Assembly (NCBI GenBank): GCA_938042245.1 | Contig: CALIRO010000002.1 | Span: 1-64,000 of the forward strand | Length of the DNA stretch: 64,000 bases | Direction: 5' to 3' | Origin: an uncultured Thermoguttaceae bacterium | GTDB lineage: Bacteria > Planctomycetota > Planctomycetia > Pirellulales > Thermoguttaceae | Part shown: piece by piece, positions 1 through 64,000 of the stretch | Layout of the letters: every line of letters begins with the position of its first letter | Position numbering within the stretch: position 1 is the first letter of the stretch | Translations under genes and position numbers: made by a program | The notes under the pieces: generated by a model | What the model saw: the letters and a program-made list of their open reading frames with translations, nothing else | What the model was told of the DNA's origin: nothing | Database searches by the model: none

Positions 1-2
1 CG

Positions 3-665
3 ATGAGTTGTCCTACCCATCGGCCTGAGGCAAGTCGTTTTCCTGAACAAAGCGCAGAACCGGTCGGGCTGGGGGCCTTGGTGGATCGCCGCCGTTTTTT
101 GGCCGACGGCGTCCGGGCTGCCGGACTGATGCTGCTGGGCGGAGCAGCCGCCGGTTTGGCCGCCCACAACGGAACCAAACAACTTCTGGTCTGGCAGCTC
201 GACCCGGACCTTTGCACCGCCTGCGGCCGATGTGCTACGGAATGTGTCTTGGAGCCATCGGCCGTGAAAGCTGTGCAATTTTATCCACTGTGTGCGATGT
301 GCGATGTCTGCACCGGCTATTTCGACCCCAACCACCGAGAGCGAACCACCGCGGCCGAAAATCAGATCTGCCCCACGGGAGCGATCCGCCGGGTCTTGGT
401 GGCCGAGCAGGCCGGAGTCCCCCGGTTTGAATACCATATTGACGAACGGCTCTGCATCGGCTGCGGCAAATGCGTGGTCGGTTGTGCGATGATGAACGGA
501 TCGCTGTATCTGCAAGTTCGGCATGACCGTTGCGCAAACTGCAACCAGTGCAGCATTGCCCTAGCCTGCCCAGCCCAGGCGTTCCGCCGGGTCCCTGCCA
601 GCCGACCGTATCTACTCAAACGCAAAGCCCAAGCCATCCTAGCTGCCAAGGAACACCGAGGATGA
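3..665 (+). CDS. Tat-exported 4Fe-4S ferredoxin (NapG/MauM-like)
   Basis: A 220-residue electron carrier with sixteen cysteines: 71, 74, 77, 81; 97, 100, 103; 123; 151, 154, 157, 161; 177, 180, 183, 189. That is enough for four [4Fe-4S] clusters, as in NapG, MauM and PsrB/NrfC-type proteins. Residues 29-55 look like a twin-arginine signal (RRRFLADG followed by an Ala/Gly-rich hydrophobic stretch), so the folded protein is probably exported. The stop overlaps the next gene's ATG by 4 bp (ATGA), so the two are translationally coupled. The likely job is passing electrons between the neighbouring membrane polyferredoxin and a periplasmic enzyme. The start is two bases from the window edge, so the ribosome binding site and any upstream operon gene are not visible and a start further upstream cannot be excluded. 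Confidence 0.85.
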   Translation: MSCPTHRPEASRFPEQSAEPVGLGALVDRRRFLADGVRAAGLMLLGGAAAGLAAHNGTKQLLVWQLDPDLCTACGRCATECVLEPSAVKAVQFYPLCAMCDVCTGYFDPNHRERTTAAENQICPTGAIRRVLVAEQAGVPRFEYHIDERLCIGCGKCVVGCAMMNGSLYLQVRHDRCANCNQCSIALACPAQAFRRVPASRPYLLKRKAQAILAAKEHRG

Positions 666-2116
666 GCGGGCCCATACTTGCTTCCCCCGCTGGCCGGAAA
701 CCGGCAGGGCAGATGCTCCTTTTGGGGTGCTGCCAATCGTCGGTCGGCCCTTTGGCCCTGGCTCTTTGCTTTCTGTTTATCTTTACCACCAGTTCCTTTT
801 TAGCTCAGGCCGAGGAACTTTTGGTTCGGCCAGAGATTCCTGGATATCAGACACCGGATTGGCAGGCAGCCTATCAGCGGGCCGCCCCGAAACCGATTTG
901 GCAGGAATGGCTGGATGTGGGCTATGTGGCTGCCGCCTTGGGCATGGCTAGTTGGTTGGCCCTTCGGCGGCGAAGCCAAGCCGGGCTTTTCACGCTAAGC
1001 ATCGTCAGCCTGATCTGGCTTGGCTTTTGGCGCCAAGGGTGTGTGTGTCCAATCGGGGCTATTCAGAATGTGGCCGCCGCCCTGGCCGATCCGGGGTTTG
1101 TTCTGCCTTGGTCCGTGCTAGCGATTTTTCTTTTGCCGATGGTAGCCACTTTGTTTTTCGGCCGGACTTTTTGTGCGGCCGTTTGCCCGTTGGGGGCCAT
1201 TCAGGAATTAGTAGCCCTTCGGCCTGTTCGAGTGCCTACCTGGTTGGAACACGCCCTGAGGCTCATTCCTTACCTGTATTTGGGGTTGGCGGTGGTGTGG
1301 GCAGCTTCGGGGGCTACGTTTTTGATCTGCCAGTATGACCCGTTTGTGAACTTCTTCCGGCTTGGCGGGGACCGGGCCATACTGCTTTTCGGCGCCGGTA
1401 TGCTGCTGGTGGGCGTCTTTGTGGGCCGACCGTATTGCCGATTCTTGTGCCCCTACGGAGCGATTCTTGCCCTTTTGTCCAAATGTTCAAAATGGCACGT
1501 CTCCATCGCCCCCGAGCCGTGCATCAATTGCCGACTGTGTGAGGACGCTTGTCCCTATGGAGCGATCCAGCCGCCTAATGCCCCGCTGGAACCGGCCCAG
1601 CGCCCAACAGCTCGCAATCGTTTGGCCGTCATGCTGCTGGCGCTGCCGGTGCTTATTGCCGTCGGAGCCGGTTTGGGAACCCTACTAAATCGAGCCTTGT
1701 CTTGGATGCACCCCAGCGTGCGACTTGCCGAGCAGCTCCGCCTGGAAGAAACAGCCCATGCCCAGGGGATTCCCTTCCCGACCACGCAGGCCCTCGAAGC
1801 CTTCCGAATGCATGGCCGATCCAAAGGAGAGCTTTATGCGGAGGCCCTCCGATGGCGACGGTGGTTCGGTTGGGCGGGAATGCTGTTGGGGGCATGGATA
1901 GGCCTGGTGGTGGGAATCAAATTGGTCCATTTATCCATGTATCCCCATCGACCGGACTACCAGGCGGATCGCGCGTGGTGCGTCTCCTGTGGGCGCTGTT
2001 TCTGGTACTGCCCACTGGAACACGTGCGCCGGGGTTGGATCCGAGACCTTGCCGAGCTGGTGCCTCCGGATCGCCTGGCGCAGCCGCCCACCTCGCCTCA
2101 GCCGCCGAAGGAATAG
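662..2116 (+). CDS. Membrane polyferredoxin, NapH/YccM-like 4Fe-4S protein
   Basis: A 484-residue membrane protein with several hydrophobic segments (an N-terminal one ending before QAEELL, then pairs around residues 95-180, 205-270, 335-355 and 415-435). Three CxxxCP-type motifs (CVCPIGAI, CAAVCPLGAI, CRFLCPYGAI) sit at membrane boundaries as in NapH. A classical cluster (CINCRLCEDACPYGAI) and a C-terminal one (CVSCGRCFWYCP) follow. NapH-family proteins move electrons from quinol to an exported ferredoxin, which fits the coupled gene just upstream. I chose ATG 662 because it overlaps that gene's stop; an in-frame start at 530 would run deep into the neighbour. The physiological acceptor is not visible. 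Confidence 0.85.
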   Translation: MSGPILASPAGRKPAGQMLLLGCCQSSVGPLALALCFLFIFTTSSFLAQAEELLVRPEIPGYQTPDWQAAYQRAAPKPIWQEWLDVGYVAAALGMASWLALRRRSQAGLFTLSIVSLIWLGFWRQGCVCPIGAIQNVAAALADPGFVLPWSVLAIFLLPMVATLFFGRTFCAAVCPLGAIQELVALRPVRVPTWLEHALRLIPYLYLGLAVVWAASGATFLICQYDPFVNFFRLGGDRAILLFGAGMLLVGVFVGRPYCRFLCPYGAILALLSKCSKWHVSIAPEPCINCRLCEDACPYGAIQPPNAPLEPAQRPTARNRLAVMLLALPVLIAVGAGLGTLLNRALSWMHPSVRLAEQLRLEETAHAQGIPFPTTQALEAFRMHGRSKGELYAEALRWRRWFGWAGMLLGAWIGLVVGIKLVHLSMYPHRPDYQADRAWCVSCGRCFWYCPLEHVRRGWIRDLAELVPPDRLAQPPTSPQPPKE

Positions 2117-2289
2117 GCCGGCGGAGCCGAAAGCACAGGCGGGTGCTGGACCCCTACACCTCTGCCCGCGGAGGGGAGAAAATTTCCCCCTCACCCTAGC
2201 CCTCTCCCGCCCTGGGGAGAGGGGATTTGTTAGCATCTGCTCACCGCAAAAAAATCGCCTCTCCCGTGGACGGGAGAGGGAGGTGCGTT
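2117..2289. repeat. Convergent spacer with paired CTCTCCC/GGGAGAG palindromes
   Basis: Between two convergent genes lie two strong palindromes: about 2201-2222 (CCTCTCCC...GGGAGAGGG type) and about 2262-2280 (CCTCTCCCGTGGACGGGAGAGG). The first follows a CCCTCACCCTAGC stretch. Related palindromes lie inside the sulfatase gene (5466-5625) and at 56944-56985, so this is a dispersed repeat. At RNA level either could act as a bidirectional terminator for the convergent genes; that role is inference. Confidence 0.6.
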
Positions 2290-5200
2290 TTAGGGCGCCG
2301 GTTTGGCGGCGGTGGGTTTTCGTGGGGATTGGACCTTGGCGCCGGGGCCGTAGGGGATTGCACCCCGAGGGCCAACCTCGTAGCCCCACCGGCGTAAGTA
2401 GTCCTGACGAGGCCGAAAATCCTCGCCGATCGCCTTTAACAATGCCTGCAACCGTTGGTCCAACTCCGCCTGCAACTGGGCAAACTGCGGCTGGCCGACC
2501 AAGTTTTTCATTTGATAGGGATCGGTTTCGTCGTCAAATAGGAGCCAAGGGCCGTTCAGGTCTCGAACATAAGTATATCGGCTGGTACGGAGGCCTCGGT
2601 ATTCTTTGCCCTCGAAGTTGTCGGCAAACGGCGCCACATTCATGATGAGCACTGCCCGATCTGGGCGCTCTGGCCCGCCGCGGAGGAGTTCGGAGAGGTC
2701 TTCGCCTTCGACGGTTTTGGGTACGTCGAGGCCGGCCAAAGTCAACAGCGTCGGCATCAGGTCCACCGTGCTGATAGGTGTACGAATGATCTTTCCCTGG
2801 CGACCGTGCAGGCCCGGCCAACGGATCAAAAGCGGGACCCGCACCGACTCATCATAGGGGACCTGTTTCCGATAGGGTGGCAAGGCCTGGCTGCCAAGCA
2901 TTTCGCCATGGTCTGAGGTGAACACTAGGATGGTTCGGTCGGCCAGGCCGGTCTCCTCCAACGCCGCTACAATCTGGCCGACACATCGGTCCAGGGCGGC
3001 ACAGTGGCCGTAGTAACCAGCCGCCTCTTGGCGAAGTTTTTCGGTCTGCATTTCCGGCGGCACATTAGGCGGAAACTGGATCTTCTCCGGCGGGCAAAGG
3101 GCCTGGCAATCTGGGGGGGCCGTGTGGTGGGGAAAATGGGGCGGTCCATAGGAGACAAATAAAAAGAAAGGTTCGCCTTGCCGAGCCGACCGCCGAAGAT
3201 ACTCCACCGCCGCCTGGGTCTGAGCAAAGGCGTCGTAGCCTTCCCAAAACTGTTTCTGGGGGTTCTGGCCGGTGTAATAATGAGACTTAAGATAATTATG
3301 ATCACATTCTGCCGCCATCCAAAACTGGAATCCTTGCCGACGTTCCGGCGGGATGTAGGCGTCTCGGCCATGGCCGTCCAGGTGCCATTTGCCGATGTAG
3401 GCGGTTCGGTAGCCGGCCTGCTGGAATAGTTCCGCCAGGGTAAGCTCTTCATCCGGCAGATATAGGTCGTTCATGAACATGCCGGTGGTGGTGGGAAACC
3501 TGCCGGTCAGCAGGGCGGCCCGATACGGCGTGCATACCGGACAGACCGAGATGGCCCGATCAAACCGGATGCTCTGCCGGGAAAGCCGATCCAGGTTCGG
3601 TGTGTGTACATTGGGATCGCCTTCCCAAGGCGCTGCTTTGGCCCGCCATTGGTCCGTCAGCAGAAACACGAGGTTTGGTTTGGAAGATGAATTTTTATCG
3701 GCCGGTCGATTGTCGCTGGAAGGCGTTGCCTGGTGCTGGACAGGCGTAGATGGCGGTAGAACCGAGGAGGTTGGTTTGGCCGACTTGGGCCGGGCTTTGG
3801 GTTTGGGTTGAAGTTCTTCCGGCGGCAGATTTCGTTTGGCGTCTTGTTGAAACTGCTCCCAAAGCTGGTTCCAGAGGGTTTCCAGCTGCTGGGCTTTTTC
3901 TGGGTGTTGAGAGAGGAGGTTTTTGGTTTCGCCGCGGTCGTCAGCCAGGTTATAAAGTTCCCAGGGATCGCCGCGGGCGGCCACCAGTTTCCAATCGCCC
4001 ACTCGGATGGCCCGATGGCCTTCGTGCAGGAACCAGAAATAGTCATGTTGGACCGTGCCGTCTTTTTCGAAAAGAGGCCGGAGGCTTTTTCCTGGCAGCG
4101 GCGGCCGTGCCTGCCCCTGCCACTCCTCCGGCACGGGGATGCCCGCAAGCTCCAAAACAGTAGGAAACACGTCGATAAAATGGACCGGCGTATGCCGAAG
4201 TTCACCGGCTGCTCGAATTCCTGCCGGCCAGTGCACCACCAGCGGGGTGGCAATGCCGCCTTCGTGGACCCAGACCTTATGTCGGCGAAATGGGGTGTTG
4301 GAGGCGCTGGACCAGCCGGGCCCCAGGCATAGAAAAGTTTGTCCACTCCCCGGCGGCGCTTTCGGGTCATGGCCGTCGCCCCGGACCATGATCTCCGCAC
4401 TGGCCCCGTTATCCGAGGCAAATAAAATCAGCGTATTCTCCCAGGCGTCCATTTTGCGAAGTTGTTCGAGCACCTGGCCGATCGCCTCGTCCATCAGATG
4501 GACCATAGCCGCATGGATGGCCATTTTGGCGGCCTGAAAGCGCTGTTGCTCGGCCGTAAGCTCCTGCCAGGCAAGAGGCCGGTTCACCTCGCCCGGGCCA
4601 AGAATCTTCATGGCATCTGGAAATGGGTACGGTGGACCAAGCTCCCGCTCCATCGGCGGCGGATCATGCCGAACCAAACCCATTTGCCGAAGCCGTTGGC
4701 CCCGCTCCTGTTGGATCTGGTTCCAGCCCACTGCGTACCGCTCCACATAGCGGGCCACCACCTCTTGCGGCGCATGAAGCGGAAAATGCGGAGCAGTAAA
4801 GCACAGATACAAGAAAAACGGCCGGTCCTGGTACTTCTGCTGGTGCTCCTGCAAGTATTTGACGGCATATTGAGCAATGGCCGAGGTGGCGTAGTAACCG
4901 TCTTCCGGTCCAGGCTGGGGCAGGGGCCGATCGTCTTCTAAGTGGTTCTTCGGAGCAAAGAAGCGATTGTGATCTTCCAGAAGGTAGCTATGGTCGAAGC
5001 CGCCGGCCAAAGGTGAACCGTCGATATGCCATTTGCCGCTGTGATAGCAGCGATAGCCGTGCTGGCGAAGGAGTTCGGAAAGCAGCGGGGCCCAGGTGGG
5101 GCGGCGTCCTTGATTGCCGCTTCGGACGCCCGGAACCGTATCCCGCCGAACTTGCTGGGCATAATAGCCGGTCATAATGGCGGCCCTTGAAGGCCAGCAC

Positions 5201-7266
5201 CGGCCCGTATTGTAACATTGGGTAAACCGAAGTCCACCGGCAGCCAACCGATCCAGATGGGGCGTCTCGATCTCTCCGCCATACCAGCCCAGATCGGAAT
5301 AGCCCATGTCATCGGCTAGGATGATGAGCACATTCGGCCTGGACGCCGTGTTGGCAGAGCGAACCGGCTCAGACGGTTTGGAGGATGGCTGATCGGCCGG
5401 TACGTTTTCCGAGGCAGAAGCCAGATTGGTTTGGGGAAGCTGCTGGGCCAATCCAACCGATCCGCCTCTCCCCTGGCGGGAGAGGTCGGCTGAGCCGAAG
5501 GCGAAGCCGGGTGAGGGGGTATAGCACACCGCCTCCGTCAGGAAGCAGCTTTCCTGGAGGCCAACCTCAGCCTCCTTCTCCCTCACCCCTGCCCCTCTCC
5601 TGCCGAGGGGAGCGGGGGGAAATAGAGAGGTTTTCGTCTCCGGGGCCGGTTTAGGACCTACTTTAGGCTTTGGTTTAGGTTTCGGTTTTTCTGGCTTGGG
5701 TACGACGTCGTTCATCAGGCGGCGCCACTGTTGCATCCGGTCGATGTCGGCTTGGGAGGCTGTTTGCGGCTGAAACTTCGAGGGATCCAGGTCGATATAC
5801 AACGCCCGGTGGAGGGAGGGATCGAAGTTTGGATTCGGCGTATTCTCTTGGGCGCCGATCTGTTTGCGCCAGGTGTCTAGTGCCTGTCGGAGCCGATCGG
5901 CCAATTCGGGCATCTTGTCGGCCAGGTTGTGGGTTTCGCCGGGATCTTGATCGAGGTTATAGAGTTCCAGTTGGCCGGTTTCGTATGGTTGGATGAGTTT
6001 CCAGGGGCCTTGGCGTACTGCGCCGCCGGGCCTGCCACCCTGGTTGGTATAATGCGGCATATGCCAGAAAAGCAGTCGGCCAAGGGTGTCTGAATCGGTA
6101 CCAGATGGCCAGCGGGCCGTTTGTCCAGAAGCAGCCGGCTGGGAAGAGCGGCTCGGCGAAGCGCCCCCGGAAACATCCCCTGAAATATCGCTTCCGGTCG
6201 GGCAAAGCAGATGGGCCATGCTCTGGCCGTCCAGGTCCTTCGGCACCGGCAGGCGCAGCAAGTCCAAAAGCGTGGGGACCCAATCGGTATGGATCATAGG
6301 TTCATGGATCAGTTTGCCCGCTGGTACCCGGCCAGGCCAACGGACAATCAGCGGCACCCGAAGCCCACCCTCATACAGGTAGCCTTTGCCCGCCCGATAG
6401 GGGCCGTTGTGGGTGATCAGCCGATGCGGCCCCTCCGGCACATGTAAGCCGCCATTATCCGAAGTGAAGATGACGATGGTGCGCTCGGCCAGTCCAAGGC
6501 GATCCAAAGTCCCCAGCAGTCGGCCCACCGTATCGTCCAACGTTTCGATCAGGGCGGCATAGACCGGCTCGAAGGCCTTGGCGTTTTTTTCGATCAGGGC
6601 TTGCCGAGCCGTATAGGGAATATGCGGCGTATTATGCGCAAGATAAAGGAAAAAGGGGCGGTCTCGGTTGGCCCGGATGAACTGCTCGGCAGCGGCGGTC
6701 AGATCGTATTCCCCTTTGCCGCCCTCGGTTTCTGAAGGAACAGTGTTCGCTTTCCCAGGATGAACAAAATCAAATCCTTGCTCGGCGGGACCGAATCCTT
6801 GGCCGCCCAGGTGCCACTTGCCGATGCAGGCGGTGGCATAACCGGCCTGTTTGAGCCGTTCGGCCAAGGTGATCTCTTCCAAGGGCAGTTGCATGGCAAT
6901 TTTCGGATGAAGGAGCTTTTGCGATGGCGCATCGGGCCGACCGGGCAGAAACGTCGTCAGGTGCAATCGGGCTGGGTCTTTGCCGGTCAATAGGGCTGCT
7001 CGGCTGGGCGAACAAACCGGCGAGGCCGCATAGGCATTGGTAAACCGCAGGCCCTGCGATGCCAACCGGTCCAAATGCGGCGTGCGATGCTCTGACCGGC
7101 CATAACAGGCCAAATCATATACGCCAAGGTCATCAGCCAGGATAAAGACGATGTTGGGCAGATCGGCCGGTCGGGAGCCATCGGCCGGTTCACCGGCAGA
7201 TGAACTTTGTACATCTAATACCAACACCACCCAAGTTACCGCCCACAAGTTCAGGGATCGTCGCAT
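2290..7266 (-). CDS. Secreted triple-domain sulfatase (three alkaline-phosphatase-fold domains)
   Basis: A 1658-residue protein made of three complete sulfatase domains, each with its own formylglycine motif: CSPSR at Cys85, CWPSR at about Cys690 and CTPYR at about Cys1245. Each also has the N-terminal metal motif (ILADDLG, ILADDMG, LLTDQWR) and a later SDNG or SDHG metal motif. Typical sulfatases are 450-600 residues, so this equals three fused enzymes. A signal peptide lies in residues 1-24. ATG 7266 is preceded by AGGAGG with 8-base spacing, which favours it over upstream in-frame starts. Linker 1 (about residues 545-640) is Lys/Pro-rich followed by translated repeat DNA; linker 2 is also Lys/Pro-rich. 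The role is probably stepwise desulfation of a sulfated glycan outside the cytoplasm. No formylglycine-generating enzyme gene is in the window. A frameshift-free triple fusion is unusual but the reading frame is clean. Confidence 0.9.
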   Translation of the reverse strand: MRRSLNLWAVTWVVLVLDVQSSSAGEPADGSRPADLPNIVFILADDLGVYDLACYGRSEHRTPHLDRLASQGLRFTNAYAASPVCSPSRAALLTGKDPARLHLTTFLPGRPDAPSQKLLHPKIAMQLPLEEITLAERLKQAGYATACIGKWHLGGQGFGPAEQGFDFVHPGKANTVPSETEGGKGEYDLTAAAEQFIRANRDRPFFLYLAHNTPHIPYTARQALIEKNAKAFEPVYAALIETLDDTVGRLLGTLDRLGLAERTIVIFTSDNGGLHVPEGPHRLITHNGPYRAGKGYLYEGGLRVPLIVRWPGRVPAGKLIHEPMIHTDWVPTLLDLLRLPVPKDLDGQSMAHLLCPTGSDISGDVSGGASPSRSSQPAASGQTARWPSGTDSDTLGRLLFWHMPHYTNQGGRPGGAVRQGPWKLIQPYETGQLELYNLDQDPGETHNLADKMPELADRLRQALDTWRKQIGAQENTPNPNFDPSLHRALYIDLDPSKFQPQTASQADIDRMQQWRRLMNDVVPKPEKPKPKPKPKVGPKPAPETKTSLFPPAPLGRRGAGVREKEAEVGLQESCFLTEAVCYTPSPGFAFGSADLSRQGRGGSVGLAQQLPQTNLASASENVPADQPSSKPSEPVRSANTASRPNVLIILADDMGYSDLGWYGGEIETPHLDRLAAGGLRFTQCYNTGRCWPSRAAIMTGYYAQQVRRDTVPGVRSGNQGRRPTWAPLLSELLRQHGYRCYHSGKWHIDGSPLAGGFDHSYLLEDHNRFFAPKNHLEDDRPLPQPGPEDGYYATSAIAQYAVKYLQEHQQKYQDRPFFLYLCFTAPHFPLHAPQEVVARYVERYAVGWNQIQQERGQRLRQMGLVRHDPPPMERELGPPYPFPDAMKILGPGEVNRPLAWQELTAEQQRFQAAKMAIHAAMVHLMDEAIGQVLEQLRKMDAWENTLILFASDNGASAEIMVRGDGHDPKAPPGSGQTFLCLGPGWSSASNTPFRRHKVWVHEGGIATPLVVHWPAGIRAAGELRHTPVHFIDVFPTVLELAGIPVPEEWQGQARPPLPGKSLRPLFEKDGTVQHDYFWFLHEGHRAIRVGDWKLVAARGDPWELYNLADDRGETKNLLSQHPEKAQQLETLWNQLWEQFQQDAKRNLPPEELQPKPKARPKSAKPTSSVLPPSTPVQHQATPSSDNRPADKNSSSKPNLVFLLTDQWRAKAAPWEGDPNVHTPNLDRLSRQSIRFDRAISVCPVCTPYRAALLTGRFPTTTGMFMNDLYLPDEELTLAELFQQAGYRTAYIGKWHLDGHGRDAYIPPERRQGFQFWMAAECDHNYLKSHYYTGQNPQKQFWEGYDAFAQTQAAVEYLRRSARQGEPFFLFVSYGPPHFPHHTAPPDCQALCPPEKIQFPPNVPPEMQTEKLRQEAAGYYGHCAALDRCVGQIVAALEETGLADRTILVFTSDHGEMLGSQALPPYRKQVPYDESVRVPLLIRWPGLHGRQGKIIRTPISTVDLMPTLLTLAGLDVPKTVEGEDLSELLRGGPERPDRAVLIMNVAPFADNFEGKEYRGLRTSRYTYVRDLNGPWLLFDDETDPYQMKNLVGQPQFAQLQAELDQRLQALLKAIGEDFRPRQDYLRRWGYEVGPRGAIPYGPGAKVQSPRKPTAAKPAP
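5460..5640. repeat. Palindromic repeat inserted in frame in the sulfatase gene
   Basis: Two palindromes bracket this segment: 5466-5486 (CCTCTCCC-CTGG-CGGGAGAGG) and about 5588-5618 (CCCCTCTCCTGCCGAGGGGAG). The first runs on into GAGCCGAAGGCGAAGCCGGGTGAGGG and the second is preceded by CCCTCACCCCTG, the same arrangement as the non-coding repeat at 2117-2289. It is read in frame and supplies most of the linker between sulfatase domains 1 and 2. Confidence 0.65.
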
Positions 7267-7437
7267 TGCAGAATCCTCCTTCCTACCAAGCGAATCTCTC
7301 TCCTGCAAAGCAAATTGCTCCCCCAACCTTTGCGCCATGATACCTAGCCCGGTAGAATGGCGAAAGATGGCAGAGGCGCGCAAAAACCTGCGGCGTTTGC
7401 CGGGAACATATAGGGTGATCGAGAAACAGTTTAATTA

Positions 7438-7444
7438 AGGAGGC
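7438..7444 (+). promoter_or_regulatory. Strong ribosome binding site (AAGGAGG)
   Basis: A perfect AAGGAGG lies six bases before ATG 7450 and fixes the start of the Gfo/Idh-type gene. The divergent sulfatase gene has its own AGGAGG, so the 183 bp spacer 7267-7449 must hold two promoters. I could not identify -35/-10 boxes in it with confidence. Confidence 0.75.
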
Positions 7445-7449
7445 CCCAG

Positions 7450-8781
7450 ATGCAACAGATCGGTAGGGACAGGGGAAAATCCCCAACAGATCGGCTGAGC
7501 CGACGTCGCTACCTGGAGGTTACGGCAGCAGGAGCGGCGGCGGGGGCGACGATGTTGGGTGGATTGCCGTTGGAGCGGGCTGTGCATGCTCAGGGAAGCC
7601 AGATCATTAAGCTTGGCCTGATTGGTTGCGGCGGGCGGGGAACCGGCGCTGCAGCCGACGCCCTCCGCGCTGATCCGCACACTAAACTGGTCGCCATGGG
7701 CGACGTGTTTCGGGATAGGCTCCAGGCCAGCCGACGCAGTCTCCAAACGCTTTTCGGCGATCGGGTGGATACGCCGGAAGAGCGGTGCTTTTTGGGCTTT
7801 GACGCCTACCGGTATGTGATTGAATGTTCTGATGTGGTTCTGCTGGCTCTGCCGACCTTTTTCCATCCGCATTATCTGAAGGCGGCCGTCGAAGCGGGCC
7901 GACACGTCTTTTGCGAAAAGATCCATGCCGTCGATGCCCCCGGGGTGCGGATGGTCTTGGAGGCGGCGGAATTGGCCCGAAACAAAGGGCTTTCCATTGT
8001 TTCGGGCTTGGCCTGGCGATATGATACAGGCGTACAGGAAACCATGAAACGCATCCACGACGGCGCCATTGGCCAAATCGTGGCGATCGAAGAAATCTGC
8101 AACACCGGGTTTTTGCGCTCTGTGCCAAGGCGGCCGGAGTGGACCGAAATGGAGTATCAACTGCGGGATTGGTATAACTTTTTCTGGCTGGCCTGCGACC
8201 TGCCGGGGTTAAACATGGTGCATAATTTGGACAAGGCGGCCTGGGCCATGCATGACGAGCCGCCGCTGCGCTGCTGGGGCATGGGCGGTCGGCAAGCCCG
8301 CATCGGCCCCCAGTACGGCGACGCCTGGGATCATTTTGCCGCCGTGTTTGAATACCCCAACGGCGTAAAACTTTTCGGCTATTGCCGACAACAAGACGGC
8401 ACGGCCACCGAAATCTCCGACCGATTCTACGGCACCGAAGGCCGATGCGACCTTTTGCGGAATCGCATCGAAGGAAAGGTGAAATGGCAGTACCAAGGGC
8501 CACCGTGCAACCGGTTTGAACAGGAACAGGCGGCCCTGCTTCGGTCGATCCGCACTGGCCAGCCGATCAACAACGGCCTTTACATGGCCCGGAGCAGCCT
8601 GATGGCCATTATGATGACCTGGGCGGGTTATACAGGACAGGTGATCACCTGGGAGCAGGCCATGGCGTCCAATCGGGTGATTGCTCCGAAGCGGCTTGCG
8701 CTGGACGCCGATCCGCCGACCAAACCGGACGCCCAAGGCAACTACCCCATGCCTACGCCCGGGCTCACCCGATTTGAGTAA
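7450..8781 (+). CDS. Tat-exported Gfo/Idh/MocA-family oxidoreductase
   Basis: A 443-residue predicted NAD(P)-dependent oxidoreductase. Residues 17-50 form a twin-arginine signal (SRRRYLEVTAAGA, then a hydrophobic stretch and a VHAQ cleavage region). The Rossmann motif GLIGCGGRGTG follows. The usual EKP lysine motif is present as CEKIHA, with Ile in place of Pro. Such exported members are common in planctomycetes. By analogy with related 3-keto-glycoside systems they may oxidise or isomerise sugars in the periplasm with a tightly bound cofactor; that is inference. The gene is divergent from the triple sulfatase and may share its regulatory region. The conserved C-terminal GFO/IDH-type alpha/beta domain continues to the end with no truncation. 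Confidence 0.85.
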   Translation: MQQIGRDRGKSPTDRLSRRRYLEVTAAGAAAGATMLGGLPLERAVHAQGSQIIKLGLIGCGGRGTGAAADALRADPHTKLVAMGDVFRDRLQASRRSLQTLFGDRVDTPEERCFLGFDAYRYVIECSDVVLLALPTFFHPHYLKAAVEAGRHVFCEKIHAVDAPGVRMVLEAAELARNKGLSIVSGLAWRYDTGVQETMKRIHDGAIGQIVAIEEICNTGFLRSVPRRPEWTEMEYQLRDWYNFFWLACDLPGLNMVHNLDKAAWAMHDEPPLRCWGMGGRQARIGPQYGDAWDHFAAVFEYPNGVKLFGYCRQQDGTATEISDRFYGTEGRCDLLRNRIEGKVKWQYQGPPCNRFEQEQAALLRSIRTGQPINNGLYMARSSLMAIMMTWAGYTGQVITWEQAMASNRVIAPKRLALDADPPTKPDAQGNYPMPTPGLTRFE

Positions 8782-9427
8782 TCATCCGTTGGGAGCCGTT
8801 CGGCCGTTTGGGGTGAGTTTGCGCTTTTTTTGTGACAAGCCGCCCTTCTCCTTGCTGCAAAGCGGCTGGCCTGGTTTTTTGGGGCAACTTCGGCCGTGCA
8901 GGTTTCTTTGGGCTACTTGTTGTTTGGAACCTCTGAATAATTCGAAAGAATTATTTTTACACTATTTCGGAGCCTCCGCCAACAGCCCCAGCAGATAGTG
9001 GCACTGCCCACATTAGACTCAGTATATAGTGCCCAGCAATGGGACCGATAGGCAAAGGAATAGATCAAATGTTCATAAGTCTCATGTGATGTTCAGGGTT
9101 TTGGAGAGCTTCCTGTTTTTCTGGAACCTGCCGACAGGACAAACTTGCCTTGTCACCGCCGCTGGATTGCGAGCTTTGGCGGCATGGACAACAAAGAGGC
9201 AGCTTTCGGTTAAATTCGTGTCGTCTTCGCCTTCGGGATTGCTGTTGCTTCTATTTTACCTGTTTGGAGACTGCCTGGCTGAGACCATGGTTAAGCGGTG
9301 GTAACCGATTGGCGTTAAGACAGGATAGGAACCGGGGGAGGGCATTCTGGGTGTAGGACTCATTGGGTTAGGAGAGTTGGTCTTTTCGAGCCTTTGGGTG
9401 GAGTGGGGTTTAGGGCCAAAAGAGTTT
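8782..9427. other. Non-coding spacer between convergent genes
   Basis: This 646 bp stretch lies between the convergent oxidoreductase and radical SAM genes. It contains one copy of the MITE-like family A (8926-9113). I see no convincing gene in the rest: short open frames there lack ribosome binding sites and any recognisable protein pattern. Confidence 0.6.
8926..9113 (+). mobile_element. MITE-like element, family A copy 1
   Basis: A 188 bp element starting GGAACCTCTGAATAATTC and ending GGTTTTGGAGAGCTTCC. The ends are imperfect inverted repeats (GGAAxCTCTGxAxAATxC). A 5 bp direct repeat TGTTT flanks it exactly (8921-8925 and 9114-9118), which looks like a target-site duplication. It matches the reverse complement of 53090-53279 along its whole length by eye, and shares both ends with 30698-30881 and 44853-45041. 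It has no coding capacity, so a transposase would have to act in trans. Confidence 0.8.
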
Positions 9428-11536
9428 TCACAGGGGCGGACAATCTACAAAGTCATCGGTTCCTCGGATAAGCGGGGCAGGAGCACCATGAGGGCTGGTA
9501 GGTTGGGGGGAGGGCCGTCGGCGTCTGGATGGGCTTTGTGGGGAGGCACCTTGGGGTGGCTTGGCTGGGATGAGGCAGTCGGGGCCCTGGCCGATCAGGT
9601 CCTCTCGGCCTGCCTCCAGAAGGGCTGCGCGGACATCAAAATAGTTTTCTGGCTTCCAGTACTGCAGGAGGGCCCGTTGGAGGCGTCGTTGCCGGCCGCT
9701 GCGTGGTACATCCACGACCTGGCCTGTCAGGGGATCCAAACCCGTCCAATACATACAGGTGGACAAAGTACCAGGTGTTGGCAAAAAATCTTGCACCTGT
9801 TGGGGCCGAAGCCCATGCCGTTTCAGATAGCAGGCCAACTGAATCATGCTTGCCAGATTGGAGCCGGGATGCCCAGCGATAAAATACGGCACCAGATACT
9901 GCTGCCGTCCCGCCTGGTGGGAGGCCCGCTCAAAGAGCCGACCAAACTCCTCGAACTCTTCAATGGGGGGCTTTCTCATCAACCCGAGCACCTTCGGATC
10001 GGTATGCTCGGGTGCTACTTTCAGATGGCCCCCAACATGATGGCGGGCAAGTTCCTCCACATATTCCGGGCAGCGTCGGGCCAAGTCCATCCGTACACCG
10101 GAAGCAATCAGCACCCGACGAACGCCCTCAACTCGGCGCAGCCGGCGCAGGAGTTTCAAAAGCGGCTGATGATCGGCAGAAAACAGCGGGCAGATGGTGG
10201 GCCAAAGGCAACTGAGTCGGCGGCAGCGGGCTTGCAGGTCCGGCCTGGTACAATTCATCCGATAGACATTTGCCGTCGGCCCGCCCAGATCGCTAATCAG
10301 GCCGGAAAAGTTCGGCAACCGAGCTACCCGACGCACTTCCGCCAGAATGGAGCGTTCGGATCGGCATTGGACGATCCGGCCTTCATGCAAGGTCAACGAG
10401 CAGAAACTACAGCCGCCCGGACAACCTCGGACTATCTGAACTGATGTTTCTACTACCTGGAGGGCCGGGATCGGCTCCTGGTAGTTCGGATGCGCCCGGC
10501 GAGTGAACGGAAGGCTATAAATCCAGTCCATCTCCGCTTCCGAAAGCGGCGCCGGCGGAGGATTGACCACCACGGCCTCCGGCCCATGATACTGCACCAA
10601 TCGGCGGCCGCTATAAGGATTGGCCTCCCGATAGGCCAACAGGGTCATCCGCGCAAAGGCCTCCTTGCTGGCCGATACCTCTTCATAACTGGGCAGAACT
10701 AAGGTTTCCACAGGCTTGGGGGGTAAAAGGGGACTTTCCGGTTGGGGAAATCCTTCTCCGCTCCGGCCGCCTCGGTTGGCTTGGGCTGCCTCTAGCGCCT
10801 GGGGAGAGGGGCTGGTTTGTTGCCGAAGCTCAGCCGTCAGCGCACGGGCCTCTCGGACCAGTCCTTCCGGCAATGGCTCTTTGGCCCCAAGCCGATACGC
10901 CACCCCCCGCAAATCCCGAAGATTTTTCACCCCTTCGCCGGCGGCCAAGCGACGCACGATTTCCACAAGCACCCGTTCGCCCATGCCATAGACCACCAGA
11001 TCCGGCTTGGCGTCCATGAGGATGGACCGTCGGACTTTATCGCTCCAATAGTCGTAGTGGGCTAGACGGCGCAGACTGGCTTCGATGCCACCAGCAATGA
11101 CCGGTACGCCGGGATAGGCTTCCCGTGCCCGCTGGCAGTAGGCCAAGGTCGTCCGATCCGGACGAAGCCCCATGCGGCCGCCAGGACTGTACGCATCTTT
11201 ATTCCTCCGCTTCCGATTGGCCGTATAGTGGTTGACCATCGAATCCATATTGCCGGCGCTAATAGCAAAACAGAGCCTGGGCCGACCAAACTGCCGCCAC
11301 GGCTGGCAGGATCGCCAATCAGGCTGACTCAGGATAGCCACTCGGAAGCCGGCCGCCTCCAAACATCGGCCCAAAATCGCCATCGCAAAACTCGGATGAT
11401 CCACATACGCATCGCCGGTAACAAATACCACATCCACCGCCTCCCAGCCGCGACGGCGAACCTCTTCGGGCGTCATGGGCAAAAAATCTTCCCTTCCAGC
11501 GTGCTGGGCCATTCTGGAAAAACTTTCTTCCAACAC
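9428..11536 (-). CDS. YgiQ-family radical SAM protein
   Basis: A 702-residue protein resembling YgiQ (UPF0313). The N-terminal motif VTGDAYVDHPSFAMAILGR and the radical SAM cluster motif CPGGCSFC at about residues 371-378 are both present, along with the later APEHTDPKVL and QDFLPTPGT segments typical of the family. It binds a [4Fe-4S] cluster and S-adenosylmethionine; the substrate is unknown. The C-terminal 50 residues are Pro/Arg/Ser-rich and probably disordered. The start is uncertain: GTG 11536 is listed, but ATG 11512 eight codons later is equally plausible because neither has a strong ribosome binding site. It runs in the same direction as gatA, about 100 bp downstream of it. Confidence 0.85.
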   Translation of the reverse strand: MLEESFSRMAQHAGREDFLPMTPEEVRRRGWEAVDVVFVTGDAYVDHPSFAMAILGRCLEAAGFRVAILSQPDWRSCQPWRQFGRPRLCFAISAGNMDSMVNHYTANRKRRNKDAYSPGGRMGLRPDRTTLAYCQRAREAYPGVPVIAGGIEASLRRLAHYDYWSDKVRRSILMDAKPDLVVYGMGERVLVEIVRRLAAGEGVKNLRDLRGVAYRLGAKEPLPEGLVREARALTAELRQQTSPSPQALEAAQANRGGRSGEGFPQPESPLLPPKPVETLVLPSYEEVSASKEAFARMTLLAYREANPYSGRRLVQYHGPEAVVVNPPPAPLSEAEMDWIYSLPFTRRAHPNYQEPIPALQVVETSVQIVRGCPGGCSFCSLTLHEGRIVQCRSERSILAEVRRVARLPNFSGLISDLGGPTANVYRMNCTRPDLQARCRRLSCLWPTICPLFSADHQPLLKLLRRLRRVEGVRRVLIASGVRMDLARRCPEYVEELARHHVGGHLKVAPEHTDPKVLGLMRKPPIEEFEEFGRLFERASHQAGRQQYLVPYFIAGHPGSNLASMIQLACYLKRHGLRPQQVQDFLPTPGTLSTCMYWTGLDPLTGQVVDVPRSGRQRRLQRALLQYWKPENYFDVRAALLEAGREDLIGQGPDCLIPAKPPQGASPQSPSRRRRPSPQPTSPHGAPAPLIRGTDDFVDCPPL

Positions 11537-11635
11537 GTTATGGGCAAAGGAGACAAACAGACAAACGGGCCCCCCACCCCGTCCGGAAAGCCATCCGGCC
11601 CCTTCCTTCTATTCTATGCCCAATAAGCCGACAGG

Positions 11636-13201
11636 CTATGTGCCAGAAACAACCAGCTCTTCCAGGGGCGGACGATGCCGATGCCACTGGGTCGCCTGCT
11701 GGAACATGGCGGCGGCGCGCAGAAGCCGCTCTTCCTCAAACGGCGGCGCTTGCAGATGTAGCCCAATCGGAAGCCCCTGGCGAGAAAATCCACACGGAAT
11801 AGAAATCCCACAAATCCCTGCCAAATTGGTTACTACCGTGTACAGATCAAATAGATACATCGCCAGCGGATCGTGGATCTTTTCGCCCAGCCGAAATGCC
11901 GGCGCCGGCGTGACCGGCCCTAAAATAATATCCACCTGTTGAAATGCCTGGTCGAAATCCTGCCGAATCAGACGCCGTACCTTCAACGCCTTCAGATAAT
12001 AGGCCTCATAGTATCCGGCGCTAAGGGCATAGGTGCCCAGCATAATGCGGCGTTTTACCTCGGGACCGAAGCCTTCCGAGCGGGTTTGCCGGAACATCCG
12101 GACCAACGGGCTGTCGAGCTCCTCCAAAGCAGCCTGGTTGCCTGCCCGGCGCAACGCGGCCTGCTCCGCCTCCAATTGGGCCCTCATCGCCTGCTCCGGC
12201 GTCCGATAGCCAAAATGCACCCCATCATACCGAGCCAAATTGCTCGAAGCCTCCGAAGGAGCAATGATGTAATAGGCGGCTACCGCATATTTGCTGTGAG
12301 GCAAGTGGACCTCCCGAACGGTGGCCCCTAGGGACCTATAGAGCTTTACCGCCTCTTGAACCGCCTGGGCTACCTCGGCATCCAACCCCTCGGTGTAATG
12401 TTCCGGCACGATCCCGATACGTAGGTCCGGAAGTTTTTGGCCAACGGTTTTGGAATACGGGGGTACCGGGGTGGGCACCGAGGTGGAATCTTTCGGATCA
12501 TGGCCGGCCAGCACTTCCAAGAGCAAGGCAGCATCTTCGACCGAGCGGGCCAGGGGACCAATTTGGTCCAAACTGGAGGCGAAAGCCACCAGGCCGTACC
12601 GGCTCACCCTACCATAGGTGGGTTTTAGCCCCACCACACCGCATAGTGCAGCCGGTTGTCGGATAGAGCCGCCCGTATCCGTACCCACTGCAAGGGGGGT
12701 CATGCGAGCGGCCACACAAGCCGCCGATCCCCCACTAGAGCCGCCAGGAATCCGCTCTAAATCCCAAGGATTTCGGGTCTTCTGAAAGGCGGAGGTTTCG
12801 GTCGATCCGCCCATGGCAAACTCGTCCATGTTGGTTCGGCCCAGCAGGATGGCATCGGCCGATTTAAGCCGCTGAATCACTGTAGCATCATAAGGGGGCC
12901 GAAAATCGGCCAACATCCTGGAGCCACAGGTGGTCGGGACTCCCTGAGTACAGAGGTTGTCTTTGATGGCTACGGGAATACCGGCCAATGAGCCCAAAGG
13001 CTCCCCAGCCTGCCGACGCCGATCGATTTGGGCGGCCTGGGCCAATGCCTCCTCGGCGTCCACCTGCAAAAAGGCCCCAATGTGGCTGTCGTATCGGCGG
13101 ATCTGCTCCAAACACGCTTCCACTAATTCCACAGCCCGCAATTGGCCTGTGCGGAACCGTTCCAGCAGGTCGGTAGCGGTTAGCTCTACAAGATCACTCA
13201 T
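11636..13201 (-). CDS. gatA: Asp-tRNA(Asn)/Glu-tRNA(Gln) amidotransferase subunit A
   Basis: A 521-residue amidase-signature enzyme that releases ammonia from glutamine for transamidation of mischarged Glu-tRNA(Gln) or Asp-tRNA(Asn) in the GatCAB complex. The Ser-cisSer-Lys triad is visible: Lys80 (PVAIKDN), Ser155 (PGGSSGGSA) and Ser179 (GTDTGGSIRQPA). The length is slightly above the usual 485 residues. ATG 13201 has a G-rich stretch just upstream. GatC is encoded 186 bp upstream in the same direction, a common pairing; gatB is not in the window. Confidence 0.95.
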   Translation of the reverse strand: MSDLVELTATDLLERFRTGQLRAVELVEACLEQIRRYDSHIGAFLQVDAEEALAQAAQIDRRRQAGEPLGSLAGIPVAIKDNLCTQGVPTTCGSRMLADFRPPYDATVIQRLKSADAILLGRTNMDEFAMGGSTETSAFQKTRNPWDLERIPGGSSGGSAACVAARMTPLAVGTDTGGSIRQPAALCGVVGLKPTYGRVSRYGLVAFASSLDQIGPLARSVEDAALLLEVLAGHDPKDSTSVPTPVPPYSKTVGQKLPDLRIGIVPEHYTEGLDAEVAQAVQEAVKLYRSLGATVREVHLPHSKYAVAAYYIIAPSEASSNLARYDGVHFGYRTPEQAMRAQLEAEQAALRRAGNQAALEELDSPLVRMFRQTRSEGFGPEVKRRIMLGTYALSAGYYEAYYLKALKVRRLIRQDFDQAFQQVDIILGPVTPAPAFRLGEKIHDPLAMYLFDLYTVVTNLAGICGISIPCGFSRQGLPIGLHLQAPPFEEERLLRAAAMFQQATQWHRHRPPLEELVVSGT

Positions 13202-13387
13202 GTTGTACCCCCAAAAAGGCCCTCAGAGCCCACCCGCTCCACCAACTATTCCTCTAGGAGCAGCAAGGATGGTATTGGAGAGAGTTCTGGATGCCTTGGA
13301 GGATGGTGAAAGATAGGTTGGCAAAGAGGCAGGGCAGACGGCCGTTCGACTAGCATTTGCGAGACAGCGGCTAGCACACCAGAGGGG

Positions 13388-13681
13388 TTATATCTCCCCA
13401 AGAACGGCTGGGACACGATAACATTCTTCGTCCCGGTGGGGGGCATTGGCTAGGGCCGCCTCCTGAGGCAAACTCGGTTCTACCCGATCTTCCCGAAACA
13501 CATTGGCCATTTCCACGGCATGGGCCATCGGCTCTACCCCGTCCGTATTCACCTCTCTGAGCAGGGCCATGTAGTCCAAAATTTGCCCCAATTGGGTGGT
13601 CATTAATTCCACTTCTTGGGGAGTAAGAAGTAATCGGGCCAAAAGGGCCACCTTTTGGACTTCTTCTTGGGAAAGGGCCAT
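13388..13681 (-). CDS. gatC: Amidotransferase subunit C
   Basis: A 97-residue GatC, the small subunit that wraps around GatA and stabilises the GatCAB complex. The pattern is typical: VQKVALLARLLLTPQEVE near the start, QILDYMALLREVNTDGVEPM in the middle and a FREDRVEPSLPQEAALANAP segment. ATG 13681 is preceded by AAGGAG with 9-base spacing. It lies between rpmB and gatA, all leftward, so the three may share a transcript. Confidence 0.93.
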   Translation of the reverse strand: MALSQEEVQKVALLARLLLTPQEVELMTTQLGQILDYMALLREVNTDGVEPMAHAVEMANVFREDRVEPSLPQEAALANAPHRDEECYRVPAVLGEI

Positions 13682-13791
13682 GAAGGCGTGCTCCTTGGGG
13701 GAATGGAAACCCCTCTATAGCTGTATTTTGCCTACTGTATCGGTTGGCCAGAATAGCCAGCAGATGGACAAAACCCAGCAAAACGAGAGGG

Positions 13792-14166
13792 TTACCCCTG
13801 CTTTTTCTTTCCTTTAGGCTTCTGGGCAGTTTTTGCTCCTGATTCGGACCGAGTTTTTTCCGACGGCTCGGTACCAGATGGCCCAGCAACAGATGGTCCC
13901 GTGTCCAAGGGGGGTAACTTGAACGGGGCAGCCCGAATGATCCGAGTTACCGCCCCGCTTCGGAGGCATTGGGCGCAGATACGAATCCGTTTATGGGTCC
14001 CATTGGCAGTGGTGATCCGGACCCGTTGCAAGTTGGGCCGAAATTGCCGGGGCGAAATCCCGGTAATCTTCTTGCCCACCCCACCGAGGTATTTGGCCTT
14101 ACCCCGAGTGGTGATCTGATTGCCCATCACGGCCTTTTTGCCACAAATTTCACACTCTCTGGCCAT
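13792..14166 (-). CDS. rpmB: 50S ribosomal protein bL28 with C-terminal extension
   Basis: A 124-residue bL28. The conserved part is residues 1-80: RECEICGKKAVMGN at the start, SPRQFRPNLQRVRI in the middle and RICAQCLRSGAVTR at the end. The two CxxC pairs form the zinc-ribbon version of bL28. The last 45 residues (Pro/Ser/Lys-rich, ending KPKGKKKQG) go beyond the usual 60-80 residue protein and are probably a disordered rRNA-contacting tail. It is the first of three leftward translation genes. Confidence 0.93.
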   Translation of the reverse strand: MARECEICGKKAVMGNQITTRGKAKYLGGVGKKITGISPRQFRPNLQRVRITTANGTHKRIRICAQCLRSGAVTRIIRAAPFKLPPLDTGPSVAGPSGTEPSEKTRSESGAKTAQKPKGKKKQG

Positions 14167-14876
14167 TGGGTGGACTTTCTGTTTAAAAACCCTTGCTTAC
14201 CAAAAAGCCTTTGTAATACCTGGGTAAAAATATAAGTATGCACTCCAACTGGCCCGAAGACAAGAGAGAGAAGGAATTTTTCTGGGGTTAACGGCTTGCC
14301 CGCTAGCAGCCCTCCGAGGGGAGTGGGAGGAGCTGGCAGGTGGAAGATTCGGAAACTAGTTATAACTTCTTTTGAAAAAATCAGTTAAGAAAATAGCCCA
14401 TCCAGACTCTTCTCCCGTCCGATCTGGGCAACCGGAGGAGTTTTTGGGAAAGGTGTTGTCGGTCTTGGAGGTTGGACTGCTCAAACCAGCGGAAGGAAAC
14501 CTCTACCGGAGCAAAGACTGTCTCTGGCGGGGCTGGCACAAGGAATGGACTTCGGATAGTATAATTCTCCAAAAGCCCTTTCCTCCGCGGTTAGCTGGAT
14601 GCCTTCCTCCGGCAAATGGGATAAAGTGGGAACAGCGCAGCGGAGGGAAAAGGAGGCTTTCAGCAGGCTGGTTTTTTTGGGCTCTGCCGCGCCAAGCTGC
14701 GGTCCAGGTTTATTTCCCGCGCAAACGGGAAAGCAGAAAAGCCTACCAATGCAGAACAGGCTGCCTGGTTTCGGGGGCGGTCGGAGTACGGCATTCGGCT
14801 GTTTCGTGCCTTCGCCTGAAGTGTTCCATTAAAGTTTCAGCTGGGAGTTTTCTTAGCACCATTGGGGAGATAAGTG
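14167..14876. other. Long divergent spacer upstream of rpmB and the corrinoid gene
   Basis: This 710 bp divergent region should carry promoters for both directions. A TATAAT lies at 14560-14565 on the + strand, but no good -35 box sits at the right distance. I searched for a cobalamin riboswitch because the downstream product binds B12 and did not recognise the B12-box pattern. A rightward open frame at 14372-14902 shows no protein-like pattern and overlaps the next gene, so I do not call it. The part 14690-14830 shows weak scattered similarity to repeat family B. Confidence 0.5.
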
Positions 14877-15521
14877 ATGGCCAAGCCAGAAGATTTGTAT
14901 GAAGCGATTTTGACTGGTAATGCCAAGGTAGCCGAGGAGGCGGCCAAGGCGGCGATGGATGCCAATCTGGATCCCAATGAGCTATTGGCCAAGTACATGA
15001 TCCCGGCCATGGATGAGGTGGGTCGACGCTTTGAGTGCAATGAGTATTTTGTGCCGGAGCTATTGATTGCTGCCCGGGCCATGAAAAAAGCCTTGGAGGT
15101 ATTGACGCCGAGGCTGGCCGCTTCCGGGGCTAAGAAGGCAGGCCGGGTGGTCATTGGCACTGTGCAGGGCGACTTGCACGACATTGGCAAAAACTTGGTG
15201 GCCTCGATGCTGGAAGGCGGCGGGTTTGAGGTTACGGATCTGGGCATTGATGTGCCGCCGGAACGGTTCGTGGAAGCCGCCCGCGAAAAAGGCGACGGCG
15301 CCATCGTGGCCATGTCCGCTCTGCTCACTACGACGATGACCATGATGCCCAAAGTGATCCAGGCCTTGGAGCAGGCCGGCCTTCGCTCGAAGGTTAAAGT
15401 CATCGTGGGCGGCGCCCCGGTTACTCAGCAATATGCGGACCAGATTGGCGCCGACGGTTACAGCGACAACGCCAGCGGGGCGGTGGCTCTGGCCCGGCGT
15501 CTTGTCGGCGTGCAAGCTTAG
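14877..15521 (+). CDS. Corrinoid (B12-binding) methyl-carrier protein
   Basis: A 214-residue protein of the MtaC/MttC/MtmC corrinoid family, which carries a methyl group on cobalamin between two methyltransferases. The N-terminal helical cap (about residues 1-85) is followed by a Rossmann-like B12 domain with the base-off motif GDLHDIGKN, where His101 is the predicted lower cobalt ligand. The SALLTTTM and GGAPVT segments complete the nucleotide-loop pocket. ATG 14877 follows GGGGAG at a good distance; a GTG one codon upstream is the alternative. The pterin-dependent methyltransferase lies 153 bp downstream in the same direction. Confidence 0.92.
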   Translation: MAKPEDLYEAILTGNAKVAEEAAKAAMDANLDPNELLAKYMIPAMDEVGRRFECNEYFVPELLIAARAMKKALEVLTPRLAASGAKKAGRVVIGTVQGDLHDIGKNLVASMLEGGGFEVTDLGIDVPPERFVEAAREKGDGAIVAMSALLTTTMTMMPKVIQALEQAGLRSKVKVIVGGAPVTQQYADQIGADGYSDNASGAVALARRLVGVQA

Positions 15522-15674
15522 AGCGTCTTTTCTGCCCTCTATGCTCTTGGACCATCGTCTTGCCCCGGCTGTGTTTCTCCGGGTGCAAAGAGGATTATCC
15601 CGTCCGCCCGGAGAGGCAGCTAGCTGGGGCCGGACCCCTGGTGTGGTTTTGAGCCTGGCAAAGAGGAGTGCTCG

Positions 15675-16547
15675 ATGCCGATTGCCAATTTGATCCTTAT
15701 TGGCGAGTCGATCAACGATTCGGTTCCCGCTACCCATGAACTTTTTGAGACCGGCGATTGGGAGGGTATTTTGGAGCTTGCCCGGATGCAAGACGCCGCC
15801 GGGGCCGCCTATATTGATGTCAATGTCGGGATGCGCCCGCCCGAGTTTATGGCCGAGGCCGTCCGCCGCATCCAGCAGGTTACCCGAAAACCGCTGGCCA
15901 TTGATACACCTGATCTGGAGCTAGCCCGTGCGGGCTTACAAGCCTATGAGCCGGACAAAGCGGACGGCTATTGGCCGATCCTCAACTCTATTTCGCCCCT
16001 CCGGATCAGCATGTTCGATCTGTGGGCGATCCAGCCGTTTCGGCCCATTTTGCTCATCTCGGAACATAGTGTGGATGGCCGGGCCCAGCCGTGTCGAACC
16101 GCCCAACAAACCTATCAGGCGGCCCAGTTTTTGCTGCGGGAAGCCCTTCGGCGTTGCCCGGGGCTAGAAAAAAAGGACTGCATATTCGATCCGGGCATTA
16201 CCCCGATCGGTTCCGACGCCGAGGGAAACTTAGTGCGGTTGATCCAGGCCATGGAAATGATCCACCAAGATCCTGAATTTGCCGGAGTGCATTTTTCGGT
16301 CGGCTTAAGCAATTTGACGGTCATGTTGCCGTCTCGCCGGCGGGATGGAACGCCTGTCAAAAGTGCCCTGGAAAGCGCTTTTCTGACCAAAGCGATGCCG
16401 CTGGGCTTAGATATGATTGTTGGCTCGGTCAAGCGGCGGTATGAACTTTTGCCCCCAGACCACCCCGCCATGCAATGCCTGGAAGATTGCCTGCGCCAAC
16501 CCGGCTTTGAGGCGATTCTGCGCGTCCGGCAATTTTATATGGAATAA
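15675..16547 (+). CDS. Pterin-binding methyltransferase (methyl-THF:corrinoid type)
   Basis: A 290-residue TIM-barrel protein of the dihydropteroate-synthase-like fold used by AcsE/MeTr, MtgA and the MetH pterin domain. The start (LILIGESIND) and YIDVNVG match the pterin pocket, and LAIDTPDLEL, FDPGITPIGSD and HFSVGLSNLT match later barrel strands. It probably moves a methyl group between tetrahydrofolate and the neighbouring corrinoid protein; the direction cannot be told from sequence. A GAGGAG lies 8-9 bases before ATG 15675. Folate biosynthesis (FolP) is less likely, given the adjacent corrinoid gene and the GESIN start. Confidence 0.88.
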   Translation: MPIANLILIGESINDSVPATHELFETGDWEGILELARMQDAAGAAYIDVNVGMRPPEFMAEAVRRIQQVTRKPLAIDTPDLELARAGLQAYEPDKADGYWPILNSISPLRISMFDLWAIQPFRPILLISEHSVDGRAQPCRTAQQTYQAAQFLLREALRRCPGLEKKDCIFDPGITPIGSDAEGNLVRLIQAMEMIHQDPEFAGVHFSVGLSNLTVMLPSRRRDGTPVKSALESAFLTKAMPLGLDMIVGSVKRRYELLPPDHPAMQCLEDCLRQPGFEAILRVRQFYME

Positions 16548-16573
16548 AGAAACACTATGGAATAAAGAAACAC
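16538..16573 (+). repeat. 18 bp tandem duplication across a stop codon
   Basis: TATGGAATAAAGAAACAC occurs twice with no gap, at 16538-16555 and 16556-16573. The first copy contains the last codons and the TAA of the methyltransferase gene, so the second repeats the end of the gene outside it. This is a recent slippage-type duplication. Confidence 0.9.
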
Positions 16574-16799
16574 TTCGGCTCGACTGTTGCCATTTTTCAC
16601 AACTCCTTTTGTTTCCAGTAGTTACGCAGAAAACCCGATTTGTTCATGTCATTTCGTAACTCCTTTATTTCCAACGGGTTAGGATAATCCCTGTGCGGCG
16701 CGGCCGGAAAATTGGCAAAAGTCGAGTTCAGCCGCGTGCTACCTACCAGGTGGGTGGGGTTCACCGAGGCGATCTGGGAGCGGGCTTCGCAAGGGGGTG

Positions 16800-18005
16800 T
16801 CAGAGGTTTTGCGTTGGCCCCCCAGGATGACGGATGTCATGGCCCGAAGGGGGTGGGTTGTCAGAGGTTTTGGGTTTGCCCACGGGAGGCTGAGGTTCCA
16901 AAGTCGGTTTGCTCTGAGCCGGCGGGGCGACAGCCGGTCGGGGAATATCCAGAATCCGGCCGGTAGCAGTGAATTGATGTACGCGCATTCGGCTTCGCCA
17001 AGGCCGAAGGCTGATCTGCCCGATCGGCCCCCCATCGGTCAGCATCGAATACACCGGCTGCCCATCCACCAAAAAACGCATATGCTTTTCTTTGCGGATG
17101 ATTTCCAGGTGAAACCGTTGACCTTCTCGGATGTGCCGGTCGGTGGGGTCCAAGACTTGCTGGCCGCCGGGAAAGATCGGCCCTTCGACAAAGAGCCGAT
17201 CGTTGCCGCTGGAAAAGCCGAAAAGGTTGGCCTCGCCCAACACCACCGAAGCCCCGCTCCGCTCTAGATGAAAAATGCTCAGCTCGAGCTTCATATGGAA
17301 ATCGCCCGATCCGATGGCCCGGACCGTTCGGAGCAGGTTGCCCGGCCCACTGCCTTCCAGGTAGCCGTCGCCTTCGACCCATTTCTGACCGACCGCCTCG
17401 ACCAACTCCGGTTTGCCGTCGGCCACAAAGACGACCTCCTCAGGCTGATGTTCCGGTTTTTCTGGCGGCGTTTTCTCTCCGTCGAGCGGACCCTCTGGCG
17501 GATTCTTTGCCGCCTCCGGTTGATCTTTCCGATGGGCCGGTTGGACTTCCGGCGCCGGGGTCGGCGACGCCGTTTTTGGGGCCTGTCGGTCTGGTTGGTC
17601 GGGAGGAGGCTGTTGGTCGGGGGGAGGCTGTTGGTCTGCAGGGGCTTGGTGGTCTGGATGTGGCTGTTGGCCTGGGGGAAGTTTTTGGCCCGGATGAGGT
17701 GGTTGCTCAGCATTAGGTTCTTGGTCTGGATGAGGCTGTTGGAGTGGATCAGATGATTGGTCTGAATCAGGTTTTTGGCCCGGATGAGGCGGTTGGTTGG
17801 GAGGAGGCTGTTGGTCTGCAGGGGCTTGGTGATCTGGATGTGGCTGTTGGCCTGGGGGAAGTTTTTGGCCCGGATGAGGTTGTTGGTTGGGGGCCGAGGG
17901 GGCCGGTGGATCGGCTTTTGACGCCGTCTCCGCCGCCCATCCAGCCAGCCCCATATATCCCCATAAGATCAAAAGAATACCAAACAATCCCATCCGCTGG
18001 TTCAT
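16800..18005 (-). CDS. Secreted Pro/Gln-repeat protein with C-terminal LamG-like domain
   Basis: A 401-residue protein. Residues 5-24 form a signal peptide (LFGILLILWGYMGLAGWAAE). Residues about 35-150 are a low-complexity Pro/Gln/His/Asp region built from short units such as PHPGQKLPPGQQ and PHPDHQAPADQQPPP, the longer block occurring twice. Residues about 200-355 look like a concanavalin-type/DUF1080-like beta-sandwich (EGDGYLEGSGPGNLLRTV, FHMKLELSIFHLE, DGQPVYSML). It was probably surface-exposed, with a carbohydrate-binding head on a flexible stalk. ATG 18005 is preceded by GGGAAGG with 6-base spacing. The enzymatic or binding role is unknown. It lies just downstream of the GH36-like gene in the same direction. 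Confidence 0.75.
   Translation of the reverse strand: MNQRMGLFGILLILWGYMGLAGWAAETASKADPPAPSAPNQQPHPGQKLPPGQQPHPDHQAPADQQPPPNQPPHPGQKPDSDQSSDPLQQPHPDQEPNAEQPPHPGQKLPPGQQPHPDHQAPADQQPPPDQQPPPDQPDRQAPKTASPTPAPEVQPAHRKDQPEAAKNPPEGPLDGEKTPPEKPEHQPEEVVFVADGKPELVEAVGQKWVEGDGYLEGSGPGNLLRTVRAIGSGDFHMKLELSIFHLERSGASVVLGEANLFGFSSGNDRLFVEGPIFPGGQQVLDPTDRHIREGQRFHLEIIRKEKHMRFLVDGQPVYSMLTDGGPIGQISLRPWRSRMRVHQFTATGRILDIPRPAVAPPAQSKPTLEPQPPVGKPKTSDNPPPSGHDIRHPGGPTQNL
17622..17887 (-). repeat. Duplicated ~83 bp coding repeat
   Basis: The segment at about 17622-17704 recurs nearly unchanged at about 17805-17887 inside the Pro/Gln-rich gene (shared sequence GGAGGCTGTTGGTCTGCAGG on the + strand, then near-identity for about 80 bases). 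Smaller units such as the GGATGAGG motif recur between them. The high nucleotide identity implies recent duplication and possible length variation between strains. Confidence 0.85.
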
Positions 18006-18161
18006 CGATGCCTTCCCTTCTGTTGCCGAGAAAGAATCAGAACAAATCCGTTCGCCTTCTCCCCTTCCAACGCTTTTGGAACGACGGCCTACTATTGCCA
18101 GCTTATCAAAGCGGCGGCGGTGCATCTGTTGAGGCCTTGCAATCTTTTCAGAACCATGGGC

Positions 18162-21100
18162 CTATTGGCGGAGCAGTTGGGCGTCGGCCCAGTTGGCATG
18201 GTCGCCGGTAATGCCATCGTCGCCGGGAAGTGAGCGAAGTTCCAGCCACTCGGCCCCTTCGACATCCAGTTCGACCAGTTGGGCGGGGCTGTCTTTACGC
18301 ATTGGGGGGCTTTGGAAGACCTTTCGGCCATCGAGCCAAACCTCAAAGATTACCTGGCCGTCCATGGCATGTTGGTCCCGTCCGATGTAAGCTCGAAACT
18401 TTTTGAACCCGCCGCCGGCCAGGTCATAGGCGATCCGGCTTTCGGCATGGGTTCCCAGGCCGGAGGTGTAGGTTTTTCCGGCAATGGTCATTGGCTTTTC
18501 CCAAACGCTCTTTCCCCGCTGCAACCGGCCCCAGGCTTGCTCCGCCAGATTCGGCGATATCTGATCCAGCCAAACCACCGCCTGGCGGATGCCGGTCCAT
18601 CGGGAACCGATCCGGACTGGCCCGACCGGCTGAACTGAGATGATCTGGCGTTGGCGGTCCATTTGGATCGGCAGGGGCCACGGGGGCGGCGGGGACGGCA
18701 TAACCGCACTGTCGGCAAACTGAAGCCGAAGCTCCCGCCTAGCCAACGCCTTTTCCGCCCACACCCAGCAGCCCATCTCGGCCACCAGATACGGCGGTTT
18801 ATCCGAACCGGTTTGCTCTGCCTTGGTGGGCGCTGGCGAGCCCGGTTTAGCCGGACCAGTCAAATCCAGCGTCGCCGCAGATACATCGGTGGCGTTTCTG
18901 AATAGGGGTGGTTTGACCGAACCGGTTTGGGCCGCCTTGGCCGGGCCAGTTTGGGCAGGGTTGGCTACTAATACTATTTGTCCCGGCTTAGGCGAAGGGG
19001 TTGGCTCAGCCTTTCCGGCAGCAGCGGGGCTATCCTTAGCCATCGGCTGGATGGTCCAGGTAATCTGATGTTCTCCTTCCGGCAGCGGCGCCTCAAACCA
19101 GGTCCAGCGATGCGGCAGATGCGTTTGCACCCGTTTTTCAGGACTTCGGACCGCCCGGACTTCCACAGCCCGATCGCCCAATTTCACCTGGCAATCGACC
19201 GGTGGGACTGGGCTCGTCTTTGGATCAAACAGAATGTGCAAGGCTGCCTGCACGCCGGAAGAAAGTTGCACCTGGGCAGTGCCTTCGATCTTCCAAGCCG
19301 TCTGGCCGCCATCGCCAAGCACTACCTTTTGGGAAACGTTTTCGACCTTGCAACCCGGCGGCTGGCCAGGAAATGGGACCTCTAACGAAGCAGACGGATC
19401 GGCTAGGGCCAGGGGCTCTCCGTCCAACCAAGCCGCCTGCACACCTGGAGGTAAGCGAACCGGCAATTTCTGTCCTGGGGGTCCGAACAGTTCGTATTCG
19501 ATCAGTCGATCTTGCCGGCGGAGTTCTCGCACCGGCAGGCCAGCCAACGGAGGCGCCGAAGCCAAGGACGAAGCTAGGGGAGGCGTCGCAGCCGACAGGT
19601 TGCCCCCAGGGGCCGCCTTCTCCGCTTCGGCGCCCACAGAAGCCGGAGTTTTTGTTAGTTTGGCCGATTCTGCTGATTCGGCCGGTTTTCGCTCTGCCAG
19701 ATCAGAAAAATCGACCGGGACCAGTTCCACCAAAACGGTTTCGTAGGCGCTCAGTTCCAGTTCCAGGTGATTACCGTAGCCAAAAATCTTCGGCAACACC
19801 TCATACCGAGGATAGACAATCCGGGCTACCAGCCGAAGTTTTTGGGCCGGATTCTTCGGAGCCTCCGATGTATCCCGCTGGGCGTTGGTGGAACCGGACG
19901 GCAAAGTGTCAAAGCTGATATACAGAGAGTTATGTCCCAGCCCCTGCCCGAATGTCTGGGCCTGGGTGGAACCGGCCTGGGAAGCCCCCTGCTGGGCCGA
20001 TTCCCAGCCGATCGTCTCGTCCAATGAAATGCGAACTTTCCGGGGGTCGATAAACGGGTTCCGGAGAGCCAGTATTCCTCGGCCATCTCGCCAATGGGCA
20101 TAGCCGTAGGGTTCCCGCTGGAACGGATCACCCAGGATAAGTTCCGTATTGGCCAATATGGCCGCATTGTGCCTAGTCCACCGTAGTAGCGAGGCCAAAA
20201 AGGCCCAGTCCTGCCGACCTTTAGTGAAACACTCTGGGTTGATGTAGAGGGTGAGCAGTCGGCAGCCCCGGCCGACGACAATGGCCGCATTATCTTCCCA
20301 TTTTTCCGGCGTAATGACGATGATGCCCAGATGTTCGATAGCTGCCGGCGGAAAGCCCGGATGCTGCTGGCAGCGCTGGCGAAACACAGCGTCCCGGGTC
20401 GTAGTGGCACTATCTCGAACAATCGGCGCCGGAACCACAATGTCCGGATAATCGCCGGAAACTGAGCCCCAAATCGAATCCACATACTGAAGCCACCACG
20501 GGCTAAGCCACATGCCAGTGGTAGGATCTAGGAAGATGTCCGGTTTTTCCCGTCGGATGGCCTCCAGAAGTTCGATGAAGGCTTCGGTATTGGCCTCTTG
20601 GGCGTACAGGCCAGGCAAATGGCCGTGGCCCGGAGCCTCGCAAGAGGCACAAAATCCGTCAAACTTATAAAAGGCAAACTGGTACCTTTTGGTCAAATCC
20701 AGCATCACCCGCATAAAATCCCGACGGTATTTCGGTCCGGATTGGCACAGATACCAGGGATTAGAGTTCACTTCATAACCGGCCTTGGCGCCCCAGGGGG
20801 CGTGGTTGTAGCCGCTAGAGGGCGAAACCCAAAGGCCAAGCCGAGCGTTCATCTTCTTGAGCTCTTCCCCCACCGGCTCAAACCCACGGGGAAACCGCTC
20901 CTTCTGAATCTCCCAAAGGCTGTTTTTTTCGTCCCAGCCGTCGTCGATGGTAAACGTGTCGAACGACTGGCCGAACGGCTCCCAGAGGTTTTTGCGGAAG
21001 GTTTCGATCAGTTGAATGCAGTTTTGTTCGGTAGGCGGCATCAGGGTCCACCAGGTGTTGTAATTGACAAACAGGTTCAGCTCGGGCGGACTGGCCTGGA

Positions 21101-21959
21101 AACTAGCCACATACTGCCGGAAACGTTTGAGCACCCGGCCTGGCTCGGCCACCCCCAAAACAGCCGGTTTACTGGTCCATTGACCTTGAATACGTCGGCC
21201 CGGATGATGGACCAGGCGTAGTAACCCATTTTCATATCCGTTGATCCCTGCCGGGAATTCTAGTCCCCAGAAGGTATCGGCCAAAAAGACGGGATTGCCG
21301 AAGCCGCCATGGGTTTCGGCCCGAGGCAATCGCCAGGAGGCCCAGGCGTTCAAGTGGACCGGCGGCCCCCCGCCTTGCTGCACCTGGGTGAGTTTGTCCG
21401 GCTCGGAAAAGCGAAGTTCCCAAACGGCAACCTGCCGAAGGTCCAAAGCCGATTCGGTGTGCAGTTGCAACCAGCGGCGCACGAAAAAGTCTTTGGCGCC
21501 CAGTTCATAGACGATGTCCAAGGTCAGTCCGGGCTTTTTGCCGGTGTAGTGGAATACGAGGCGTTGGCCGCCGCCGGGCAATTGTTCTTGATCGGCCTTT
21601 TGGAGAATAAAATCGTCCGGCCCTAGAGCCGCCTGCCCCTCCAGCCCGATCTGGAACCCATCGCTGGCTACCCGCCATGTGGTGCCGGCCCATTTGTTTT
21701 CGATCCGCACCAGGCGAGCCTGGCCGCCTTCGATTTGAAAATGCAACTGGAGGGCTTCATTCTCCAGATTCAGGCTCTCCTTCTGGGGATGAGGTTTTGA
21801 TTGCTGGGAAGCTAATGTGGGCTGCCCTCTGGCTGCTGGCAGCGCTAAGATGACCATTGCCCAAATACAGGTTCCCCTTACCCTCCGGGTAAAAATCAGC
21901 CGCCCATCTCTTCCTGCTTCCGGAACTTCTGCTGAATGTTTGCCGTGCACCAGTCTCAT
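18162..21959 (-). CDS. Secreted GH36-like alpha-galactosidase-family protein with NPCBM domain
   Basis: A 1265-residue exported protein. An N-terminal beta-sandwich (about 65-290) precedes a TIM barrel with DTFTIDDGWDEKN and the nucleophile motif YKFDGFCASC (Asp near residue 430), as in clan GH-D enzymes. The middle (about 720-1060) is Ala/Pro-rich with internal repeats of the QTGSxKPP kind. The last 150 residues (VWLDQISPN ... TSGLGTHAESRI ... FEVWLDGRKVF) are an NPCBM carbohydrate-binding domain. The signal peptide is long (hydrophobic stretch IWAMVILALPAARG). ATG 21959 has AGGAGA seven bases upstream. It is probably an exo-acting glycosidase on a galactose-like substrate; the exact specificity is uncertain. 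Confidence 0.83.
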   Translation of the reverse strand: MRLVHGKHSAEVPEAGRDGRLIFTRRVRGTCIWAMVILALPAARGQPTLASQQSKPHPQKESLNLENEALQLHFQIEGGQARLVRIENKWAGTTWRVASDGFQIGLEGQAALGPDDFILQKADQEQLPGGGQRLVFHYTGKKPGLTLDIVYELGAKDFFVRRWLQLHTESALDLRQVAVWELRFSEPDKLTQVQQGGGPPVHLNAWASWRLPRAETHGGFGNPVFLADTFWGLEFPAGINGYENGLLRLVHHPGRRIQGQWTSKPAVLGVAEPGRVLKRFRQYVASFQASPPELNLFVNYNTWWTLMPPTEQNCIQLIETFRKNLWEPFGQSFDTFTIDDGWDEKNSLWEIQKERFPRGFEPVGEELKKMNARLGLWVSPSSGYNHAPWGAKAGYEVNSNPWYLCQSGPKYRRDFMRVMLDLTKRYQFAFYKFDGFCASCEAPGHGHLPGLYAQEANTEAFIELLEAIRREKPDIFLDPTTGMWLSPWWLQYVDSIWGSVSGDYPDIVVPAPIVRDSATTTRDAVFRQRCQQHPGFPPAAIEHLGIIVITPEKWEDNAAIVVGRGCRLLTLYINPECFTKGRQDWAFLASLLRWTRHNAAILANTELILGDPFQREPYGYAHWRDGRGILALRNPFIDPRKVRISLDETIGWESAQQGASQAGSTQAQTFGQGLGHNSLYISFDTLPSGSTNAQRDTSEAPKNPAQKLRLVARIVYPRYEVLPKIFGYGNHLELELSAYETVLVELVPVDFSDLAERKPAESAESAKLTKTPASVGAEAEKAAPGGNLSAATPPLASSLASAPPLAGLPVRELRRQDRLIEYELFGPPGQKLPVRLPPGVQAAWLDGEPLALADPSASLEVPFPGQPPGCKVENVSQKVVLGDGGQTAWKIEGTAQVQLSSGVQAALHILFDPKTSPVPPVDCQVKLGDRAVEVRAVRSPEKRVQTHLPHRWTWFEAPLPEGEHQITWTIQPMAKDSPAAAGKAEPTPSPKPGQIVLVANPAQTGPAKAAQTGSVKPPLFRNATDVSAATLDLTGPAKPGSPAPTKAEQTGSDKPPYLVAEMGCWVWAEKALARRELRLQFADSAVMPSPPPPWPLPIQMDRQRQIISVQPVGPVRIGSRWTGIRQAVVWLDQISPNLAEQAWGRLQRGKSVWEKPMTIAGKTYTSGLGTHAESRIAYDLAGGGFKKFRAYIGRDQHAMDGQVIFEVWLDGRKVFQSPPMRKDSPAQLVELDVEGAEWLELRSLPGDDGITGDHANWADAQLLRQ

Positions 21960-22394
21960 AATCGGGTCTCCTGGTGAAATAACTAGGGAATCTCAGGTTC
22001 AAGGAATCCTCCGGCAATTTTTCTGGCTACAACATTGTCCTTCCCGAGCAGTGGGCAGAATGAAATAAAAAGGCTTTGGTCATTCGGCGGACCTCCTGTT
22101 TGCAGGGGAGTTTTAGAGATCGGCGCTCCTGCACCCGCTGTCAATTATCATAGCCGACCCTGGACCTGTCAAGATACGAGGATACCTAAACGGACACTGC
22201 TGCTCTATCGGCCCACAAGATGCCGGGAGAATTCCCGAAAGGCCCAGAGCATGGAGAAACCTTTCCGCTGCGGTTTTTCCTGCCTTGCCGATATGGCATA
22301 ATCGAAAGAGGCTTTGGGCATCTTCATCTGGTGAAACTCCTAGCAGGCACTTGCATTGGCCCAAGGCACAGAAGCATCCCTCAGGAGCGGAGAG
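21960..22394. other. Divergent promoter region, no gene recognised
   Basis: This 435 bp stretch separates the leftward GH36-like gene from the rightward P-II gene and must promote both. CATAAT at 22297-22302 is a possible -10 box toward P-II, but its -35 partner is poor. No open frame here looks protein-coding. Confidence 0.4.
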
Positions 22395-22739
22395 ATGAAA
22401 CTGGTGATTGCCATTATTCAGCCTACCAAACTGAAGGCTGTTCATGAGGCCTTGGAAAAGATCGAAGTTACCCGGATGACCATCTGCGACGCCCAGGGAT
22501 TTAGCTGGCATGGTCGGCCAGATACGTTCCGGGGTCGGGAGGTGCGGAGCAGAGTGCTTCGGAAAATCTGCTTGGAGATTGTGGTCAACGACGACTTTTT
22601 GGACCGGACCGTGGAGACAATTTTGAACGTGGCTCGCACGGGACCGGATGGTGCCCCTGGCGATGGCAAAATCTTTATCGTTCCGGTAGAAGAGACCATT
22701 CAGATCCGGGACGGCACTCGCGGCCCCGGGGCCGTGTAA
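22395..22739 (+). CDS. Divergent P-II family signalling protein
   Basis: A 114-residue P-II (GlnB/GlnK-like) protein. The start MKLVIAIIQPTKLKAVHEAL and the end GDGKIFIVPVEETIQIRDGT match the family core that binds ATP/ADP and 2-oxoglutarate. The T-loop is abnormal. Between GF(35-36) and LEIVV it reads SWHGRPDTFRGREVRSRVLRKIC, one residue shorter than in E. coli GlnB. Phe replaces Tyr46 and Val lies where Tyr51 is uridylylated. The B-loop also carries extra residues (TGPDGAPGDGK). AGGAG precedes ATG 22395. No ammonium transporter or glutamine synthetase gene is nearby, so the partner is unknown; it may control another transporter or enzyme. Confidence 0.88.
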   Translation: MKLVIAIIQPTKLKAVHEALEKIEVTRMTICDAQGFSWHGRPDTFRGREVRSRVLRKICLEIVVNDDFLDRTVETILNVARTGPDGAPGDGKIFIVPVEETIQIRDGTRGPGAV

Positions 22740-22990
22740 AGGGAGTTTTCTTCAGAGTCAGCCCCTGGCACCCTTTGCGGCGGCGGAGAGAGTCCCGCAT
22801 CTGTTGGACGAGTCCCATTTTACCGCCACAGCCCAGGGTATCGGTTCAGCCCAAGGAGGAAGCCCGCTTTTTGCGATGGATTTGACCCATTCTGCACAGC
22901 CGCTTTCGGAGGAAGGCAAGGGATGGCCTTCCTTTGGGCTAAAGGGATTGACTTTCTGGGCTGACAGGGGGATGCAATTTTCCTATTGGG

Positions 22991-24343
22991 TTACTCTTGG
23001 GGATTGGGGGCGGCAGCGGGGCCGGACGGTTCGGACCCGGCGCCAGGAGGGCTGACAGGGCTCGGGCCAGCGGCGGAAGTGTCCGGTTGCAGCGGCGGCA
23101 TTCCATAGCCGGGCTGCTCGGTTTCCTCTTCTAAATAGACCTCATCCATTTCGGTGGCATCCACATCGTACCGCAGCAGCAGATAGATAGCCGAGGCTGC
23201 CACCCAGAAATACCCGACCAAATAACTTACCGCCCCCAGTTTGACACAGGCTACCCAGAACCGGATGAGTATTTTTCCGACGGTAGAGACGGTTCCCGAC
23301 CCCGATTGGGCCACCAGCTTGGCTGCATCGCCGCCATAGCCCCAGCCAGCACACCAGTAGGTCAGTTGAATCACCCCGGCGGCGAATTGGCTGACCAGAA
23401 TCCAGCCCAGAGCACCCAACAGGGCCGCCACCACCGCATAGAACAGATATCGGAGCGGTCGTTGGAAGACATAGGCGTAGGATCGGCTCAGGGCGTCGAA
23501 GCAGTCGGTGCCTTCGGCGCTGATGGTCGCCCACATCAGCGGCCAGCCAAACACTAGCCCAAGCAGTAAAATCATGATCATCACGCCGGCTAGCAGGGCC
23601 AACGGCCAAAGCAGCCCAGCAATCAAAATACCAAACCCAAACTTCAAAAACAGTCCTAAAATGGCCACGGGCAGGCCAGCCAAAATCATCCCTAAAAACG
23701 GAAACAACGGCGCAGCGAAGTAAGAAGGCCATTTTTGTTTGGCAAATTGGAGGCTTTTGGCCAGGGGCAGACGTTCTTCCGCAGCCAGACGCACCACGGC
23801 CAACCGGGTTACCGCTGCTCCAAAAAAGGCCCAGACGGCCAATTTCCAAAGCCAAGCCAGCAGCAGGTAAAGCCAGTCCTTTAACCCACCGCTGCCAGTC
23901 AGGGCGGCCTGGAGCGGACGAAACCAGCCCACTGCTTCTGCCGAAACCCCAGCAGGCCGAAGGGGCAAAGATTCGGCATTCCTACCTTCGGCCGACGGCC
24001 CGGAAGCCGGACTGCCCGAGGAGTCAGAAATCCCAGAAGAAATTCCCCGGCGAAATACTTCCGCCGGGGAAATCGAATAGCTCCATATGCCCAATTGCTC
24101 CGGAACCGGCGCTAAAACTTCCAGCCAAGGACAGGCCCGCTCCGAACCGATCCGCCAACTCGGATCGGGCGAAAGCACCAGCCCCAAAATCCCCCAACCA
24201 AAAACCGTCAGCGTCATCCCCACCGCCATCAGAAAAAGGACCGGAACACTGATGGCCAATCGGAAACCACGTACTAAAATCCACCACGGAAAGAGTTCAT
24301 TCCATGCAATCTGACGCACCATACCTTGTTCTGCTTCTGCCAT
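22991..24343 (-). CDS. Polytopic membrane protein of unknown function
   Basis: A 450-residue protein I do not recognise as a named family. It has a hydrophobic segment near residues 25-60, a non-hydrophobic loop of about 90 residues (Ser/Gly-rich), then about five to six further hydrophobic stretches (around 155-185, 205-275, 305-330 and 385-415). It ends in a charged Glu-rich tail followed by a Pro/Gly/Ser-rich end. There is no catalytic motif and no signal peptide cleavage site; the first segment is probably an anchor. GGGAG lies upstream of ATG 24343. It stands alone between the P-II gene (convergent) and the DUF1080 gene (224 bp upstream). Confidence 0.75.
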   Translation of the reverse strand: MAEAEQGMVRQIAWNELFPWWILVRGFRLAISVPVLFLMAVGMTLTVFGWGILGLVLSPDPSWRIGSERACPWLEVLAPVPEQLGIWSYSISPAEVFRRGISSGISDSSGSPASGPSAEGRNAESLPLRPAGVSAEAVGWFRPLQAALTGSGGLKDWLYLLLAWLWKLAVWAFFGAAVTRLAVVRLAAEERLPLAKSLQFAKQKWPSYFAAPLFPFLGMILAGLPVAILGLFLKFGFGILIAGLLWPLALLAGVMIMILLLGLVFGWPLMWATISAEGTDCFDALSRSYAYVFQRPLRYLFYAVVAALLGALGWILVSQFAAGVIQLTYWCAGWGYGGDAAKLVAQSGSGTVSTVGKILIRFWVACVKLGAVSYLVGYFWVAASAIYLLLRYDVDATEMDEVYLEEETEQPGYGMPPLQPDTSAAGPSPVSPPGAGSEPSGPAAAPNPQE

Positions 24344-24567
24344 GATTGCAACTCCCTAACGAAGATGCCCGAAGGTGATTCCGGAGCGGTTATCGCGTAT
24401 CGTAGATCGTGGATCGATTATTCGGTATCGCATCTGGGGGATCGTCCACCCCAGTTGTCGTTGGTCTTTCCCTTTTGCGAGCCCGCTTCGGCCTTTTAGG
24501 ATTCTTAGCGTCCGTCATCCCTGCGGCAACTGGACCTTCCCTGCTACTGCCAGCGGCCTTTGGCCTT

Positions 24568-25440
24568 TCAGGGTTCTTCGGCGGCTTGTTTGACTTCTTC
24601 AGGTTTGAGTTGACGGATACGGATGTTCCGGACGGCTCCGGTAGTACACCAGGAGGCGATTCCGAGCGGACGGCAGGGATCGCATTCGGCTCGAGTGGAA
24701 AATTTGTACCCTTTCCGCGGCAGATCGACCACCGGATCATCGTCGATCCAGACCTGGATCCTGGCGTCGGTAACCCGAATGCGGAACTTATACCACTGAT
24801 TGTTTTTGAACTCTCGGAACGCGCTGGTGGGATTGTCGGAGGCATCTCGCCAATCCACGCAGGAAATGCCGATGACCGTGCCGCCCCATCCGCCGGTTAC
24901 AAACGACACATGGCTATCGCCGACCGGAAAGGTGGTGGTGGCAAAAAAGTCGGAGCCGCTAATCCGTTTGCCTTCCAACTGCAGCTCATAGTTGGTCGTA
25001 GGAACTTTCCCCTCATAGACGATGCCCGTCATGGTTTCGCCCGCATGGAGAATAATTTGGCCGTCTTTGACTTCCACCTTCCCTTCGCCGCCAAATTGGG
25101 GCGCCTTCCAGCCTTTCAGGGTTTTGCCGTCGAAAAGCTCTTTCCAGGCGTAGGGGTCCTCGGCTTGGGGTTTGGGTGGTTGGGGGACCTGCTGGGATTG
25201 TTCGGACTTGGGCTGGCCGACCGAAGCAGCTTGGACCATTAGCGCCTTAAGTGGTTGCTGGGGCTGGGTGGAGCTGGGCTCTGGGGAGAATGGCTTCTGC
25301 TGCTCGTCCGCTCGAAGGGGCCAAACTTCCCCATTCGGCCAACCCAACAAATTCCATGCACCTACCAGCACGAAGACCCCCAAAACTTGGCTAAACCGAT
25401 TGACGCCCAACAGAACAGCCTGGCCAAATCCTGCGTTCAT
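24568..25440 (-). CDS. Secreted DUF1080 protein (3-keto-disaccharide hydrolase family)
   Basis: A 290-residue exported protein with one DUF1080 domain (about residues 85-275): WKELFDGKTLKGWKAPQ at its start, GSDFFATTTFPVGDS in the middle and RNIRIRQL at the end. DUF1080 members are beta-sandwich proteins, some shown to cleave 3-keto-glycosides made by Gfo/Idh-type dehydrogenases. Here a Tat-type Gfo/Idh gene lies 162 bp upstream in the same direction. I chose ATG 25440 because AGGAGA lies eight bases before it; in-frame ATGs at 25449 and 25464 lack this. The hydrophobic N-terminus (AVLLGVNRF ... GVFVLVGAWNLLG) is the signal or anchor. Confidence 0.85.
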   Translation of the reverse strand: MNAGFGQAVLLGVNRFSQVLGVFVLVGAWNLLGWPNGEVWPLRADEQQKPFSPEPSSTQPQQPLKALMVQAASVGQPKSEQSQQVPQPPKPQAEDPYAWKELFDGKTLKGWKAPQFGGEGKVEVKDGQIILHAGETMTGIVYEGKVPTTNYELQLEGKRISGSDFFATTTFPVGDSHVSFVTGGWGGTVIGISCVDWRDASDNPTSAFREFKNNQWYKFRIRVTDARIQVWIDDDPVVDLPRKGYKFSTRAECDPCRPLGIASWCTTGAVRNIRIRQLKPEEVKQAAEEP

Positions 25441-25602
25441 GGAAAGCATCTCCTTTGCAGACATTCGGGAGAAGGGACCCTTGTTCAAAACGTTGTTCAA
25501 GCCGCTTATAGCCCCTATTTTGTGCTTCCGCACCGAAAAGGTCTAGCCCCCGCCAGCCGAGAATAAAGGATTTCCTCCTTTTCTGATCCGGTCGGGCGAC
25601 TT

Positions 25603-26970
25603 TTAGGCGATTGCCGGCAGCAGGAAAGGTCTTCGGTACTCTGGCCGGCACAGGGCGGAAGCTTGGGGATCGGCCAGGATAGTCTGGTTGGCCGGGTCAA
25701 ACTGAATGGTTCGGCCCAAATGTCGGGCAATATTGACCAGATGGATCAGCCCTGAAGAAAGATGCCCCTGTTGGATATCCGGTGCTCCGGCAGGCATCTG
25801 CCTGGTTTGGACAGCGTGGAGGAACTGTTCGAACTCTTCAGGGGGAGCCTGAGCGGCTGGGCCGGGCTGCCTACGCCGTCCCAACCAGCTTCGATAGGCA
25901 AATCCGCTCACCTCCATTCGGCCATCAGTCCCGTAAAAAGTAACCGTCTCCGGAAGGCACCCGGACCAGGGCAGTTTGCCCGTCCAGCCTTCCCAGGGCC
26001 AAAGCTCCACCAGGATGGTTTTCTGCTCGGGAAAGTCCAATTGCCAGACTTCTGGGCCGAGGGCCGAGAGAGCTTTGGACCGGCTCGGAGGAGTTGGCAC
26101 AGGCTGAATTCGCACAGGCCAAGCCACCCCTAATCCCCATCGAGCCAAATCGACTAAATGCAGCGCTTGATTGGCCAACGGCCCATTGCCATATTCTGGC
26201 CAGTGTCGCCAATGCCGATGAAACCGACGGCGATTAAAGGGACGTTTCGGTGCTGGGCCTAGCCAAAGATCATAGGCCACTCCGGGCGGGGTGGGTTCAT
26301 CCGGCACCTCAGGCGGAGCTGGTCCCAAATCCACCGCTCGAATCCGGGCTCGCTCCACCCGGCCGATCAGGCCACTGTGTAAGTGGCCAATGGCCTCTTG
26401 AATGGCCGGCGAACTGCGAGCCTGCGTGCCGTGAAAGCCAATCCGACCGTACTTCTGCACCGCACGAACCAGTTGCAGCCCCTCCCATAGATTATGGGAA
26501 CAGGGTTTCTCTAGATAAACATCTTTACCTGTCTGAAGGGCCGCTATCGCAATCAGCGCATGCGTATGGTTGCAGGTGGCTATCGAGACAGCATCGATGC
26601 CCGGATCCTCCACCAGGCGCCGATAATCCACTTCCAACCGGACAGTTCGCCCTGTCCTGTGTCGGAACTCCTCGGCCTGTCGAGCTAGCACCCACTGATC
26701 CACATCGCAGAAAGCCACCACCCTGGCGGCGGGGACCGATTCCAACCGCTGCCAGTGCTGGCTGCCCCGCTGGCCCAGCCCAATGCAGGCTACATGAATC
26801 TGCTCGTTGGCTCCTGGCCGACCCCGCAGCCACCCAATCAGCCCACCAATTGGAAAGCTCCGAGTAGCTGAACCCTCTGGCCGCCCAACCGCCCCCCCAA
26901 CCAGCGCAGCCGAAACGCCTCGCCCCAGAAATTCTCGTCTCGTCCATTTCCCATGCTGCTTTTGGGGCAT
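25603..26970 (-). CDS. Tat-exported Gfo/Idh/MocA-family oxidoreductase
   Basis: A 455-residue oxidoreductase with a twin-arginine signal (TRREFLGRGVSAALVGGAVG, residues 10-29), the dinucleotide motif ACIGLGQRGS and the canonical EKP motif (DVYLEKPCSHNLWEG). The C-terminal half holds the substrate domain. It probably oxidises a sugar or glycoside outside the cytoplasm. The DUF1080 gene just downstream on the same strand suggests a two-step oxidation and cleavage pair. ATG 26970 is preferred over the start at 27060 because it places the Tat motif at the usual distance and follows a GAAGG. An alternative view is two independent genes that merely adjoin. Confidence 0.85.
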   Translation of the reverse strand: MPQKQHGKWTRREFLGRGVSAALVGGAVGRPEGSATRSFPIGGLIGWLRGRPGANEQIHVACIGLGQRGSQHWQRLESVPAARVVAFCDVDQWVLARQAEEFRHRTGRTVRLEVDYRRLVEDPGIDAVSIATCNHTHALIAIAALQTGKDVYLEKPCSHNLWEGLQLVRAVQKYGRIGFHGTQARSSPAIQEAIGHLHSGLIGRVERARIRAVDLGPAPPEVPDEPTPPGVAYDLWLGPAPKRPFNRRRFHRHWRHWPEYGNGPLANQALHLVDLARWGLGVAWPVRIQPVPTPPSRSKALSALGPEVWQLDFPEQKTILVELWPWEGWTGKLPWSGCLPETVTFYGTDGRMEVSGFAYRSWLGRRRQPGPAAQAPPEEFEQFLHAVQTRQMPAGAPDIQQGHLSSGLIHLVNIARHLGRTIQFDPANQTILADPQASALCRPEYRRPFLLPAIA

Positions 26971-27064
26971 CCGAGGTCGCCCTTCTATGTGCCATGGTTC
27001 TTCGAAGCTTTCCAGAAGACCCAAACCTGAACGGGGTTGGGCTATCTCGGGGTTAGGCAAAAGA

Positions 27065-28036
27065 TCAATAGTACTTCACTCCGCAGGCTTTTTTTGCCCG
27101 CAGGAGCACTTGGGCGGCTTTGGCGCGGGCTTTTTTGGCGCCGTCGGCAAGGATCTGGAGGACTTTTTCGGGTTTTTGTTCCAGTTCGGCGCGGCGGCGG
27201 CGGGCCTCAGCAAAATAGTCGATCGCTAGCTCCGCCAGCGCAGTTTTTACCTCTCCGTACCCAAAGCCTCCTTGCCGATACCGGGCCGCCATCGCTTCCC
27301 GCTGGGCTGGACTAGCAAAAAGCGAATAGAGTTGAAACAGATGATCGGTTTCGGGGTCCTTCGGCTGGTGGATGGGTCGGCTGTCGGTCACAATCCGCAT
27401 GATCTTTTTCCGGAGCACCTCGGGCTGTTCAAAGATCTCGAGGGTATTGTTGTAGCTTTTGGACATTTTTTCCCCATCCGTTCCGGGCACCCGAGCCGAC
27501 CCCTCGATAATCTTCGCCTTCGGTAAAACAAACGTCTCCCCAAACTTGGCGTTGAAACTGGCAGCCAAATCCCGACACACCTCAATATGTTGCAATTGAT
27601 CTTCGCCCACCGGCACCGTGTCGGAATCATAAGCCAAAATGTCCGCCGCCATCAGCACCGGATAGGCAAACAGTCCGGCATCCGCTGGCAACCCCTTGGC
27701 CCTCTTGTCCTTATAGGCATGGCAGCGCTCCAATAGCCCCATCGGCGCCACGGTCATCAAAAGCCACGTTAGCTCACACACCTCCGGCACATCCGACTGC
27801 ACAAAAAGGGTGGCCTTCTGCGGGTCCAACCCCAACGCCAATAGATCAATCGCCGCATCGATGGTGTTCTTCTGCAGTTGGGCGGCGTCCCGAATCGTAG
27901 TCAAAGCATGCAAATTGGCGATAAAATAGAAGGCCTCCTCGGCCACCTCCTGCAGCTCAATATACTGCCGGATCGCCCCAAAATAGTTCCCCCAATGAAA
28001 CCGTCCCGTCGGTTGAATCCCGGATAAAACTCGCAT
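27065..28036 (-). CDS. trpS: Tryptophanyl-tRNA synthetase
   Basis: A 323-residue class I synthetase that charges tRNA(Trp). It shows the HIGH-equivalent [13 protein letters not shown] with Trp at the second position, the [16 protein letters not shown] pocket and the KMSKS loop ([11 protein letters not shown]). ATG 28036 begins [11 protein letters not shown], the usual bacterial start; a TTG four codons upstream is less likely. It lies close to the Gfo/Idh gene (94 bp) and pyrD (135 bp) on the same strand. Confidence 0.95.
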
Positions 28037-28171
28037 AGCTCTGCCCAAACCTTCCGAAATACAAAACCCTTCGATGTATTAGCCTCTGTCAGAGGCTTCC
28101 TAACGGCCTGGACCGATTTTGCTCTGGCCACTTCCTAAACGAACTCCTCAAACAGCGGAGGCTACCCGTGC

Positions 28172-29125
28172 TTACTCCGAGAGCCCAGCAGCGCCTGGTC
28201 GAAGGCTGCCTACTACCTCCGCCACACTGCTAGCGCCCAACTCGGCCAAGGCCGCTGGCAGCGCATCCAGTATCCGAATCGACACGGTCGGATCGTAAAA
28301 ATTGGCCGTCCCAATCTGCACCGCAGTAGCGCCTACGACCAGAAATTCCATCACATCCTCAATCGACCCGATCCCGCCCACCCCAACAATAGGAATTTTA
28401 ACCGCCTGGGCCACTTGATACACAGCTCGCAAGGCAATCGGTTTAATCGCCGGCCCGCTCAAACCGCCCACAATATTGCCTAATCGGGGCCGTCGTCTGC
28501 GCCAATCGACAGCCATCCCTAAACAAGTATTGATCAAGGTGAGGGCATCGGCCCCGGCATCGGCCGCTGCCTGGGCGATCGGCACCAGGTCGGTTACATT
28601 GGGCGTCAGCTTGGCCAGCAGGGGCAATTGGCTAACTTTCCGAACCTCAGCGACCACCTGTCGGCATCGGTCCGCCTCGGTGCTAAAGTCGATCCCACCG
28701 GACACATTCGGGCAGGAGAGATTTAATTCTAAGGCTGCCACTCCGTCGGCTTTATCCAACCGGGCTGCCAATTCCACAAATTCTTGGGGGTTTTTGCCTG
28801 CAATGCTAACTATAATGGGGGGGCCAAGACTAGCCAAATAAGGTAAATCTCGCCTTAAAAACACCTCCAACCCGTCGTTATCCAGGCCGATCGAATTGAG
28901 CAAGCCAGCGGGGGTTTCACACGTTCTGGGGGGCTTGTTCCCCTTTCTGGGGTGTAGAGTAATGGTTTTCGGCACAATACCCCCCAATCGGTGTATTTCA
29001 ACTGCCCCTTCCATCTCTCGGCCATACCCAAATGTCCCCGATGCCACTAGGATCGGATTGGAAAGCCGAAGACGGCCCAGATGGATTTCTAACCGCACCC
29101 TGTTCAAGTGGGGGTCGTCCAACAC
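28172..29125 (-). CDS. pyrD: Dihydroorotate dehydrogenase, class 1B-like
   Basis: A 317-residue flavoprotein of de novo pyrimidine synthesis. The active-site base is cysteine (LNLSCPNVSGG), which marks class 1, and SNPILVASGTFGYG, IGLDNDGLE and GVGGIGSIEDVMEFL match PyrD of the 1B type. That type normally works with an electron-transfer partner PyrK, which is not in the window. The start is a GTG at 29125 without a strong ribosome binding site; no better in-frame start lies before the conserved core. Confidence 0.92.
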   Translation of the reverse strand: MLDDPHLNRVRLEIHLGRLRLSNPILVASGTFGYGREMEGAVEIHRLGGIVPKTITLHPRKGNKPPRTCETPAGLLNSIGLDNDGLEVFLRRDLPYLASLGPPIIVSIAGKNPQEFVELAARLDKADGVAALELNLSCPNVSGGIDFSTEADRCRQVVAEVRKVSQLPLLAKLTPNVTDLVPIAQAAADAGADALTLINTCLGMAVDWRRRRPRLGNIVGGLSGPAIKPIALRAVYQVAQAVKIPIVGVGGIGSIEDVMEFLVVGATAVQIGTANFYDPTVSIRILDALPAALAELGASSVAEVVGSLRPGAAGLSE

Positions 29126-29564
29126 CAGAGGGTTTCTGTGCTCACGTCAAATACTCCCTTTTGCCCCCTTCTAAGGGGGAGGAACTTCTTCCTTTATTCT
29201 ACAGGGGGAGTCCTTTTTCCCCAACCCCTAAGGCTACTGTTTTCCCCCAGCCCTGGCATTGCTTCTTTAAAGCGGTTCAGGGTATGATTTATTGGAGGAT
29301 TTCGGCGTGCTTGGATGGGTTAGGGCGCAAAGTTTTTCTGTTTTTTCCATTTTTCCCAGTTTAACTAGTTAAAAAGGTATTTGCCGAATCGGCCTCGTTG
29401 CCGGAGGAACCTCCTTTTTTTAACTTGGGCCATGCAAGGGCCAAACAAGCGGAAAGAGGCAATTTTCGGACAAGCCAGAGGCATGGGAAAAGGGAGTTTT
29501 CCGAGTTTTCTGCTGCCTCTTCCGCCAGCAGGATGGTTCCAGGCAACCAATCGGTACCCTAGAG
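29126..29564. other. Divergent spacer, no gene recognised
   Basis: This 439 bp stretch separates pyrD (leftward) from the HD-domain gene (rightward). It holds two palindromes: CCCCCTTCTAAGGGGG at about 29164-29179 and a perfect 14 bp TTTAACTAGTTAAA at 29360-29373. The second could be an operator; that is inference. No open frame looks coding. Confidence 0.5.
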
Positions 29565-30671
29565 ATGTCCGAACAGTCTTTGCGTCGTCGGGTGGCCTGG
29601 GAAGCCGCTCGGCTGTTGTTTACTCATGAAGAAACGGAGCTTTTCCGGGCCAAGCGCAAAGCGGCCCAACGCATCTATGGCTCCGGGTTCCGCCGCTCCG
29701 ATCTGCCCACCAACCGGGAAGTTCAGGCTGAGTTTCGGCGTCTGACAGAGATTCAATCGGGCGGTCCGTATGCCGAAAAGCTCCGCCTTCGTCGATTGGA
29801 GGCCCTGCGGTGGATGCGCCTTCTGGGGCCATTTCATCCCCGGCTATTTGGCAGCACATTGACCGGAGAGCCTACCCCGGAACCGTGCATCGTGCTTCGG
29901 TTGTTTTCCGATAGCCCAGAATCCATCCGTCGGGTTTTGGAGACCGAAGGGGCCAATTATCGAATAGAGTCTCTCCCGCCGGAGCAACGAAAACCTCATG
30001 GGCCCACGCACCGGATCTGGCTTCGGGCTGCCTTTGCGATTCACATGCGGGTCTATCCCTATCGGCAGCACCGCCGCGTCTTCCGGTCCCGAGGTACGGG
30101 TCGGGTGCTCCCTCAGGCCACGTTGCCAGAGTTGGAAGAGCTGATCGTTCGGTGGTATCCGCAGCTTTGGCTTCAGCACCAAGCTACCCAAGCGCAGAAG
30201 CCGCCGGATCGGTTCCAGGTGTATTCTATGCTCTTGGCTGCCCTGGAGGAGGTGCGGGAAGACCCTTGGAGCCACCCGGAGGGAGATGTACTGTATCACA
30301 GTTTACAGGTCTTTGAGCTGGCTCGGCAGGCCCGACCCTACGATGAAGAATTCCAACTGGCCGCCTTGTTGCACGATGTCGGCAAGGCCATCGACCCGAA
30401 GGATCATGTGGCGGCTGCGTTAAAGGCCTTGGACGGCTTTATTACGGAGCGAACCGCTTGGTTGATTGAGCATCATGTGGAAGCCTTGGCGTTTCGGGAA
30501 GGCACGTTGGGCGCCCGTGCTCGACGCCGTCTGATGGCCTCGGAAGATTTCGAGGAACTAATGCTTCTGGCCCAATTCGATCAGCAATCCCGCCGCCAAG
30601 GCATCCGCACCATGGACCTCCAAGAAGCCCTCCAATCTCTCCGCGAACTAGCCCGCATGTGCGGAGAGTAA
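29565..30671 (+). CDS. HD-domain phosphohydrolase with NTase-like N-terminal region
   Basis: A 368-residue protein. The C-terminal part has the HD metal motif: His245 (LYHSLQ), His270-Asp271 (LLHDVGKAIDPKDH) and a later IEHH at 302-304. Such domains hydrolyse phosphate esters, often nucleotides or RNA ends. Residues 85-165 loosely resemble a nucleotidyltransferase fold (RLFGSTLTGE in place of the usual GSxxxG), but the catalytic DxD is not seen, so it may be a non-catalytic relic. The true role is unknown. It faces pnp across a spacer holding two repeat elements. Confidence 0.75.
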   Translation: MSEQSLRRRVAWEAARLLFTHEETELFRAKRKAAQRIYGSGFRRSDLPTNREVQAEFRRLTEIQSGGPYAEKLRLRRLEALRWMRLLGPFHPRLFGSTLTGEPTPEPCIVLRLFSDSPESIRRVLETEGANYRIESLPPEQRKPHGPTHRIWLRAAFAIHMRVYPYRQHRRVFRSRGTGRVLPQATLPELEELIVRWYPQLWLQHQATQAQKPPDRFQVYSMLLAALEEVREDPWSHPEGDVLYHSLQVFELARQARPYDEEFQLAALLHDVGKAIDPKDHVAAALKALDGFITERTAWLIEHHVEALAFREGTLGARARRRLMASEDFEELMLLAQFDQQSRRQGIRTMDLQEALQSLRELARMCGE

Positions 30672-30697
30672 TCAGTCTAGGGTACCTCTCAGTCTAG

Positions 30698-30881
30698 GGT
30701 ATCTCTGCAAAATCCTGAACATGATATGGACTTTATGAACATATAATCATATCATTTCCTAGCGGACCAGTTACCTACTATTTGTGGTATGCTACCATGG
30801 CTTGCAACCCTACAGATGGGGGTAGTTGCACCAGGACCCCAAATGGTATAAAAATATATCCTTTGAATTATTCATGGTTCC
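30698..30881 (-). mobile_element. MITE-like element, family A copy 2
   Basis: A 184 bp copy in reverse orientation, from GGTATCTCTGCAAAATCC to GAATTATTCATGGTTCC. The 5 bp TCTAG flanks it exactly on both sides (30693-30697 and 30882-30886), a clean target-site duplication. Its middle resembles copy 3 (44853-45041) more than copies 1 and 4, for example ATATATTTTTATACCATTT and the GGTAGCATACCAC stretch in reverse complement. It therefore belongs to a second subfamily. Confidence 0.85.
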
Positions 30882-30906
30882 TCTAGGGGAATAGACCTTT
30901 TTCTCC

Positions 30907-31059
30907 CACTTCAGCCCAATAGTGTACTAACGTATTCCTGTCGAAGCAGAAAGACCGTTTTTTGTACTAGTTTATTTATTCGGGACGGCCGCATGCACCG
31001 AAGGAGCCCCACAGGCTTTTCTCGGATCTACCAGGCAGGTTCTTCATTCGGCTAGAGTG
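30907..31059 (+). mobile_element. MITE-like element, family B copy 1
   Basis: A 153 bp element from CACTTCAGCCCAATAGTG to CATTCGGCTAGAGTG. The ends are imperfect inverted repeats of each other. The reverse complement of 44163-44316 matches it over its full length, including CTAGTTTATTT and AGGCTTTTCTxGGATCxACC. No coding capacity. A flanking duplication is not clear. Confidence 0.75.
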
Positions 31060-31321
31060 TTCTAAAACGGAAATTAACAGGTTTCCAAACCCTTAATTTT
31101 CCTGGTGTTGCTGGAGATTAGCAGGTTCATTTTGGGGTGGGCTCTTAATGGGTTTAAGCTTGCCACTGGAAAGGGTCTTACCAAAGCCTTCGACGCCCCA
31201 TTCATCCTTACCGACCCTGTCTACCAGGGGCTCCTCCAGGGAACAGAGTATTCCATCTAGGAGAGTTGCTTCAACCCGGGTAAGCTGTTTCGACAGACGG
31301 AGGGCAAGAGGAGTAGATCGG

Positions 31322-33676
31322 CTAACGGCGGCGGTCGGAGCGGTTGCGATCTCGGTCTCGGTCATGGCGAGGGGGACTGGGGCGGTGAGTTGCTGGACCG
31401 GAAGAGCGTTCCTGCCCTCCTTGAGAACCGCCGCCATGAGCACTAGCCCCATGCCCCCCACCCCCAGCTCCACCCCCATGTCCGGGGCTAGCTCCATGCG
31501 ATGACCGTTCTCCCGAACAGGCCGGTCGTTCCCCCGGAGAAACGGCCGTCCGCTCCGCTGGCGCCGAAGCCCCCGAGGGCAAGCGGCCTTCCAGCTCCGC
31601 CATGGCTAAACGCCGACTCAGTTTTACCCGATCCTGCTCGTCGATGGCGATGACCTTGACGGCCATGATGTCGCCGACTTTGCAGATGTCGCTGACATTG
31701 GAGACGTATTTATCGTCCAGTTCGCTGATGTGGCATAGGCCGTCCCGACCAGGCAGGATTTCTACAAACGCCCCGAAGTCTTTGACGCCAATGACCCGGC
31801 CATAATAGATCTTGCCTACCTCCACGTTGGCCGTCAGGGCCTCAATCTGCTGCATCGCCTCCTGAGCGCCTTCGATGGTGGGAGCGGCCACCGTAACCGT
31901 ACCGTCGTCTTCAATGTCAATAATCGCACCGGTGGTATTTTGGATATTACGCACCGTTCGGCCGCCTGGCCCAATTAAAAGCCCAATCTTATCCAGATCA
32001 ATCCGGGTCCGCAAAATCCGCGGCGCCCAAGGGGAGACATCCTCCCGGGGGCGAGGAATCGTCGAAAGCATTTTACGCAGGATCTGAATCCGGGCTTCCC
32101 GCGCCTGGGCCAAAGTGGCCTGAATAATCTGGTGGCTAATCCCCGGAATCTTCAGATCCAGTTGGATGCCGGTAATGCCGTTCTGCGTACCGGCCACTTT
32201 AAAGTCCATATCGCCGTAGTGGTCTTCATCGCCGATAATATCCGTCAGGAGCACCCAGCGGTCTGGCCCTTCATGGACCAAGCCAATCGACACGCCGGCC
32301 ACTGGATTACTAATCGGCACTCCGGCAGCCATCAGGCCCAACGTAGCCCCACACACAGTGGCCATCGAACTAGAACCGTTGGACTCCAAGATATCGGAAA
32401 GCACTCGGATGGTGTACGGAAATTTCTCTGGATCGGGTACTACAGGTTTCAGGCTTCGCTCGGCCAGGGCGCCATGGCCAATCTCCCGGCGTCCCGGACC
32501 ACGAACCGGTTTGCACTCCCCCACCGAAAACGGCGGGAAATAATAGTCTAGCATGAACTTTTTGAGATACTCTTCAAACAGCCCGTCCACCTTCTGGGCG
32601 TCCCGAACCGTTCCCAAGACCACGGTCACCAGGGCCTGGGTCTCGCCCCGTTGAAACAGAGCCGATCCGTGCACCCGTGGCAAAACATCCACCCTACAGG
32701 TGATTTCTCGTAAATCCTTGTACCCCCGGCCGTCGGGCCGACGCCCCTCCAAAATCATCTCCCGCACCACCCGGCGCTCCAGCTCCTGCCAACCGGAAAC
32801 AAAACTGGCCACAGCCGTCGGATCGGCCGTGGCCAGATCCGGAAACTGCTCCTGCATCGCCTGCTGCTGAAGCTGATCACAAGCCTGGGAACGGGCTTGT
32901 TTGGTAGGCTGCTGTTTGGCCTGCCGAAGGGCCTCGTAATATTTTTCTTTCAAGCTCTCATAGAAAGGATTCGGCCCCGGGGCTTCCCAAGCTGGCTTCT
33001 GCACCCCCATCTGGGCGCACAATTCCTCCTGCACCTGGCAAATCTGCTGGATATATCGATGGGCCTCTTGGATCGCCTGGCACATAAGGTCTTCCGGAAT
33101 TTCTCGGCCAAACCCCTCGATCATCAGCACCGCCTCTTTGGTGCCAGAAACCACCAGGTCCAACTGGCTTTCTTTAAGCTGATCGTAGGTAGGAAAGGGA
33201 ACCCATTGTCCCTGAATGTAGCCCAGGCGGACCGAACCGATGGGCCCTAAAAACGGCGCCGGCGATAGGCACAAAGCCACCGACGCCCCATTCATGGCCA
33301 GCACATCCGGATCGGTTTGCCGATCGCTGGCCAGCACCGAAGCCAGAACCTGCACCTCCTGAGTGAAGCCTTTTGGAAACATGGGCCGGATAGGCCGATC
33401 AATCAGCCGGGAAATGAGCGTTTCCCGTTGCGTGGGTCGGCCTTCGCGTTTCATGAATCCCCCGGGGAACTTCCCAGCCGCCGCCACCCGCTCCCGATAT
33501 TCACAAGTTAGAGGAAAAAAATCGGCCTGGAGCTTGGCCTCGCCTACAGTGGCGGCAATCAGAACGACCGTGTCGGCATATTGGACCAGACAACTGCCGC
33601 CGGCCTGCTTGGCATATTCTCCGGTTTCAAAACAAAGAGAACTTGCCCCGATCTGCGTCTGAATCCGAACTTTCAC
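31322..33676 (-). CDS. pnp: Polyribonucleotide nucleotidyltransferase (PNPase)
   Basis: A 784-residue PNPase, the 3'-5' phosphorolytic RNase of RNA turnover. It has two RNase PH-like cores ([13 protein letters not shown] and [16 protein letters not shown] with [10 protein letters not shown]), a KH domain ([15 protein letters not shown]) and an S1 domain ([30 protein letters not shown] region). The start is GTG 33676, preceded by GGGAAG, giving [11 protein letters not shown] longer frame to 33763 lacks this. The last 90 residues are Gly/His/Ser-rich and end in Arg/Asp repeats ([14 protein letters not shown]), a probable disordered RNA-binding tail. It lies downstream of rpsO, the conserved order in bacteria. 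Confidence 0.95.
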
Positions 33677-33837
33677 GCTCGATCTTCCCTGTGTGCTTGG
33701 AAGAGCCTTCTTGTCAGTGGAACAGGACAACTTGGCAAGCAGGTTTTCCCACCTCCCCTGCATGCACCTGCCAAGCTAGCCATCCCCGACTGCTGGGGGC
33801 AGAAGGCCAGATCGTTTCCTTGCCCAGCCAGACCAGG

Positions 33838-34107
33838 CTACTTCCGCAGTTGGAGCCGCCGGAGGATCTCCACATACCGCTGCGGATCCTCTCGTTTCAG
33901 ATAATCCAAAAGCCGACGCCGCTGACTGACCAACATCAGCAGCCCCCGACGACTGGCAAAATCCTTCCGATGCACCCGCAAGTGCTCGGTCAGAGTGTTG
34001 ATACGGGCCGTCAGGATCGCTATCTGCACCTCCGGAGAACCCGTATCATTCGCACTCCGCTTAAACTGCTCAATCAACTGCTGTTTCTCTTCTTTGGTAA
34101 TCGTCAT
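33838..34107 (-). CDS. rpsO: 30S ribosomal protein uS15
   Basis: An 89-residue uS15 of standard length. It binds the central domain of 16S rRNA. The typical segments [30 protein letters not shown] and [16 protein letters not shown] are present. In many bacteria rpsO precedes pnp in one operon and is often autoregulated; here the two lie 161 bp apart on the same strand. Confidence 0.97.
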
Positions 34108-34576
34108 GGTCTTCTACCACAGGCTGGCCACTAAAACCGTTCGGAAACCTGAAACCTCTCGTCCCTTTCCCAACCGACAAGAAAACTCCTCAACCATTCC
34201 CCATTCCACCAAACAACTCACTCTTAAAATGTTAAGTTTAACCATTGGTCTTAGAATTGCAAGGCTAGTCCTGGAAAGGAAATCCTTCCCCAACCAAAGT
34301 CAGTTTCCTAACTCCATCGGAAGAAATGAGTTAGAAAAATTGTTTCCTTTTCTCCCGCACCCTTTTTCCCAGCAAAACGATGCCGGAACTTTTTGCAAAT
34401 GAAAGACCCCATGAGGAAAAAAGTCATTTTGGTATTATTTTAATCCCCTTATTAGGTGGGTACCCCAAACCGAAAACCTTCGGAAAGCACTTTTTCTTTC
34501 CCACCATCAGGGGGGTTGGAAATAGATCTATCGTCCGTAAATACCCATATCAGGGTGTCCAGTGTCCCCCCCATAC
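34108..34576. other. Spacer upstream of rpsO, no gene recognised
   Basis: This 469 bp AT-richer stretch follows the GH-A-like gene and precedes rpsO, both leftward. It should hold the rpsO promoter, but I cannot pick the boxes with confidence. Open frames here are short and lack ribosome binding sites. Confidence 0.4.
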
Positions 34577-37420
34577 TTACTGAATCTCAATTTCATACCA
34601 CAGGGTTTTATATCGGGCACCGAGACGCAAAAGGGCATGGCCCGAAGAAGATTTTTCCACTTCGATCGTCTGAGCACGTCGGCCCGCCTCATCCAACGCA
34701 TAAAATTTAACCCGATCGGGTGGAATAGGGATAACTATTTCGGCGGGTATTCCTTCGCAAAGTACTGGTTCCTGCCCCCATTGATTGCCCAAAGTTACCC
34801 GATTCTCCCCCAATTCTTTCAAAACAGCCCCGGTATTTTGGACCCAGCCGGTGGCAGCTAGCAAAATTCGGCCAGGCCCCCGGAAACTCTCCCCCTCCAA
34901 AACGGTCATCGATACGGTTGCCCAATCCAGCCGGGTCCCCCCAATCCGCAGTTCCACCTCTCCAAGCCGGAACGTCCGCCCCCGGATGAACCCTGTAAAT
35001 AACTTCGTCCTGGGGGTATCCACCGTAAAATACCCCGCATTTGGCAGGGTTATATCCCACCGAAGTTGGCCGGTGTCGGACACAAAGGTGGTTGTCTGGG
35101 GGTCGAGGCTAGGTAAAGCAAGCTGAGAATCCGGTTCCTTCTTGGAATCCGGTTTCTCCAGTGCTCCCGCTTGTTGTATTTCCGCCTGAGATACTCCTTT
35201 TTCCGATGGAGGATGTGGCTCCGTTCCTGAGGTTGGCATTGGGAAAGGTTTTTCGGGAGTATTTATGCGTCCCGAACTGAGTGCAAATGGCGAAGGAATC
35301 GGATCGACCAATTTCATCCCAATGGCATGTAAAAGCGACCATTGCCGATCTAACCTAAACTGATGCGCGGTAACCGACCGGGCGTTTTGATGTTCCCGCA
35401 AGTTTTGCCGTTCTTGCTCTAAGGAGACGGCCACAGCGTAGGTTTTCTGTGCCGGTTGCACATCGCCTCGGAGGAACATGGCCGCACAGGCGGGGAAGTG
35501 AACCAGTCGGCTCGGATCGCTTTTAATGTCAAAAAACCCGGTGATTCGTCGGGGCTGGAAGTCTCTCGTGTGGCTATAGGTAAACGAATAGATCGCATCC
35601 CAGCCCTGGAAGGCAGCAAATGCTGCCAACATCGGGAACCCTTCGGCAGCATAAATATTGGGAGCAGGGTGGTTGTATTCACTCACGGTGAACGGATGGC
35701 CGAGGATCCGCCGTTCCGCCAAACCAGCCAATGTGCCGCCCGGAGCATTCACCAAGGCGATGTTCCGGACCGTCCAATTGACTGGGTCCCAGGGCCGACC
35801 GGGAAAATGCGGGTGTTGCCAGTAGGAATGGGCGTCGATGTAATCCAGACCCGCTTGGATATAAGGGGGACTGTAACTAAGTTGGGTGCCGCAGATCAAG
35901 CTTCGGACTCCCAACTCCTCTTTGAGGAAGCGGTACATCCCGTGCCAGTATTGGCGTTCCAAGTCCCAGAGGAAGTCGATCCAGTCGGCCAAGGCCGCTG
36001 GCGTTCGCTCCGTCTGCCAACGGCGGAATACGGGGACCGAATCGTCTTCGATGCGCTCGGTTTTAGCTAGGCCCATGATACCGCCTGGTTGGAGGCGGAC
36101 ATCGGCCAGTTCATAGGTGCCTGGTTGGAGGCCGGTAAATGTAATTCGGGCGTTGGGATCGGAGCGGTTGGCGCGGAAGGTAAACGAATATTCCTTCCAC
36201 TCCGGCCCCAGAGCCACACTGGCATAAAGGCCGAGGTTTTCCCACGGCTGGTGGGCCATCATGCAATTGACGGCAATTTTTTGGGGCTGCAGGCTACGAG
36301 CGTAAAACCGCAGGGTGTAGGGGGTGTCCTTTTGGAGGTTCAAATGGGCCTGGCTAAACTGCGGCAGCCAAGACACCTCCCCCTGCCGACGCACCACCAC
36401 CTGCAAGCAGGGCCGATCCCCAGGCCCACCCCGCTCCAGCACCGACCAGGAAACATCGGTCAGTCGATCTCGTTGCATGCGCCAGCCTACGTCAAACGGC
36501 TTAGAGAAGTCCCCGTTTTGGAGCATCTGCTGGCCCAGGGGATATTCGCCGGCTTGCCAGGCAGCGCGGAGTTTTTCGGTTGTGCCGTATTTAGCCCGGA
36601 GCCAGCCGTTCCAGAGTTTTCGGAAGGTAGTGGCATAGGGATCTGGCAGGTCGTCCAGATGGCCTGCGCCCCACTCGGCAAACAGAGCGTCTTCATTACT
36701 GATTTCCACGAAGGCGATGGCCGGGTTTTCCGCATAACGAAGTTTTGTATATGGGTTCACATGCTGCAGCAGGTCCCGGGCGTACTTTTTCTGCAGTTCG
36801 ATCATCCGGGGTTCAAAGTTGCCTAGGCCCTTGTCGTAATGGGGCCGACGATCCCGATGCGGAAACCCATCTCGATCGTCCAACCAGCGAGAAACATGAA
36901 GATTAATATTTGTATAGATTCCGTGCTCTTGGAGTTGGTAGATCAGCCAGTCCAGTCGATCCAACATTTCCGGATCGATGGTGGTGAGATTTCCACTTTT
37001 CCCCCAGATATGTCGGCTGTCCATGTGGTGCAAGCGTACACAATTGATGCCCAGGCTGGCCAAGCGGGCGGCCAATTGCTGAGCTTCTTCTCGGCTAGGG
37101 AAACAGGCCTCAAAACACAGATTGGTAGCCCAAAAACGGATCGGACCCCCGTCGGTTACCAGCCTGGCTTGGTTGCCCTGCCGCTGCACCCGCACAAAGC
37201 CGTACTTGCCCGCTGGCCGATGCAACCAGCCGCTTAGGTTCGGTAGGGTCTGGCTCGGCTCATAGGAGACCACAAAAGCAAATAGTTCCTCAGAACCGGC
37301 CTGTTGCTTCGGCCCTACCACCGACGAGGGTTTTTCCCCTGAGGTAGCTCCGGCTATCTGAGTCAATCCCCCAATCCCCATGACCATCCACAGGGTAACC
37401 ACTGTCGGCCCCCAGCACAT
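34577..37420 (-). CDS. Secreted clan GH-A-like glycoside hydrolase with CBM-like insert
   Basis: A 947-residue exported protein. After a signal peptide (residues 1-27) come an N-terminal strand-rich part and a TIM barrel with NCVRLHHMDSRHIW and NINLHVSRW. The candidate acid/base is the Glu of FVEISNED (near residue 240) and the candidate nucleophile is the Glu of FTVSEYNHP (near residue 580), the usual clan GH-A arrangement. A jelly-roll CBM4/9-like domain (LQNGDFSKPFDVGW to LADVRLQPGG) is inserted in the barrel between the two. The C-terminus is a beta-domain. ATG 37420 has AGGAG six bases upstream. Substrate is not predictable. Confidence 0.78.
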   Translation of the reverse strand: MCWGPTVVTLWMVMGIGGLTQIAGATSGEKPSSVVGPKQQAGSEELFAFVVSYEPSQTLPNLSGWLHRPAGKYGFVRVQRQGNQARLVTDGGPIRFWATNLCFEACFPSREEAQQLAARLASLGINCVRLHHMDSRHIWGKSGNLTTIDPEMLDRLDWLIYQLQEHGIYTNINLHVSRWLDDRDGFPHRDRRPHYDKGLGNFEPRMIELQKKYARDLLQHVNPYTKLRYAENPAIAFVEISNEDALFAEWGAGHLDDLPDPYATTFRKLWNGWLRAKYGTTEKLRAAWQAGEYPLGQQMLQNGDFSKPFDVGWRMQRDRLTDVSWSVLERGGPGDRPCLQVVVRRQGEVSWLPQFSQAHLNLQKDTPYTLRFYARSLQPQKIAVNCMMAHQPWENLGLYASVALGPEWKEYSFTFRANRSDPNARITFTGLQPGTYELADVRLQPGGIMGLAKTERIEDDSVPVFRRWQTERTPAALADWIDFLWDLERQYWHGMYRFLKEELGVRSLICGTQLSYSPPYIQAGLDYIDAHSYWQHPHFPGRPWDPVNWTVRNIALVNAPGGTLAGLAERRILGHPFTVSEYNHPAPNIYAAEGFPMLAAFAAFQGWDAIYSFTYSHTRDFQPRRITGFFDIKSDPSRLVHFPACAAMFLRGDVQPAQKTYAVAVSLEQERQNLREHQNARSVTAHQFRLDRQWSLLHAIGMKLVDPIPSPFALSSGRINTPEKPFPMPTSGTEPHPPSEKGVSQAEIQQAGALEKPDSKKEPDSQLALPSLDPQTTTFVSDTGQLRWDITLPNAGYFTVDTPRTKLFTGFIRGRTFRLGEVELRIGGTRLDWATVSMTVLEGESFRGPGRILLAATGWVQNTGAVLKELGENRVTLGNQWGQEPVLCEGIPAEIVIPIPPDRVKFYALDEAGRRAQTIEVEKSSSGHALLRLGARYKTLWYEIEIQ

Positions 37421-38426
37421 GGAAAGCTCCTTTCCTCTGCAAAGGAAACGGTTTAACCACAATCAAAGGCGTGGTAAAACCATAATGTACCTTCTCAGCC
37501 AGATGGAGCAAGCCCCTTATTTCCGCCAAATCAACCACGGCCCCGAATGCCTCTCACCCCAAGGGAGCAAGCCCGGCAGTTCAGGCAATCGGGCCCATGC
37601 GACTCAAAATAGCACAAGGCTCCGGTTCAGCTATATAAATCAGCTCTATAAATAAGCCTCCTAGTTCCGCCATACCCAGAAGCCTTCTCATGGAGAACGA
37701 AAGCAGCGATTCAGAAAACCACAGGTTCAGGGACCTCCAACCGGCTTATTCAGGGAGGGCTGGACTGCCGCTTGCACCAGAATGATAATAGGCTGCCGGG
37801 AAGTCTGCACTCCCAGAATGGACCCTTTTGGATGGAGCACCGTCTGGGAGACGGGGAGGGATTTCGCTCCCCTAGCACGGGACTCCGTCTAAACAGACTA
37901 AGACAGACGAAGTTACAATACCATACGCGCAGCCGGGTCGGCCTTTGGCCAAACCGGGCTCTCCCATCAGGGGACAGGCTTTTGTCTCATCCTTGCGAAA
38001 GCGGGGATCCAGACCACCAGGAACCTGCTCGCCTGAGAGCCTGGACCGCCGGTTCCGCGGGAATGACAGCCTGGAACTGTCCGACCAGGGGAAAGGTCAA
38101 ACACCCCCTCTGCCCGCAGCGGAAGAGGATGAACAAGCCTCTTCGCTCTCCACTCCGTGGGAGAGGGGAAATTTTGGCGCACGAGACCACCGCGCTCCTA
38201 GCAGGTGCCGGCGGGACGCCCGCGACTGCATGGCAGGAGATTCCCGCTTCCGCGGGAATGACAACGAGGCTGCCTTCCTCGGCCAACTGGTCGGTTGGCT
38301 GGTCTCTCCAGGGGAGAGGCCAGCTCGGTTTCCGCTTGCAATGACATTCGGGCAGCGCATGCTGTTCCAACCCGGAGGCAGTTCGTTCCGCGGACCTGGT
38401 AAACTGGTAGAGGTCAGCTAACTACG
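37421..38426. other. Long divergent spacer, mosaic of short inverted repeats
   Basis: A 1 kb divergent region. The first 350 bp should hold the promoter of the leftward glycosidase. From about 37980 it is a patchwork of palindromic units, such as the TTCCGCGGGAATGAC motifs at 38054-38068 and 38259-38273 and CTCCAGGGGAGAG at 38306-38318. Open frames crossing it in several phases show only translated repeat DNA. I see no gene. Confidence 0.6.
37980..38330. repeat. Cluster of GCGGGAATGAC-type palindromes
   Basis: The motif pair AAAGCGGGGATCCAG (37999) and TTCCGCGGGAATGAC (38054) is one inverted unit about 70 bp across. ATTCCCGCTTCCGCGGGAATGAC (38251-38273) is a second. A CTCCGTGGGAGAGGGG hairpin (38150) lies between. 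Related half-units occur at 42055-42080 and 42105-42125. Such REP-like palindromes are widespread in bacterial spacers. Confidence 0.7.
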
Positions 38427-39536
38427 ATGAACTGGCTAGCAGAGCGGATGCGCCTTTTTGATGCTTCAGGGATTCGGCGGGTGTTTGAACTGGGCGCCAG
38501 CCTGCCGGATCCGATCAACCTTTCCATTGGGCAACCGGATTTCGATGTACCGGAGCCGGTTCGGCAGGCGGCCATCGAAGCTATCCAATCTCGAAAAAAT
38601 ACCTACGCCCTTTCCCAGGGCCTGCCGGAACTGCGAGAAAAACTCCAGGCCCAAATCCAGGCCCAATACGGCCATCCGGACCGAGAGGTTTTTATCACCT
38701 GCGGGACAAGCGGCGGCTTGGTCCTGGCCATGATGGCCGTGGTCAATCCAGGCGACGAAGTGATCGTCTTCGATCCCTATTTCGTGATGTACGAGGTGTT
38801 GCCGAAATTGATGGGCGGGCAGGTGGTCTATATCGACACGTATCCGGATTTCCGAGTGGATTTGGACCGAGTGGCCGACGCTATTACCCCCCGAACCAAG
38901 GCGATCATCTGGAACAGTCCTGCCAATCCTACCGGCGTAATGGCTAGCGAAGAAGAAATCCGCGGTTTGGCGGAGTTGGCAGCCCAGCATCAGGTGCTTT
39001 TAATTAGCGACGAAATCTATCGGGCCTTTTGCTACGATAGGGCGTTTGTTTCCCCGGCCCAGTTCAATCCGGATGTATTGGTTTTGGAGGCCTTTAGTAA
39101 AAGCCATGGGATGCCTGGGTGGCGGGTCGGTTTTGCTCACGGTCCCCGGTCGTTGATTCAGGAAATGATCAAGCTCCAACAGTATAGTTTTGTCTGTGCG
39201 CCGCATCCGTTCCAATGGGCCGCCGTGAAAGCCTTGGAGACCGACATCTCCGGCCTGATCGCCGAATATTGCCGTAAACGGGACCGGATCGTCGAAGGGT
39301 TGAAAGACTGCTATGAGATGGTGCGACCTTCGGGGGCTTTTTATGCGTTTCCCAAGGTTCCCTGGGGGACGGATGAGGAGTTTGTCCAGCGGGCCATACG
39401 GGAATATCAACTTTTGATCATTCCTGGTCGGGTATTCAGTCGGCGGGGGACGCACTTTCGGCTTTCGTTTGCCGCCCCGGATCAGGTCCTGGACCGTGGC
39501 ATCGAAGCCCTCCAGCGCTTGGCCCGACGGAAATGA
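38427..39536 (+). CDS. PLP-dependent class I/II aminotransferase
   Basis: A 369-residue fold-type I aminotransferase, close to aspartate or aromatic aminotransferases. The substrate loop LSIGQPDFDVP, the WNSPANPTGVMAS segment, the DEIYRAFCYD cofactor site and the PLP lysine of AFSKSHGMPGWRVGF are all present, as is the C-terminal FRLSFAAP arginine. It catalyses reversible amino transfer to 2-oxo acids; the preferred amino acid is not predictable. GAGGT lies 13 bases before ATG 38427, a weak spacing. It stands alone between divergent and co-directional spacers. Confidence 0.9.
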   Translation: MNWLAERMRLFDASGIRRVFELGASLPDPINLSIGQPDFDVPEPVRQAAIEAIQSRKNTYALSQGLPELREKLQAQIQAQYGHPDREVFITCGTSGGLVLAMMAVVNPGDEVIVFDPYFVMYEVLPKLMGGQVVYIDTYPDFRVDLDRVADAITPRTKAIIWNSPANPTGVMASEEEIRGLAELAAQHQVLLISDEIYRAFCYDRAFVSPAQFNPDVLVLEAFSKSHGMPGWRVGFAHGPRSLIQEMIKLQQYSFVCAPHPFQWAAVKALETDISGLIAEYCRKRDRIVEGLKDCYEMVRPSGAFYAFPKVPWGTDEEFVQRAIREYQLLIIPGRVFSRRGTHFRLSFAAPDQVLDRGIEALQRLARRK

Positions 39537-39919
39537 TCCTCTTCTACTACGTGGTCTTTGGAGAAAGAGTTTTTGCTGCAAGAGGGTGGGCTCAGGAGCA
39601 ATGCTCTGACGCCCTGGATAATCTCCTTCTCCTCTCTAGGCGAATCGCTTCCTGGAATGCTCCGCCAGGCAGGCCGTTCGGAAGATCGGTCCGTCGTTCG
39701 TAAAAGCAAACCCATCGTTGCTCCTCGCTAAAGCGTAGAGGATGCCCTGCTGGAGCACCATAGAAGGGTATATGGAACCACCTTTAGGTGGTATTCCTTT
39801 GAGGGATAGATTTTTGGTACCATTTTTCTCTCAATAATACCCCCTTTAGGGGGGTCTGGTGCTAGTCCAGAGCCGGTGATTTCCTTTTCCTGTGCTGAGT
39901 GGGCACGGCAGGGGGTGGG
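39537..39919. other. Spacer with two related TTTA-loop hairpins
   Basis: Between the aminotransferase and glycosyltransferase genes are two small hairpins with the same TTTA loop: ACCACCTTTAGGTGGT at 39777-39792 and ACCCCCTTTAGGGGGGT at 39839-39855. They may end the aminotransferase transcript, though no clear T-run follows. No gene seen. Confidence 0.55.
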
Positions 39920-41134
39920 ATGAAACTGTTGGCGTTGGTGGAAAATCTGGAGGATGCATGTTGTCGGTATCGGGTGCGGCCGTTCGGGCCGGCCCTAGCT
40001 GAGCTAGGCATTCAATTGGAGATTACTGCCTTGGCTCGGCCGACTTGGCGTCGGATTGGGCAGTTGCTCCAAACCGGCCAAGTCCAGGGAGTGCTGTTGC
40101 AACGTAAGCTGTTACCTTTCTGGCAGTTAGTGCTTCTTCGCCGGCGGGCCAAAAAGCTGATCTACGATCTAGACGACGCCTTGTTTCAGCGGGATAGCTA
40201 CCATCCGAAAGGGCCTTCCAGTTGGCAACGGCGGTTTGCCTTTTGGGCCACTGCGTGGGCTTCCGATGCGGTGCTGGTGGGCAATCATTTTCTTTGGCAG
40301 CGGGTGGCCAAGGCGATTGGCCCCCAGAGAGTTTATTGCGTACCAACCTGCGTGGATTGCCGACGGTATCCTCTGGCCGAGCATCGGCAGGCTGGTCCAG
40401 GAGTCAAACTGGTTTGGATTGGGCAAGCTAGAAATTTGCCGTCTCTTAATGCCATCCAGGAGCATTTGGCAGAGGCAGCTCATCGAGTGGCCGGTTTATC
40501 TTTGCGGGTGATTTGTAATCAATTTCCCCATTTGGAGGGGGTCCGGGTACTTCCTTATCGGTGGTCGGAGCAGACAGAAACCTTTGCCTTGGCCGAGGCG
40601 GATATCGGCATCTGTTGGTTGCCGCCGGACACCTGGAGTTTAGGGAAATGCGGTTTGAAGGTGCTGCAATACATGGCAGCGGGGTTGCCGGTGGTGGCCA
40701 ATCCAGTCGGCATCCATCGGGAACTGATCCAACATGGCAAGACCGGCTTTTTGGCGGAGACGCCGTCGGAATGGGCTTGGGCCATCCAGAAGTTGGCAAA
40801 CTATCCGAAGTTACGACGACGGATGGGCCGAACGGCCCGATCTCGGGTAGAACAAGAATATGACCTCACCCGCTGGGCACCCCGATGGACCCAGATCGTA
40901 GCCGGTCTGCTCCGCCCCTCCTCTTCCCCTTGGCAACCCCGGGTTGCCCTTCGGGTCAAGGGGAAGAAGGATTGGCACGATTCCGAAGGGGATAGCGTTT
41001 TTGTATCTACCGGTAGGGATCGCCCAACCGTTAGCAACAAAGAGGAGCTATCCGAATTGTCAGAGCTAAGGCCAAATATCCGTCGGGATTCGGAGCAATT
41101 TGTATATACTACTCAATCTTTTTATTCTTTCTAA
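39920..41134 (+). CDS. Glycosyltransferase, GT-B fold (GT4-like)
   Basis: A 404-residue GT-B transferase. The N-terminal half has LIYDLDDALFQR, and the C-terminal donor-binding half has KLVWIGQARN, ADIGICWLPPDTWSLGKCGLKVLQYMAAGLPVVANPVG and the terminal RVEQEYDLTRWAPRW. It most likely transfers a nucleotide-sugar residue to a surface glycan or lipid. ATG 39920 follows GGGGGTGGG; GTG at 39899 is the alternative. The last 65 residues (from about PSSSPWQPR) have no family pattern and are polar; they may be a read-through extension. Confidence 0.8.
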   Translation: MKLLALVENLEDACCRYRVRPFGPALAELGIQLEITALARPTWRRIGQLLQTGQVQGVLLQRKLLPFWQLVLLRRRAKKLIYDLDDALFQRDSYHPKGPSSWQRRFAFWATAWASDAVLVGNHFLWQRVAKAIGPQRVYCVPTCVDCRRYPLAEHRQAGPGVKLVWIGQARNLPSLNAIQEHLAEAAHRVAGLSLRVICNQFPHLEGVRVLPYRWSEQTETFALAEADIGICWLPPDTWSLGKCGLKVLQYMAAGLPVVANPVGIHRELIQHGKTGFLAETPSEWAWAIQKLANYPKLRRRMGRTARSRVEQEYDLTRWAPRWTQIVAGLLRPSSSPWQPRVALRVKGKKDWHDSEGDSVFVSTGRDRPTVSNKEELSELSELRPNIRRDSEQFVYTTQSFYSF

Positions 41135-41208
41135 ATTTTTTATAGATTTTATTTTGTGTAGATTTGTTATTTTGTGTATTCTAGCTAAAGCCTTAGGACA
41201 TCTTTCGA

Positions 41209-42030
41209 GTGAGACAAGGCAGGCAACACCTCCTTATCGGATTTCTTTGCACGGTCGGCTGTGCTGCCTGGCAACCGACCGATCGGATCCGCCTGCCCAC
41301 GCCCGAACCATTGCCCTCCCAATATACCTTCGTGCGTGGGCAACTGGTCTTTCATAGTAATTTCCCGATGGCGCCGCATCATCGCCTGGTCGAAGAGCTG
41401 GTAGCCCGCCGCCAAGAGCTCACCGACCGGCTGGGCCTACCCCCCGAAGGCGAACCGGTCCATGTCTATCTTTTCGACCACCTGGAACCCTTCCAGCGAT
41501 TCATCACCCAACGATACCCCCAGTTCCCTCAACGCCGGGCCTACTTCCTCAAAACTGATACCACCTTGGCTGTCTATGCCTTCTGGGGCGATCAGGTAGC
41601 CGAGGACCTCCGACATGAGGTAACCCACGGCTATCTTCATGCGGTGGTGCCGCAGATTCCCCTATGGCTCGACGAGGGATTGGCCGAGTTTTTCGAGGTT
41701 CCCCGGGGCCAACGGGGAATTAACCGGGAACATCTGGAATTTTTTCGTGTTCGGTTTGCCCGTCGGGATTGGCAGCCGAATTTAGAACGGCTCGAACGGT
41801 TGAATCGCCCGCTGGAAATGACGGCGGATCAATACGCCGAATGTTGGGCCTGGGTCCATTTGCTGTTGGAGGGGCCGCCGGTGCAGCGAAAGATCTTGCC
41901 CCGCTATTTGGCCGATTTGCGTTTGACCGATTCTACCCGGCCGTTCCGATGGTTTTTGCGCCAAGAGCTGGGCCAACCGGACGCCCAGTTGCTAGAGCAC
42001 CTTCAGGGCCTGCTAAAAGAAACCCGGTAA
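41209..42030 (+). CDS. Lipoprotein with HExxH metallopeptidase-like domain
   Basis: A 273-residue lipoprotein candidate (signal LLIGFLCTVGC, lipid Cys18 or Cys14). Residues 136-140 are HEVTH and DEGLAE follows at 155-160, the gluzincin arrangement of zinc peptidases of the peptidase MA/DUF1570 type. This predicts a membrane-anchored zinc protease, substrate unknown. The start is GTG 41209 and has only a weak upstream AGGA. The 74 bp before it are very AT-rich with repeats of ATTTTGTGTA, which could be a promoter region. Confidence 0.7.
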   Translation: MRQGRQHLLIGFLCTVGCAAWQPTDRIRLPTPEPLPSQYTFVRGQLVFHSNFPMAPHHRLVEELVARRQELTDRLGLPPEGEPVHVYLFDHLEPFQRFITQRYPQFPQRRAYFLKTDTTLAVYAFWGDQVAEDLRHEVTHGYLHAVVPQIPLWLDEGLAEFFEVPRGQRGINREHLEFFRVRFARRDWQPNLERLERLNRPLEMTADQYAECWAWVHLLLEGPPVQRKILPRYLADLRLTDSTRPFRWFLRQELGQPDAQLLEHLQGLLKETR

Positions 42031-42323
42031 CCCTTCCGCCGAAGAGAGTAATCTGTAACTCCTGCGGAAGCAGGAATCCAGGTTTTTTCTACAGGGACGC
42101 CTGTTCGGGATTTCCGCTTGCGAAGGAAGGATAACATCAACACGTGTGAGGGAAGGCACCAGGAGGGCGGGTATATACGAGTCTGTCTGTGGAGTACCGT
42201 GAACTGTGGCGGATTTTCCATTGCGAGCGGGGCTGTTTTTTTCCGATTGGTGGTGCGCTATAATAAAAGACTTTTATGGAGAGCTTAGATTCGGAAGAGC
42301 GCCTTGTGGGGCAATAAAACCGG
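42031..42323. repeat. Spacer with palindromic half-units
   Basis: CTGCGGAAGCAGGAATCCAGG (42058) and GGGATTTCCGCTTGCGAAGG (42107) form an imperfect inverted pair about 70 bp apart, related to the repeats at 37980-38330. The remaining 200 bp show nothing recognisable. Confidence 0.5.
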
Positions 42324-43292
42324 ATGCTTCAGTTTCGATCGTTTCGGAATACGGATCCGCCTCTTTTGGCGGCGATTTGGCAGGGCCAAGGGGCGCAGCC
42401 GGGCCTGCGCCAGCCGGCTTCGGTGGATCTATTGGAACAACTGGTGTTTGCCAAGTTATATTTTGATTATCCGGGGTTGATCCTGGCCTGGGAGAATGGG
42501 CGTCCGGTAGGATTTGTACATGCTGGGTTTGGTCCCAACGAACAATATACATCTGTTCATAAAGATTATGGCGTTATTTGCCTGTTGATGGTCCTGCCGA
42601 CTTGTCGGCAAATGGAAGTGGCCGAGGGCCTGCTCCAGCAAGCCGAGCGGTATCTCACCAGCCAAGGGGCAAAGGTCATCTACGGCGGCGGCGTCTGGCC
42701 GTTATGCCCATTTTATCTGGGACTTTATGGCGGGAGCAAATTACCAGGAGTTTTGCTTTCCAACCACCTGGCCCAGCAGCTATATGCAAGCCATGGATAT
42801 CGGGTGGTGGACGAGACAGTGATATTGGAATGTTCGGTTAAGGGATTCCGTGTGCCGGTGCATCCAAAGCTGGTCCAGCTACGCCGGAGCGTGCAGGTAC
42901 GAACTTTGGTGGACCCTCCGAGGCGGAGTTGGTGGGAGGCGTGTCTGTTGGCCAATTTTACCCAGATGGTTTTTCAACTGGTTCCCAAACAGGGTGGAGA
43001 TCCCCTTGCCTGGGCCATGCTCCGCGACATGGAACCCGAAGGGGCCAGCACGCTGCGAGCCGTCGGGCTTCTGGAGTTGGAAGTCTTACCAGCTTACCGC
43101 CGCCAAGGTTTAGCTACCTTTTTGCTTTTGGAAGTCTTCCGATACCTGCAGCGATTGGGCGTAGAAACTTTGCAAACCCAGACGATGGCCCGTAACCAAG
43201 CGGCTCTTAACCTTTACCAAAAACTCGGCTTCCAGCAAACCAACCAAGGACGGGTCTTCCGAAAAGAGCACCTGCCTAGCCCAGGAATATAG
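42324..43292 (+). CDS. Tandem GNAT-fold acetyltransferase
   Basis: A 322-residue protein with two GNAT-like halves. The first (1-170) has GLILAWENGRPVGFVHAG and CLLMVLPTCRQMEVAEGLL; the second (190-315) has the better acetyl-CoA loop VLPAYRRQGLATFLLLEVF and NQAALNLYQKLGFQ. This resembles the double-domain layout of MshD-type enzymes. The C-terminal half looks catalytic and the N-terminal half degenerate; the substrate is unknown. ATG 42324 has only a weak G-rich site upstream. Confidence 0.75.
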   Translation: MLQFRSFRNTDPPLLAAIWQGQGAQPGLRQPASVDLLEQLVFAKLYFDYPGLILAWENGRPVGFVHAGFGPNEQYTSVHKDYGVICLLMVLPTCRQMEVAEGLLQQAERYLTSQGAKVIYGGGVWPLCPFYLGLYGGSKLPGVLLSNHLAQQLYASHGYRVVDETVILECSVKGFRVPVHPKLVQLRRSVQVRTLVDPPRRSWWEACLLANFTQMVFQLVPKQGGDPLAWAMLRDMEPEGASTLRAVGLLELEVLPAYRRQGLATFLLLEVFRYLQRLGVETLQTQTMARNQAALNLYQKLGFQQTNQGRVFRKEHLPSPGI

Positions 43293-43397
43293 GGGGTTGG
43301 CGTGGCTGGGCCGTTCGACATATGAATAGATATACATAAACTCGATATTTACCCTTTCTATATCGACATGCACCCCATGGAAAAAGAGGAGTCCGCA

Positions 43398-44129
43398 ATG
43401 CAGTTAGCTAACAAGGTCGTTTTGGTAACTGGGGGTTCTAGCGGGATTGGACTGGCCATTGCCAAGGCCCTAGCCCAGGAAGGTTGCCGGGTGGCTATTG
43501 CCGGTCGGGATTCCGAAAAACTTCGCCTGGCAGCCGAAAGCTACGAGGGTCCACCGCCGCTTCTGTGGCATCCATGCGATGTGGCAGATCGGCACGCAGT
43601 AGGGAACCTTTTCGCCTGGCTGGAAAAGAGCCTCGGACTGGTGGACATTTTAGTCAATAGTGCGGGCATTAATATTCGGCAGCGGGCGGTCGATGAGCTC
43701 GACCCGGCCGATTGGGACCGAGTCATTGCAGTCAACCTCAATGGAGCGTTTTATTGCATCCATGCGGCGCTTCGTCAAATGCGGGCCAAAGGTGGGGGGT
43801 TAATCATTAATATTTCTTCTATCTCTGGCAAACGAGCCTTGAAATATAGCGGGGCGGCCTATTGTGCCTCGAAATTTGGCATGACCGCGCTGGGCACTTG
43901 TGTGGGCATCGAGCAGTGGCCCTACGGAATCCGAGTTACGAACATTTATCCAGGTGAAGTGGATACCCCCATCCTGGAGCACCGTCCGACACCGGTCCCC
44001 CCAGAACGTCGGGCCCAGATGTTAAAACCGGAAGATGTAGCCGCCTGTGTGCTGATGGTAGCTAAACTCCCCCCCCATGTGCTGGTCCCAGAACTGGTGG
44101 TTACCCCGCTGTACCAGGAATATGTCTGA
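43398..44129 (+). CDS. Short-chain dehydrogenase/reductase
   Basis: A 243-residue classical SDR that oxidises or reduces an alcohol/ketone with NAD(P). The cofactor motif TGGSSGIGLA (residues 11-20), the NSAGI segment, the catalytic Ser of ISSISGKRA and the YCASK motif are all present. ATG 43398 is preceded by GAGGAG eight bases upstream and gives the normal SDR N-terminus; an ATG ten codons upstream is unlikely. It stands 105 bp after the GNAT gene, so they could share a transcript. Confidence 0.9.
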   Translation: MQLANKVVLVTGGSSGIGLAIAKALAQEGCRVAIAGRDSEKLRLAAESYEGPPPLLWHPCDVADRHAVGNLFAWLEKSLGLVDILVNSAGINIRQRAVDELDPADWDRVIAVNLNGAFYCIHAALRQMRAKGGGLIINISSISGKRALKYSGAAYCASKFGMTALGTCVGIEQWPYGIRVTNIYPGEVDTPILEHRPTPVPPERRAQMLKPEDVAACVLMVAKLPPHVLVPELVVTPLYQEYV

Positions 44130-44162
44130 GGGCTCAAACAGGCAGAGCCCAAAAACTCGTCC

Positions 44163-44316
44163 CCCTGCAGCCGAATGAAGAAGCTGCCTGGTTGATCCCA
44201 GAAAAGCCTTTGGGGATCCCTGCTGCGCAACCGGCAGTCTGGAACAAATAAACTAGCGCACAAAGCGGGACTGCTGCTTTCGCAAGAATGCCTCAGTCCA
44301 CCATTCGGCTGAAGTG
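44163..44316 (-). mobile_element. MITE-like element, family B copy 2
   Basis: A 154 bp copy in reverse orientation relative to 30907-31059. On the + strand it runs from CCCTGCAGCCGAATG to CATTCGGCTGAAGTG, so the ends are 15 bp inverted repeats with two or three mismatches. Internal landmarks shared with copy 1 in reverse complement are CTAGTTTATTT and GGCTTTTCT. No coding capacity and no clear flanking duplication. Confidence 0.75.
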
Positions 44317-44852
44317 TTATCCTTTTTGAGATGGGCTCTCCACTCGACTTTGGCCAATTTCCATAAATTCGGAACCATTCCCCTGGTGGAAGTCAGTTTG
44401 GTGTTTCTGTGAGAAAGCGAACCGTGTCAGCCCTGCGCAAAGGGCAGTCCAGAATGGGGAAGCTGTTCTTTCTGGATCGTGCGCTTTGGCGGGGATGAAA
44501 GGAAAGGCCTTCCGTTCGACTGAATTTTTCCATAACGTCTTTGTTGTCGATAGTGGTAGATAAGCATATTTTTGTTCATTCAGTTGCTTAGGTCCCACTT
44601 TTCCAACTGGTTAGGAGCCCCCCCTTTTCGGGTTTGGTACCGAATTGGCAAAAGTAGTGCTAAAAGGTTAAAAACCGGCCTAGGGTGGAGAAAATCGCTA
44701 TCGGTTTGGACGCCTTTCAACAAAACCGCAGTCTAACAGACTACGTTATAACGGAGGAGGCTCTTCTGGGAAAACGGAAGGGATTCAGCGCCCTACATGG
44801 CACGGAGATGTTTCGCTATTATCCGGAGGCAATGGTCCGGGAAGAAATTTTA

Positions 44853-45041
44853 GAATCTCTGAATAATTCAAAGGATATATTTTTATACCATTTTAGGTGA
44901 TAGTGCAATTATGCTTACCAGATAAGGTTGCTAGCAATGCTAGCATACCACGAGTAGGAGCTCTGAGCCAAAATCTTTTTGGGAGTACCAGGATTATATG
45001 TTCATGAAGTTTGGGTGATCTTCAGAGTTTTGCAGAGGTTC
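44853..45041 (+). mobile_element. MITE-like element, family A copy 3
   Basis: A 189 bp copy starting GAATCTCTGAATAATTCAAA and ending TTTTGCAGAGGTTC, with slightly decayed termini. Flanks are T-rich (ATTTT before, TTTTT after), consistent with but not proof of a TTTT duplication. Inside it is a perfect small palindrome, GCTAGCATTGCTAGC-like (GCTAGCAATGCTAGC at about 44929-44943). The middle resembles copy 2. Confidence 0.7.
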
Positions 45042-45394
45042 TTTTTTCTCTGCATGCTTTACAGGGCTGGGGGGCGGTGGTCCAAAAAACAGTAACGGGG
45101 CAGAGGAGTCCGCATGGTTAGTGGTTGGGGAGGCCCGAAAAGGCCGAAACCCCAAAAAACACACCGAGAGCCTCTAACAAAACGAGTTTTCTGGTACGTT
45201 ATGCCCAGGAAAGGGTCTTTTGGATTTTCCATTTTGGGGGAGCCTTTTGTAGAGAGGTTCTTTCTTCTTATGGCCCAAAGCTTGCTCTGGGCGTCTGGGG
45301 CGCTACAATGAGAAAGAGGCAGGGCAGTAATTGCTATGCCGGGGTTTAGGATTCGTAGGCGGCAGGGTAGAGCTATTTTTACGGGCGTTGTTGT

Positions 45395-46813
45395 ATGGTT
45401 GGAGATGACCGACCTCGGAATCTTCGGCAGCTTCGCCAAAGCGGCTGGGTGTCGAAGACCGTTAAGCAGGAAATCCGGGATAATCTTTTGCGGATGCTCA
45501 GCCAGGGCGAGGAGCTGTTTCCGGGCATTATTGGCTATGAAGATACGGTGATTCCGGAGATCAATATTGGACTGTTGGCGGGGCATGATCTTTTGTTTCT
45601 AGGGGAGAAGGGGCAGGCCAAAAGTCGATTGATGCGGCTTCTTGTGCGGTTTTTGGACGAAGAGATTCCGTATCTGGACATTCCTGGTTGTCCGGTGCAT
45701 GAGGATCCGTATCGGCCGATCACCCGCCAGGGTCGACGTCTGCTGGAAACCTTGCCGGAGGAGCAGATTCCGATTGCCTGGTGGCGTCGGGAGGAGCGGT
45801 ATGCGGAGCGGCTTGCGCCGGGAACGAAATTTGCGGACTTAATTGGGGAGATCGACCCGGCCAAGTTGGCCGCTGGCGTTAGCATGTCTGTGGAAGAGGC
45901 GCTGCATTTTGGGCTGATCCCCCGGATGCACCGGGGGATTTTTGCTGTCAACGAATTGCCGGAGCTGGATGAACAGATTCAGGTGGGACTTTTTAACATT
46001 CTGGAAGAGCGGGATGTGCAGATTCGGGGCTATCCGATTCGGTTTGACTTGGACGTGCTGCTGTTGTTTTCGGCCAATCCTGCCACCTATAACCGGAGCG
46101 GGAAGGTGATTGCGCAGCTAAAGGACCGGATAGGGACAATTGTTCATACTCATTATCCTCGGGACCGGGATATTGGCATCCAGATCATGCGGCAGGAGGC
46201 GGGCATCGATCTGGGGGGGCCCTTTCCGGTGGTGGTCCCCTATTTTATGTGTGAAATCATCGAGCAGATCAGCATCGTAGCGCGCCGATCGAAATATATT
46301 GATCATCAATCTGGGGTCAGTGCTCGGCTTTCGATTGCCAATTATCGGACGATGGTAGCCAGTGCTCGGCAGCGGGCGGTCCTTTTAGGCGAACGGCCCG
46401 CGGTACCCCGAATCAGCGACCTTGGGCATTTATATGCCTCCTCGCTCGGGAAATTGGAACTGGATCTTATGTGCAGCCACCAGATGACTGAACGCCAAGT
46501 CTTTGATGCCATCTTGACCGAGGCGATCCGGGATGTTTTTTGCGAATATGTGGATCGGCACGGCCTGGAGGAAATTGCCGACGTGTTTGCCCGGGGGGTC
46601 AAGATCGAAGTGGGCGATATGCTCCCATCGAGCCATTACGCCAAACGCCTGGAGCGGGTGCCGGCCCTCTGGGACAAAGCCTTTGAGGTCAACGCCTCTC
46701 GGGACCCCGCGGTACGGGCCTCCTGTGTGGAATTCGTGTTGGCGGGCCTCTATGCCATGGAACGTATCTCCCGTTGCCAACGCCACGGCCGAATCGTGTA
46801 TGAAATTCCCTAA
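45395..46813 (+). CDS. MoxR/Mg-chelatase-like AAA+ ATPase
   Basis: A 472-residue AAA+ protein. The P-loop is GEKGQAKSR (the AKS form typical of MoxR). The Walker B region is [14 protein letters not shown], with Asn-Glu in place of Asp-Glu, followed by an ATP-sensing segment ([11 protein letters not shown]) and arginine-rich lid. Such ATPases act with VWA proteins to insert metals or remodel complexes. The VWA protein is encoded 260 bp downstream in the same direction. Start ATG 45395 has no strong ribosome binding site, so the N-terminus is provisional. Confidence 0.83.
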
Positions 46814-47073
46814 CCCTCCGCGATCTTGCGCAGAAGGAAACAAAATCCATCCCAGGTGAGCTTGCTGCAGTCGGCTTCCTGGGTTTGGCTGAAGAAGGCC
46901 AGAAATTAGCGAATTGGCATTCGTATGCAGGGAGGAATCAAGAATGAGTATCTGGGGGATGTTTGCAGGGGCCTGCGGCTTGAAGAACAAGGTGGTGTTT
47001 GGGCGAAAGGTCCGTTGTCATTTATCTTTTGCCGGTCCGAGCCACGGCTCCTAGCTCCGGAAAGGACCCATAG
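46814..47073. other. Spacer between AAA ATPase and VWA genes
   Basis: 260 bp with no convincing gene. GGAAAGGA just before 47074 is the ribosome binding site of the VWA gene. A stable structure or second promoter is possible but not evident. Confidence 0.4.
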
Positions 47074-48780
47074 ATGGCCAACCGAAAGCAGTTGCCGATT
47101 GGCGGGATCATCCACACTTATCAGCGGTATGATCCACAGCAATTTCCTTCCCCGGTGCCAGAGACGCCGGATTTAGTTGGGACCGCTTTTGAGCACTTGT
47201 TAGCCTACGGGTCGATGCGGGACCTTACCGAGGAGGAACTGGCCCGGGCTGTGCGGATTGATCCGGCCCAAATCGGCGGCCTTTTACCCAGCCTGTATAG
47301 CTTAATGGAATTGCTCCGGCAACGTAAACAGAAGATTCTGCAAACCTACGAAGTGGAGACGGTGCAGGCGGAAGCGGCTGGCCGGTATCAGCACCTGGCC
47401 CAGCAACTGCAACTACCGCCCCTTTTGCAAAAGCGGTTTGGTCGGGCGCTAGCCGAAGAACAACTTTACGAATTAGAACGTCTCTGGTTTGCCGCCGGTG
47501 GGGAAAAAAGTCCCCTGTGCTCCCAAATCCTTCAGCTTATCCAACGCCTGGGGGAGAAGTATCAGATTGATGAATTAGCGTCCAAGTATGCGTTTACAGG
47601 TCGGCGTCGGATGACGATTCCGGAGGCCTTGCAGATCAAGGAAGAACTGGAGCTGATCGACAAATTGCTTCGGCAGTTGGAAGAGGCGGCCAAGACGGCC
47701 CAGATCGGCCTGATCGATCTGGAGGATCTAGCCCAGTTTGTCGAACAAGGCCAGATCGACAACCTCCGCCAACTTTCCCAAAAGGTACAGGAGTTTCTTC
47801 GCTATCTGGCCGAGGTCCAAGGGCTGGAGAAGACCGCTCATGGCTATCAACTTACGCCGAAGGCGTATCGGCTGTTTCAGGGTCGGCTTCTGGAACGGAT
47901 TTTCAGCCATCTGCATCCCTCCCGCACAGGCCGACATCCTCTTTCCGTCAAAGGCGAAGGAGCCAGTGAACTGCCCCAGACCCAGCCTTATGAATTCGGA
48001 GACTCTCTAGCCCATATGGACATCCCAGGGACCTTCCTTAATGCCCTGGTGCGTACCGGTCCAAGACTTCCCATCCACCTGAAGCCGGAGGACATCCTCA
48101 TCCATCGCACCCGGCAAAGCCCCAAATGCGCCACCTGTGTGATTATGGACATGAGCGGCTCGATGCACTATCGGCGACTTTATGTAGATGTCAAGCGAAT
48201 GGCGCTGGCGTTGGAGGGGTTGATTCGGCGGGAATATCCTGGGGATTGGCTACAATTTATAGAGATGTTCACTTTTGCGAAGCTCCGCCATCCCAGTGAA
48301 ATCGTTACCCTGTTGCCGCGGCCGGTGCTGCTGTTTGATCCGATTGTGCGCTTCCGGGCCGACATGAGTGATCCCAACATTACCGAACTGGACATTCCTC
48401 CCCACTTTACTAATATTCAGCATGCATTGCAACTGGCCCGCCGACTCTTGGCCGGCCAGGATACGCCGAATCGGCATATTCTTTTGATTACCGACGGCCA
48501 ACCGACGGCCCATTTTGAGGGTTCGGTGCTGTATCTGCTTTACCCGCCGCACCGGAAGACGATCGAGGCGACCCTGCGCGAAGCACGCTGGTGCCGACGA
48601 GAGGGCATTACCATCAACATCTTCCTTTTGCCCCGGCCAGCCGACGATCCGGATGATGTACGCTTTGCCTATCGGTTGGCCGAGACGGCCGCGGGCCGAG
48701 TATTCTTCACCGCCGGCAAAGACCTGGATCGCTATGTCATCTGGGACTATCTGGCCCGCCGGCGGGAAATCATCGGCTAA
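47074..48780 (+). CDS. VWA-domain partner of MoxR-like ATPase
   Basis: A 568-residue protein. Residues about 1-330 are helical and charged with likely coiled-coil stretches (EALQIKEELELIDKLLRQLEE). The VWA domain occupies about 350-560 with the MIDAS motif DMSGSM near residue 361 and a second LLITDGQPTAH motif. MIDAS residues are intact, so metal-dependent binding is expected. ATG 47074 is preceded by GGAAAGGA seven bases upstream. With the AAA+ protein it forms a MoxR/VWA-type chaperone pair; the client is unknown. Confidence 0.85.
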   Translation: MANRKQLPIGGIIHTYQRYDPQQFPSPVPETPDLVGTAFEHLLAYGSMRDLTEEELARAVRIDPAQIGGLLPSLYSLMELLRQRKQKILQTYEVETVQAEAAGRYQHLAQQLQLPPLLQKRFGRALAEEQLYELERLWFAAGGEKSPLCSQILQLIQRLGEKYQIDELASKYAFTGRRRMTIPEALQIKEELELIDKLLRQLEEAAKTAQIGLIDLEDLAQFVEQGQIDNLRQLSQKVQEFLRYLAEVQGLEKTAHGYQLTPKAYRLFQGRLLERIFSHLHPSRTGRHPLSVKGEGASELPQTQPYEFGDSLAHMDIPGTFLNALVRTGPRLPIHLKPEDILIHRTRQSPKCATCVIMDMSGSMHYRRLYVDVKRMALALEGLIRREYPGDWLQFIEMFTFAKLRHPSEIVTLLPRPVLLFDPIVRFRADMSDPNITELDIPPHFTNIQHALQLARRLLAGQDTPNRHILLITDGQPTAHFEGSVLYLLYPPHRKTIEATLREARWCRREGITINIFLLPRPADDPDDVRFAYRLAETAAGRVFFTAGKDLDRYVIWDYLARRREIIG

Positions 48781-49196
48781 GCCGGTCGGCTCCAACCGGC
48801 CCGCCGCCACTACATAGCCTTTGCCGGCACGGTGTACCCAGGAGCATCCGCTATGGGAACTTAGTCTGTGAGAGTGAGTGGACTGGTCTTTTTGCCTGAG
48901 TGGACTGCCAGGGGACTGAAAAAGCTACTCCCTCACAAACGGTCTTCCAACAAGGCAATAGTTCAACTTGGTTGACGCATTGGGTAGCCTTTTGCAAGGC
49001 GGCCTCTAAAAGACGGTCTTCCAACAAGGAGCTAGTTCAACCGTTTGACGGTTCTGTGTGGGGGAGGTCGGTTAAGACGACCGGCCGCCCCTGCATGAGC
49101 CAGTCCCTAGGGCGAAAACAGACCATGGGCACTTTCCCAAAGCGAGAGCTCCGGGATTTTGTAGAGAGTCTTCGATATGGGGGGAGAAGGTAAGCG
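48781..49196. other. Spacer with a 74 bp-spaced direct repeat
   Basis: A 416 bp spacer upstream of the permease gene. It contains two copies of a ~38 bp unit (see the repeat at 48939-49049) and a smaller GAGTGGACTG repeat at about 48880-48908. No gene seen. Confidence 0.5.
48939..49049 (+). repeat. Direct repeat, two ~38 bp units 74 bp apart
   Basis: ACGGTCTTCCAACAAGG begins at 48939 and again at 49013. Each is followed by a similar stretch (TAGTTCAACxxxxTTGAC). The spacing of 74 bp and the lesser similarity between the units suggest an old tandem duplication upstream of the permease gene; it could bind a regulator. Confidence 0.75.
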
Positions 49197-52100
49197 ATGA
49201 GTCGGTGGCGGTTGTTGTGGCGGACGGTGAGGTTTTTTTGGCGATCGGATCTGGCGGTGGCTGCTGGGGTGGCGGTGGCTGCCGCCGTCATTACCGGCGC
49301 CTTGCTCCTGGGCGATTCCCTGCGGGGGAGTTTGCGGCGGATGTCGCTGGATCGGCTTGGGCCGGTCGATGCCGTGCTCCGAACCGACCGCTTCTTTCGG
49401 CAAGCCCTGAGGGAAGAACTGCAAACTCGGCTGGCCAACCATCCACGCCGAGAGCAGATCGGCCTGATCGGCTTTGTGCCCATCATTCTATTGGAAGGTA
49501 TGGTAACCACTGCCGAGGGTCAACCGTCCAAAACGCTCGGCGGGGTGCAGATTATCGGCTGCGACGAACGTTTCTGGAACCTAGAGGCCCAGAGAGTTCA
49601 GGAACCTTCCGAGCAGATGGTGTGCCAAGGAGGGGGTCTGAGGTCGGCTGGGAGTGGAGTTGCTGGTTCGGCTACCTCGGCCTTGGCTCATTTGTCCATT
49701 TCTGTTCCGGAGGAATCGGGCGTCCTGGTCAACCAACCCCTGGCGGATCAACTGGGCCTGAGGCCGGGGCAGGAAATCCTCATCCGTTTTCCCCGTTGGC
49801 AAAATATTGCCCCGGAAAGTGCCTTGGGACGTAAAGAGGGGACGGTTCGCAGTTGGCGGCTTCGGGTAGCTGGCCTGCTGCCGGAGAACCGATGGCCGGG
49901 TCGGTTCGCCTTGGCCAATTTTCAGCAAAAGCCCCTTCTGGTCTATGTCCCGCTGAAGGCCTTGCAAGAGCGGCTGGCTCAACCAGAGCGAATCAATGCG
50001 ATCTTGGCTATTGGGCCATCTGGCAGGCTGACGCCGCCGGAACCCCAGGAAGCCGTTTTGACCGAATGCCTTCGTCCATCCGCGGAAGATTATGGCGTGC
50101 GGGTCGAGCAAATCGGGCAGGGAAAATATACATATATTCATATTACGAGTGATCGGCTCCTTTTCCCACCCGCCTTGGAAGAAGCAGTGCGCAGGGCTTT
50201 GGTCGGCCAGCGCTTCCAGCCGGTGCTCACCTACCTGGCCAACACCATCCAACTAACCCCGCCGAAAAATCCGCCCATTACTCACCAGCCCCCCGACGGC
50301 CGCATCCTCCCCTATAGCACCGTAACCGCCATCGACTTTCAGGCCGAAGAACCGTTGGGTCCGTTTCGTTCGGTGGAGGGCCGGGTGCTGCCGCCCCTGC
50401 AAGACAGCCCCGAGCCAGAAATCGTCCTGAACGCCTGGGCCGCTCAAAGTCTCGGCTTGCCCTTGCCCCAACCCTCGCCGGATATAAAAATCCACCAGGC
50501 CCTCCCTCCGAACCACAAATCCCTTCGCAGTTCCGCCAGTTCGGAACTTACTTCCACCAGTCCAGAAAAAGCTGACCTTGCTCCGGCGCCAGCGTATTTG
50601 TATGTAACCTTCTTCGAGCCGGAAACGATCGAAGGCCAGACGGTGGAGCGGACCGAGCGGTTTCGGCTTGCCGGCATCGTGGGGATGGACGGCCCTGCGC
50701 GAGACCGGCATTTAACTCCAGAAGTGCCGGGGCTGACCGACCGACGCTCGATTGCCGATTGGGATGTGCCGTTTCAGCCTTTCTACGAAGGTCTGATCCG
50801 GCCGGCCGACGAAGGATACTTCCGCCAAGAGGGCCTTACGCCGAAGGCGTTTGTCTCGCTGGCGACCGGCTGGCGGTTGTGGGCAAGCCGATTTGGCAGG
50901 ATCAGCTCGTTTCGGGTAGCCCCGAGCTCAACCGCCACGGTCGAACAACTGCGTCGGCGGATTCAGGAGGCGGCCGAGCCGGCCAAGCTAGGATTTGTCT
51001 TTCAGCCGGTGAAACGCCGGGCGCTGGCCGCCTCCGAAGGCGCCGGTTCCTTTGAGATGCTGTTTCTGGGGTTTAGTGGATTTTTGATCCTCTCGGCGGG
51101 GATGTTGGTGGTGTTGCTGTTTCGGCTGGGGGTTCAGAGGCGGCAGGAGCAATTGGGCTTGCTTTTGGCATTGGGGTTTTGCAGCGGGCAGATTCATCGA
51201 CTGCTTTTGGCTGAGGGGATGCTGGCGGCTTTGGCCGGTAGCGCTTTGGGCGCCGTGATGGGCTGGGCCTATGGCGCCATGGTGTTGGCAGGGTTCCGGG
51301 CGGTGGCCGGGAGTAACATGAACATTTGGTTTCTCCGATTGGAAGCTCGCCCGGCCAGTTTCCTCATCGGCTTTTTGGCCGGTATATTGCTAGGAGCGGC
51401 AACTATTGCCTGGGCGGTCCGTCGATCGGCCAAAGCATCTCCCAGACGTCTTCTAAGCGGCCTTTCCTTCGAAGAGCCGGAATCCCCCGCCCCTTCTGCC
51501 GGTCCGGCTAAAAGGCCACGGCTAATCCGATGGGCCATCGGCGCCTTCATCGGCGCCGCAGTTACTTTGGGCCTTCTCGGTTGGACCGGTTTGCGGAACG
51601 AGGAAATGGCTCAGGCCGGCGCCTTTTTCGCTGCGGGGCTGCTGATGCTGACTGCCGGCTTACTGTGGATCCGACAGCTATGCCACCCAACCGAAACGGA
51701 TGTTCCGGAAACGGCATTTACCGGTCGGCTAGTTTTAGTTCGGCTGGCGATCCGCACAGCCTCCCGAAATCCCCGACGGACCAGTTTAACGGTTGGCCTG
51801 ATGGCGGCGGCAGTGTTTCTGATTACTGCTACTAGTGTGTTTCGGGTTCAACTGCCCGCTTCGGGAGGCCGCCTGGACGACGGCGCCGGCGGCCTGAGTC
51901 TTTGGGTGGAAACGACCATGCCCATTTTCTACGATCTTGGCCAGCCGGAAGGCCGAAACCGCCTAGCAACCTGGACCGATACCAATGAACAGATTTTCCA
52001 AAATGCTCAGGTTCAGGTCTTTTCCCTGCGTGTGCGGTCGGGCGATGACGCCAGTTGTCGAAATCTTTACCGTCCCGGCCAGCCCCGGATCCTCGGCCTG

Positions 52101-52952
52101 CCGGATGGATTTTTGCAGCGGTCCGCCTTTGCCTGGTCGCAGACGTTAGCCCAAACGGCCGAAGAAGAGGCCAATCCCTGGCTGCTGCTCCACCGGCCTG
52201 TGGAAACCCAAGCCGACGGAGCCTGGGTGGTCCCGGCCATTGCCGACGCCGATACGGCCACCTACAGTCTGAAAGTGGGCCTGGGCCAGGATGTGGAAAT
52301 CCGTACCGATCAGGGTATCCCCATCCGGTTTCGCATCGTGGGGCTTCTACGCCACAGTATGTTTCAAGGGGATCTGCTGATTTGGGAGAAACATTTTGTG
52401 CGGCTTTTTCCGGAGGAGCAAGGGTATCGGCTGTTTCTGGTAGCAGTGCCGCTGGATCGGGTGGCCCAGCAGGCAGAAGTGGAACAACTTTGGCAGCAGG
52501 CGCTGGCGGAGTATGGACTGCGGCTTCAGAGGTGTCAGGAGCGGTTGGCCGGCTTCTTGGCTGTACAGAACAGCTATTTAGCTACCTTCCAAAGCCTGGG
52601 CGGGTTGGGCCTGGTTCTGGGCACGCTGGGGCTGGGGGTGGTGCAGATGCGGAATGTCCTGGAGCGGCGCCGGGAATTGGCTCTTTTGGCAGCAGTGGGT
52701 TTTCCGCCGGCTCGGTTAGGCTGGCTCATCCTGTGGGAAACCTGGCTGCTTTTGGGCTGGGGACTTGGCTGCGGCCTGGTAGCAGCGGCCGTGGCGGTTT
52801 GGCCCCATTGGCTTAGCGGCCAAGGCTCCCTGCCTTGGACCCTACTGGCCGGAGGACTCGCCCTGGTCTTCAGCGCGGGTACCTTGGCCGGCCTGGCTGC
52901 TGTCCGAACCGCCCTCCGGCTCCCTATACTGCAGCTGCTCCGCACAGAGTAA
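49197..52952 (+). CDS. Giant FtsX/MacB-type ABC transporter permease
   Basis: A 1251-residue permease. It has an N-terminal anchor (SDLAVAAGVAVAAAVITGALLLG), a large extracytoplasmic region (about 50-600), then hydrophobic clusters at about 620-720 and 770-860 and a C-terminal set at about 1130-1245. The two FtsX-like cores make it look like a doubled permease, as in LolE-type or lipoprotein-handling systems. Permeases of 400-850 residues are usual, so this is large. No ATP-binding subunit gene adjoins it, so its ATPase is encoded elsewhere. ATG 49197 follows GAGAAGG. Confidence 0.83.
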   Translation: MSRWRLLWRTVRFFWRSDLAVAAGVAVAAAVITGALLLGDSLRGSLRRMSLDRLGPVDAVLRTDRFFRQALREELQTRLANHPRREQIGLIGFVPIILLEGMVTTAEGQPSKTLGGVQIIGCDERFWNLEAQRVQEPSEQMVCQGGGLRSAGSGVAGSATSALAHLSISVPEESGVLVNQPLADQLGLRPGQEILIRFPRWQNIAPESALGRKEGTVRSWRLRVAGLLPENRWPGRFALANFQQKPLLVYVPLKALQERLAQPERINAILAIGPSGRLTPPEPQEAVLTECLRPSAEDYGVRVEQIGQGKYTYIHITSDRLLFPPALEEAVRRALVGQRFQPVLTYLANTIQLTPPKNPPITHQPPDGRILPYSTVTAIDFQAEEPLGPFRSVEGRVLPPLQDSPEPEIVLNAWAAQSLGLPLPQPSPDIKIHQALPPNHKSLRSSASSELTSTSPEKADLAPAPAYLYVTFFEPETIEGQTVERTERFRLAGIVGMDGPARDRHLTPEVPGLTDRRSIADWDVPFQPFYEGLIRPADEGYFRQEGLTPKAFVSLATGWRLWASRFGRISSFRVAPSSTATVEQLRRRIQEAAEPAKLGFVFQPVKRRALAASEGAGSFEMLFLGFSGFLILSAGMLVVLLFRLGVQRRQEQLGLLLALGFCSGQIHRLLLAEGMLAALAGSALGAVMGWAYGAMVLAGFRAVAGSNMNIWFLRLEARPASFLIGFLAGILLGAATIAWAVRRSAKASPRRLLSGLSFEEPESPAPSAGPAKRPRLIRWAIGAFIGAAVTLGLLGWTGLRNEEMAQAGAFFAAGLLMLTAGLLWIRQLCHPTETDVPETAFTGRLVLVRLAIRTASRNPRRTSLTVGLMAAAVFLITATSVFRVQLPASGGRLDDGAGGLSLWVETTMPIFYDLGQPEGRNRLATWTDTNEQIFQNAQVQVFSLRVRSGDDASCRNLYRPGQPRILGLPDGFLQRSAFAWSQTLAQTAEEEANPWLLLHRPVETQADGAWVVPAIADADTATYSLKVGLGQDVEIRTDQGIPIRFRIVGLLRHSMFQGDLLIWEKHFVRLFPEEQGYRLFLVAVPLDRVAQQAEVEQLWQQALAEYGLRLQRCQERLAGFLAVQNSYLATFQSLGGLGLVLGTLGLGVVQMRNVLERRRELALLAAVGFPPARLGWLILWETWLLLGWGLGCGLVAAAVAVWPHWLSGQGSLPWTLLAGGLALVFSAGTLAGLAAVRTALRLPILQLLRTE

Positions 52953-53346
52953 GCCAGGAAGGAAGAGATATTCCCTATGAATAGTCAAAAATACAGGTTC
53001 TGGCAGGCCTCTCCTTAGAATCCATCCAAAAAGGAAATCGTCCAGCTTGCCAATCCCTCAATTTGCCAGGCCTTGGGGGTTATTCAGATGGAAGCTCTGC
53101 AAAATCCTGAACATCACGCGAACTTTATGAATATGCGATCCATTCCTTTGCCTATCGGTTCCCATTGTTGGGCAGTGATATATTGAGTCTCATGTTGGCA
53201 GTACCACTATATGTTGAGGCTATTGACGGAGGTTCCGGAATAGTATAAAAATATCTCCTTTGAATTATTCAGAGGTTCCAGATCCTTTTTAGGATCGCGT
53301 CTTACGGGGGGAGACACACACCTAAAGGGGGCGCCCCTTGCGTGGG
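52953..53346. other. Convergent spacer with family A element
   Basis: Between the converging permease and queE genes lies family A copy 4 (53090-53279). CACCTAAAGGGGGCG near 53316 is related to the TTTA-loop hairpins at 39777 and 39839. No gene seen. Confidence 0.6.
53090..53279 (-). mobile_element. MITE-like element, family A copy 4
   Basis: A 190 bp copy in reverse orientation, from GGAAGCTCTGCAAAATCC to TGAATTATTCAGAGGTTCC. Its reverse complement is a close full-length match to copy 1 (8926-9113), including a shared CCGATAGGCAAAGGAAT. A 4 bp direct repeat AGAT flanks it (53086-53089 and 53280-53283). Confidence 0.8.
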
Positions 53347-54033
53347 CTATTTGCCGCGCACGTGGCCAAATAGTTCAATGTGCACCCGGGGACAGTAGCG
53401 CAGGCCGTGCTGGCGGCAATAGGGGATGAGCCATTGGGCTTTCTCGGCCAAGGTCTGGCGATCGGTCCCCTGGGGCATCAGCAACACCCGCTGGGGGTCG
53501 ATTTCCGGAACCTGCCGAAGGTACTGTTCTACCTCCTGGCAATCGGCCGGGGTGTCGATGACGAATTTGATTTGGTACGGATATTGCTGAATCAATTGGC
53601 GGATGACCTCTGGCTGGTACCGGAGCCGGTCATGATGGCGTGCCCAGTGGGGTTTTTCAGCGGCCGAGGGGGTGGAATTGGAGAGTTTTGGGCTAATCGA
53701 CATTAGATCACATTCTACCGGCAGGTAGCGGATGCCGCTGGTTTCGATCGTCAGATGCCGACCCAGCCGACGCAGCCGGATAGTAAGCGGCACTAGCTCC
53801 TTCCAGACCATCGGTTCCCCGCCGGTAATGACCACATGGCCGACCGGAAACCGAGCCACCCGCTGAACGATCTGCGGCACCGAAAGCTGCTCTCCTTCCG
53901 GCGCCCAAGCGGCATACGGCGTATCACAAAACCGACAGCGCAACGGACAGCCCGACGTGCGCACAAACACACTCGGCATGCCGGTCAGAAAACCTTCGCC
54001 TTGAATGGACTGAAAAATCTCGGCAATCCGCAT
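53347..54033 (-). CDS. queE: 7-carboxy-7-deazaguanine synthase
   Basis: A 228-residue radical SAM enzyme of queuosine precursor synthesis (6-carboxytetrahydropterin to 7-carboxy-7-deazaguanine). The start MRIAEIFQSIQGEGF, the cluster motif CPLRCRFCDTP (Cys29, Cys33, Cys36) and VVITGGEP are typical. I chose ATG 54033 because it gives the standard N-terminus and lies 11 bp after the neighbouring stop; a GTG at 54057 is the alternative. The other que genes are not in the window. Confidence 0.92.
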   Translation of the reverse strand: MRIAEIFQSIQGEGFLTGMPSVFVRTSGCPLRCRFCDTPYAAWAPEGEQLSVPQIVQRVARFPVGHVVITGGEPMVWKELVPLTIRLRRLGRHLTIETSGIRYLPVECDLMSISPKLSNSTPSAAEKPHWARHHDRLRYQPEVIRQLIQQYPYQIKFVIDTPADCQEVEQYLRQVPEIDPQRVLLMPQGTDRQTLAEKAQWLIPYCRQHGLRYCPRVHIELFGHVRGK

Positions 54034-54044
54034 CGCACCAGTTA

Positions 54045-54308
54045 CTACTTTTTCCACAGTTCCTGGACCAGCTTGGCCAAGAAGGCTGGGTTATCGGTCT
54101 GGACCAGATGCTCGATGCGGGAGGCGGGCACTTGCAGTTTTTCCATGGCCGACGCCGCACGACGCCATAGCCGCTGGCGGGCCTTTCCCTCCGCCAAATA
54201 CAATTCGCTGACGATTTCCTGCAACCGCTGAAGCATGAGGGCCTGTTGGTTTTGGTAATAATTGCGGATGATCCGCTGTTGATAGGGGGTATATTCTTTA
54301 TCCGTCAT
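54045..54308 (-). CDS. Small conserved protein of unknown function, queE neighbour
   Basis: An 87-residue cytoplasmic protein I cannot assign. It is helical and charged (YTPYQQRIIRNYYQNQQAL, VSELYLAEGKARQRLWRR, QELWKK). No signal peptide, metal motif or membrane segment. It lies immediately upstream of queE on the same strand and probably shares its transcript; a role with QueE is a guess. ATG 54308 is preferred, as the frame upstream of it has no protein pattern. Confidence 0.65.
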   Translation of the reverse strand: MTDKEYTPYQQRIIRNYYQNQQALMLQRLQEIVSELYLAEGKARQRLWRRAASAMEKLQVPASRIEHLVQTDNPAFLAKLVQELWKK

Positions 54309-54504
54309 AGTGCAGGGCTTTCGGCTGACGAAGTCATCTCTATCCAATTTTTCTATTATTGCGCCCGGAGGGATTTTCTGGAACCCCTATTTTTTAGGAG
54401 GTGTTTATGCTACTGTGTTGGTCATTCGGCAAGGTATGTCGAAGAGCCGCCCATAGGCCGACCTTACTTCCCCACTAGGCTGTTTTCCCTAAGGAGACCT
54501 TCCT

Positions 54505-56841
54505 ATGCGACGAAGCTTCCGAATAGGGTTGATTTGTTTTGGAGCGGGGCTGGGTGGATTATTTTTCTGGAGTCCACTGTGGGAACTCGGTCTGGGGTCG
54601 GATTCGCTCCTGGGGGTGGAGGAGATTTTTCGGTGCTCGTTTGACAAGACGGAGTTCTCGCCGCTTCGGCACACCTGGGGCGATGCACCGGTGAAAGCAT
54701 GGATTGCCCCCCAGGAGGGCCAAGGGGTGGGCAATTCCCGGGCCCTTCGTCTGCAGCTGAATTTTCCCGAATCGGTTCAGCAGAACCTTTCTTATTGGAC
54801 CTATGATCTGCCGGAACCTGTGCCGATAGCCCCACCCTTGGAGTCGATTCGGTTTTCGGTCAAAACGAATGTGCCGATTTCTCTGAAGGTAGCCATTTCG
54901 CCGTATGGGTTTATTTACCATGGGCCGACCGTCGGGCCGTCGGCTGAGTGGCAAGAGGTTCGGCTTGCGAATGCCTACCAGGAACTTCGCCAATGGTGTG
55001 AAGGGGGCGGCCGACCCGTCGAGGCGGCCTGGGTGCAGGGCATTATTGTGGCCGTCGGCAATACCCGGGGCGCTCAAGCGGACATCCTGCTGGACGATCT
55101 GTGCGTGGAAGGGCCTGCCGGCGCCGCCGAGGCGATCCGGCAAGAGGCCTTCCGTCGGCGGACCCGCAAAGTGCGGATCGCACCGATTTCCCTTATCTGG
55201 GACCAGGGGCATCGGACGTTGGAGGCCGTGCTGAGCCGACTGGACGAGGCAGGCCAGGCCGGTGCGGATTTGGCCTGTCTGCCCGAAGTCTGTGTAGATC
55301 AGCCGCCCGAGCCCATCCCAGGCCCAACCTATGAAAAAATCGCCCAAAAGGCGGCCCAGTACAAGATGCTCGTGGTGGGTAATCTTCGGGAAAAAGATGC
55401 CGACCGGTGGTATGTAACGTCGTTTCTGTGCGATCGGCAAGGCCGACTGGTGGGCAAGTACCGGAAGAGCCACTGCTTGCCGTATGAGCGGGGGCCGGGG
55501 CCGGACGCCGGCTTTTCGCTGGGCGATGACCTGCCGGTCTTTTCCACGGACATTGGTCCGGTGGGGCTAAAGATCGGCACCGACCATTACTTCCCGGAGA
55601 TCGACATGGTGCTGCGCCGTCGGGGGGCCAAGCTGATCGTCTGGTCCACTAGTCCGTTTCCGGTGCGAGATGAGCATTTCTTTACCTTCTCGCTGCAAGG
55701 CCGGGCCGTCGATCTGGATGCGTATTATGCGGTAGCCCAGTATGCAGGTCTGAAAGGCTACGGCGGCTACGAAGACCGGTTTTCCTGGACCGGCACCTGG
55801 CCGATCGGCCGAGCCCAGGTCGTTGCCCCGGACGGCCATACGCTGGCCGACTCCGGCCATGGCGGCGGGGTGGCCGTGGCCGTCCTACCAGCGGCGAACC
55901 TTCTGGGCGCCGTCAACCCCAAAGCCGGGCTGGATACCGAAGGCCCCTATCGGCTGGCAACCGCCCCGAAAGAACAATTGCCCCCGCCCTGGCCCAAACC
56001 TTCTGACAAGCCGCGAACGGTCCGAGTGGCAGCCATCGAATGCGAACCGAATATGGACCGGCTTCTGGAGAAGCTGGACTACTGCGGCCAGCAACAGTGC
56101 GACCTGGTCTGCCTGTGGGAATACGTCTGGTATCAAAACGACGAAGAAGTCGAAAAATACCGGCAGCGGAACGAACAGTGGCTTCGGCAGATTGCCGAAA
56201 AGGCCGCCAAGTATAAGATGTACATTGTCATCGCCGGCGAGTTGCACCGAGGCTTCAACGAAGCGATCCTCTACGACCGGCAGGGCAAGGAACTAGGCCG
56301 ATATACCAAAATCATCCAGACAACGCCGAAGGAATCGAAGTTTTACCAGGCGGGCGATCGGGTGGGGATTTTCGACCTGGATTTTGGCCGGGTTTGCGTG
56401 AAAATATGTGCCGATGTTTACGCCCCGCTTTTAGATCTAGTGGCCGGCCTCTACCAGGTCGATCTCATGTTGCATCCTACCCAGGATGCTGGGCCGTATG
56501 GGGAGTTTATCCGCCTTCGGGACGGACATCGGGCGGTGGATCATGGGTATTTTCTGGTTCGGGCCACCAGCCCATGCGGGCCCAGCGACCACCGAGCCTA
56601 CATCCTGGACCCCTGGGGGATGGTCCTGGCGGCAAGTCAACATCTGACCAATAATTGGCCGGTAATTGTTCCCCTCCAATTGGACAATCGCCCCCGGTAT
56701 TTCGAATGGCCGGAAGACCTCCGCGCCAAAGGACCGTACCCGGACGGCTATCAGCAGAAGCGGCATCCAGCAGCCAAAGGCGATCTCCGGGCGGTGCTGT
56801 TGGAATCTCGTCGGCCAGAGCTATACCGGCCCAAGCCGTGA
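54505..56841 (+). CDS. Secreted tandem nitrilase-superfamily protein
   Basis: A 778-residue protein. Residues 1-22 form an N-terminal membrane anchor or signal. Residues 40-205 look like a beta-sandwich (ending ADILLDDLCVEG). Two carbon-nitrogen hydrolase domains follow. Domain 1 (about 222-470) keeps Glu261 (CLPEVC) and Lys321 (KYRKSHC), but the nucleophile position reads KIGTDHYFPE, with Gly358 instead of Cys. Domain 2 (about 505-760) keeps the whole Glu-Lys-Cys triad: Glu539 (CLWEYVW), Lys602 (RYTKII) and Cys635 (KICADVY). AAGGAG precedes ATG 54505. It is probably an amidase acting outside the cytoplasm; the substrate is unknown. Confidence 0.85.
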   Translation: MRRSFRIGLICFGAGLGGLFFWSPLWELGLGSDSLLGVEEIFRCSFDKTEFSPLRHTWGDAPVKAWIAPQEGQGVGNSRALRLQLNFPESVQQNLSYWTYDLPEPVPIAPPLESIRFSVKTNVPISLKVAISPYGFIYHGPTVGPSAEWQEVRLANAYQELRQWCEGGGRPVEAAWVQGIIVAVGNTRGAQADILLDDLCVEGPAGAAEAIRQEAFRRRTRKVRIAPISLIWDQGHRTLEAVLSRLDEAGQAGADLACLPEVCVDQPPEPIPGPTYEKIAQKAAQYKMLVVGNLREKDADRWYVTSFLCDRQGRLVGKYRKSHCLPYERGPGPDAGFSLGDDLPVFSTDIGPVGLKIGTDHYFPEIDMVLRRRGAKLIVWSTSPFPVRDEHFFTFSLQGRAVDLDAYYAVAQYAGLKGYGGYEDRFSWTGTWPIGRAQVVAPDGHTLADSGHGGGVAVAVLPAANLLGAVNPKAGLDTEGPYRLATAPKEQLPPPWPKPSDKPRTVRVAAIECEPNMDRLLEKLDYCGQQQCDLVCLWEYVWYQNDEEVEKYRQRNEQWLRQIAEKAAKYKMYIVIAGELHRGFNEAILYDRQGKELGRYTKIIQTTPKESKFYQAGDRVGIFDLDFGRVCVKICADVYAPLLDLVAGLYQVDLMLHPTQDAGPYGEFIRLRDGHRAVDHGYFLVRATSPCGPSDHRAYILDPWGMVLAASQHLTNNWPVIVPLQLDNRPRYFEWPEDLRAKGPYPDGYQQKRHPAAKGDLRAVLLESRRPELYRPKP

Positions 56842-57071
56842 ATACCCCCATCCCGGCAGAGCGGCCGTCTCGTCCGTAAGGACCGGGAGGGGGATCGTTT
56901 GGCCCACATTTCCCGGGAGCACGGCTGTCTGGCCCGCATTTCTCCCCTCTCACCTTTCCCGCAGGGGGGAGAGGGGGCAGCCGTATGGGCGTCTGGTCTG
57001 CTGGGGCTTTTGCGTCGGCCGGTCTTCGGCTCAGCCAGCCTCTTGCCGGGTGGACCAAGAGACCAGGGCGA
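56842..57071. repeat. Convergent spacer with CTCTCC/GGGAGAGG palindrome
   Basis: The core at about 56944-56985 (TCCCCTCTCACCTTTCCCGCAGGG then GGGAGAGGGGG) is the same palindrome type as at 2201-2222 and 5466-5625. Two nearby GGCCCACATTT/GGCCCGCATTT stretches are a short direct repeat. It separates convergent genes and may terminate both. Confidence 0.55.
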
Positions 57072-59189
57072 TTAGGGAGAAGAGGGTTTACGAGGTTGGT
57101 CGGGGTTGGGCTTGGCGGGAGAGCGGGCTAGAGCCGCTTTGGCTTGAGCCACCACGGAGGCAGCCCAGGGTTTATCCGCATACAGTTCGACAATGGCCTG
57201 GCGGATGGCCCGTGCGGTGTCGGGAGAAGAGGGTTCCAACTGTTCGGCCCGGCGGAGGCGTTCTTCCAAAAGTTGCTCGGCGCCTGCCAGTTGCTCTTTC
57301 AGCTCTTGTTGGAGGCGTTGCAAACGGCGCCGGGCCAGCTCCAGGCACGCTCCGAGCGGCCCAGATCGCTCGGAACGATGTTCATACAAATCCAACAGAG
57401 CCTGGAGTTTGACGATTCCCAAATCGGGATTGGTTCGGGCGATGGCCACCGCCTCCGCATACGCCCGTTCACAAGGCGAAAGGGCGCCCTGGCGCCGAAG
57501 CCGTCCGCTAGCGTGCAGTTCAAAACGGCGTTCCAACCGGTCCAGGTCTAATTCGCGTTCATATTGGCGGATTTGCTCTGCCCTGGGATCGGAGGGGTAG
57601 CGCGCGAGAAACTCTTGGATGGCGGGTTCGACGGCCCGAAGGGCTTCGATACTGCCTTCTTGCGCAGCATGAACCACACGGTTATAAAGGGCATCGGGCG
57701 AAGGCGGCTGGAGAAGATACCAGACGGCGCCGCCGACGGCTAACAGTGCCCCCGCCAAAACCCACGTCTGCCAGGAGATCCACGGCCGGACCGGTTCTTC
57801 CGGCGGGAGTTGGTCCAGTTGTTCTTCGGAAACGGGGATAAAATGGCTTGGCTTGGTGGATTCGGGTGCCGGGAGGGGCACTGATGCAGCATGGTCTGAA
57901 GTTTTTCTTTCAGGCGGTACCGATTCTCTTTCCGGGAAGCTTGAGCCTACTGGTCTGAGCTGCGCTGGGGTGGCATCTTGAGTGGGCGGCGGCTGGTAAG
58001 AGGCCTGGTTCGCTGGGGAAGGGACGGCAGCCGCTCCTTCCAAATCCATTTGCATCGATGGGTTATCTGGGCCTTTCGGGACCGGTTCGGAACCCAGGGC
58101 GTCGGCCGATCCCTCTTGGCTAGCAAAGGCCTGAGGCGCCAGGCCTGGCGGCCAGGTCATCGGCTTGGTCTCCGGAAGCTCCGGCGATCCAGCGCCCGCC
58201 CCGGCTGCCGCTTCCAAAACGTTCGGTTCCTCCCGACCGAGAACTTCTTCAGGCAACGCATCTGGACTTGGTTTAGCCGATGGAATCAGCAGTTTCCGCC
58301 CAGCTTCTGCTGGACCAGATACCGCTTCTATTCCAGCAGGGGGGAATTCCGTGGGAGCATCTGGCAGGGATTGTGCTTCTTGAAGCAGGGCTTCCAATCG
58401 GCGGGCGGCCATCTGCGCGGTAGCCATTCGCCGTTGGGGATCCTTTTCCAGGAGCTGCTCTAAAAGTTGCTCTAATGGTTCGGGCACATCGGGGACCAAC
58501 TGGCGGATCGGTTCGGGTCGGCTGTGGTGGAGTTTTTCGAGCATTTCGGCCAACGTCTTGGCCCGGAGCGGCGGCCGACCACTAAGCAGACAATAAAGGA
58601 CCGCCCCAAGACTGTACAAATCTGCTCTTGCATCCACCACCCCACCTTCCGCTTGCTCCGGCGCCATATAGTCCAGGGTGCCCACCACAGTGCCGACGGC
58701 GGTGAGCCTCGAACGGCCAAAAAGCTGCGCAATGCCGAAGTCGGCCAGTTTCACCGTTCCGTCTGCAGCCAGCAGGAGATTGCCCGGTTTGAGGTCCCGA
58801 TGAATAACCCCCCGGTCATGGGCATGCCGAAGGCCTCGACATATCTGAAGCCCCATCTGGGCAGTCTCCTGCCAGCTGAACCGTCGGCCTCGGCGAAGTT
58901 CACCCTCCAAGCTAGGACCATCGACCAGTTCCATGGCATAAAAAAGCAGCCCTTCCTGTTGACCGAATCCGAATAGGCGCACAATGTTCGGATGCTTCAG
59001 CCGCCGGAGGGTTTCGATTTCTGTTTCAAATCGGCTGCGGAAATCCTCGTCCTCGCTCAGGGCGGCAGAGAGGACTTTCAGCGCCGCCCGCTGACCCGTC
59101 TCCACATCCACCCCCTCATAGACTACCCCCATCCCGCCCCGACCTAGCTTCCGGACCAGTTGATAAGGCCCTAACCATTCCAGCTCCAT
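57072..59189 (-). CDS. Membrane-anchored Ser/Thr protein kinase (Hanks type)
   Basis: A 705-residue kinase. The N-terminal kinase domain (about 7-270) is complete: glycine loop LGRGGMGVVYEG, Lys38 (ALKVL), catalytic HRDLKPGN (Asp132), DFG (Asp150) and MAPEQ. Residues about 280-465 are Pro/Ala-rich linker. A transmembrane segment (WVLAGALLAVGGAVWYLL) lies near 475. The remainder is a helical, Arg/Glu/Leu-rich extracytoplasmic region (coiled-coil-like) with no known sensor domain. Such proteins couple an external signal to intracellular phosphorylation. ATG 59189 has only a weak GAGAG upstream. Confidence 0.93.
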   Translation of the reverse strand: MELEWLGPYQLVRKLGRGGMGVVYEGVDVETGQRAALKVLSAALSEDEDFRSRFETEIETLRRLKHPNIVRLFGFGQQEGLLFYAMELVDGPSLEGELRRGRRFSWQETAQMGLQICRGLRHAHDRGVIHRDLKPGNLLLAADGTVKLADFGIAQLFGRSRLTAVGTVVGTLDYMAPEQAEGGVVDARADLYSLGAVLYCLLSGRPPLRAKTLAEMLEKLHHSRPEPIRQLVPDVPEPLEQLLEQLLEKDPQRRMATAQMAARRLEALLQEAQSLPDAPTEFPPAGIEAVSGPAEAGRKLLIPSAKPSPDALPEEVLGREEPNVLEAAAGAGAGSPELPETKPMTWPPGLAPQAFASQEGSADALGSEPVPKGPDNPSMQMDLEGAAAVPSPANQASYQPPPTQDATPAQLRPVGSSFPERESVPPERKTSDHAASVPLPAPESTKPSHFIPVSEEQLDQLPPEEPVRPWISWQTWVLAGALLAVGGAVWYLLQPPSPDALYNRVVHAAQEGSIEALRAVEPAIQEFLARYPSDPRAEQIRQYERELDLDRLERRFELHASGRLRRQGALSPCERAYAEAVAIARTNPDLGIVKLQALLDLYEHRSERSGPLGACLELARRRLQRLQQELKEQLAGAEQLLEERLRRAEQLEPSSPDTARAIRQAIVELYADKPWAASVVAQAKAALARSPAKPNPDQPRKPSSP

Positions 59190-59736
59190 CTATTTAGCTC
59201 TCCAGAAAGCCCCCCGAAACCTCTCGGCCTCCAGGTCCAACCGATCCTGCTCCTTCTGTCTATCCTAATGTCTGAGGACGGGGCAATCCAGTATTGGGTC
59301 CTCCCTTTGCTAAACATCCAATGGAGCTACCAGAAATCTGCCAGAGGGGCTAGACGAGCCCCGGCTTTTTAGGGGAAAATAGAAAAATGAAGAAGATGTT
59401 TTCCGTGTGGGGAAAAGGGGGTTTTGTCGGCCAACCGGCTGCCAAGGACCTTTGGCTGCCTGCAGCCGGCAAGCCCACGAGAAGTGTTCCTTTGGAAGAG
59501 GGCGATCTTTCCAGCAAGGGGGTTTTTGCGCGTCGATTGAGGCAGAAATCTTTCCCTACCAGCCGATGAGAAACCCGGACGGAGCGGCTATTCTCCGCTA
59601 GCCGAGGGGAGAAATGTCCAACCGTTTTGGTTTCGGGCGCCGGTGGTGGTTGGAAAGAGACGCCTACCACCAGAGTCTGTTGTTGGGCGGGAATTCTAGG
59701 TGGCGGTCGGACAGAGGGTGCATCGAGGCGGTAGTT
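59190..59736. other. Divergent spacer between kinase and truB
   Basis: A 547 bp divergent region. A hairpin-forming stretch GGCTGCCTGCAGCCGGC lies at about 59456-59472. The in-frame extension of truB back to 59614 has no TruB-like pattern, so I treat it as non-coding. No other gene seen. Confidence 0.5.
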
Positions 59737-60675
59737 ATGTCAGCGGATCGTTCTGGGGATAAGCCCTCGCTGGTTCCAGGGTCAGAGCCCTTGGAGCGGC
59801 AGGTAGCAGGAATACTAAACATTTATAAACCATCTGGGCTGACCTCTCGGGATGTGGTCAACCAAATCCAGCGCCTGGTTCGTCCCTTGAAAGTCGGTCA
59901 TGCGGGTACGTTGGACCCGTTGGCTACCGGCGTGTTGGTGGTGTGTGTAGGCCCGGCCACCCGCCTGATCGAGTACATCCAACGGATGCCCAAAGAGTAT
60001 GTGGGGACCTTTCTGCTGGGCCGCACCAGTCCTACCGAAGACACCGACGGGCCGGTTACCGAAGTCCCCGGTGCGCCGGTTCCGAGCCAAGATGCGGTCG
60101 AGACAGCGGCCCGAAGTATGTTAGGCCCTCTGTTGCAGCGGCCGCCCGCCTTTTCGGCCCTGAAGGTCGAAGGCCGACGGGCCTATGAATTGGCTCGTCA
60201 AGGCCAACAGGTGGACCTGAAACCTAGGCCCGTAACGATCTATCGGCTGGAGGTGCTTTCTTATCACTATCCGGAACTAGTGCTTCGGATTCGTTGTAGC
60301 AGCGGCACGTATGCGCGAGCGGTGGGCCGCGATTTAGCCGCTGCTTTGGGCACTAGTGCCGTCATGTCCGCTTTAGAGCGAACCGCGGTAGGCCCGTTTC
60401 GCTCCAAATACGCCCTCCGCCCCGAACAACTCACCGCCGACAACTGGGACATGCATCTGTTGCCCTGCACCTGGGCGGTGGAGGGATTGCCGCTGATTAA
60501 GCTTCGGCCGGCCGAGGTGGAGCGCGTTCGTCAAGGGCAAACGATTTTCCGGTTTTTACGGCGCCCTACGGCCAAGGAGTTTGCCGCTGTGGATCGCAAA
60601 GGGCGCCTGGTGGCCATCTTGGTTCCCCGGGGTGAAGGCCGACTCGGCCCCCGCCGCACCCTGCCGCCCATGTAG
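59737..60675 (+). CDS. truB: tRNA pseudouridine(55) synthase
   Basis: A 312-residue TruB, which makes pseudouridine 55 in the T-loop of tRNAs. The N-terminal GILNIYKPSGLTSRDVV, the catalytic aspartate of HAGTLDPLATGVL (Asp60) and YVGTFLLGRTSPTEDTDG are typical, as is RIRCSSGTYARA. The C-terminal part is slightly longer than usual. ATG 59737 is preceded by GAGG and gives the normal start. It lies 346 bp upstream of ftsK in the same direction. Confidence 0.94.
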   Translation: MSADRSGDKPSLVPGSEPLERQVAGILNIYKPSGLTSRDVVNQIQRLVRPLKVGHAGTLDPLATGVLVVCVGPATRLIEYIQRMPKEYVGTFLLGRTSPTEDTDGPVTEVPGAPVPSQDAVETAARSMLGPLLQRPPAFSALKVEGRRAYELARQGQQVDLKPRPVTIYRLEVLSYHYPELVLRIRCSSGTYARAVGRDLAAALGTSAVMSALERTAVGPFRSKYALRPEQLTADNWDMHLLPCTWAVEGLPLIKLRPAEVERVRQGQTIFRFLRRPTAKEFAAVDRKGRLVAILVPRGEGRLGPRRTLPPM

Positions 60676-61021
60676 ATGGCCCTGCTGCTGGCCATAGGCC
60701 TTTGGATCGCATCGGGTTTTATTGTGAAAATTGGTAGCGTACCAAGGCCGGCCTTATCCCAGAGGAACGCCACTTCCTTACTCTTTCACACCGAACTAGA
60801 GGCCCCCTAGCCAGACCATGTGCCCTGGCCGTCTCGACAGACGATGGTACAAAGGCTGCTCTTCTAACCAGGCAGTCTGAGAGGGGTTATTCGGATTGTG
60901 CTTAAAATAGCGATTGGGTCGATTGCACCTACCAGGCAGCTCCCATGGGCCAGCGGGGGGAAATTGGTTCTGGCAAGCCGAGTTGGCCGATCCTTTCTCC
61001 AGAAGCCTTTCGGAGAGGCGT
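60676..61021. other. Spacer upstream of ftsK
   Basis: 346 bp without a supported gene. GGAGAGG just before 61022 is the ribosome binding site of ftsK. Two ACCAGGCAG repeats (about 60868 and 60931) are noted without an assigned role. Confidence 0.4.
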
Positions 61022-63763
61022 ATGGAGAAACTGCGCAGTGGGTTAGGGCAAGCCCTGGCAGCCCTGGGCCTGCTAGGGGTGGTGTTGTTTTTGGGGGCGG
61101 CGTTGTGGAGTTATGATCCGGCTGATCCCCCGGGGGTGCTGGTTTTTCCCCAGCGAGCGAGCCCGGCCAATTGGTGCGGATGGGCTGGGGCCTGGGTCAG
61201 TTGGGCTTTGTTAGAAAGCCTGGGCATCGGGGCGTATTATGTGCTGGTGAGCTTGGCCTGTTTGGCAGGGGGGCTACTGGCGCGGCGCGTCCTCTCGGAG
61301 CCGGTACTTCGGTTTGCCGGGTGGTTGGCTTCGTTGGCGGGTTTGAGCACGTTGGCGGCCATGGCTTGGCCGGTGTGGCCTTCAGGCCCGGTCATTGGTC
61401 CGGGCGGCTATGTGGGGGCTACATTCCAGAGCCTGCTGGTGGGCCAGTTCGGAAAGGTCGGCGCTGCCATTGTGGCCTTAAGTTTACTGGTTGGCGGGCT
61501 GCTTTTGGCCACCGAGACGTTTATGCTTTGGGTGCTCCGGTGGACGGTGGCGGCGCCGGCCAAAGGGCTGTGGCAGGGGGCGATTCGGGTGGCCGCTGCG
61601 TATGCCGATCGACTGGCCGGTCGTTCTGCCGGAAGCCGACCTGCTAAATCCAGCCAAGCCAAACTCGATACGGGGCCAGGCTCTCCTCGGATCAAACGAC
61701 CACCTGCTCCGCCAGAAGTGCGGGTATTTTCTGAACCTTTACCGGTCGCTGCTCCGGAAACCACCCCTGGACAGCAGCCGAGCAGCTCCTCCGCTTCGGA
61801 TCAAGCCGCCGGGAGCGAACCTCGGATTCGCAAACCGCCAAAAACGTCCCGCGACCAGTGGCTTCAGGAGATCGAGGCGGCAACCCGAGCCAGTGAACAC
61901 GTTGCAGCCTACGAACTGCCCAGCCTGGACCTGCTGCTCCAAGGGGAACCGATCCAATTTGAACTCCAAGAAAAAGAGGTTCGGGAGCGGGCCAAGATTT
62001 TGGAGAAGACGTTTGCGGACTTCGGCTACCATGTGCGAGTAGTGGAAATTCAGACGGGACCGGTCTTAGCCCAGTATGAGGTGGCCCTGGAGGCGGGTCT
62101 TCGGCTATCGAAGATTGCCAGTCTGGCCGACGACCTGGCCATTGCGCTGCGAGTGCCTAGCGTGCGGATAGTGGCGCCAATTCCGGGCAAGAATACGGTG
62201 GGCATCGAAGTACCGAATTCGGAGCGGCAAATTGTCCGGCTTCGAGAAGTGATGGAAGAGACGCTACCCATGGCCCAAAAGATGCGGATCCCTATCTTTT
62301 TGGGCAGAGATGTGGCAGGCAATCCCATGGTGGTGGATCTGACCACATTACCGCATCTACTGATTGCAGGCCGCACAGGCACGGGCAAAAGCGTTTGCCT
62401 CAATTCGATCATCATGTCCATCCTGATGACCCGGCGACCGGACGAAGTACGCATGCTTCTGATCGACCCGAAGATGGTGGAACTGACGCCCTACCAACGC
62501 CTGCCCCATTTGATGCATCCAGTGGTTACCGATATGCGCAAAGCGGAAGCGATCCTGGGTTGGGCCGTGGAAAAGATGGAAGAACGGTATCACTTACTGG
62601 CCCGGGCAGGTGTACGGCATATCAGTGTATATAACCAACTCGGCTTGGAAGAAATTCTAGAGCGGGTGCAGCCTACCAGCGATGAACAGCGGGCCCAGAT
62701 CCCCGCCCATTTGCCGTATATCGTTCTCATCGCCGACGAAATGGCCGACCTGATGATGACGGCGGCCAAAGAGGTGGAGGCCCATATTATTCGCCTGGCC
62801 CAAAAAAGCCGAGCCGTCGGCATCCACCTAGTTCTGGCCACCCAAAAACCCACGGTCGATGTAATCACCGGTCTGATCAAATCGAACCTGCCTGCGCGAA
62901 TTTCCTTCCAAGTGGCCAGCCGTACCGATAGCCGGGTCATCCTTGACGAAATGGGCGCCGAACGGCTCCTGGGCAATGGGGATATGCTGTTTTTGTGGCC
63001 GGCTACCAGCACCTTGATCCGAGGCCAAGGCACTTATGTCAGCGATGAAGAAATTGCTCGGGTCCTGAATGCAGTGGCTACCGATGAGCCGCAGTATGTC
63101 CATGAGCTGGTCGAACTGAAACCCGCCGAGCCCGGCCAGCCCGGTCCGTCTGGATTCCGAGCCAAGGATGAACTCTATGAGGCTGCCGTGGATATTGTGA
63201 TCCGGGAAGGCCGAGGCAGTGTATCGCTGCTGCAACGGGCGTTGGGGATCGGGTATGGCCGGGCAGCAAGGCTAATCGACTACATGGCCGAGGACGGGAT
63301 CGTCGGCCCGTACAACGGCTCCCAAGCCCGGGAGGTGCTAATTAGCCTGGAGGAGTGGGAGCGGATGTGCGGTCGAGTACCCATGGAAAGCCGAGGCAGT
63401 CCATTAGAATCCAGCCGAACCCGGCGCCCGCATCGGATTTATTTAGGCCCCAGTCCAGCCCAGGATTCCCAGGTTTACCAGGAAGATCCCCTCTATAGTG
63501 GTAATTCATTCTCTACGAAAGGGGGGGAATTAAGAGATGCTCCCCAGGGTGACTCATTATCCCCTCCAAATGGTGGAATTAAAAAACCTTTAAGAGGGGA
63601 TTCTCTTTCCCCTCCGGAAGAAGGCAAAGGAAATCTCTCTGCTTCTGGCCCTCCAACCGGAGGTGAATTGGACGACCATAAGGAGGGGGCAAGCAACCCC
63701 GATCCTAAAAAAAGCCAAACTAAACGGGAAGTTTCTGGAAAGATTGACGATGAAAAAATATAG
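61022..63763 (+). CDS. ftsK: DNA translocase FtsK/SpoIIIE
   Basis: A 913-residue FtsK-type pump for chromosome segregation at the septum. The N-terminus has about four hydrophobic segments (residues 12-32, 60-85, 90-125, 145-180). A Pro/Ser-rich linker follows, then the motor with Walker A GRTGTGKS near residue 450 and Walker B VLIADEMAD. The gamma winged-helix domain (YEAAVDIVIREGRGSVSLL to EEWERM) binds DNA to orient movement. After it comes a tail of about 120 residues that has no counterpart in FtsK. ATG 61022 is supported by GGAGAGG; the in-frame stretch upstream to 60914 is unlikely. Confidence 0.94.
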   Translation: MEKLRSGLGQALAALGLLGVVLFLGAALWSYDPADPPGVLVFPQRASPANWCGWAGAWVSWALLESLGIGAYYVLVSLACLAGGLLARRVLSEPVLRFAGWLASLAGLSTLAAMAWPVWPSGPVIGPGGYVGATFQSLLVGQFGKVGAAIVALSLLVGGLLLATETFMLWVLRWTVAAPAKGLWQGAIRVAAAYADRLAGRSAGSRPAKSSQAKLDTGPGSPRIKRPPAPPEVRVFSEPLPVAAPETTPGQQPSSSSASDQAAGSEPRIRKPPKTSRDQWLQEIEAATRASEHVAAYELPSLDLLLQGEPIQFELQEKEVRERAKILEKTFADFGYHVRVVEIQTGPVLAQYEVALEAGLRLSKIASLADDLAIALRVPSVRIVAPIPGKNTVGIEVPNSERQIVRLREVMEETLPMAQKMRIPIFLGRDVAGNPMVVDLTTLPHLLIAGRTGTGKSVCLNSIIMSILMTRRPDEVRMLLIDPKMVELTPYQRLPHLMHPVVTDMRKAEAILGWAVEKMEERYHLLARAGVRHISVYNQLGLEEILERVQPTSDEQRAQIPAHLPYIVLIADEMADLMMTAAKEVEAHIIRLAQKSRAVGIHLVLATQKPTVDVITGLIKSNLPARISFQVASRTDSRVILDEMGAERLLGNGDMLFLWPATSTLIRGQGTYVSDEEIARVLNAVATDEPQYVHELVELKPAEPGQPGPSGFRAKDELYEAAVDIVIREGRGSVSLLQRALGIGYGRAARLIDYMAEDGIVGPYNGSQAREVLISLEEWERMCGRVPMESRGSPLESSRTRRPHRIYLGPSPAQDSQVYQEDPLYSGNSFSTKGGELRDAPQGDSLSPPNGGIKKPLRGDSLSPPEEGKGNLSASGPPTGGELDDHKEGASNPDPKKSQTKREVSGKIDDEKI
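63505..63670 (+). repeat. Repeat-derived coding sequence in the ftsK tail
   Basis: Two ~54 bp units in tandem, each starting GGTGGAATTAA or GGGGGAATTAA and ending TCCCCTCC, encode the GDSLSPP motif twice. The nucleotide style resembles the palindromic G-rich spacer repeats rather than the rest of the gene. Confidence 0.6.
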
Positions 63764-63876
63764 AAAGTTCGCGTATTTTGGATAAAATGGGAATTTTGGA
63801 CAATTTATCTCTATTGTTGCCTATCTAGCCGTTACTTCCTAATACAAAAAATAAAATTCCCCGACAGACAAACCTC

Positions 63877-63904
63877 TTGACATAATTAACCAGGCACATA
63901 GTAT
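63877..63904 (+). promoter_or_regulatory. Candidate housekeeping promoter
   Basis: TTGACA at 63877-63882 is a perfect -35 box. A -10 candidate TAGTAT lies at 63899-63904 with 16-base spacing; TATAAA at 63902-63907 would give 19 bases. The surrounding stretch is AT-rich and follows the ftsK stop. It would drive a gene beyond the window end. No gene starts before 64000. Confidence 0.5.
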
Positions 63905-64000
63905 AAAAGACACAGTAGGGTTCATTTTCCTGAAAGGATATTTTGCGGTGGTTTGGGTGCTGGTGGCCCCTAGGGTTGCTTTGGATCTAGTCGATGCGCT

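Follow-up and report, generated by a model that had tools for sequence, protein, structure and literature searches.

All known functional members of the nitrilase superfamily are built on an underlying dimer whose monomers are joined at the A-surface (PMC4700190), and in beta-ureidopropionase activity is switched, and the loops of the active site are ordered or gated, by contacts between dimers (PMC10741476). Loss of the nucleophile within the superfamily is represented by BCG_2279c, the second Lnt homologue of M. bovis BCG, in which Cys387 is changed to Ser (PMC3850990) and which stands beside an intact paralogue. In folds unrelated to nitrilase, dead copies act on live ones: JAK kinases carry a pseudokinase and a kinase in one chain and the dead copy regulates (PMC10211241), and the S-adenosylmethionine decarboxylase prozyme is a dead paralogue that activates its live partner (PMC5201418; also PMC10211241). 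In this study, we report a protein from a Thermoguttaceae-like planctomycete in which two nitrilase domains lie in one apparently exported chain, the first with Gly in place of the catalytic Cys. The literature searched for tandem or inactive nitrilases gave no prior description of such a tandem. It differs from BCG_2279c, where the two copies are separate genes, the substitution is Ser and the family is Lnt; it resembles JAK kinases and the prozyme in that a dead copy accompanies a live one, in the same chain or beside it, although regulation was shown in those systems (PMC10211241, PMC5201418) and can here only be inferred.

The window (the whole stretch of 64,000 nucleotides that was analysed) contains an open reading frame of 778 amino acids on the + strand, preceded by AGGAGA and open from the ATG at 54505 to the stop at 56841; all features of the protein given below are on the + strand. 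Profile searches identified two CN_hydrolase (PF00795) domains in the chain, both above the cut-off of 23.2 bits: domain 1 (aa 221-470, 55165..55914) scored 99.4 bits and domain 2 (aa 501-735, 56005..56709) 57.1 bits. Both domains match the superfamily in fold and profile (mouse Nit2, 2w1v; Pyrococcus amidase, 6ypa), with Glu, Lys and Cys in domain 2 and Glu and Lys in domain 1; the protein differs from these enzymes in having two domains in an exported chain and Gly for Cys in domain 1. The protein stayed below the cut-off of the Lnt profile (TIGR00546; 21.6 bits against 132.9) and below those of the named equivalogs aguB, Nit6803, aliphatic amidase and formamidase (at most 54.3 bits against 355-502). 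The closest single-domain sequences are Planctomycetota nitrilases of 450-500 aa (e.g. L015 and L002), with about 35-44% identity in the best segments; like the window protein they have an N-terminal extension and the same Lys and Cys motifs, but they have one domain, and its Glu-Lys-Cys triad was complete in all 54 relatives sampled. The two domains are joined by a Pro-rich linker (aa 471-500, 55915..56004), into which one congener (L037) has a Pro-rich insert of 26 aa that the other two congeners lack. The chain ends in a conserved tail (aa 736-778, 56710..56838; ...DLRAVLL..RRPELY) that is common to all tandem homologues and to the single-domain protein of genome G032 described below, and that might cross the partner domain.

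The sequence-only reading had described one dead and one intact active site, and translation agreed with it residue for residue. Domain 1 has Glu261 (55285..55287) at the catalytic Glu position, Lys321 (55465..55467) and Gly358 (55576..55578) at the nucleophile position; domain 2 has Glu539 (56119..56121), Lys602 (56308..56310) and the presumed nucleophile Cys635 (56407..56409), all on conserved profile columns. In an alignment profile built from the single-domain relatives and both window domains, Gly358 and Cys635 aligned to a single column, occupied by Cys in 54/54 single-domain relatives. No other cysteine occupies the nucleophile elbow of domain 1, where the local sequence is GLKIGTDHYFPE; the cysteines of the domain are C258, C263, C309 and C324. 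A model of domain 1 (283 residues) was predicted from four sequences: the window protein, those of two congeners, and a distant nitrilase, the one found when viral contigs were searched for extra rows. The model (pTM 0.71, pLDDT 62.7) matched solved nitrilases in a Foldseek search of the PDB, with a best E of 3.6e-15 to 2w1v and a TM of about 0.63, and placed Gly358 (model residue 143) at the strand-to-helix turn of the nucleophile, formed by strand 136-140 and helix 143-147.

Across the family, the residues Lys321, Glu328, Asp360, Pro364 and Glu365 are invariant in domain 1, Lys321 in all copies of the domain, and the motif GKYRKSH is kept. Fixed replacements occur beside them: Gly358 where the single-domain relatives are 100% Cys, Ser381 where they are 100% Pro, and Cys263 (55291..55293), two residues past the Glu position, which is present in 8/8 first domains while the same position is Ile, Leu, Val or Phe in 53/54 single-domain relatives and Cys in 1/54. 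Cys263 is the only invariant Cys of domain 1 and, with Cys635, one of the only two invariant cysteines in the tandem alignment. These substitutions indicate that the pocket of domain 1 has been remodelled.

Members of the tandem family turned up in nine genomes when about 1,200 genome slots were searched, a figure in which some genomes recur. Three belong to the window's genus, five to the same family (G020, G048, G058, G032 and G005), and one, G876, lies elsewhere in the phylum. The congeners G002 and G001 match in sequence a Thermoguttaceae bacterium MAG and a Planctomycetota MAG, respectively. Full-length tandem proteins were present in the window, G001, G002, G020, G048, G058 and G876. The elbow of domain 1 reads IGTD or IGSD in these seven proteins and in G005, so that Gly is found in all eight first domains that retain the stretch, which represent four to five lineages with identities down to about 40%; the loss of Cys is shared by orthologues. 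The Cys of domain 2 is kept in 7/7 full-length proteins. Other catalytic positions vary: the Glu of domain 1 is Gln in G020 and G048 and Met in one G058 remnant, domain 2 of G058 has lost its Lys (GKYRISQ), and the remaining part of domain 2 in G005 has neither Cys nor Lys. The G005 copy and copies on two G058 contigs are further shortened or broken tandems; the two broken G058 remnants lie at L082:4565-5505 and L083:964-1634. G032 encodes a protein of 324 residues (L085:5438-6409), an in-frame chimera whose first half resembles domain 1 and whose second half resembles domain 2. The switch falls just before the nucleophile; the chimera keeps Lys and Cys, has Gln for Glu, and retains the equivalents of both Cys263 and Cys635. 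As these are draft genomes, assembly error is possible for the chimera and for each shortened or broken copy. Separately, L069 and L078 (G689, contig C124) show three consecutive nitrilase genes, with the triad intact where they are complete.

In a maximum-likelihood tree of 70 domains, one branch (100/99) separated every one of the 16 tandem-family domains from the 54 single domains. Domain 1 and domain 2 copies separated from each other, except for the long-branched G058 and G005 copies, and a single domain 1 clade was not rejected (p-AU 0.514). The simplest reading, consistent with the tree, would be one internal duplication and one Cys-to-Gly change followed by spread, including to one distant lineage; the loss of Cys thus appears to be ancestral to the tandem family.

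Comparison of the congeners by the Nei-Gojobori method, with synonymous sites near saturation in places, gave dN/dS values of 0.06-0.08 for domain 1, 0.04-0.06 for domain 2 and about 0.11 for the presumed beta-sandwich. Over longer distances the order is reversed, with window-G020 identities of 51% in domain 1 against 38% in domain 2, window-G058 identities of 41% against 30%, and invariant columns over four lineages of 64/229 against 34/198. At such distances domain 1 is the better conserved of the two and domain 2 the faster-evolving. Domain 2, described by the sequence-only reading as intact, is so in its triad; other superfamily positions have been lost, namely the PGP motif and, in part, the Pro-Glu after the elbow. 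The stricter conservation of the dead domain suggests that it probably has a job of its own, and the dN/dS values, invariant columns and fixed residues together argue that it is constrained and no relic. The proposed pairing of a pseudo-enzyme with an active domain was borne out at the level of sequence, by a shared ancestral Cys loss and strong constraint on domain 1.

The secreted beta-sandwich that had been proposed for the region preceding the two domains found partial support. A hydrophobic region (aa 1-40, 54505..54624), read from the sequence as an export signal, is the fastest-evolving part of the protein (dN/dS 0.20-0.33), and aa 1-30 resemble an export signal by eye. Within the presumed sandwich (aa 41-215, 54625..55149), aa 96-202 were predicted mostly as beta-strands, but the model is of very low confidence and the sequence matched nothing in Pfam or the PDB. 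A profile of the region matched in the three congeners only; tandem homologues outside the genus do not have it, which places it, as judged from sequence, outside the conserved system, and no sequence link was found to the N-terminal extensions of single-domain relatives. A full-length AlphaFold model from three sequences reached a pLDDT of 33.7, so neither an interface nor the fold of the sandwich is inferred from it; in Foldseek it returned nitrilase pieces only, with a TM of about 0.1. The location had also been called unusual for nitrilases, which was not supported, since the phylum commonly has apparently exported nitrilases of one domain that carry some 200 additional residues at the N-terminus.

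The window gene stands alone between a radical-SAM QueE-like gene upstream and a Ser/Thr kinase gene on the opposite strand downstream, one neighbour being divergent and the other convergent. No conserved neighbourhood was found across the window's genus, and the neighbours in G001 differ. A secreted-looking family of 720-950 residues, A3, adjoins tandem-family genes in G032 and G876 and a remnant in G058. It also adjoins one single-domain gene in G017, is absent from the window, and was found near none of the other single-domain nitrilase genes at 20 sampled loci. Its closest relatives occur in 9/9 tandem genomes, but also in G017. A3 has a weak GH36-like PDB match (E 0.04), and a tie to glycan breakdown is possible on this circumstantial basis. 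A3-type proteins at L082:1936-4779, L085:3063-5231 and L091:1-2232 carry the motif DMVYFDGxEDV and have no Pfam or NCBIfam match, and the A3-type family is multi-copy in these planctomycetes. Elsewhere in the window, an open reading frame of 1714 residues on the - strand (2293-7434) encodes a single chain with three sulfatase domains, whose motifs are CSPSR (aa 141), CWPSR (aa 746) and CTPYR (aa 1301); the fusion of several enzyme domains in one protein may be habitual in the window's genus.

What the sequences establish directly is the two-domain architecture with its residues, the Gly common to the first domains, and purifying selection acting on domain 1. The best explanation of these findings, to which we give about an even chance, is that an exported amidohydrolase of this superfamily has turned its usual homodimer into a single, asymmetric chain, an intramolecular pseudo-heterodimer with the dead domain 1 as obligate partner. 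Because superfamily members dimerise at the A-surface and oligomer contacts gate the loops, the fused pair is most simply seen as an intramolecular dimer; for the same reason the role of obligate dimer partner is no less likely than the regulation or substrate binding put forward by the sequence-only reading. Domain 2 would be the hydrolase, with Cys635 attacking a C-N bond assisted by Glu539 and Lys602. Domain 1 would have lost its nucleophile in the common ancestor, been retained as the obligatory A-surface partner, and now shape or gate domain 2; a ligand may still be bound by the remodelled pocket of domain 1, with its conserved Lys and second Glu. Counting against this explanation are the superfamily positions lost from domain 2 and its faster divergence over long distances; the G058 domain 2 without Lys means that activity of this domain is not a given, and G032, with a single chimeric domain, indicates that a covalent twin is not always needed. 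If the faster divergence of domain 2 and the missing Lys in G058, together with the G005 remainder lacking both Cys and Lys, are given most weight, neither domain would now be a hydrolase and the protein would serve binding or structure at the cell surface. We regard this as improbable, as Glu-Lys-Cys is kept in domain 2 of 6/7 full-length homologues and the dN/dS of the domain within the genus is low.

A stronger competitor, which we consider possible although well short of the fused dimer, is that domain 1 serves chiefly to bind a substrate or ligand: its emptied pocket would hold an amide or glycan-linked substrate and deliver it to domain 2 or sense it, the pairing of the domains being incidental. 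The pocket residues Lys321, Glu328 and Asp360 do not vary, whereas Gly358, Ser381 and Cys263 are novel residues that have become fixed, Cys-to-Ala nitrilases have been crystallised with amides (6ypa and 5ny7, by PDB titles only), and in three genomes the secreted GH36-like protein has a tandem gene or a remnant as its neighbour; the conservation, however, extends over the whole of domain 1, beyond the pocket. The fixation of Cys263 would alternatively fit a domain 1 that is still an enzyme, its nucleophile having moved from the elbow to a position beside the general-base Glu, and there are pseudoenzymes whose catalytic residues have migrated (PMC10211241). We judge this quite unlikely: in the model Cys263 (residue 48) lies directly past the Glu strand (41-47), away from the elbow, the Glu itself is replaced in G020, G048 and the G058 remnant, and the G032 chimera keeps both cysteines, so that Cys263 is no simple replacement. 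Were it true, one chain would carry two different active sites. The lost Cys and the broken or shortened copies in several genomes could also suggest a functionless, decaying leftover of duplication, a reading we disfavour and hold to be very improbable in view of the low dN/dS of domain 1, the Gly fixed in every lineage and the larger number of invariant columns than in domain 2.

The comparisons point to a real, conserved enzyme-pseudoenzyme fusion within the nitrilase superfamily. In symmetric nitrilase homodimers it is hard to study how one subunit shapes the active site of the other, and in a naturally fused pair of which one half is dead, the role of partner is set apart from catalysis within one chain. 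Slower evolution of the dead half than of the live one is a clear and testable sign that the dead half acts, and with this protein the nitrilase fold would join the list of fused enzyme-pseudoenzyme pairs.
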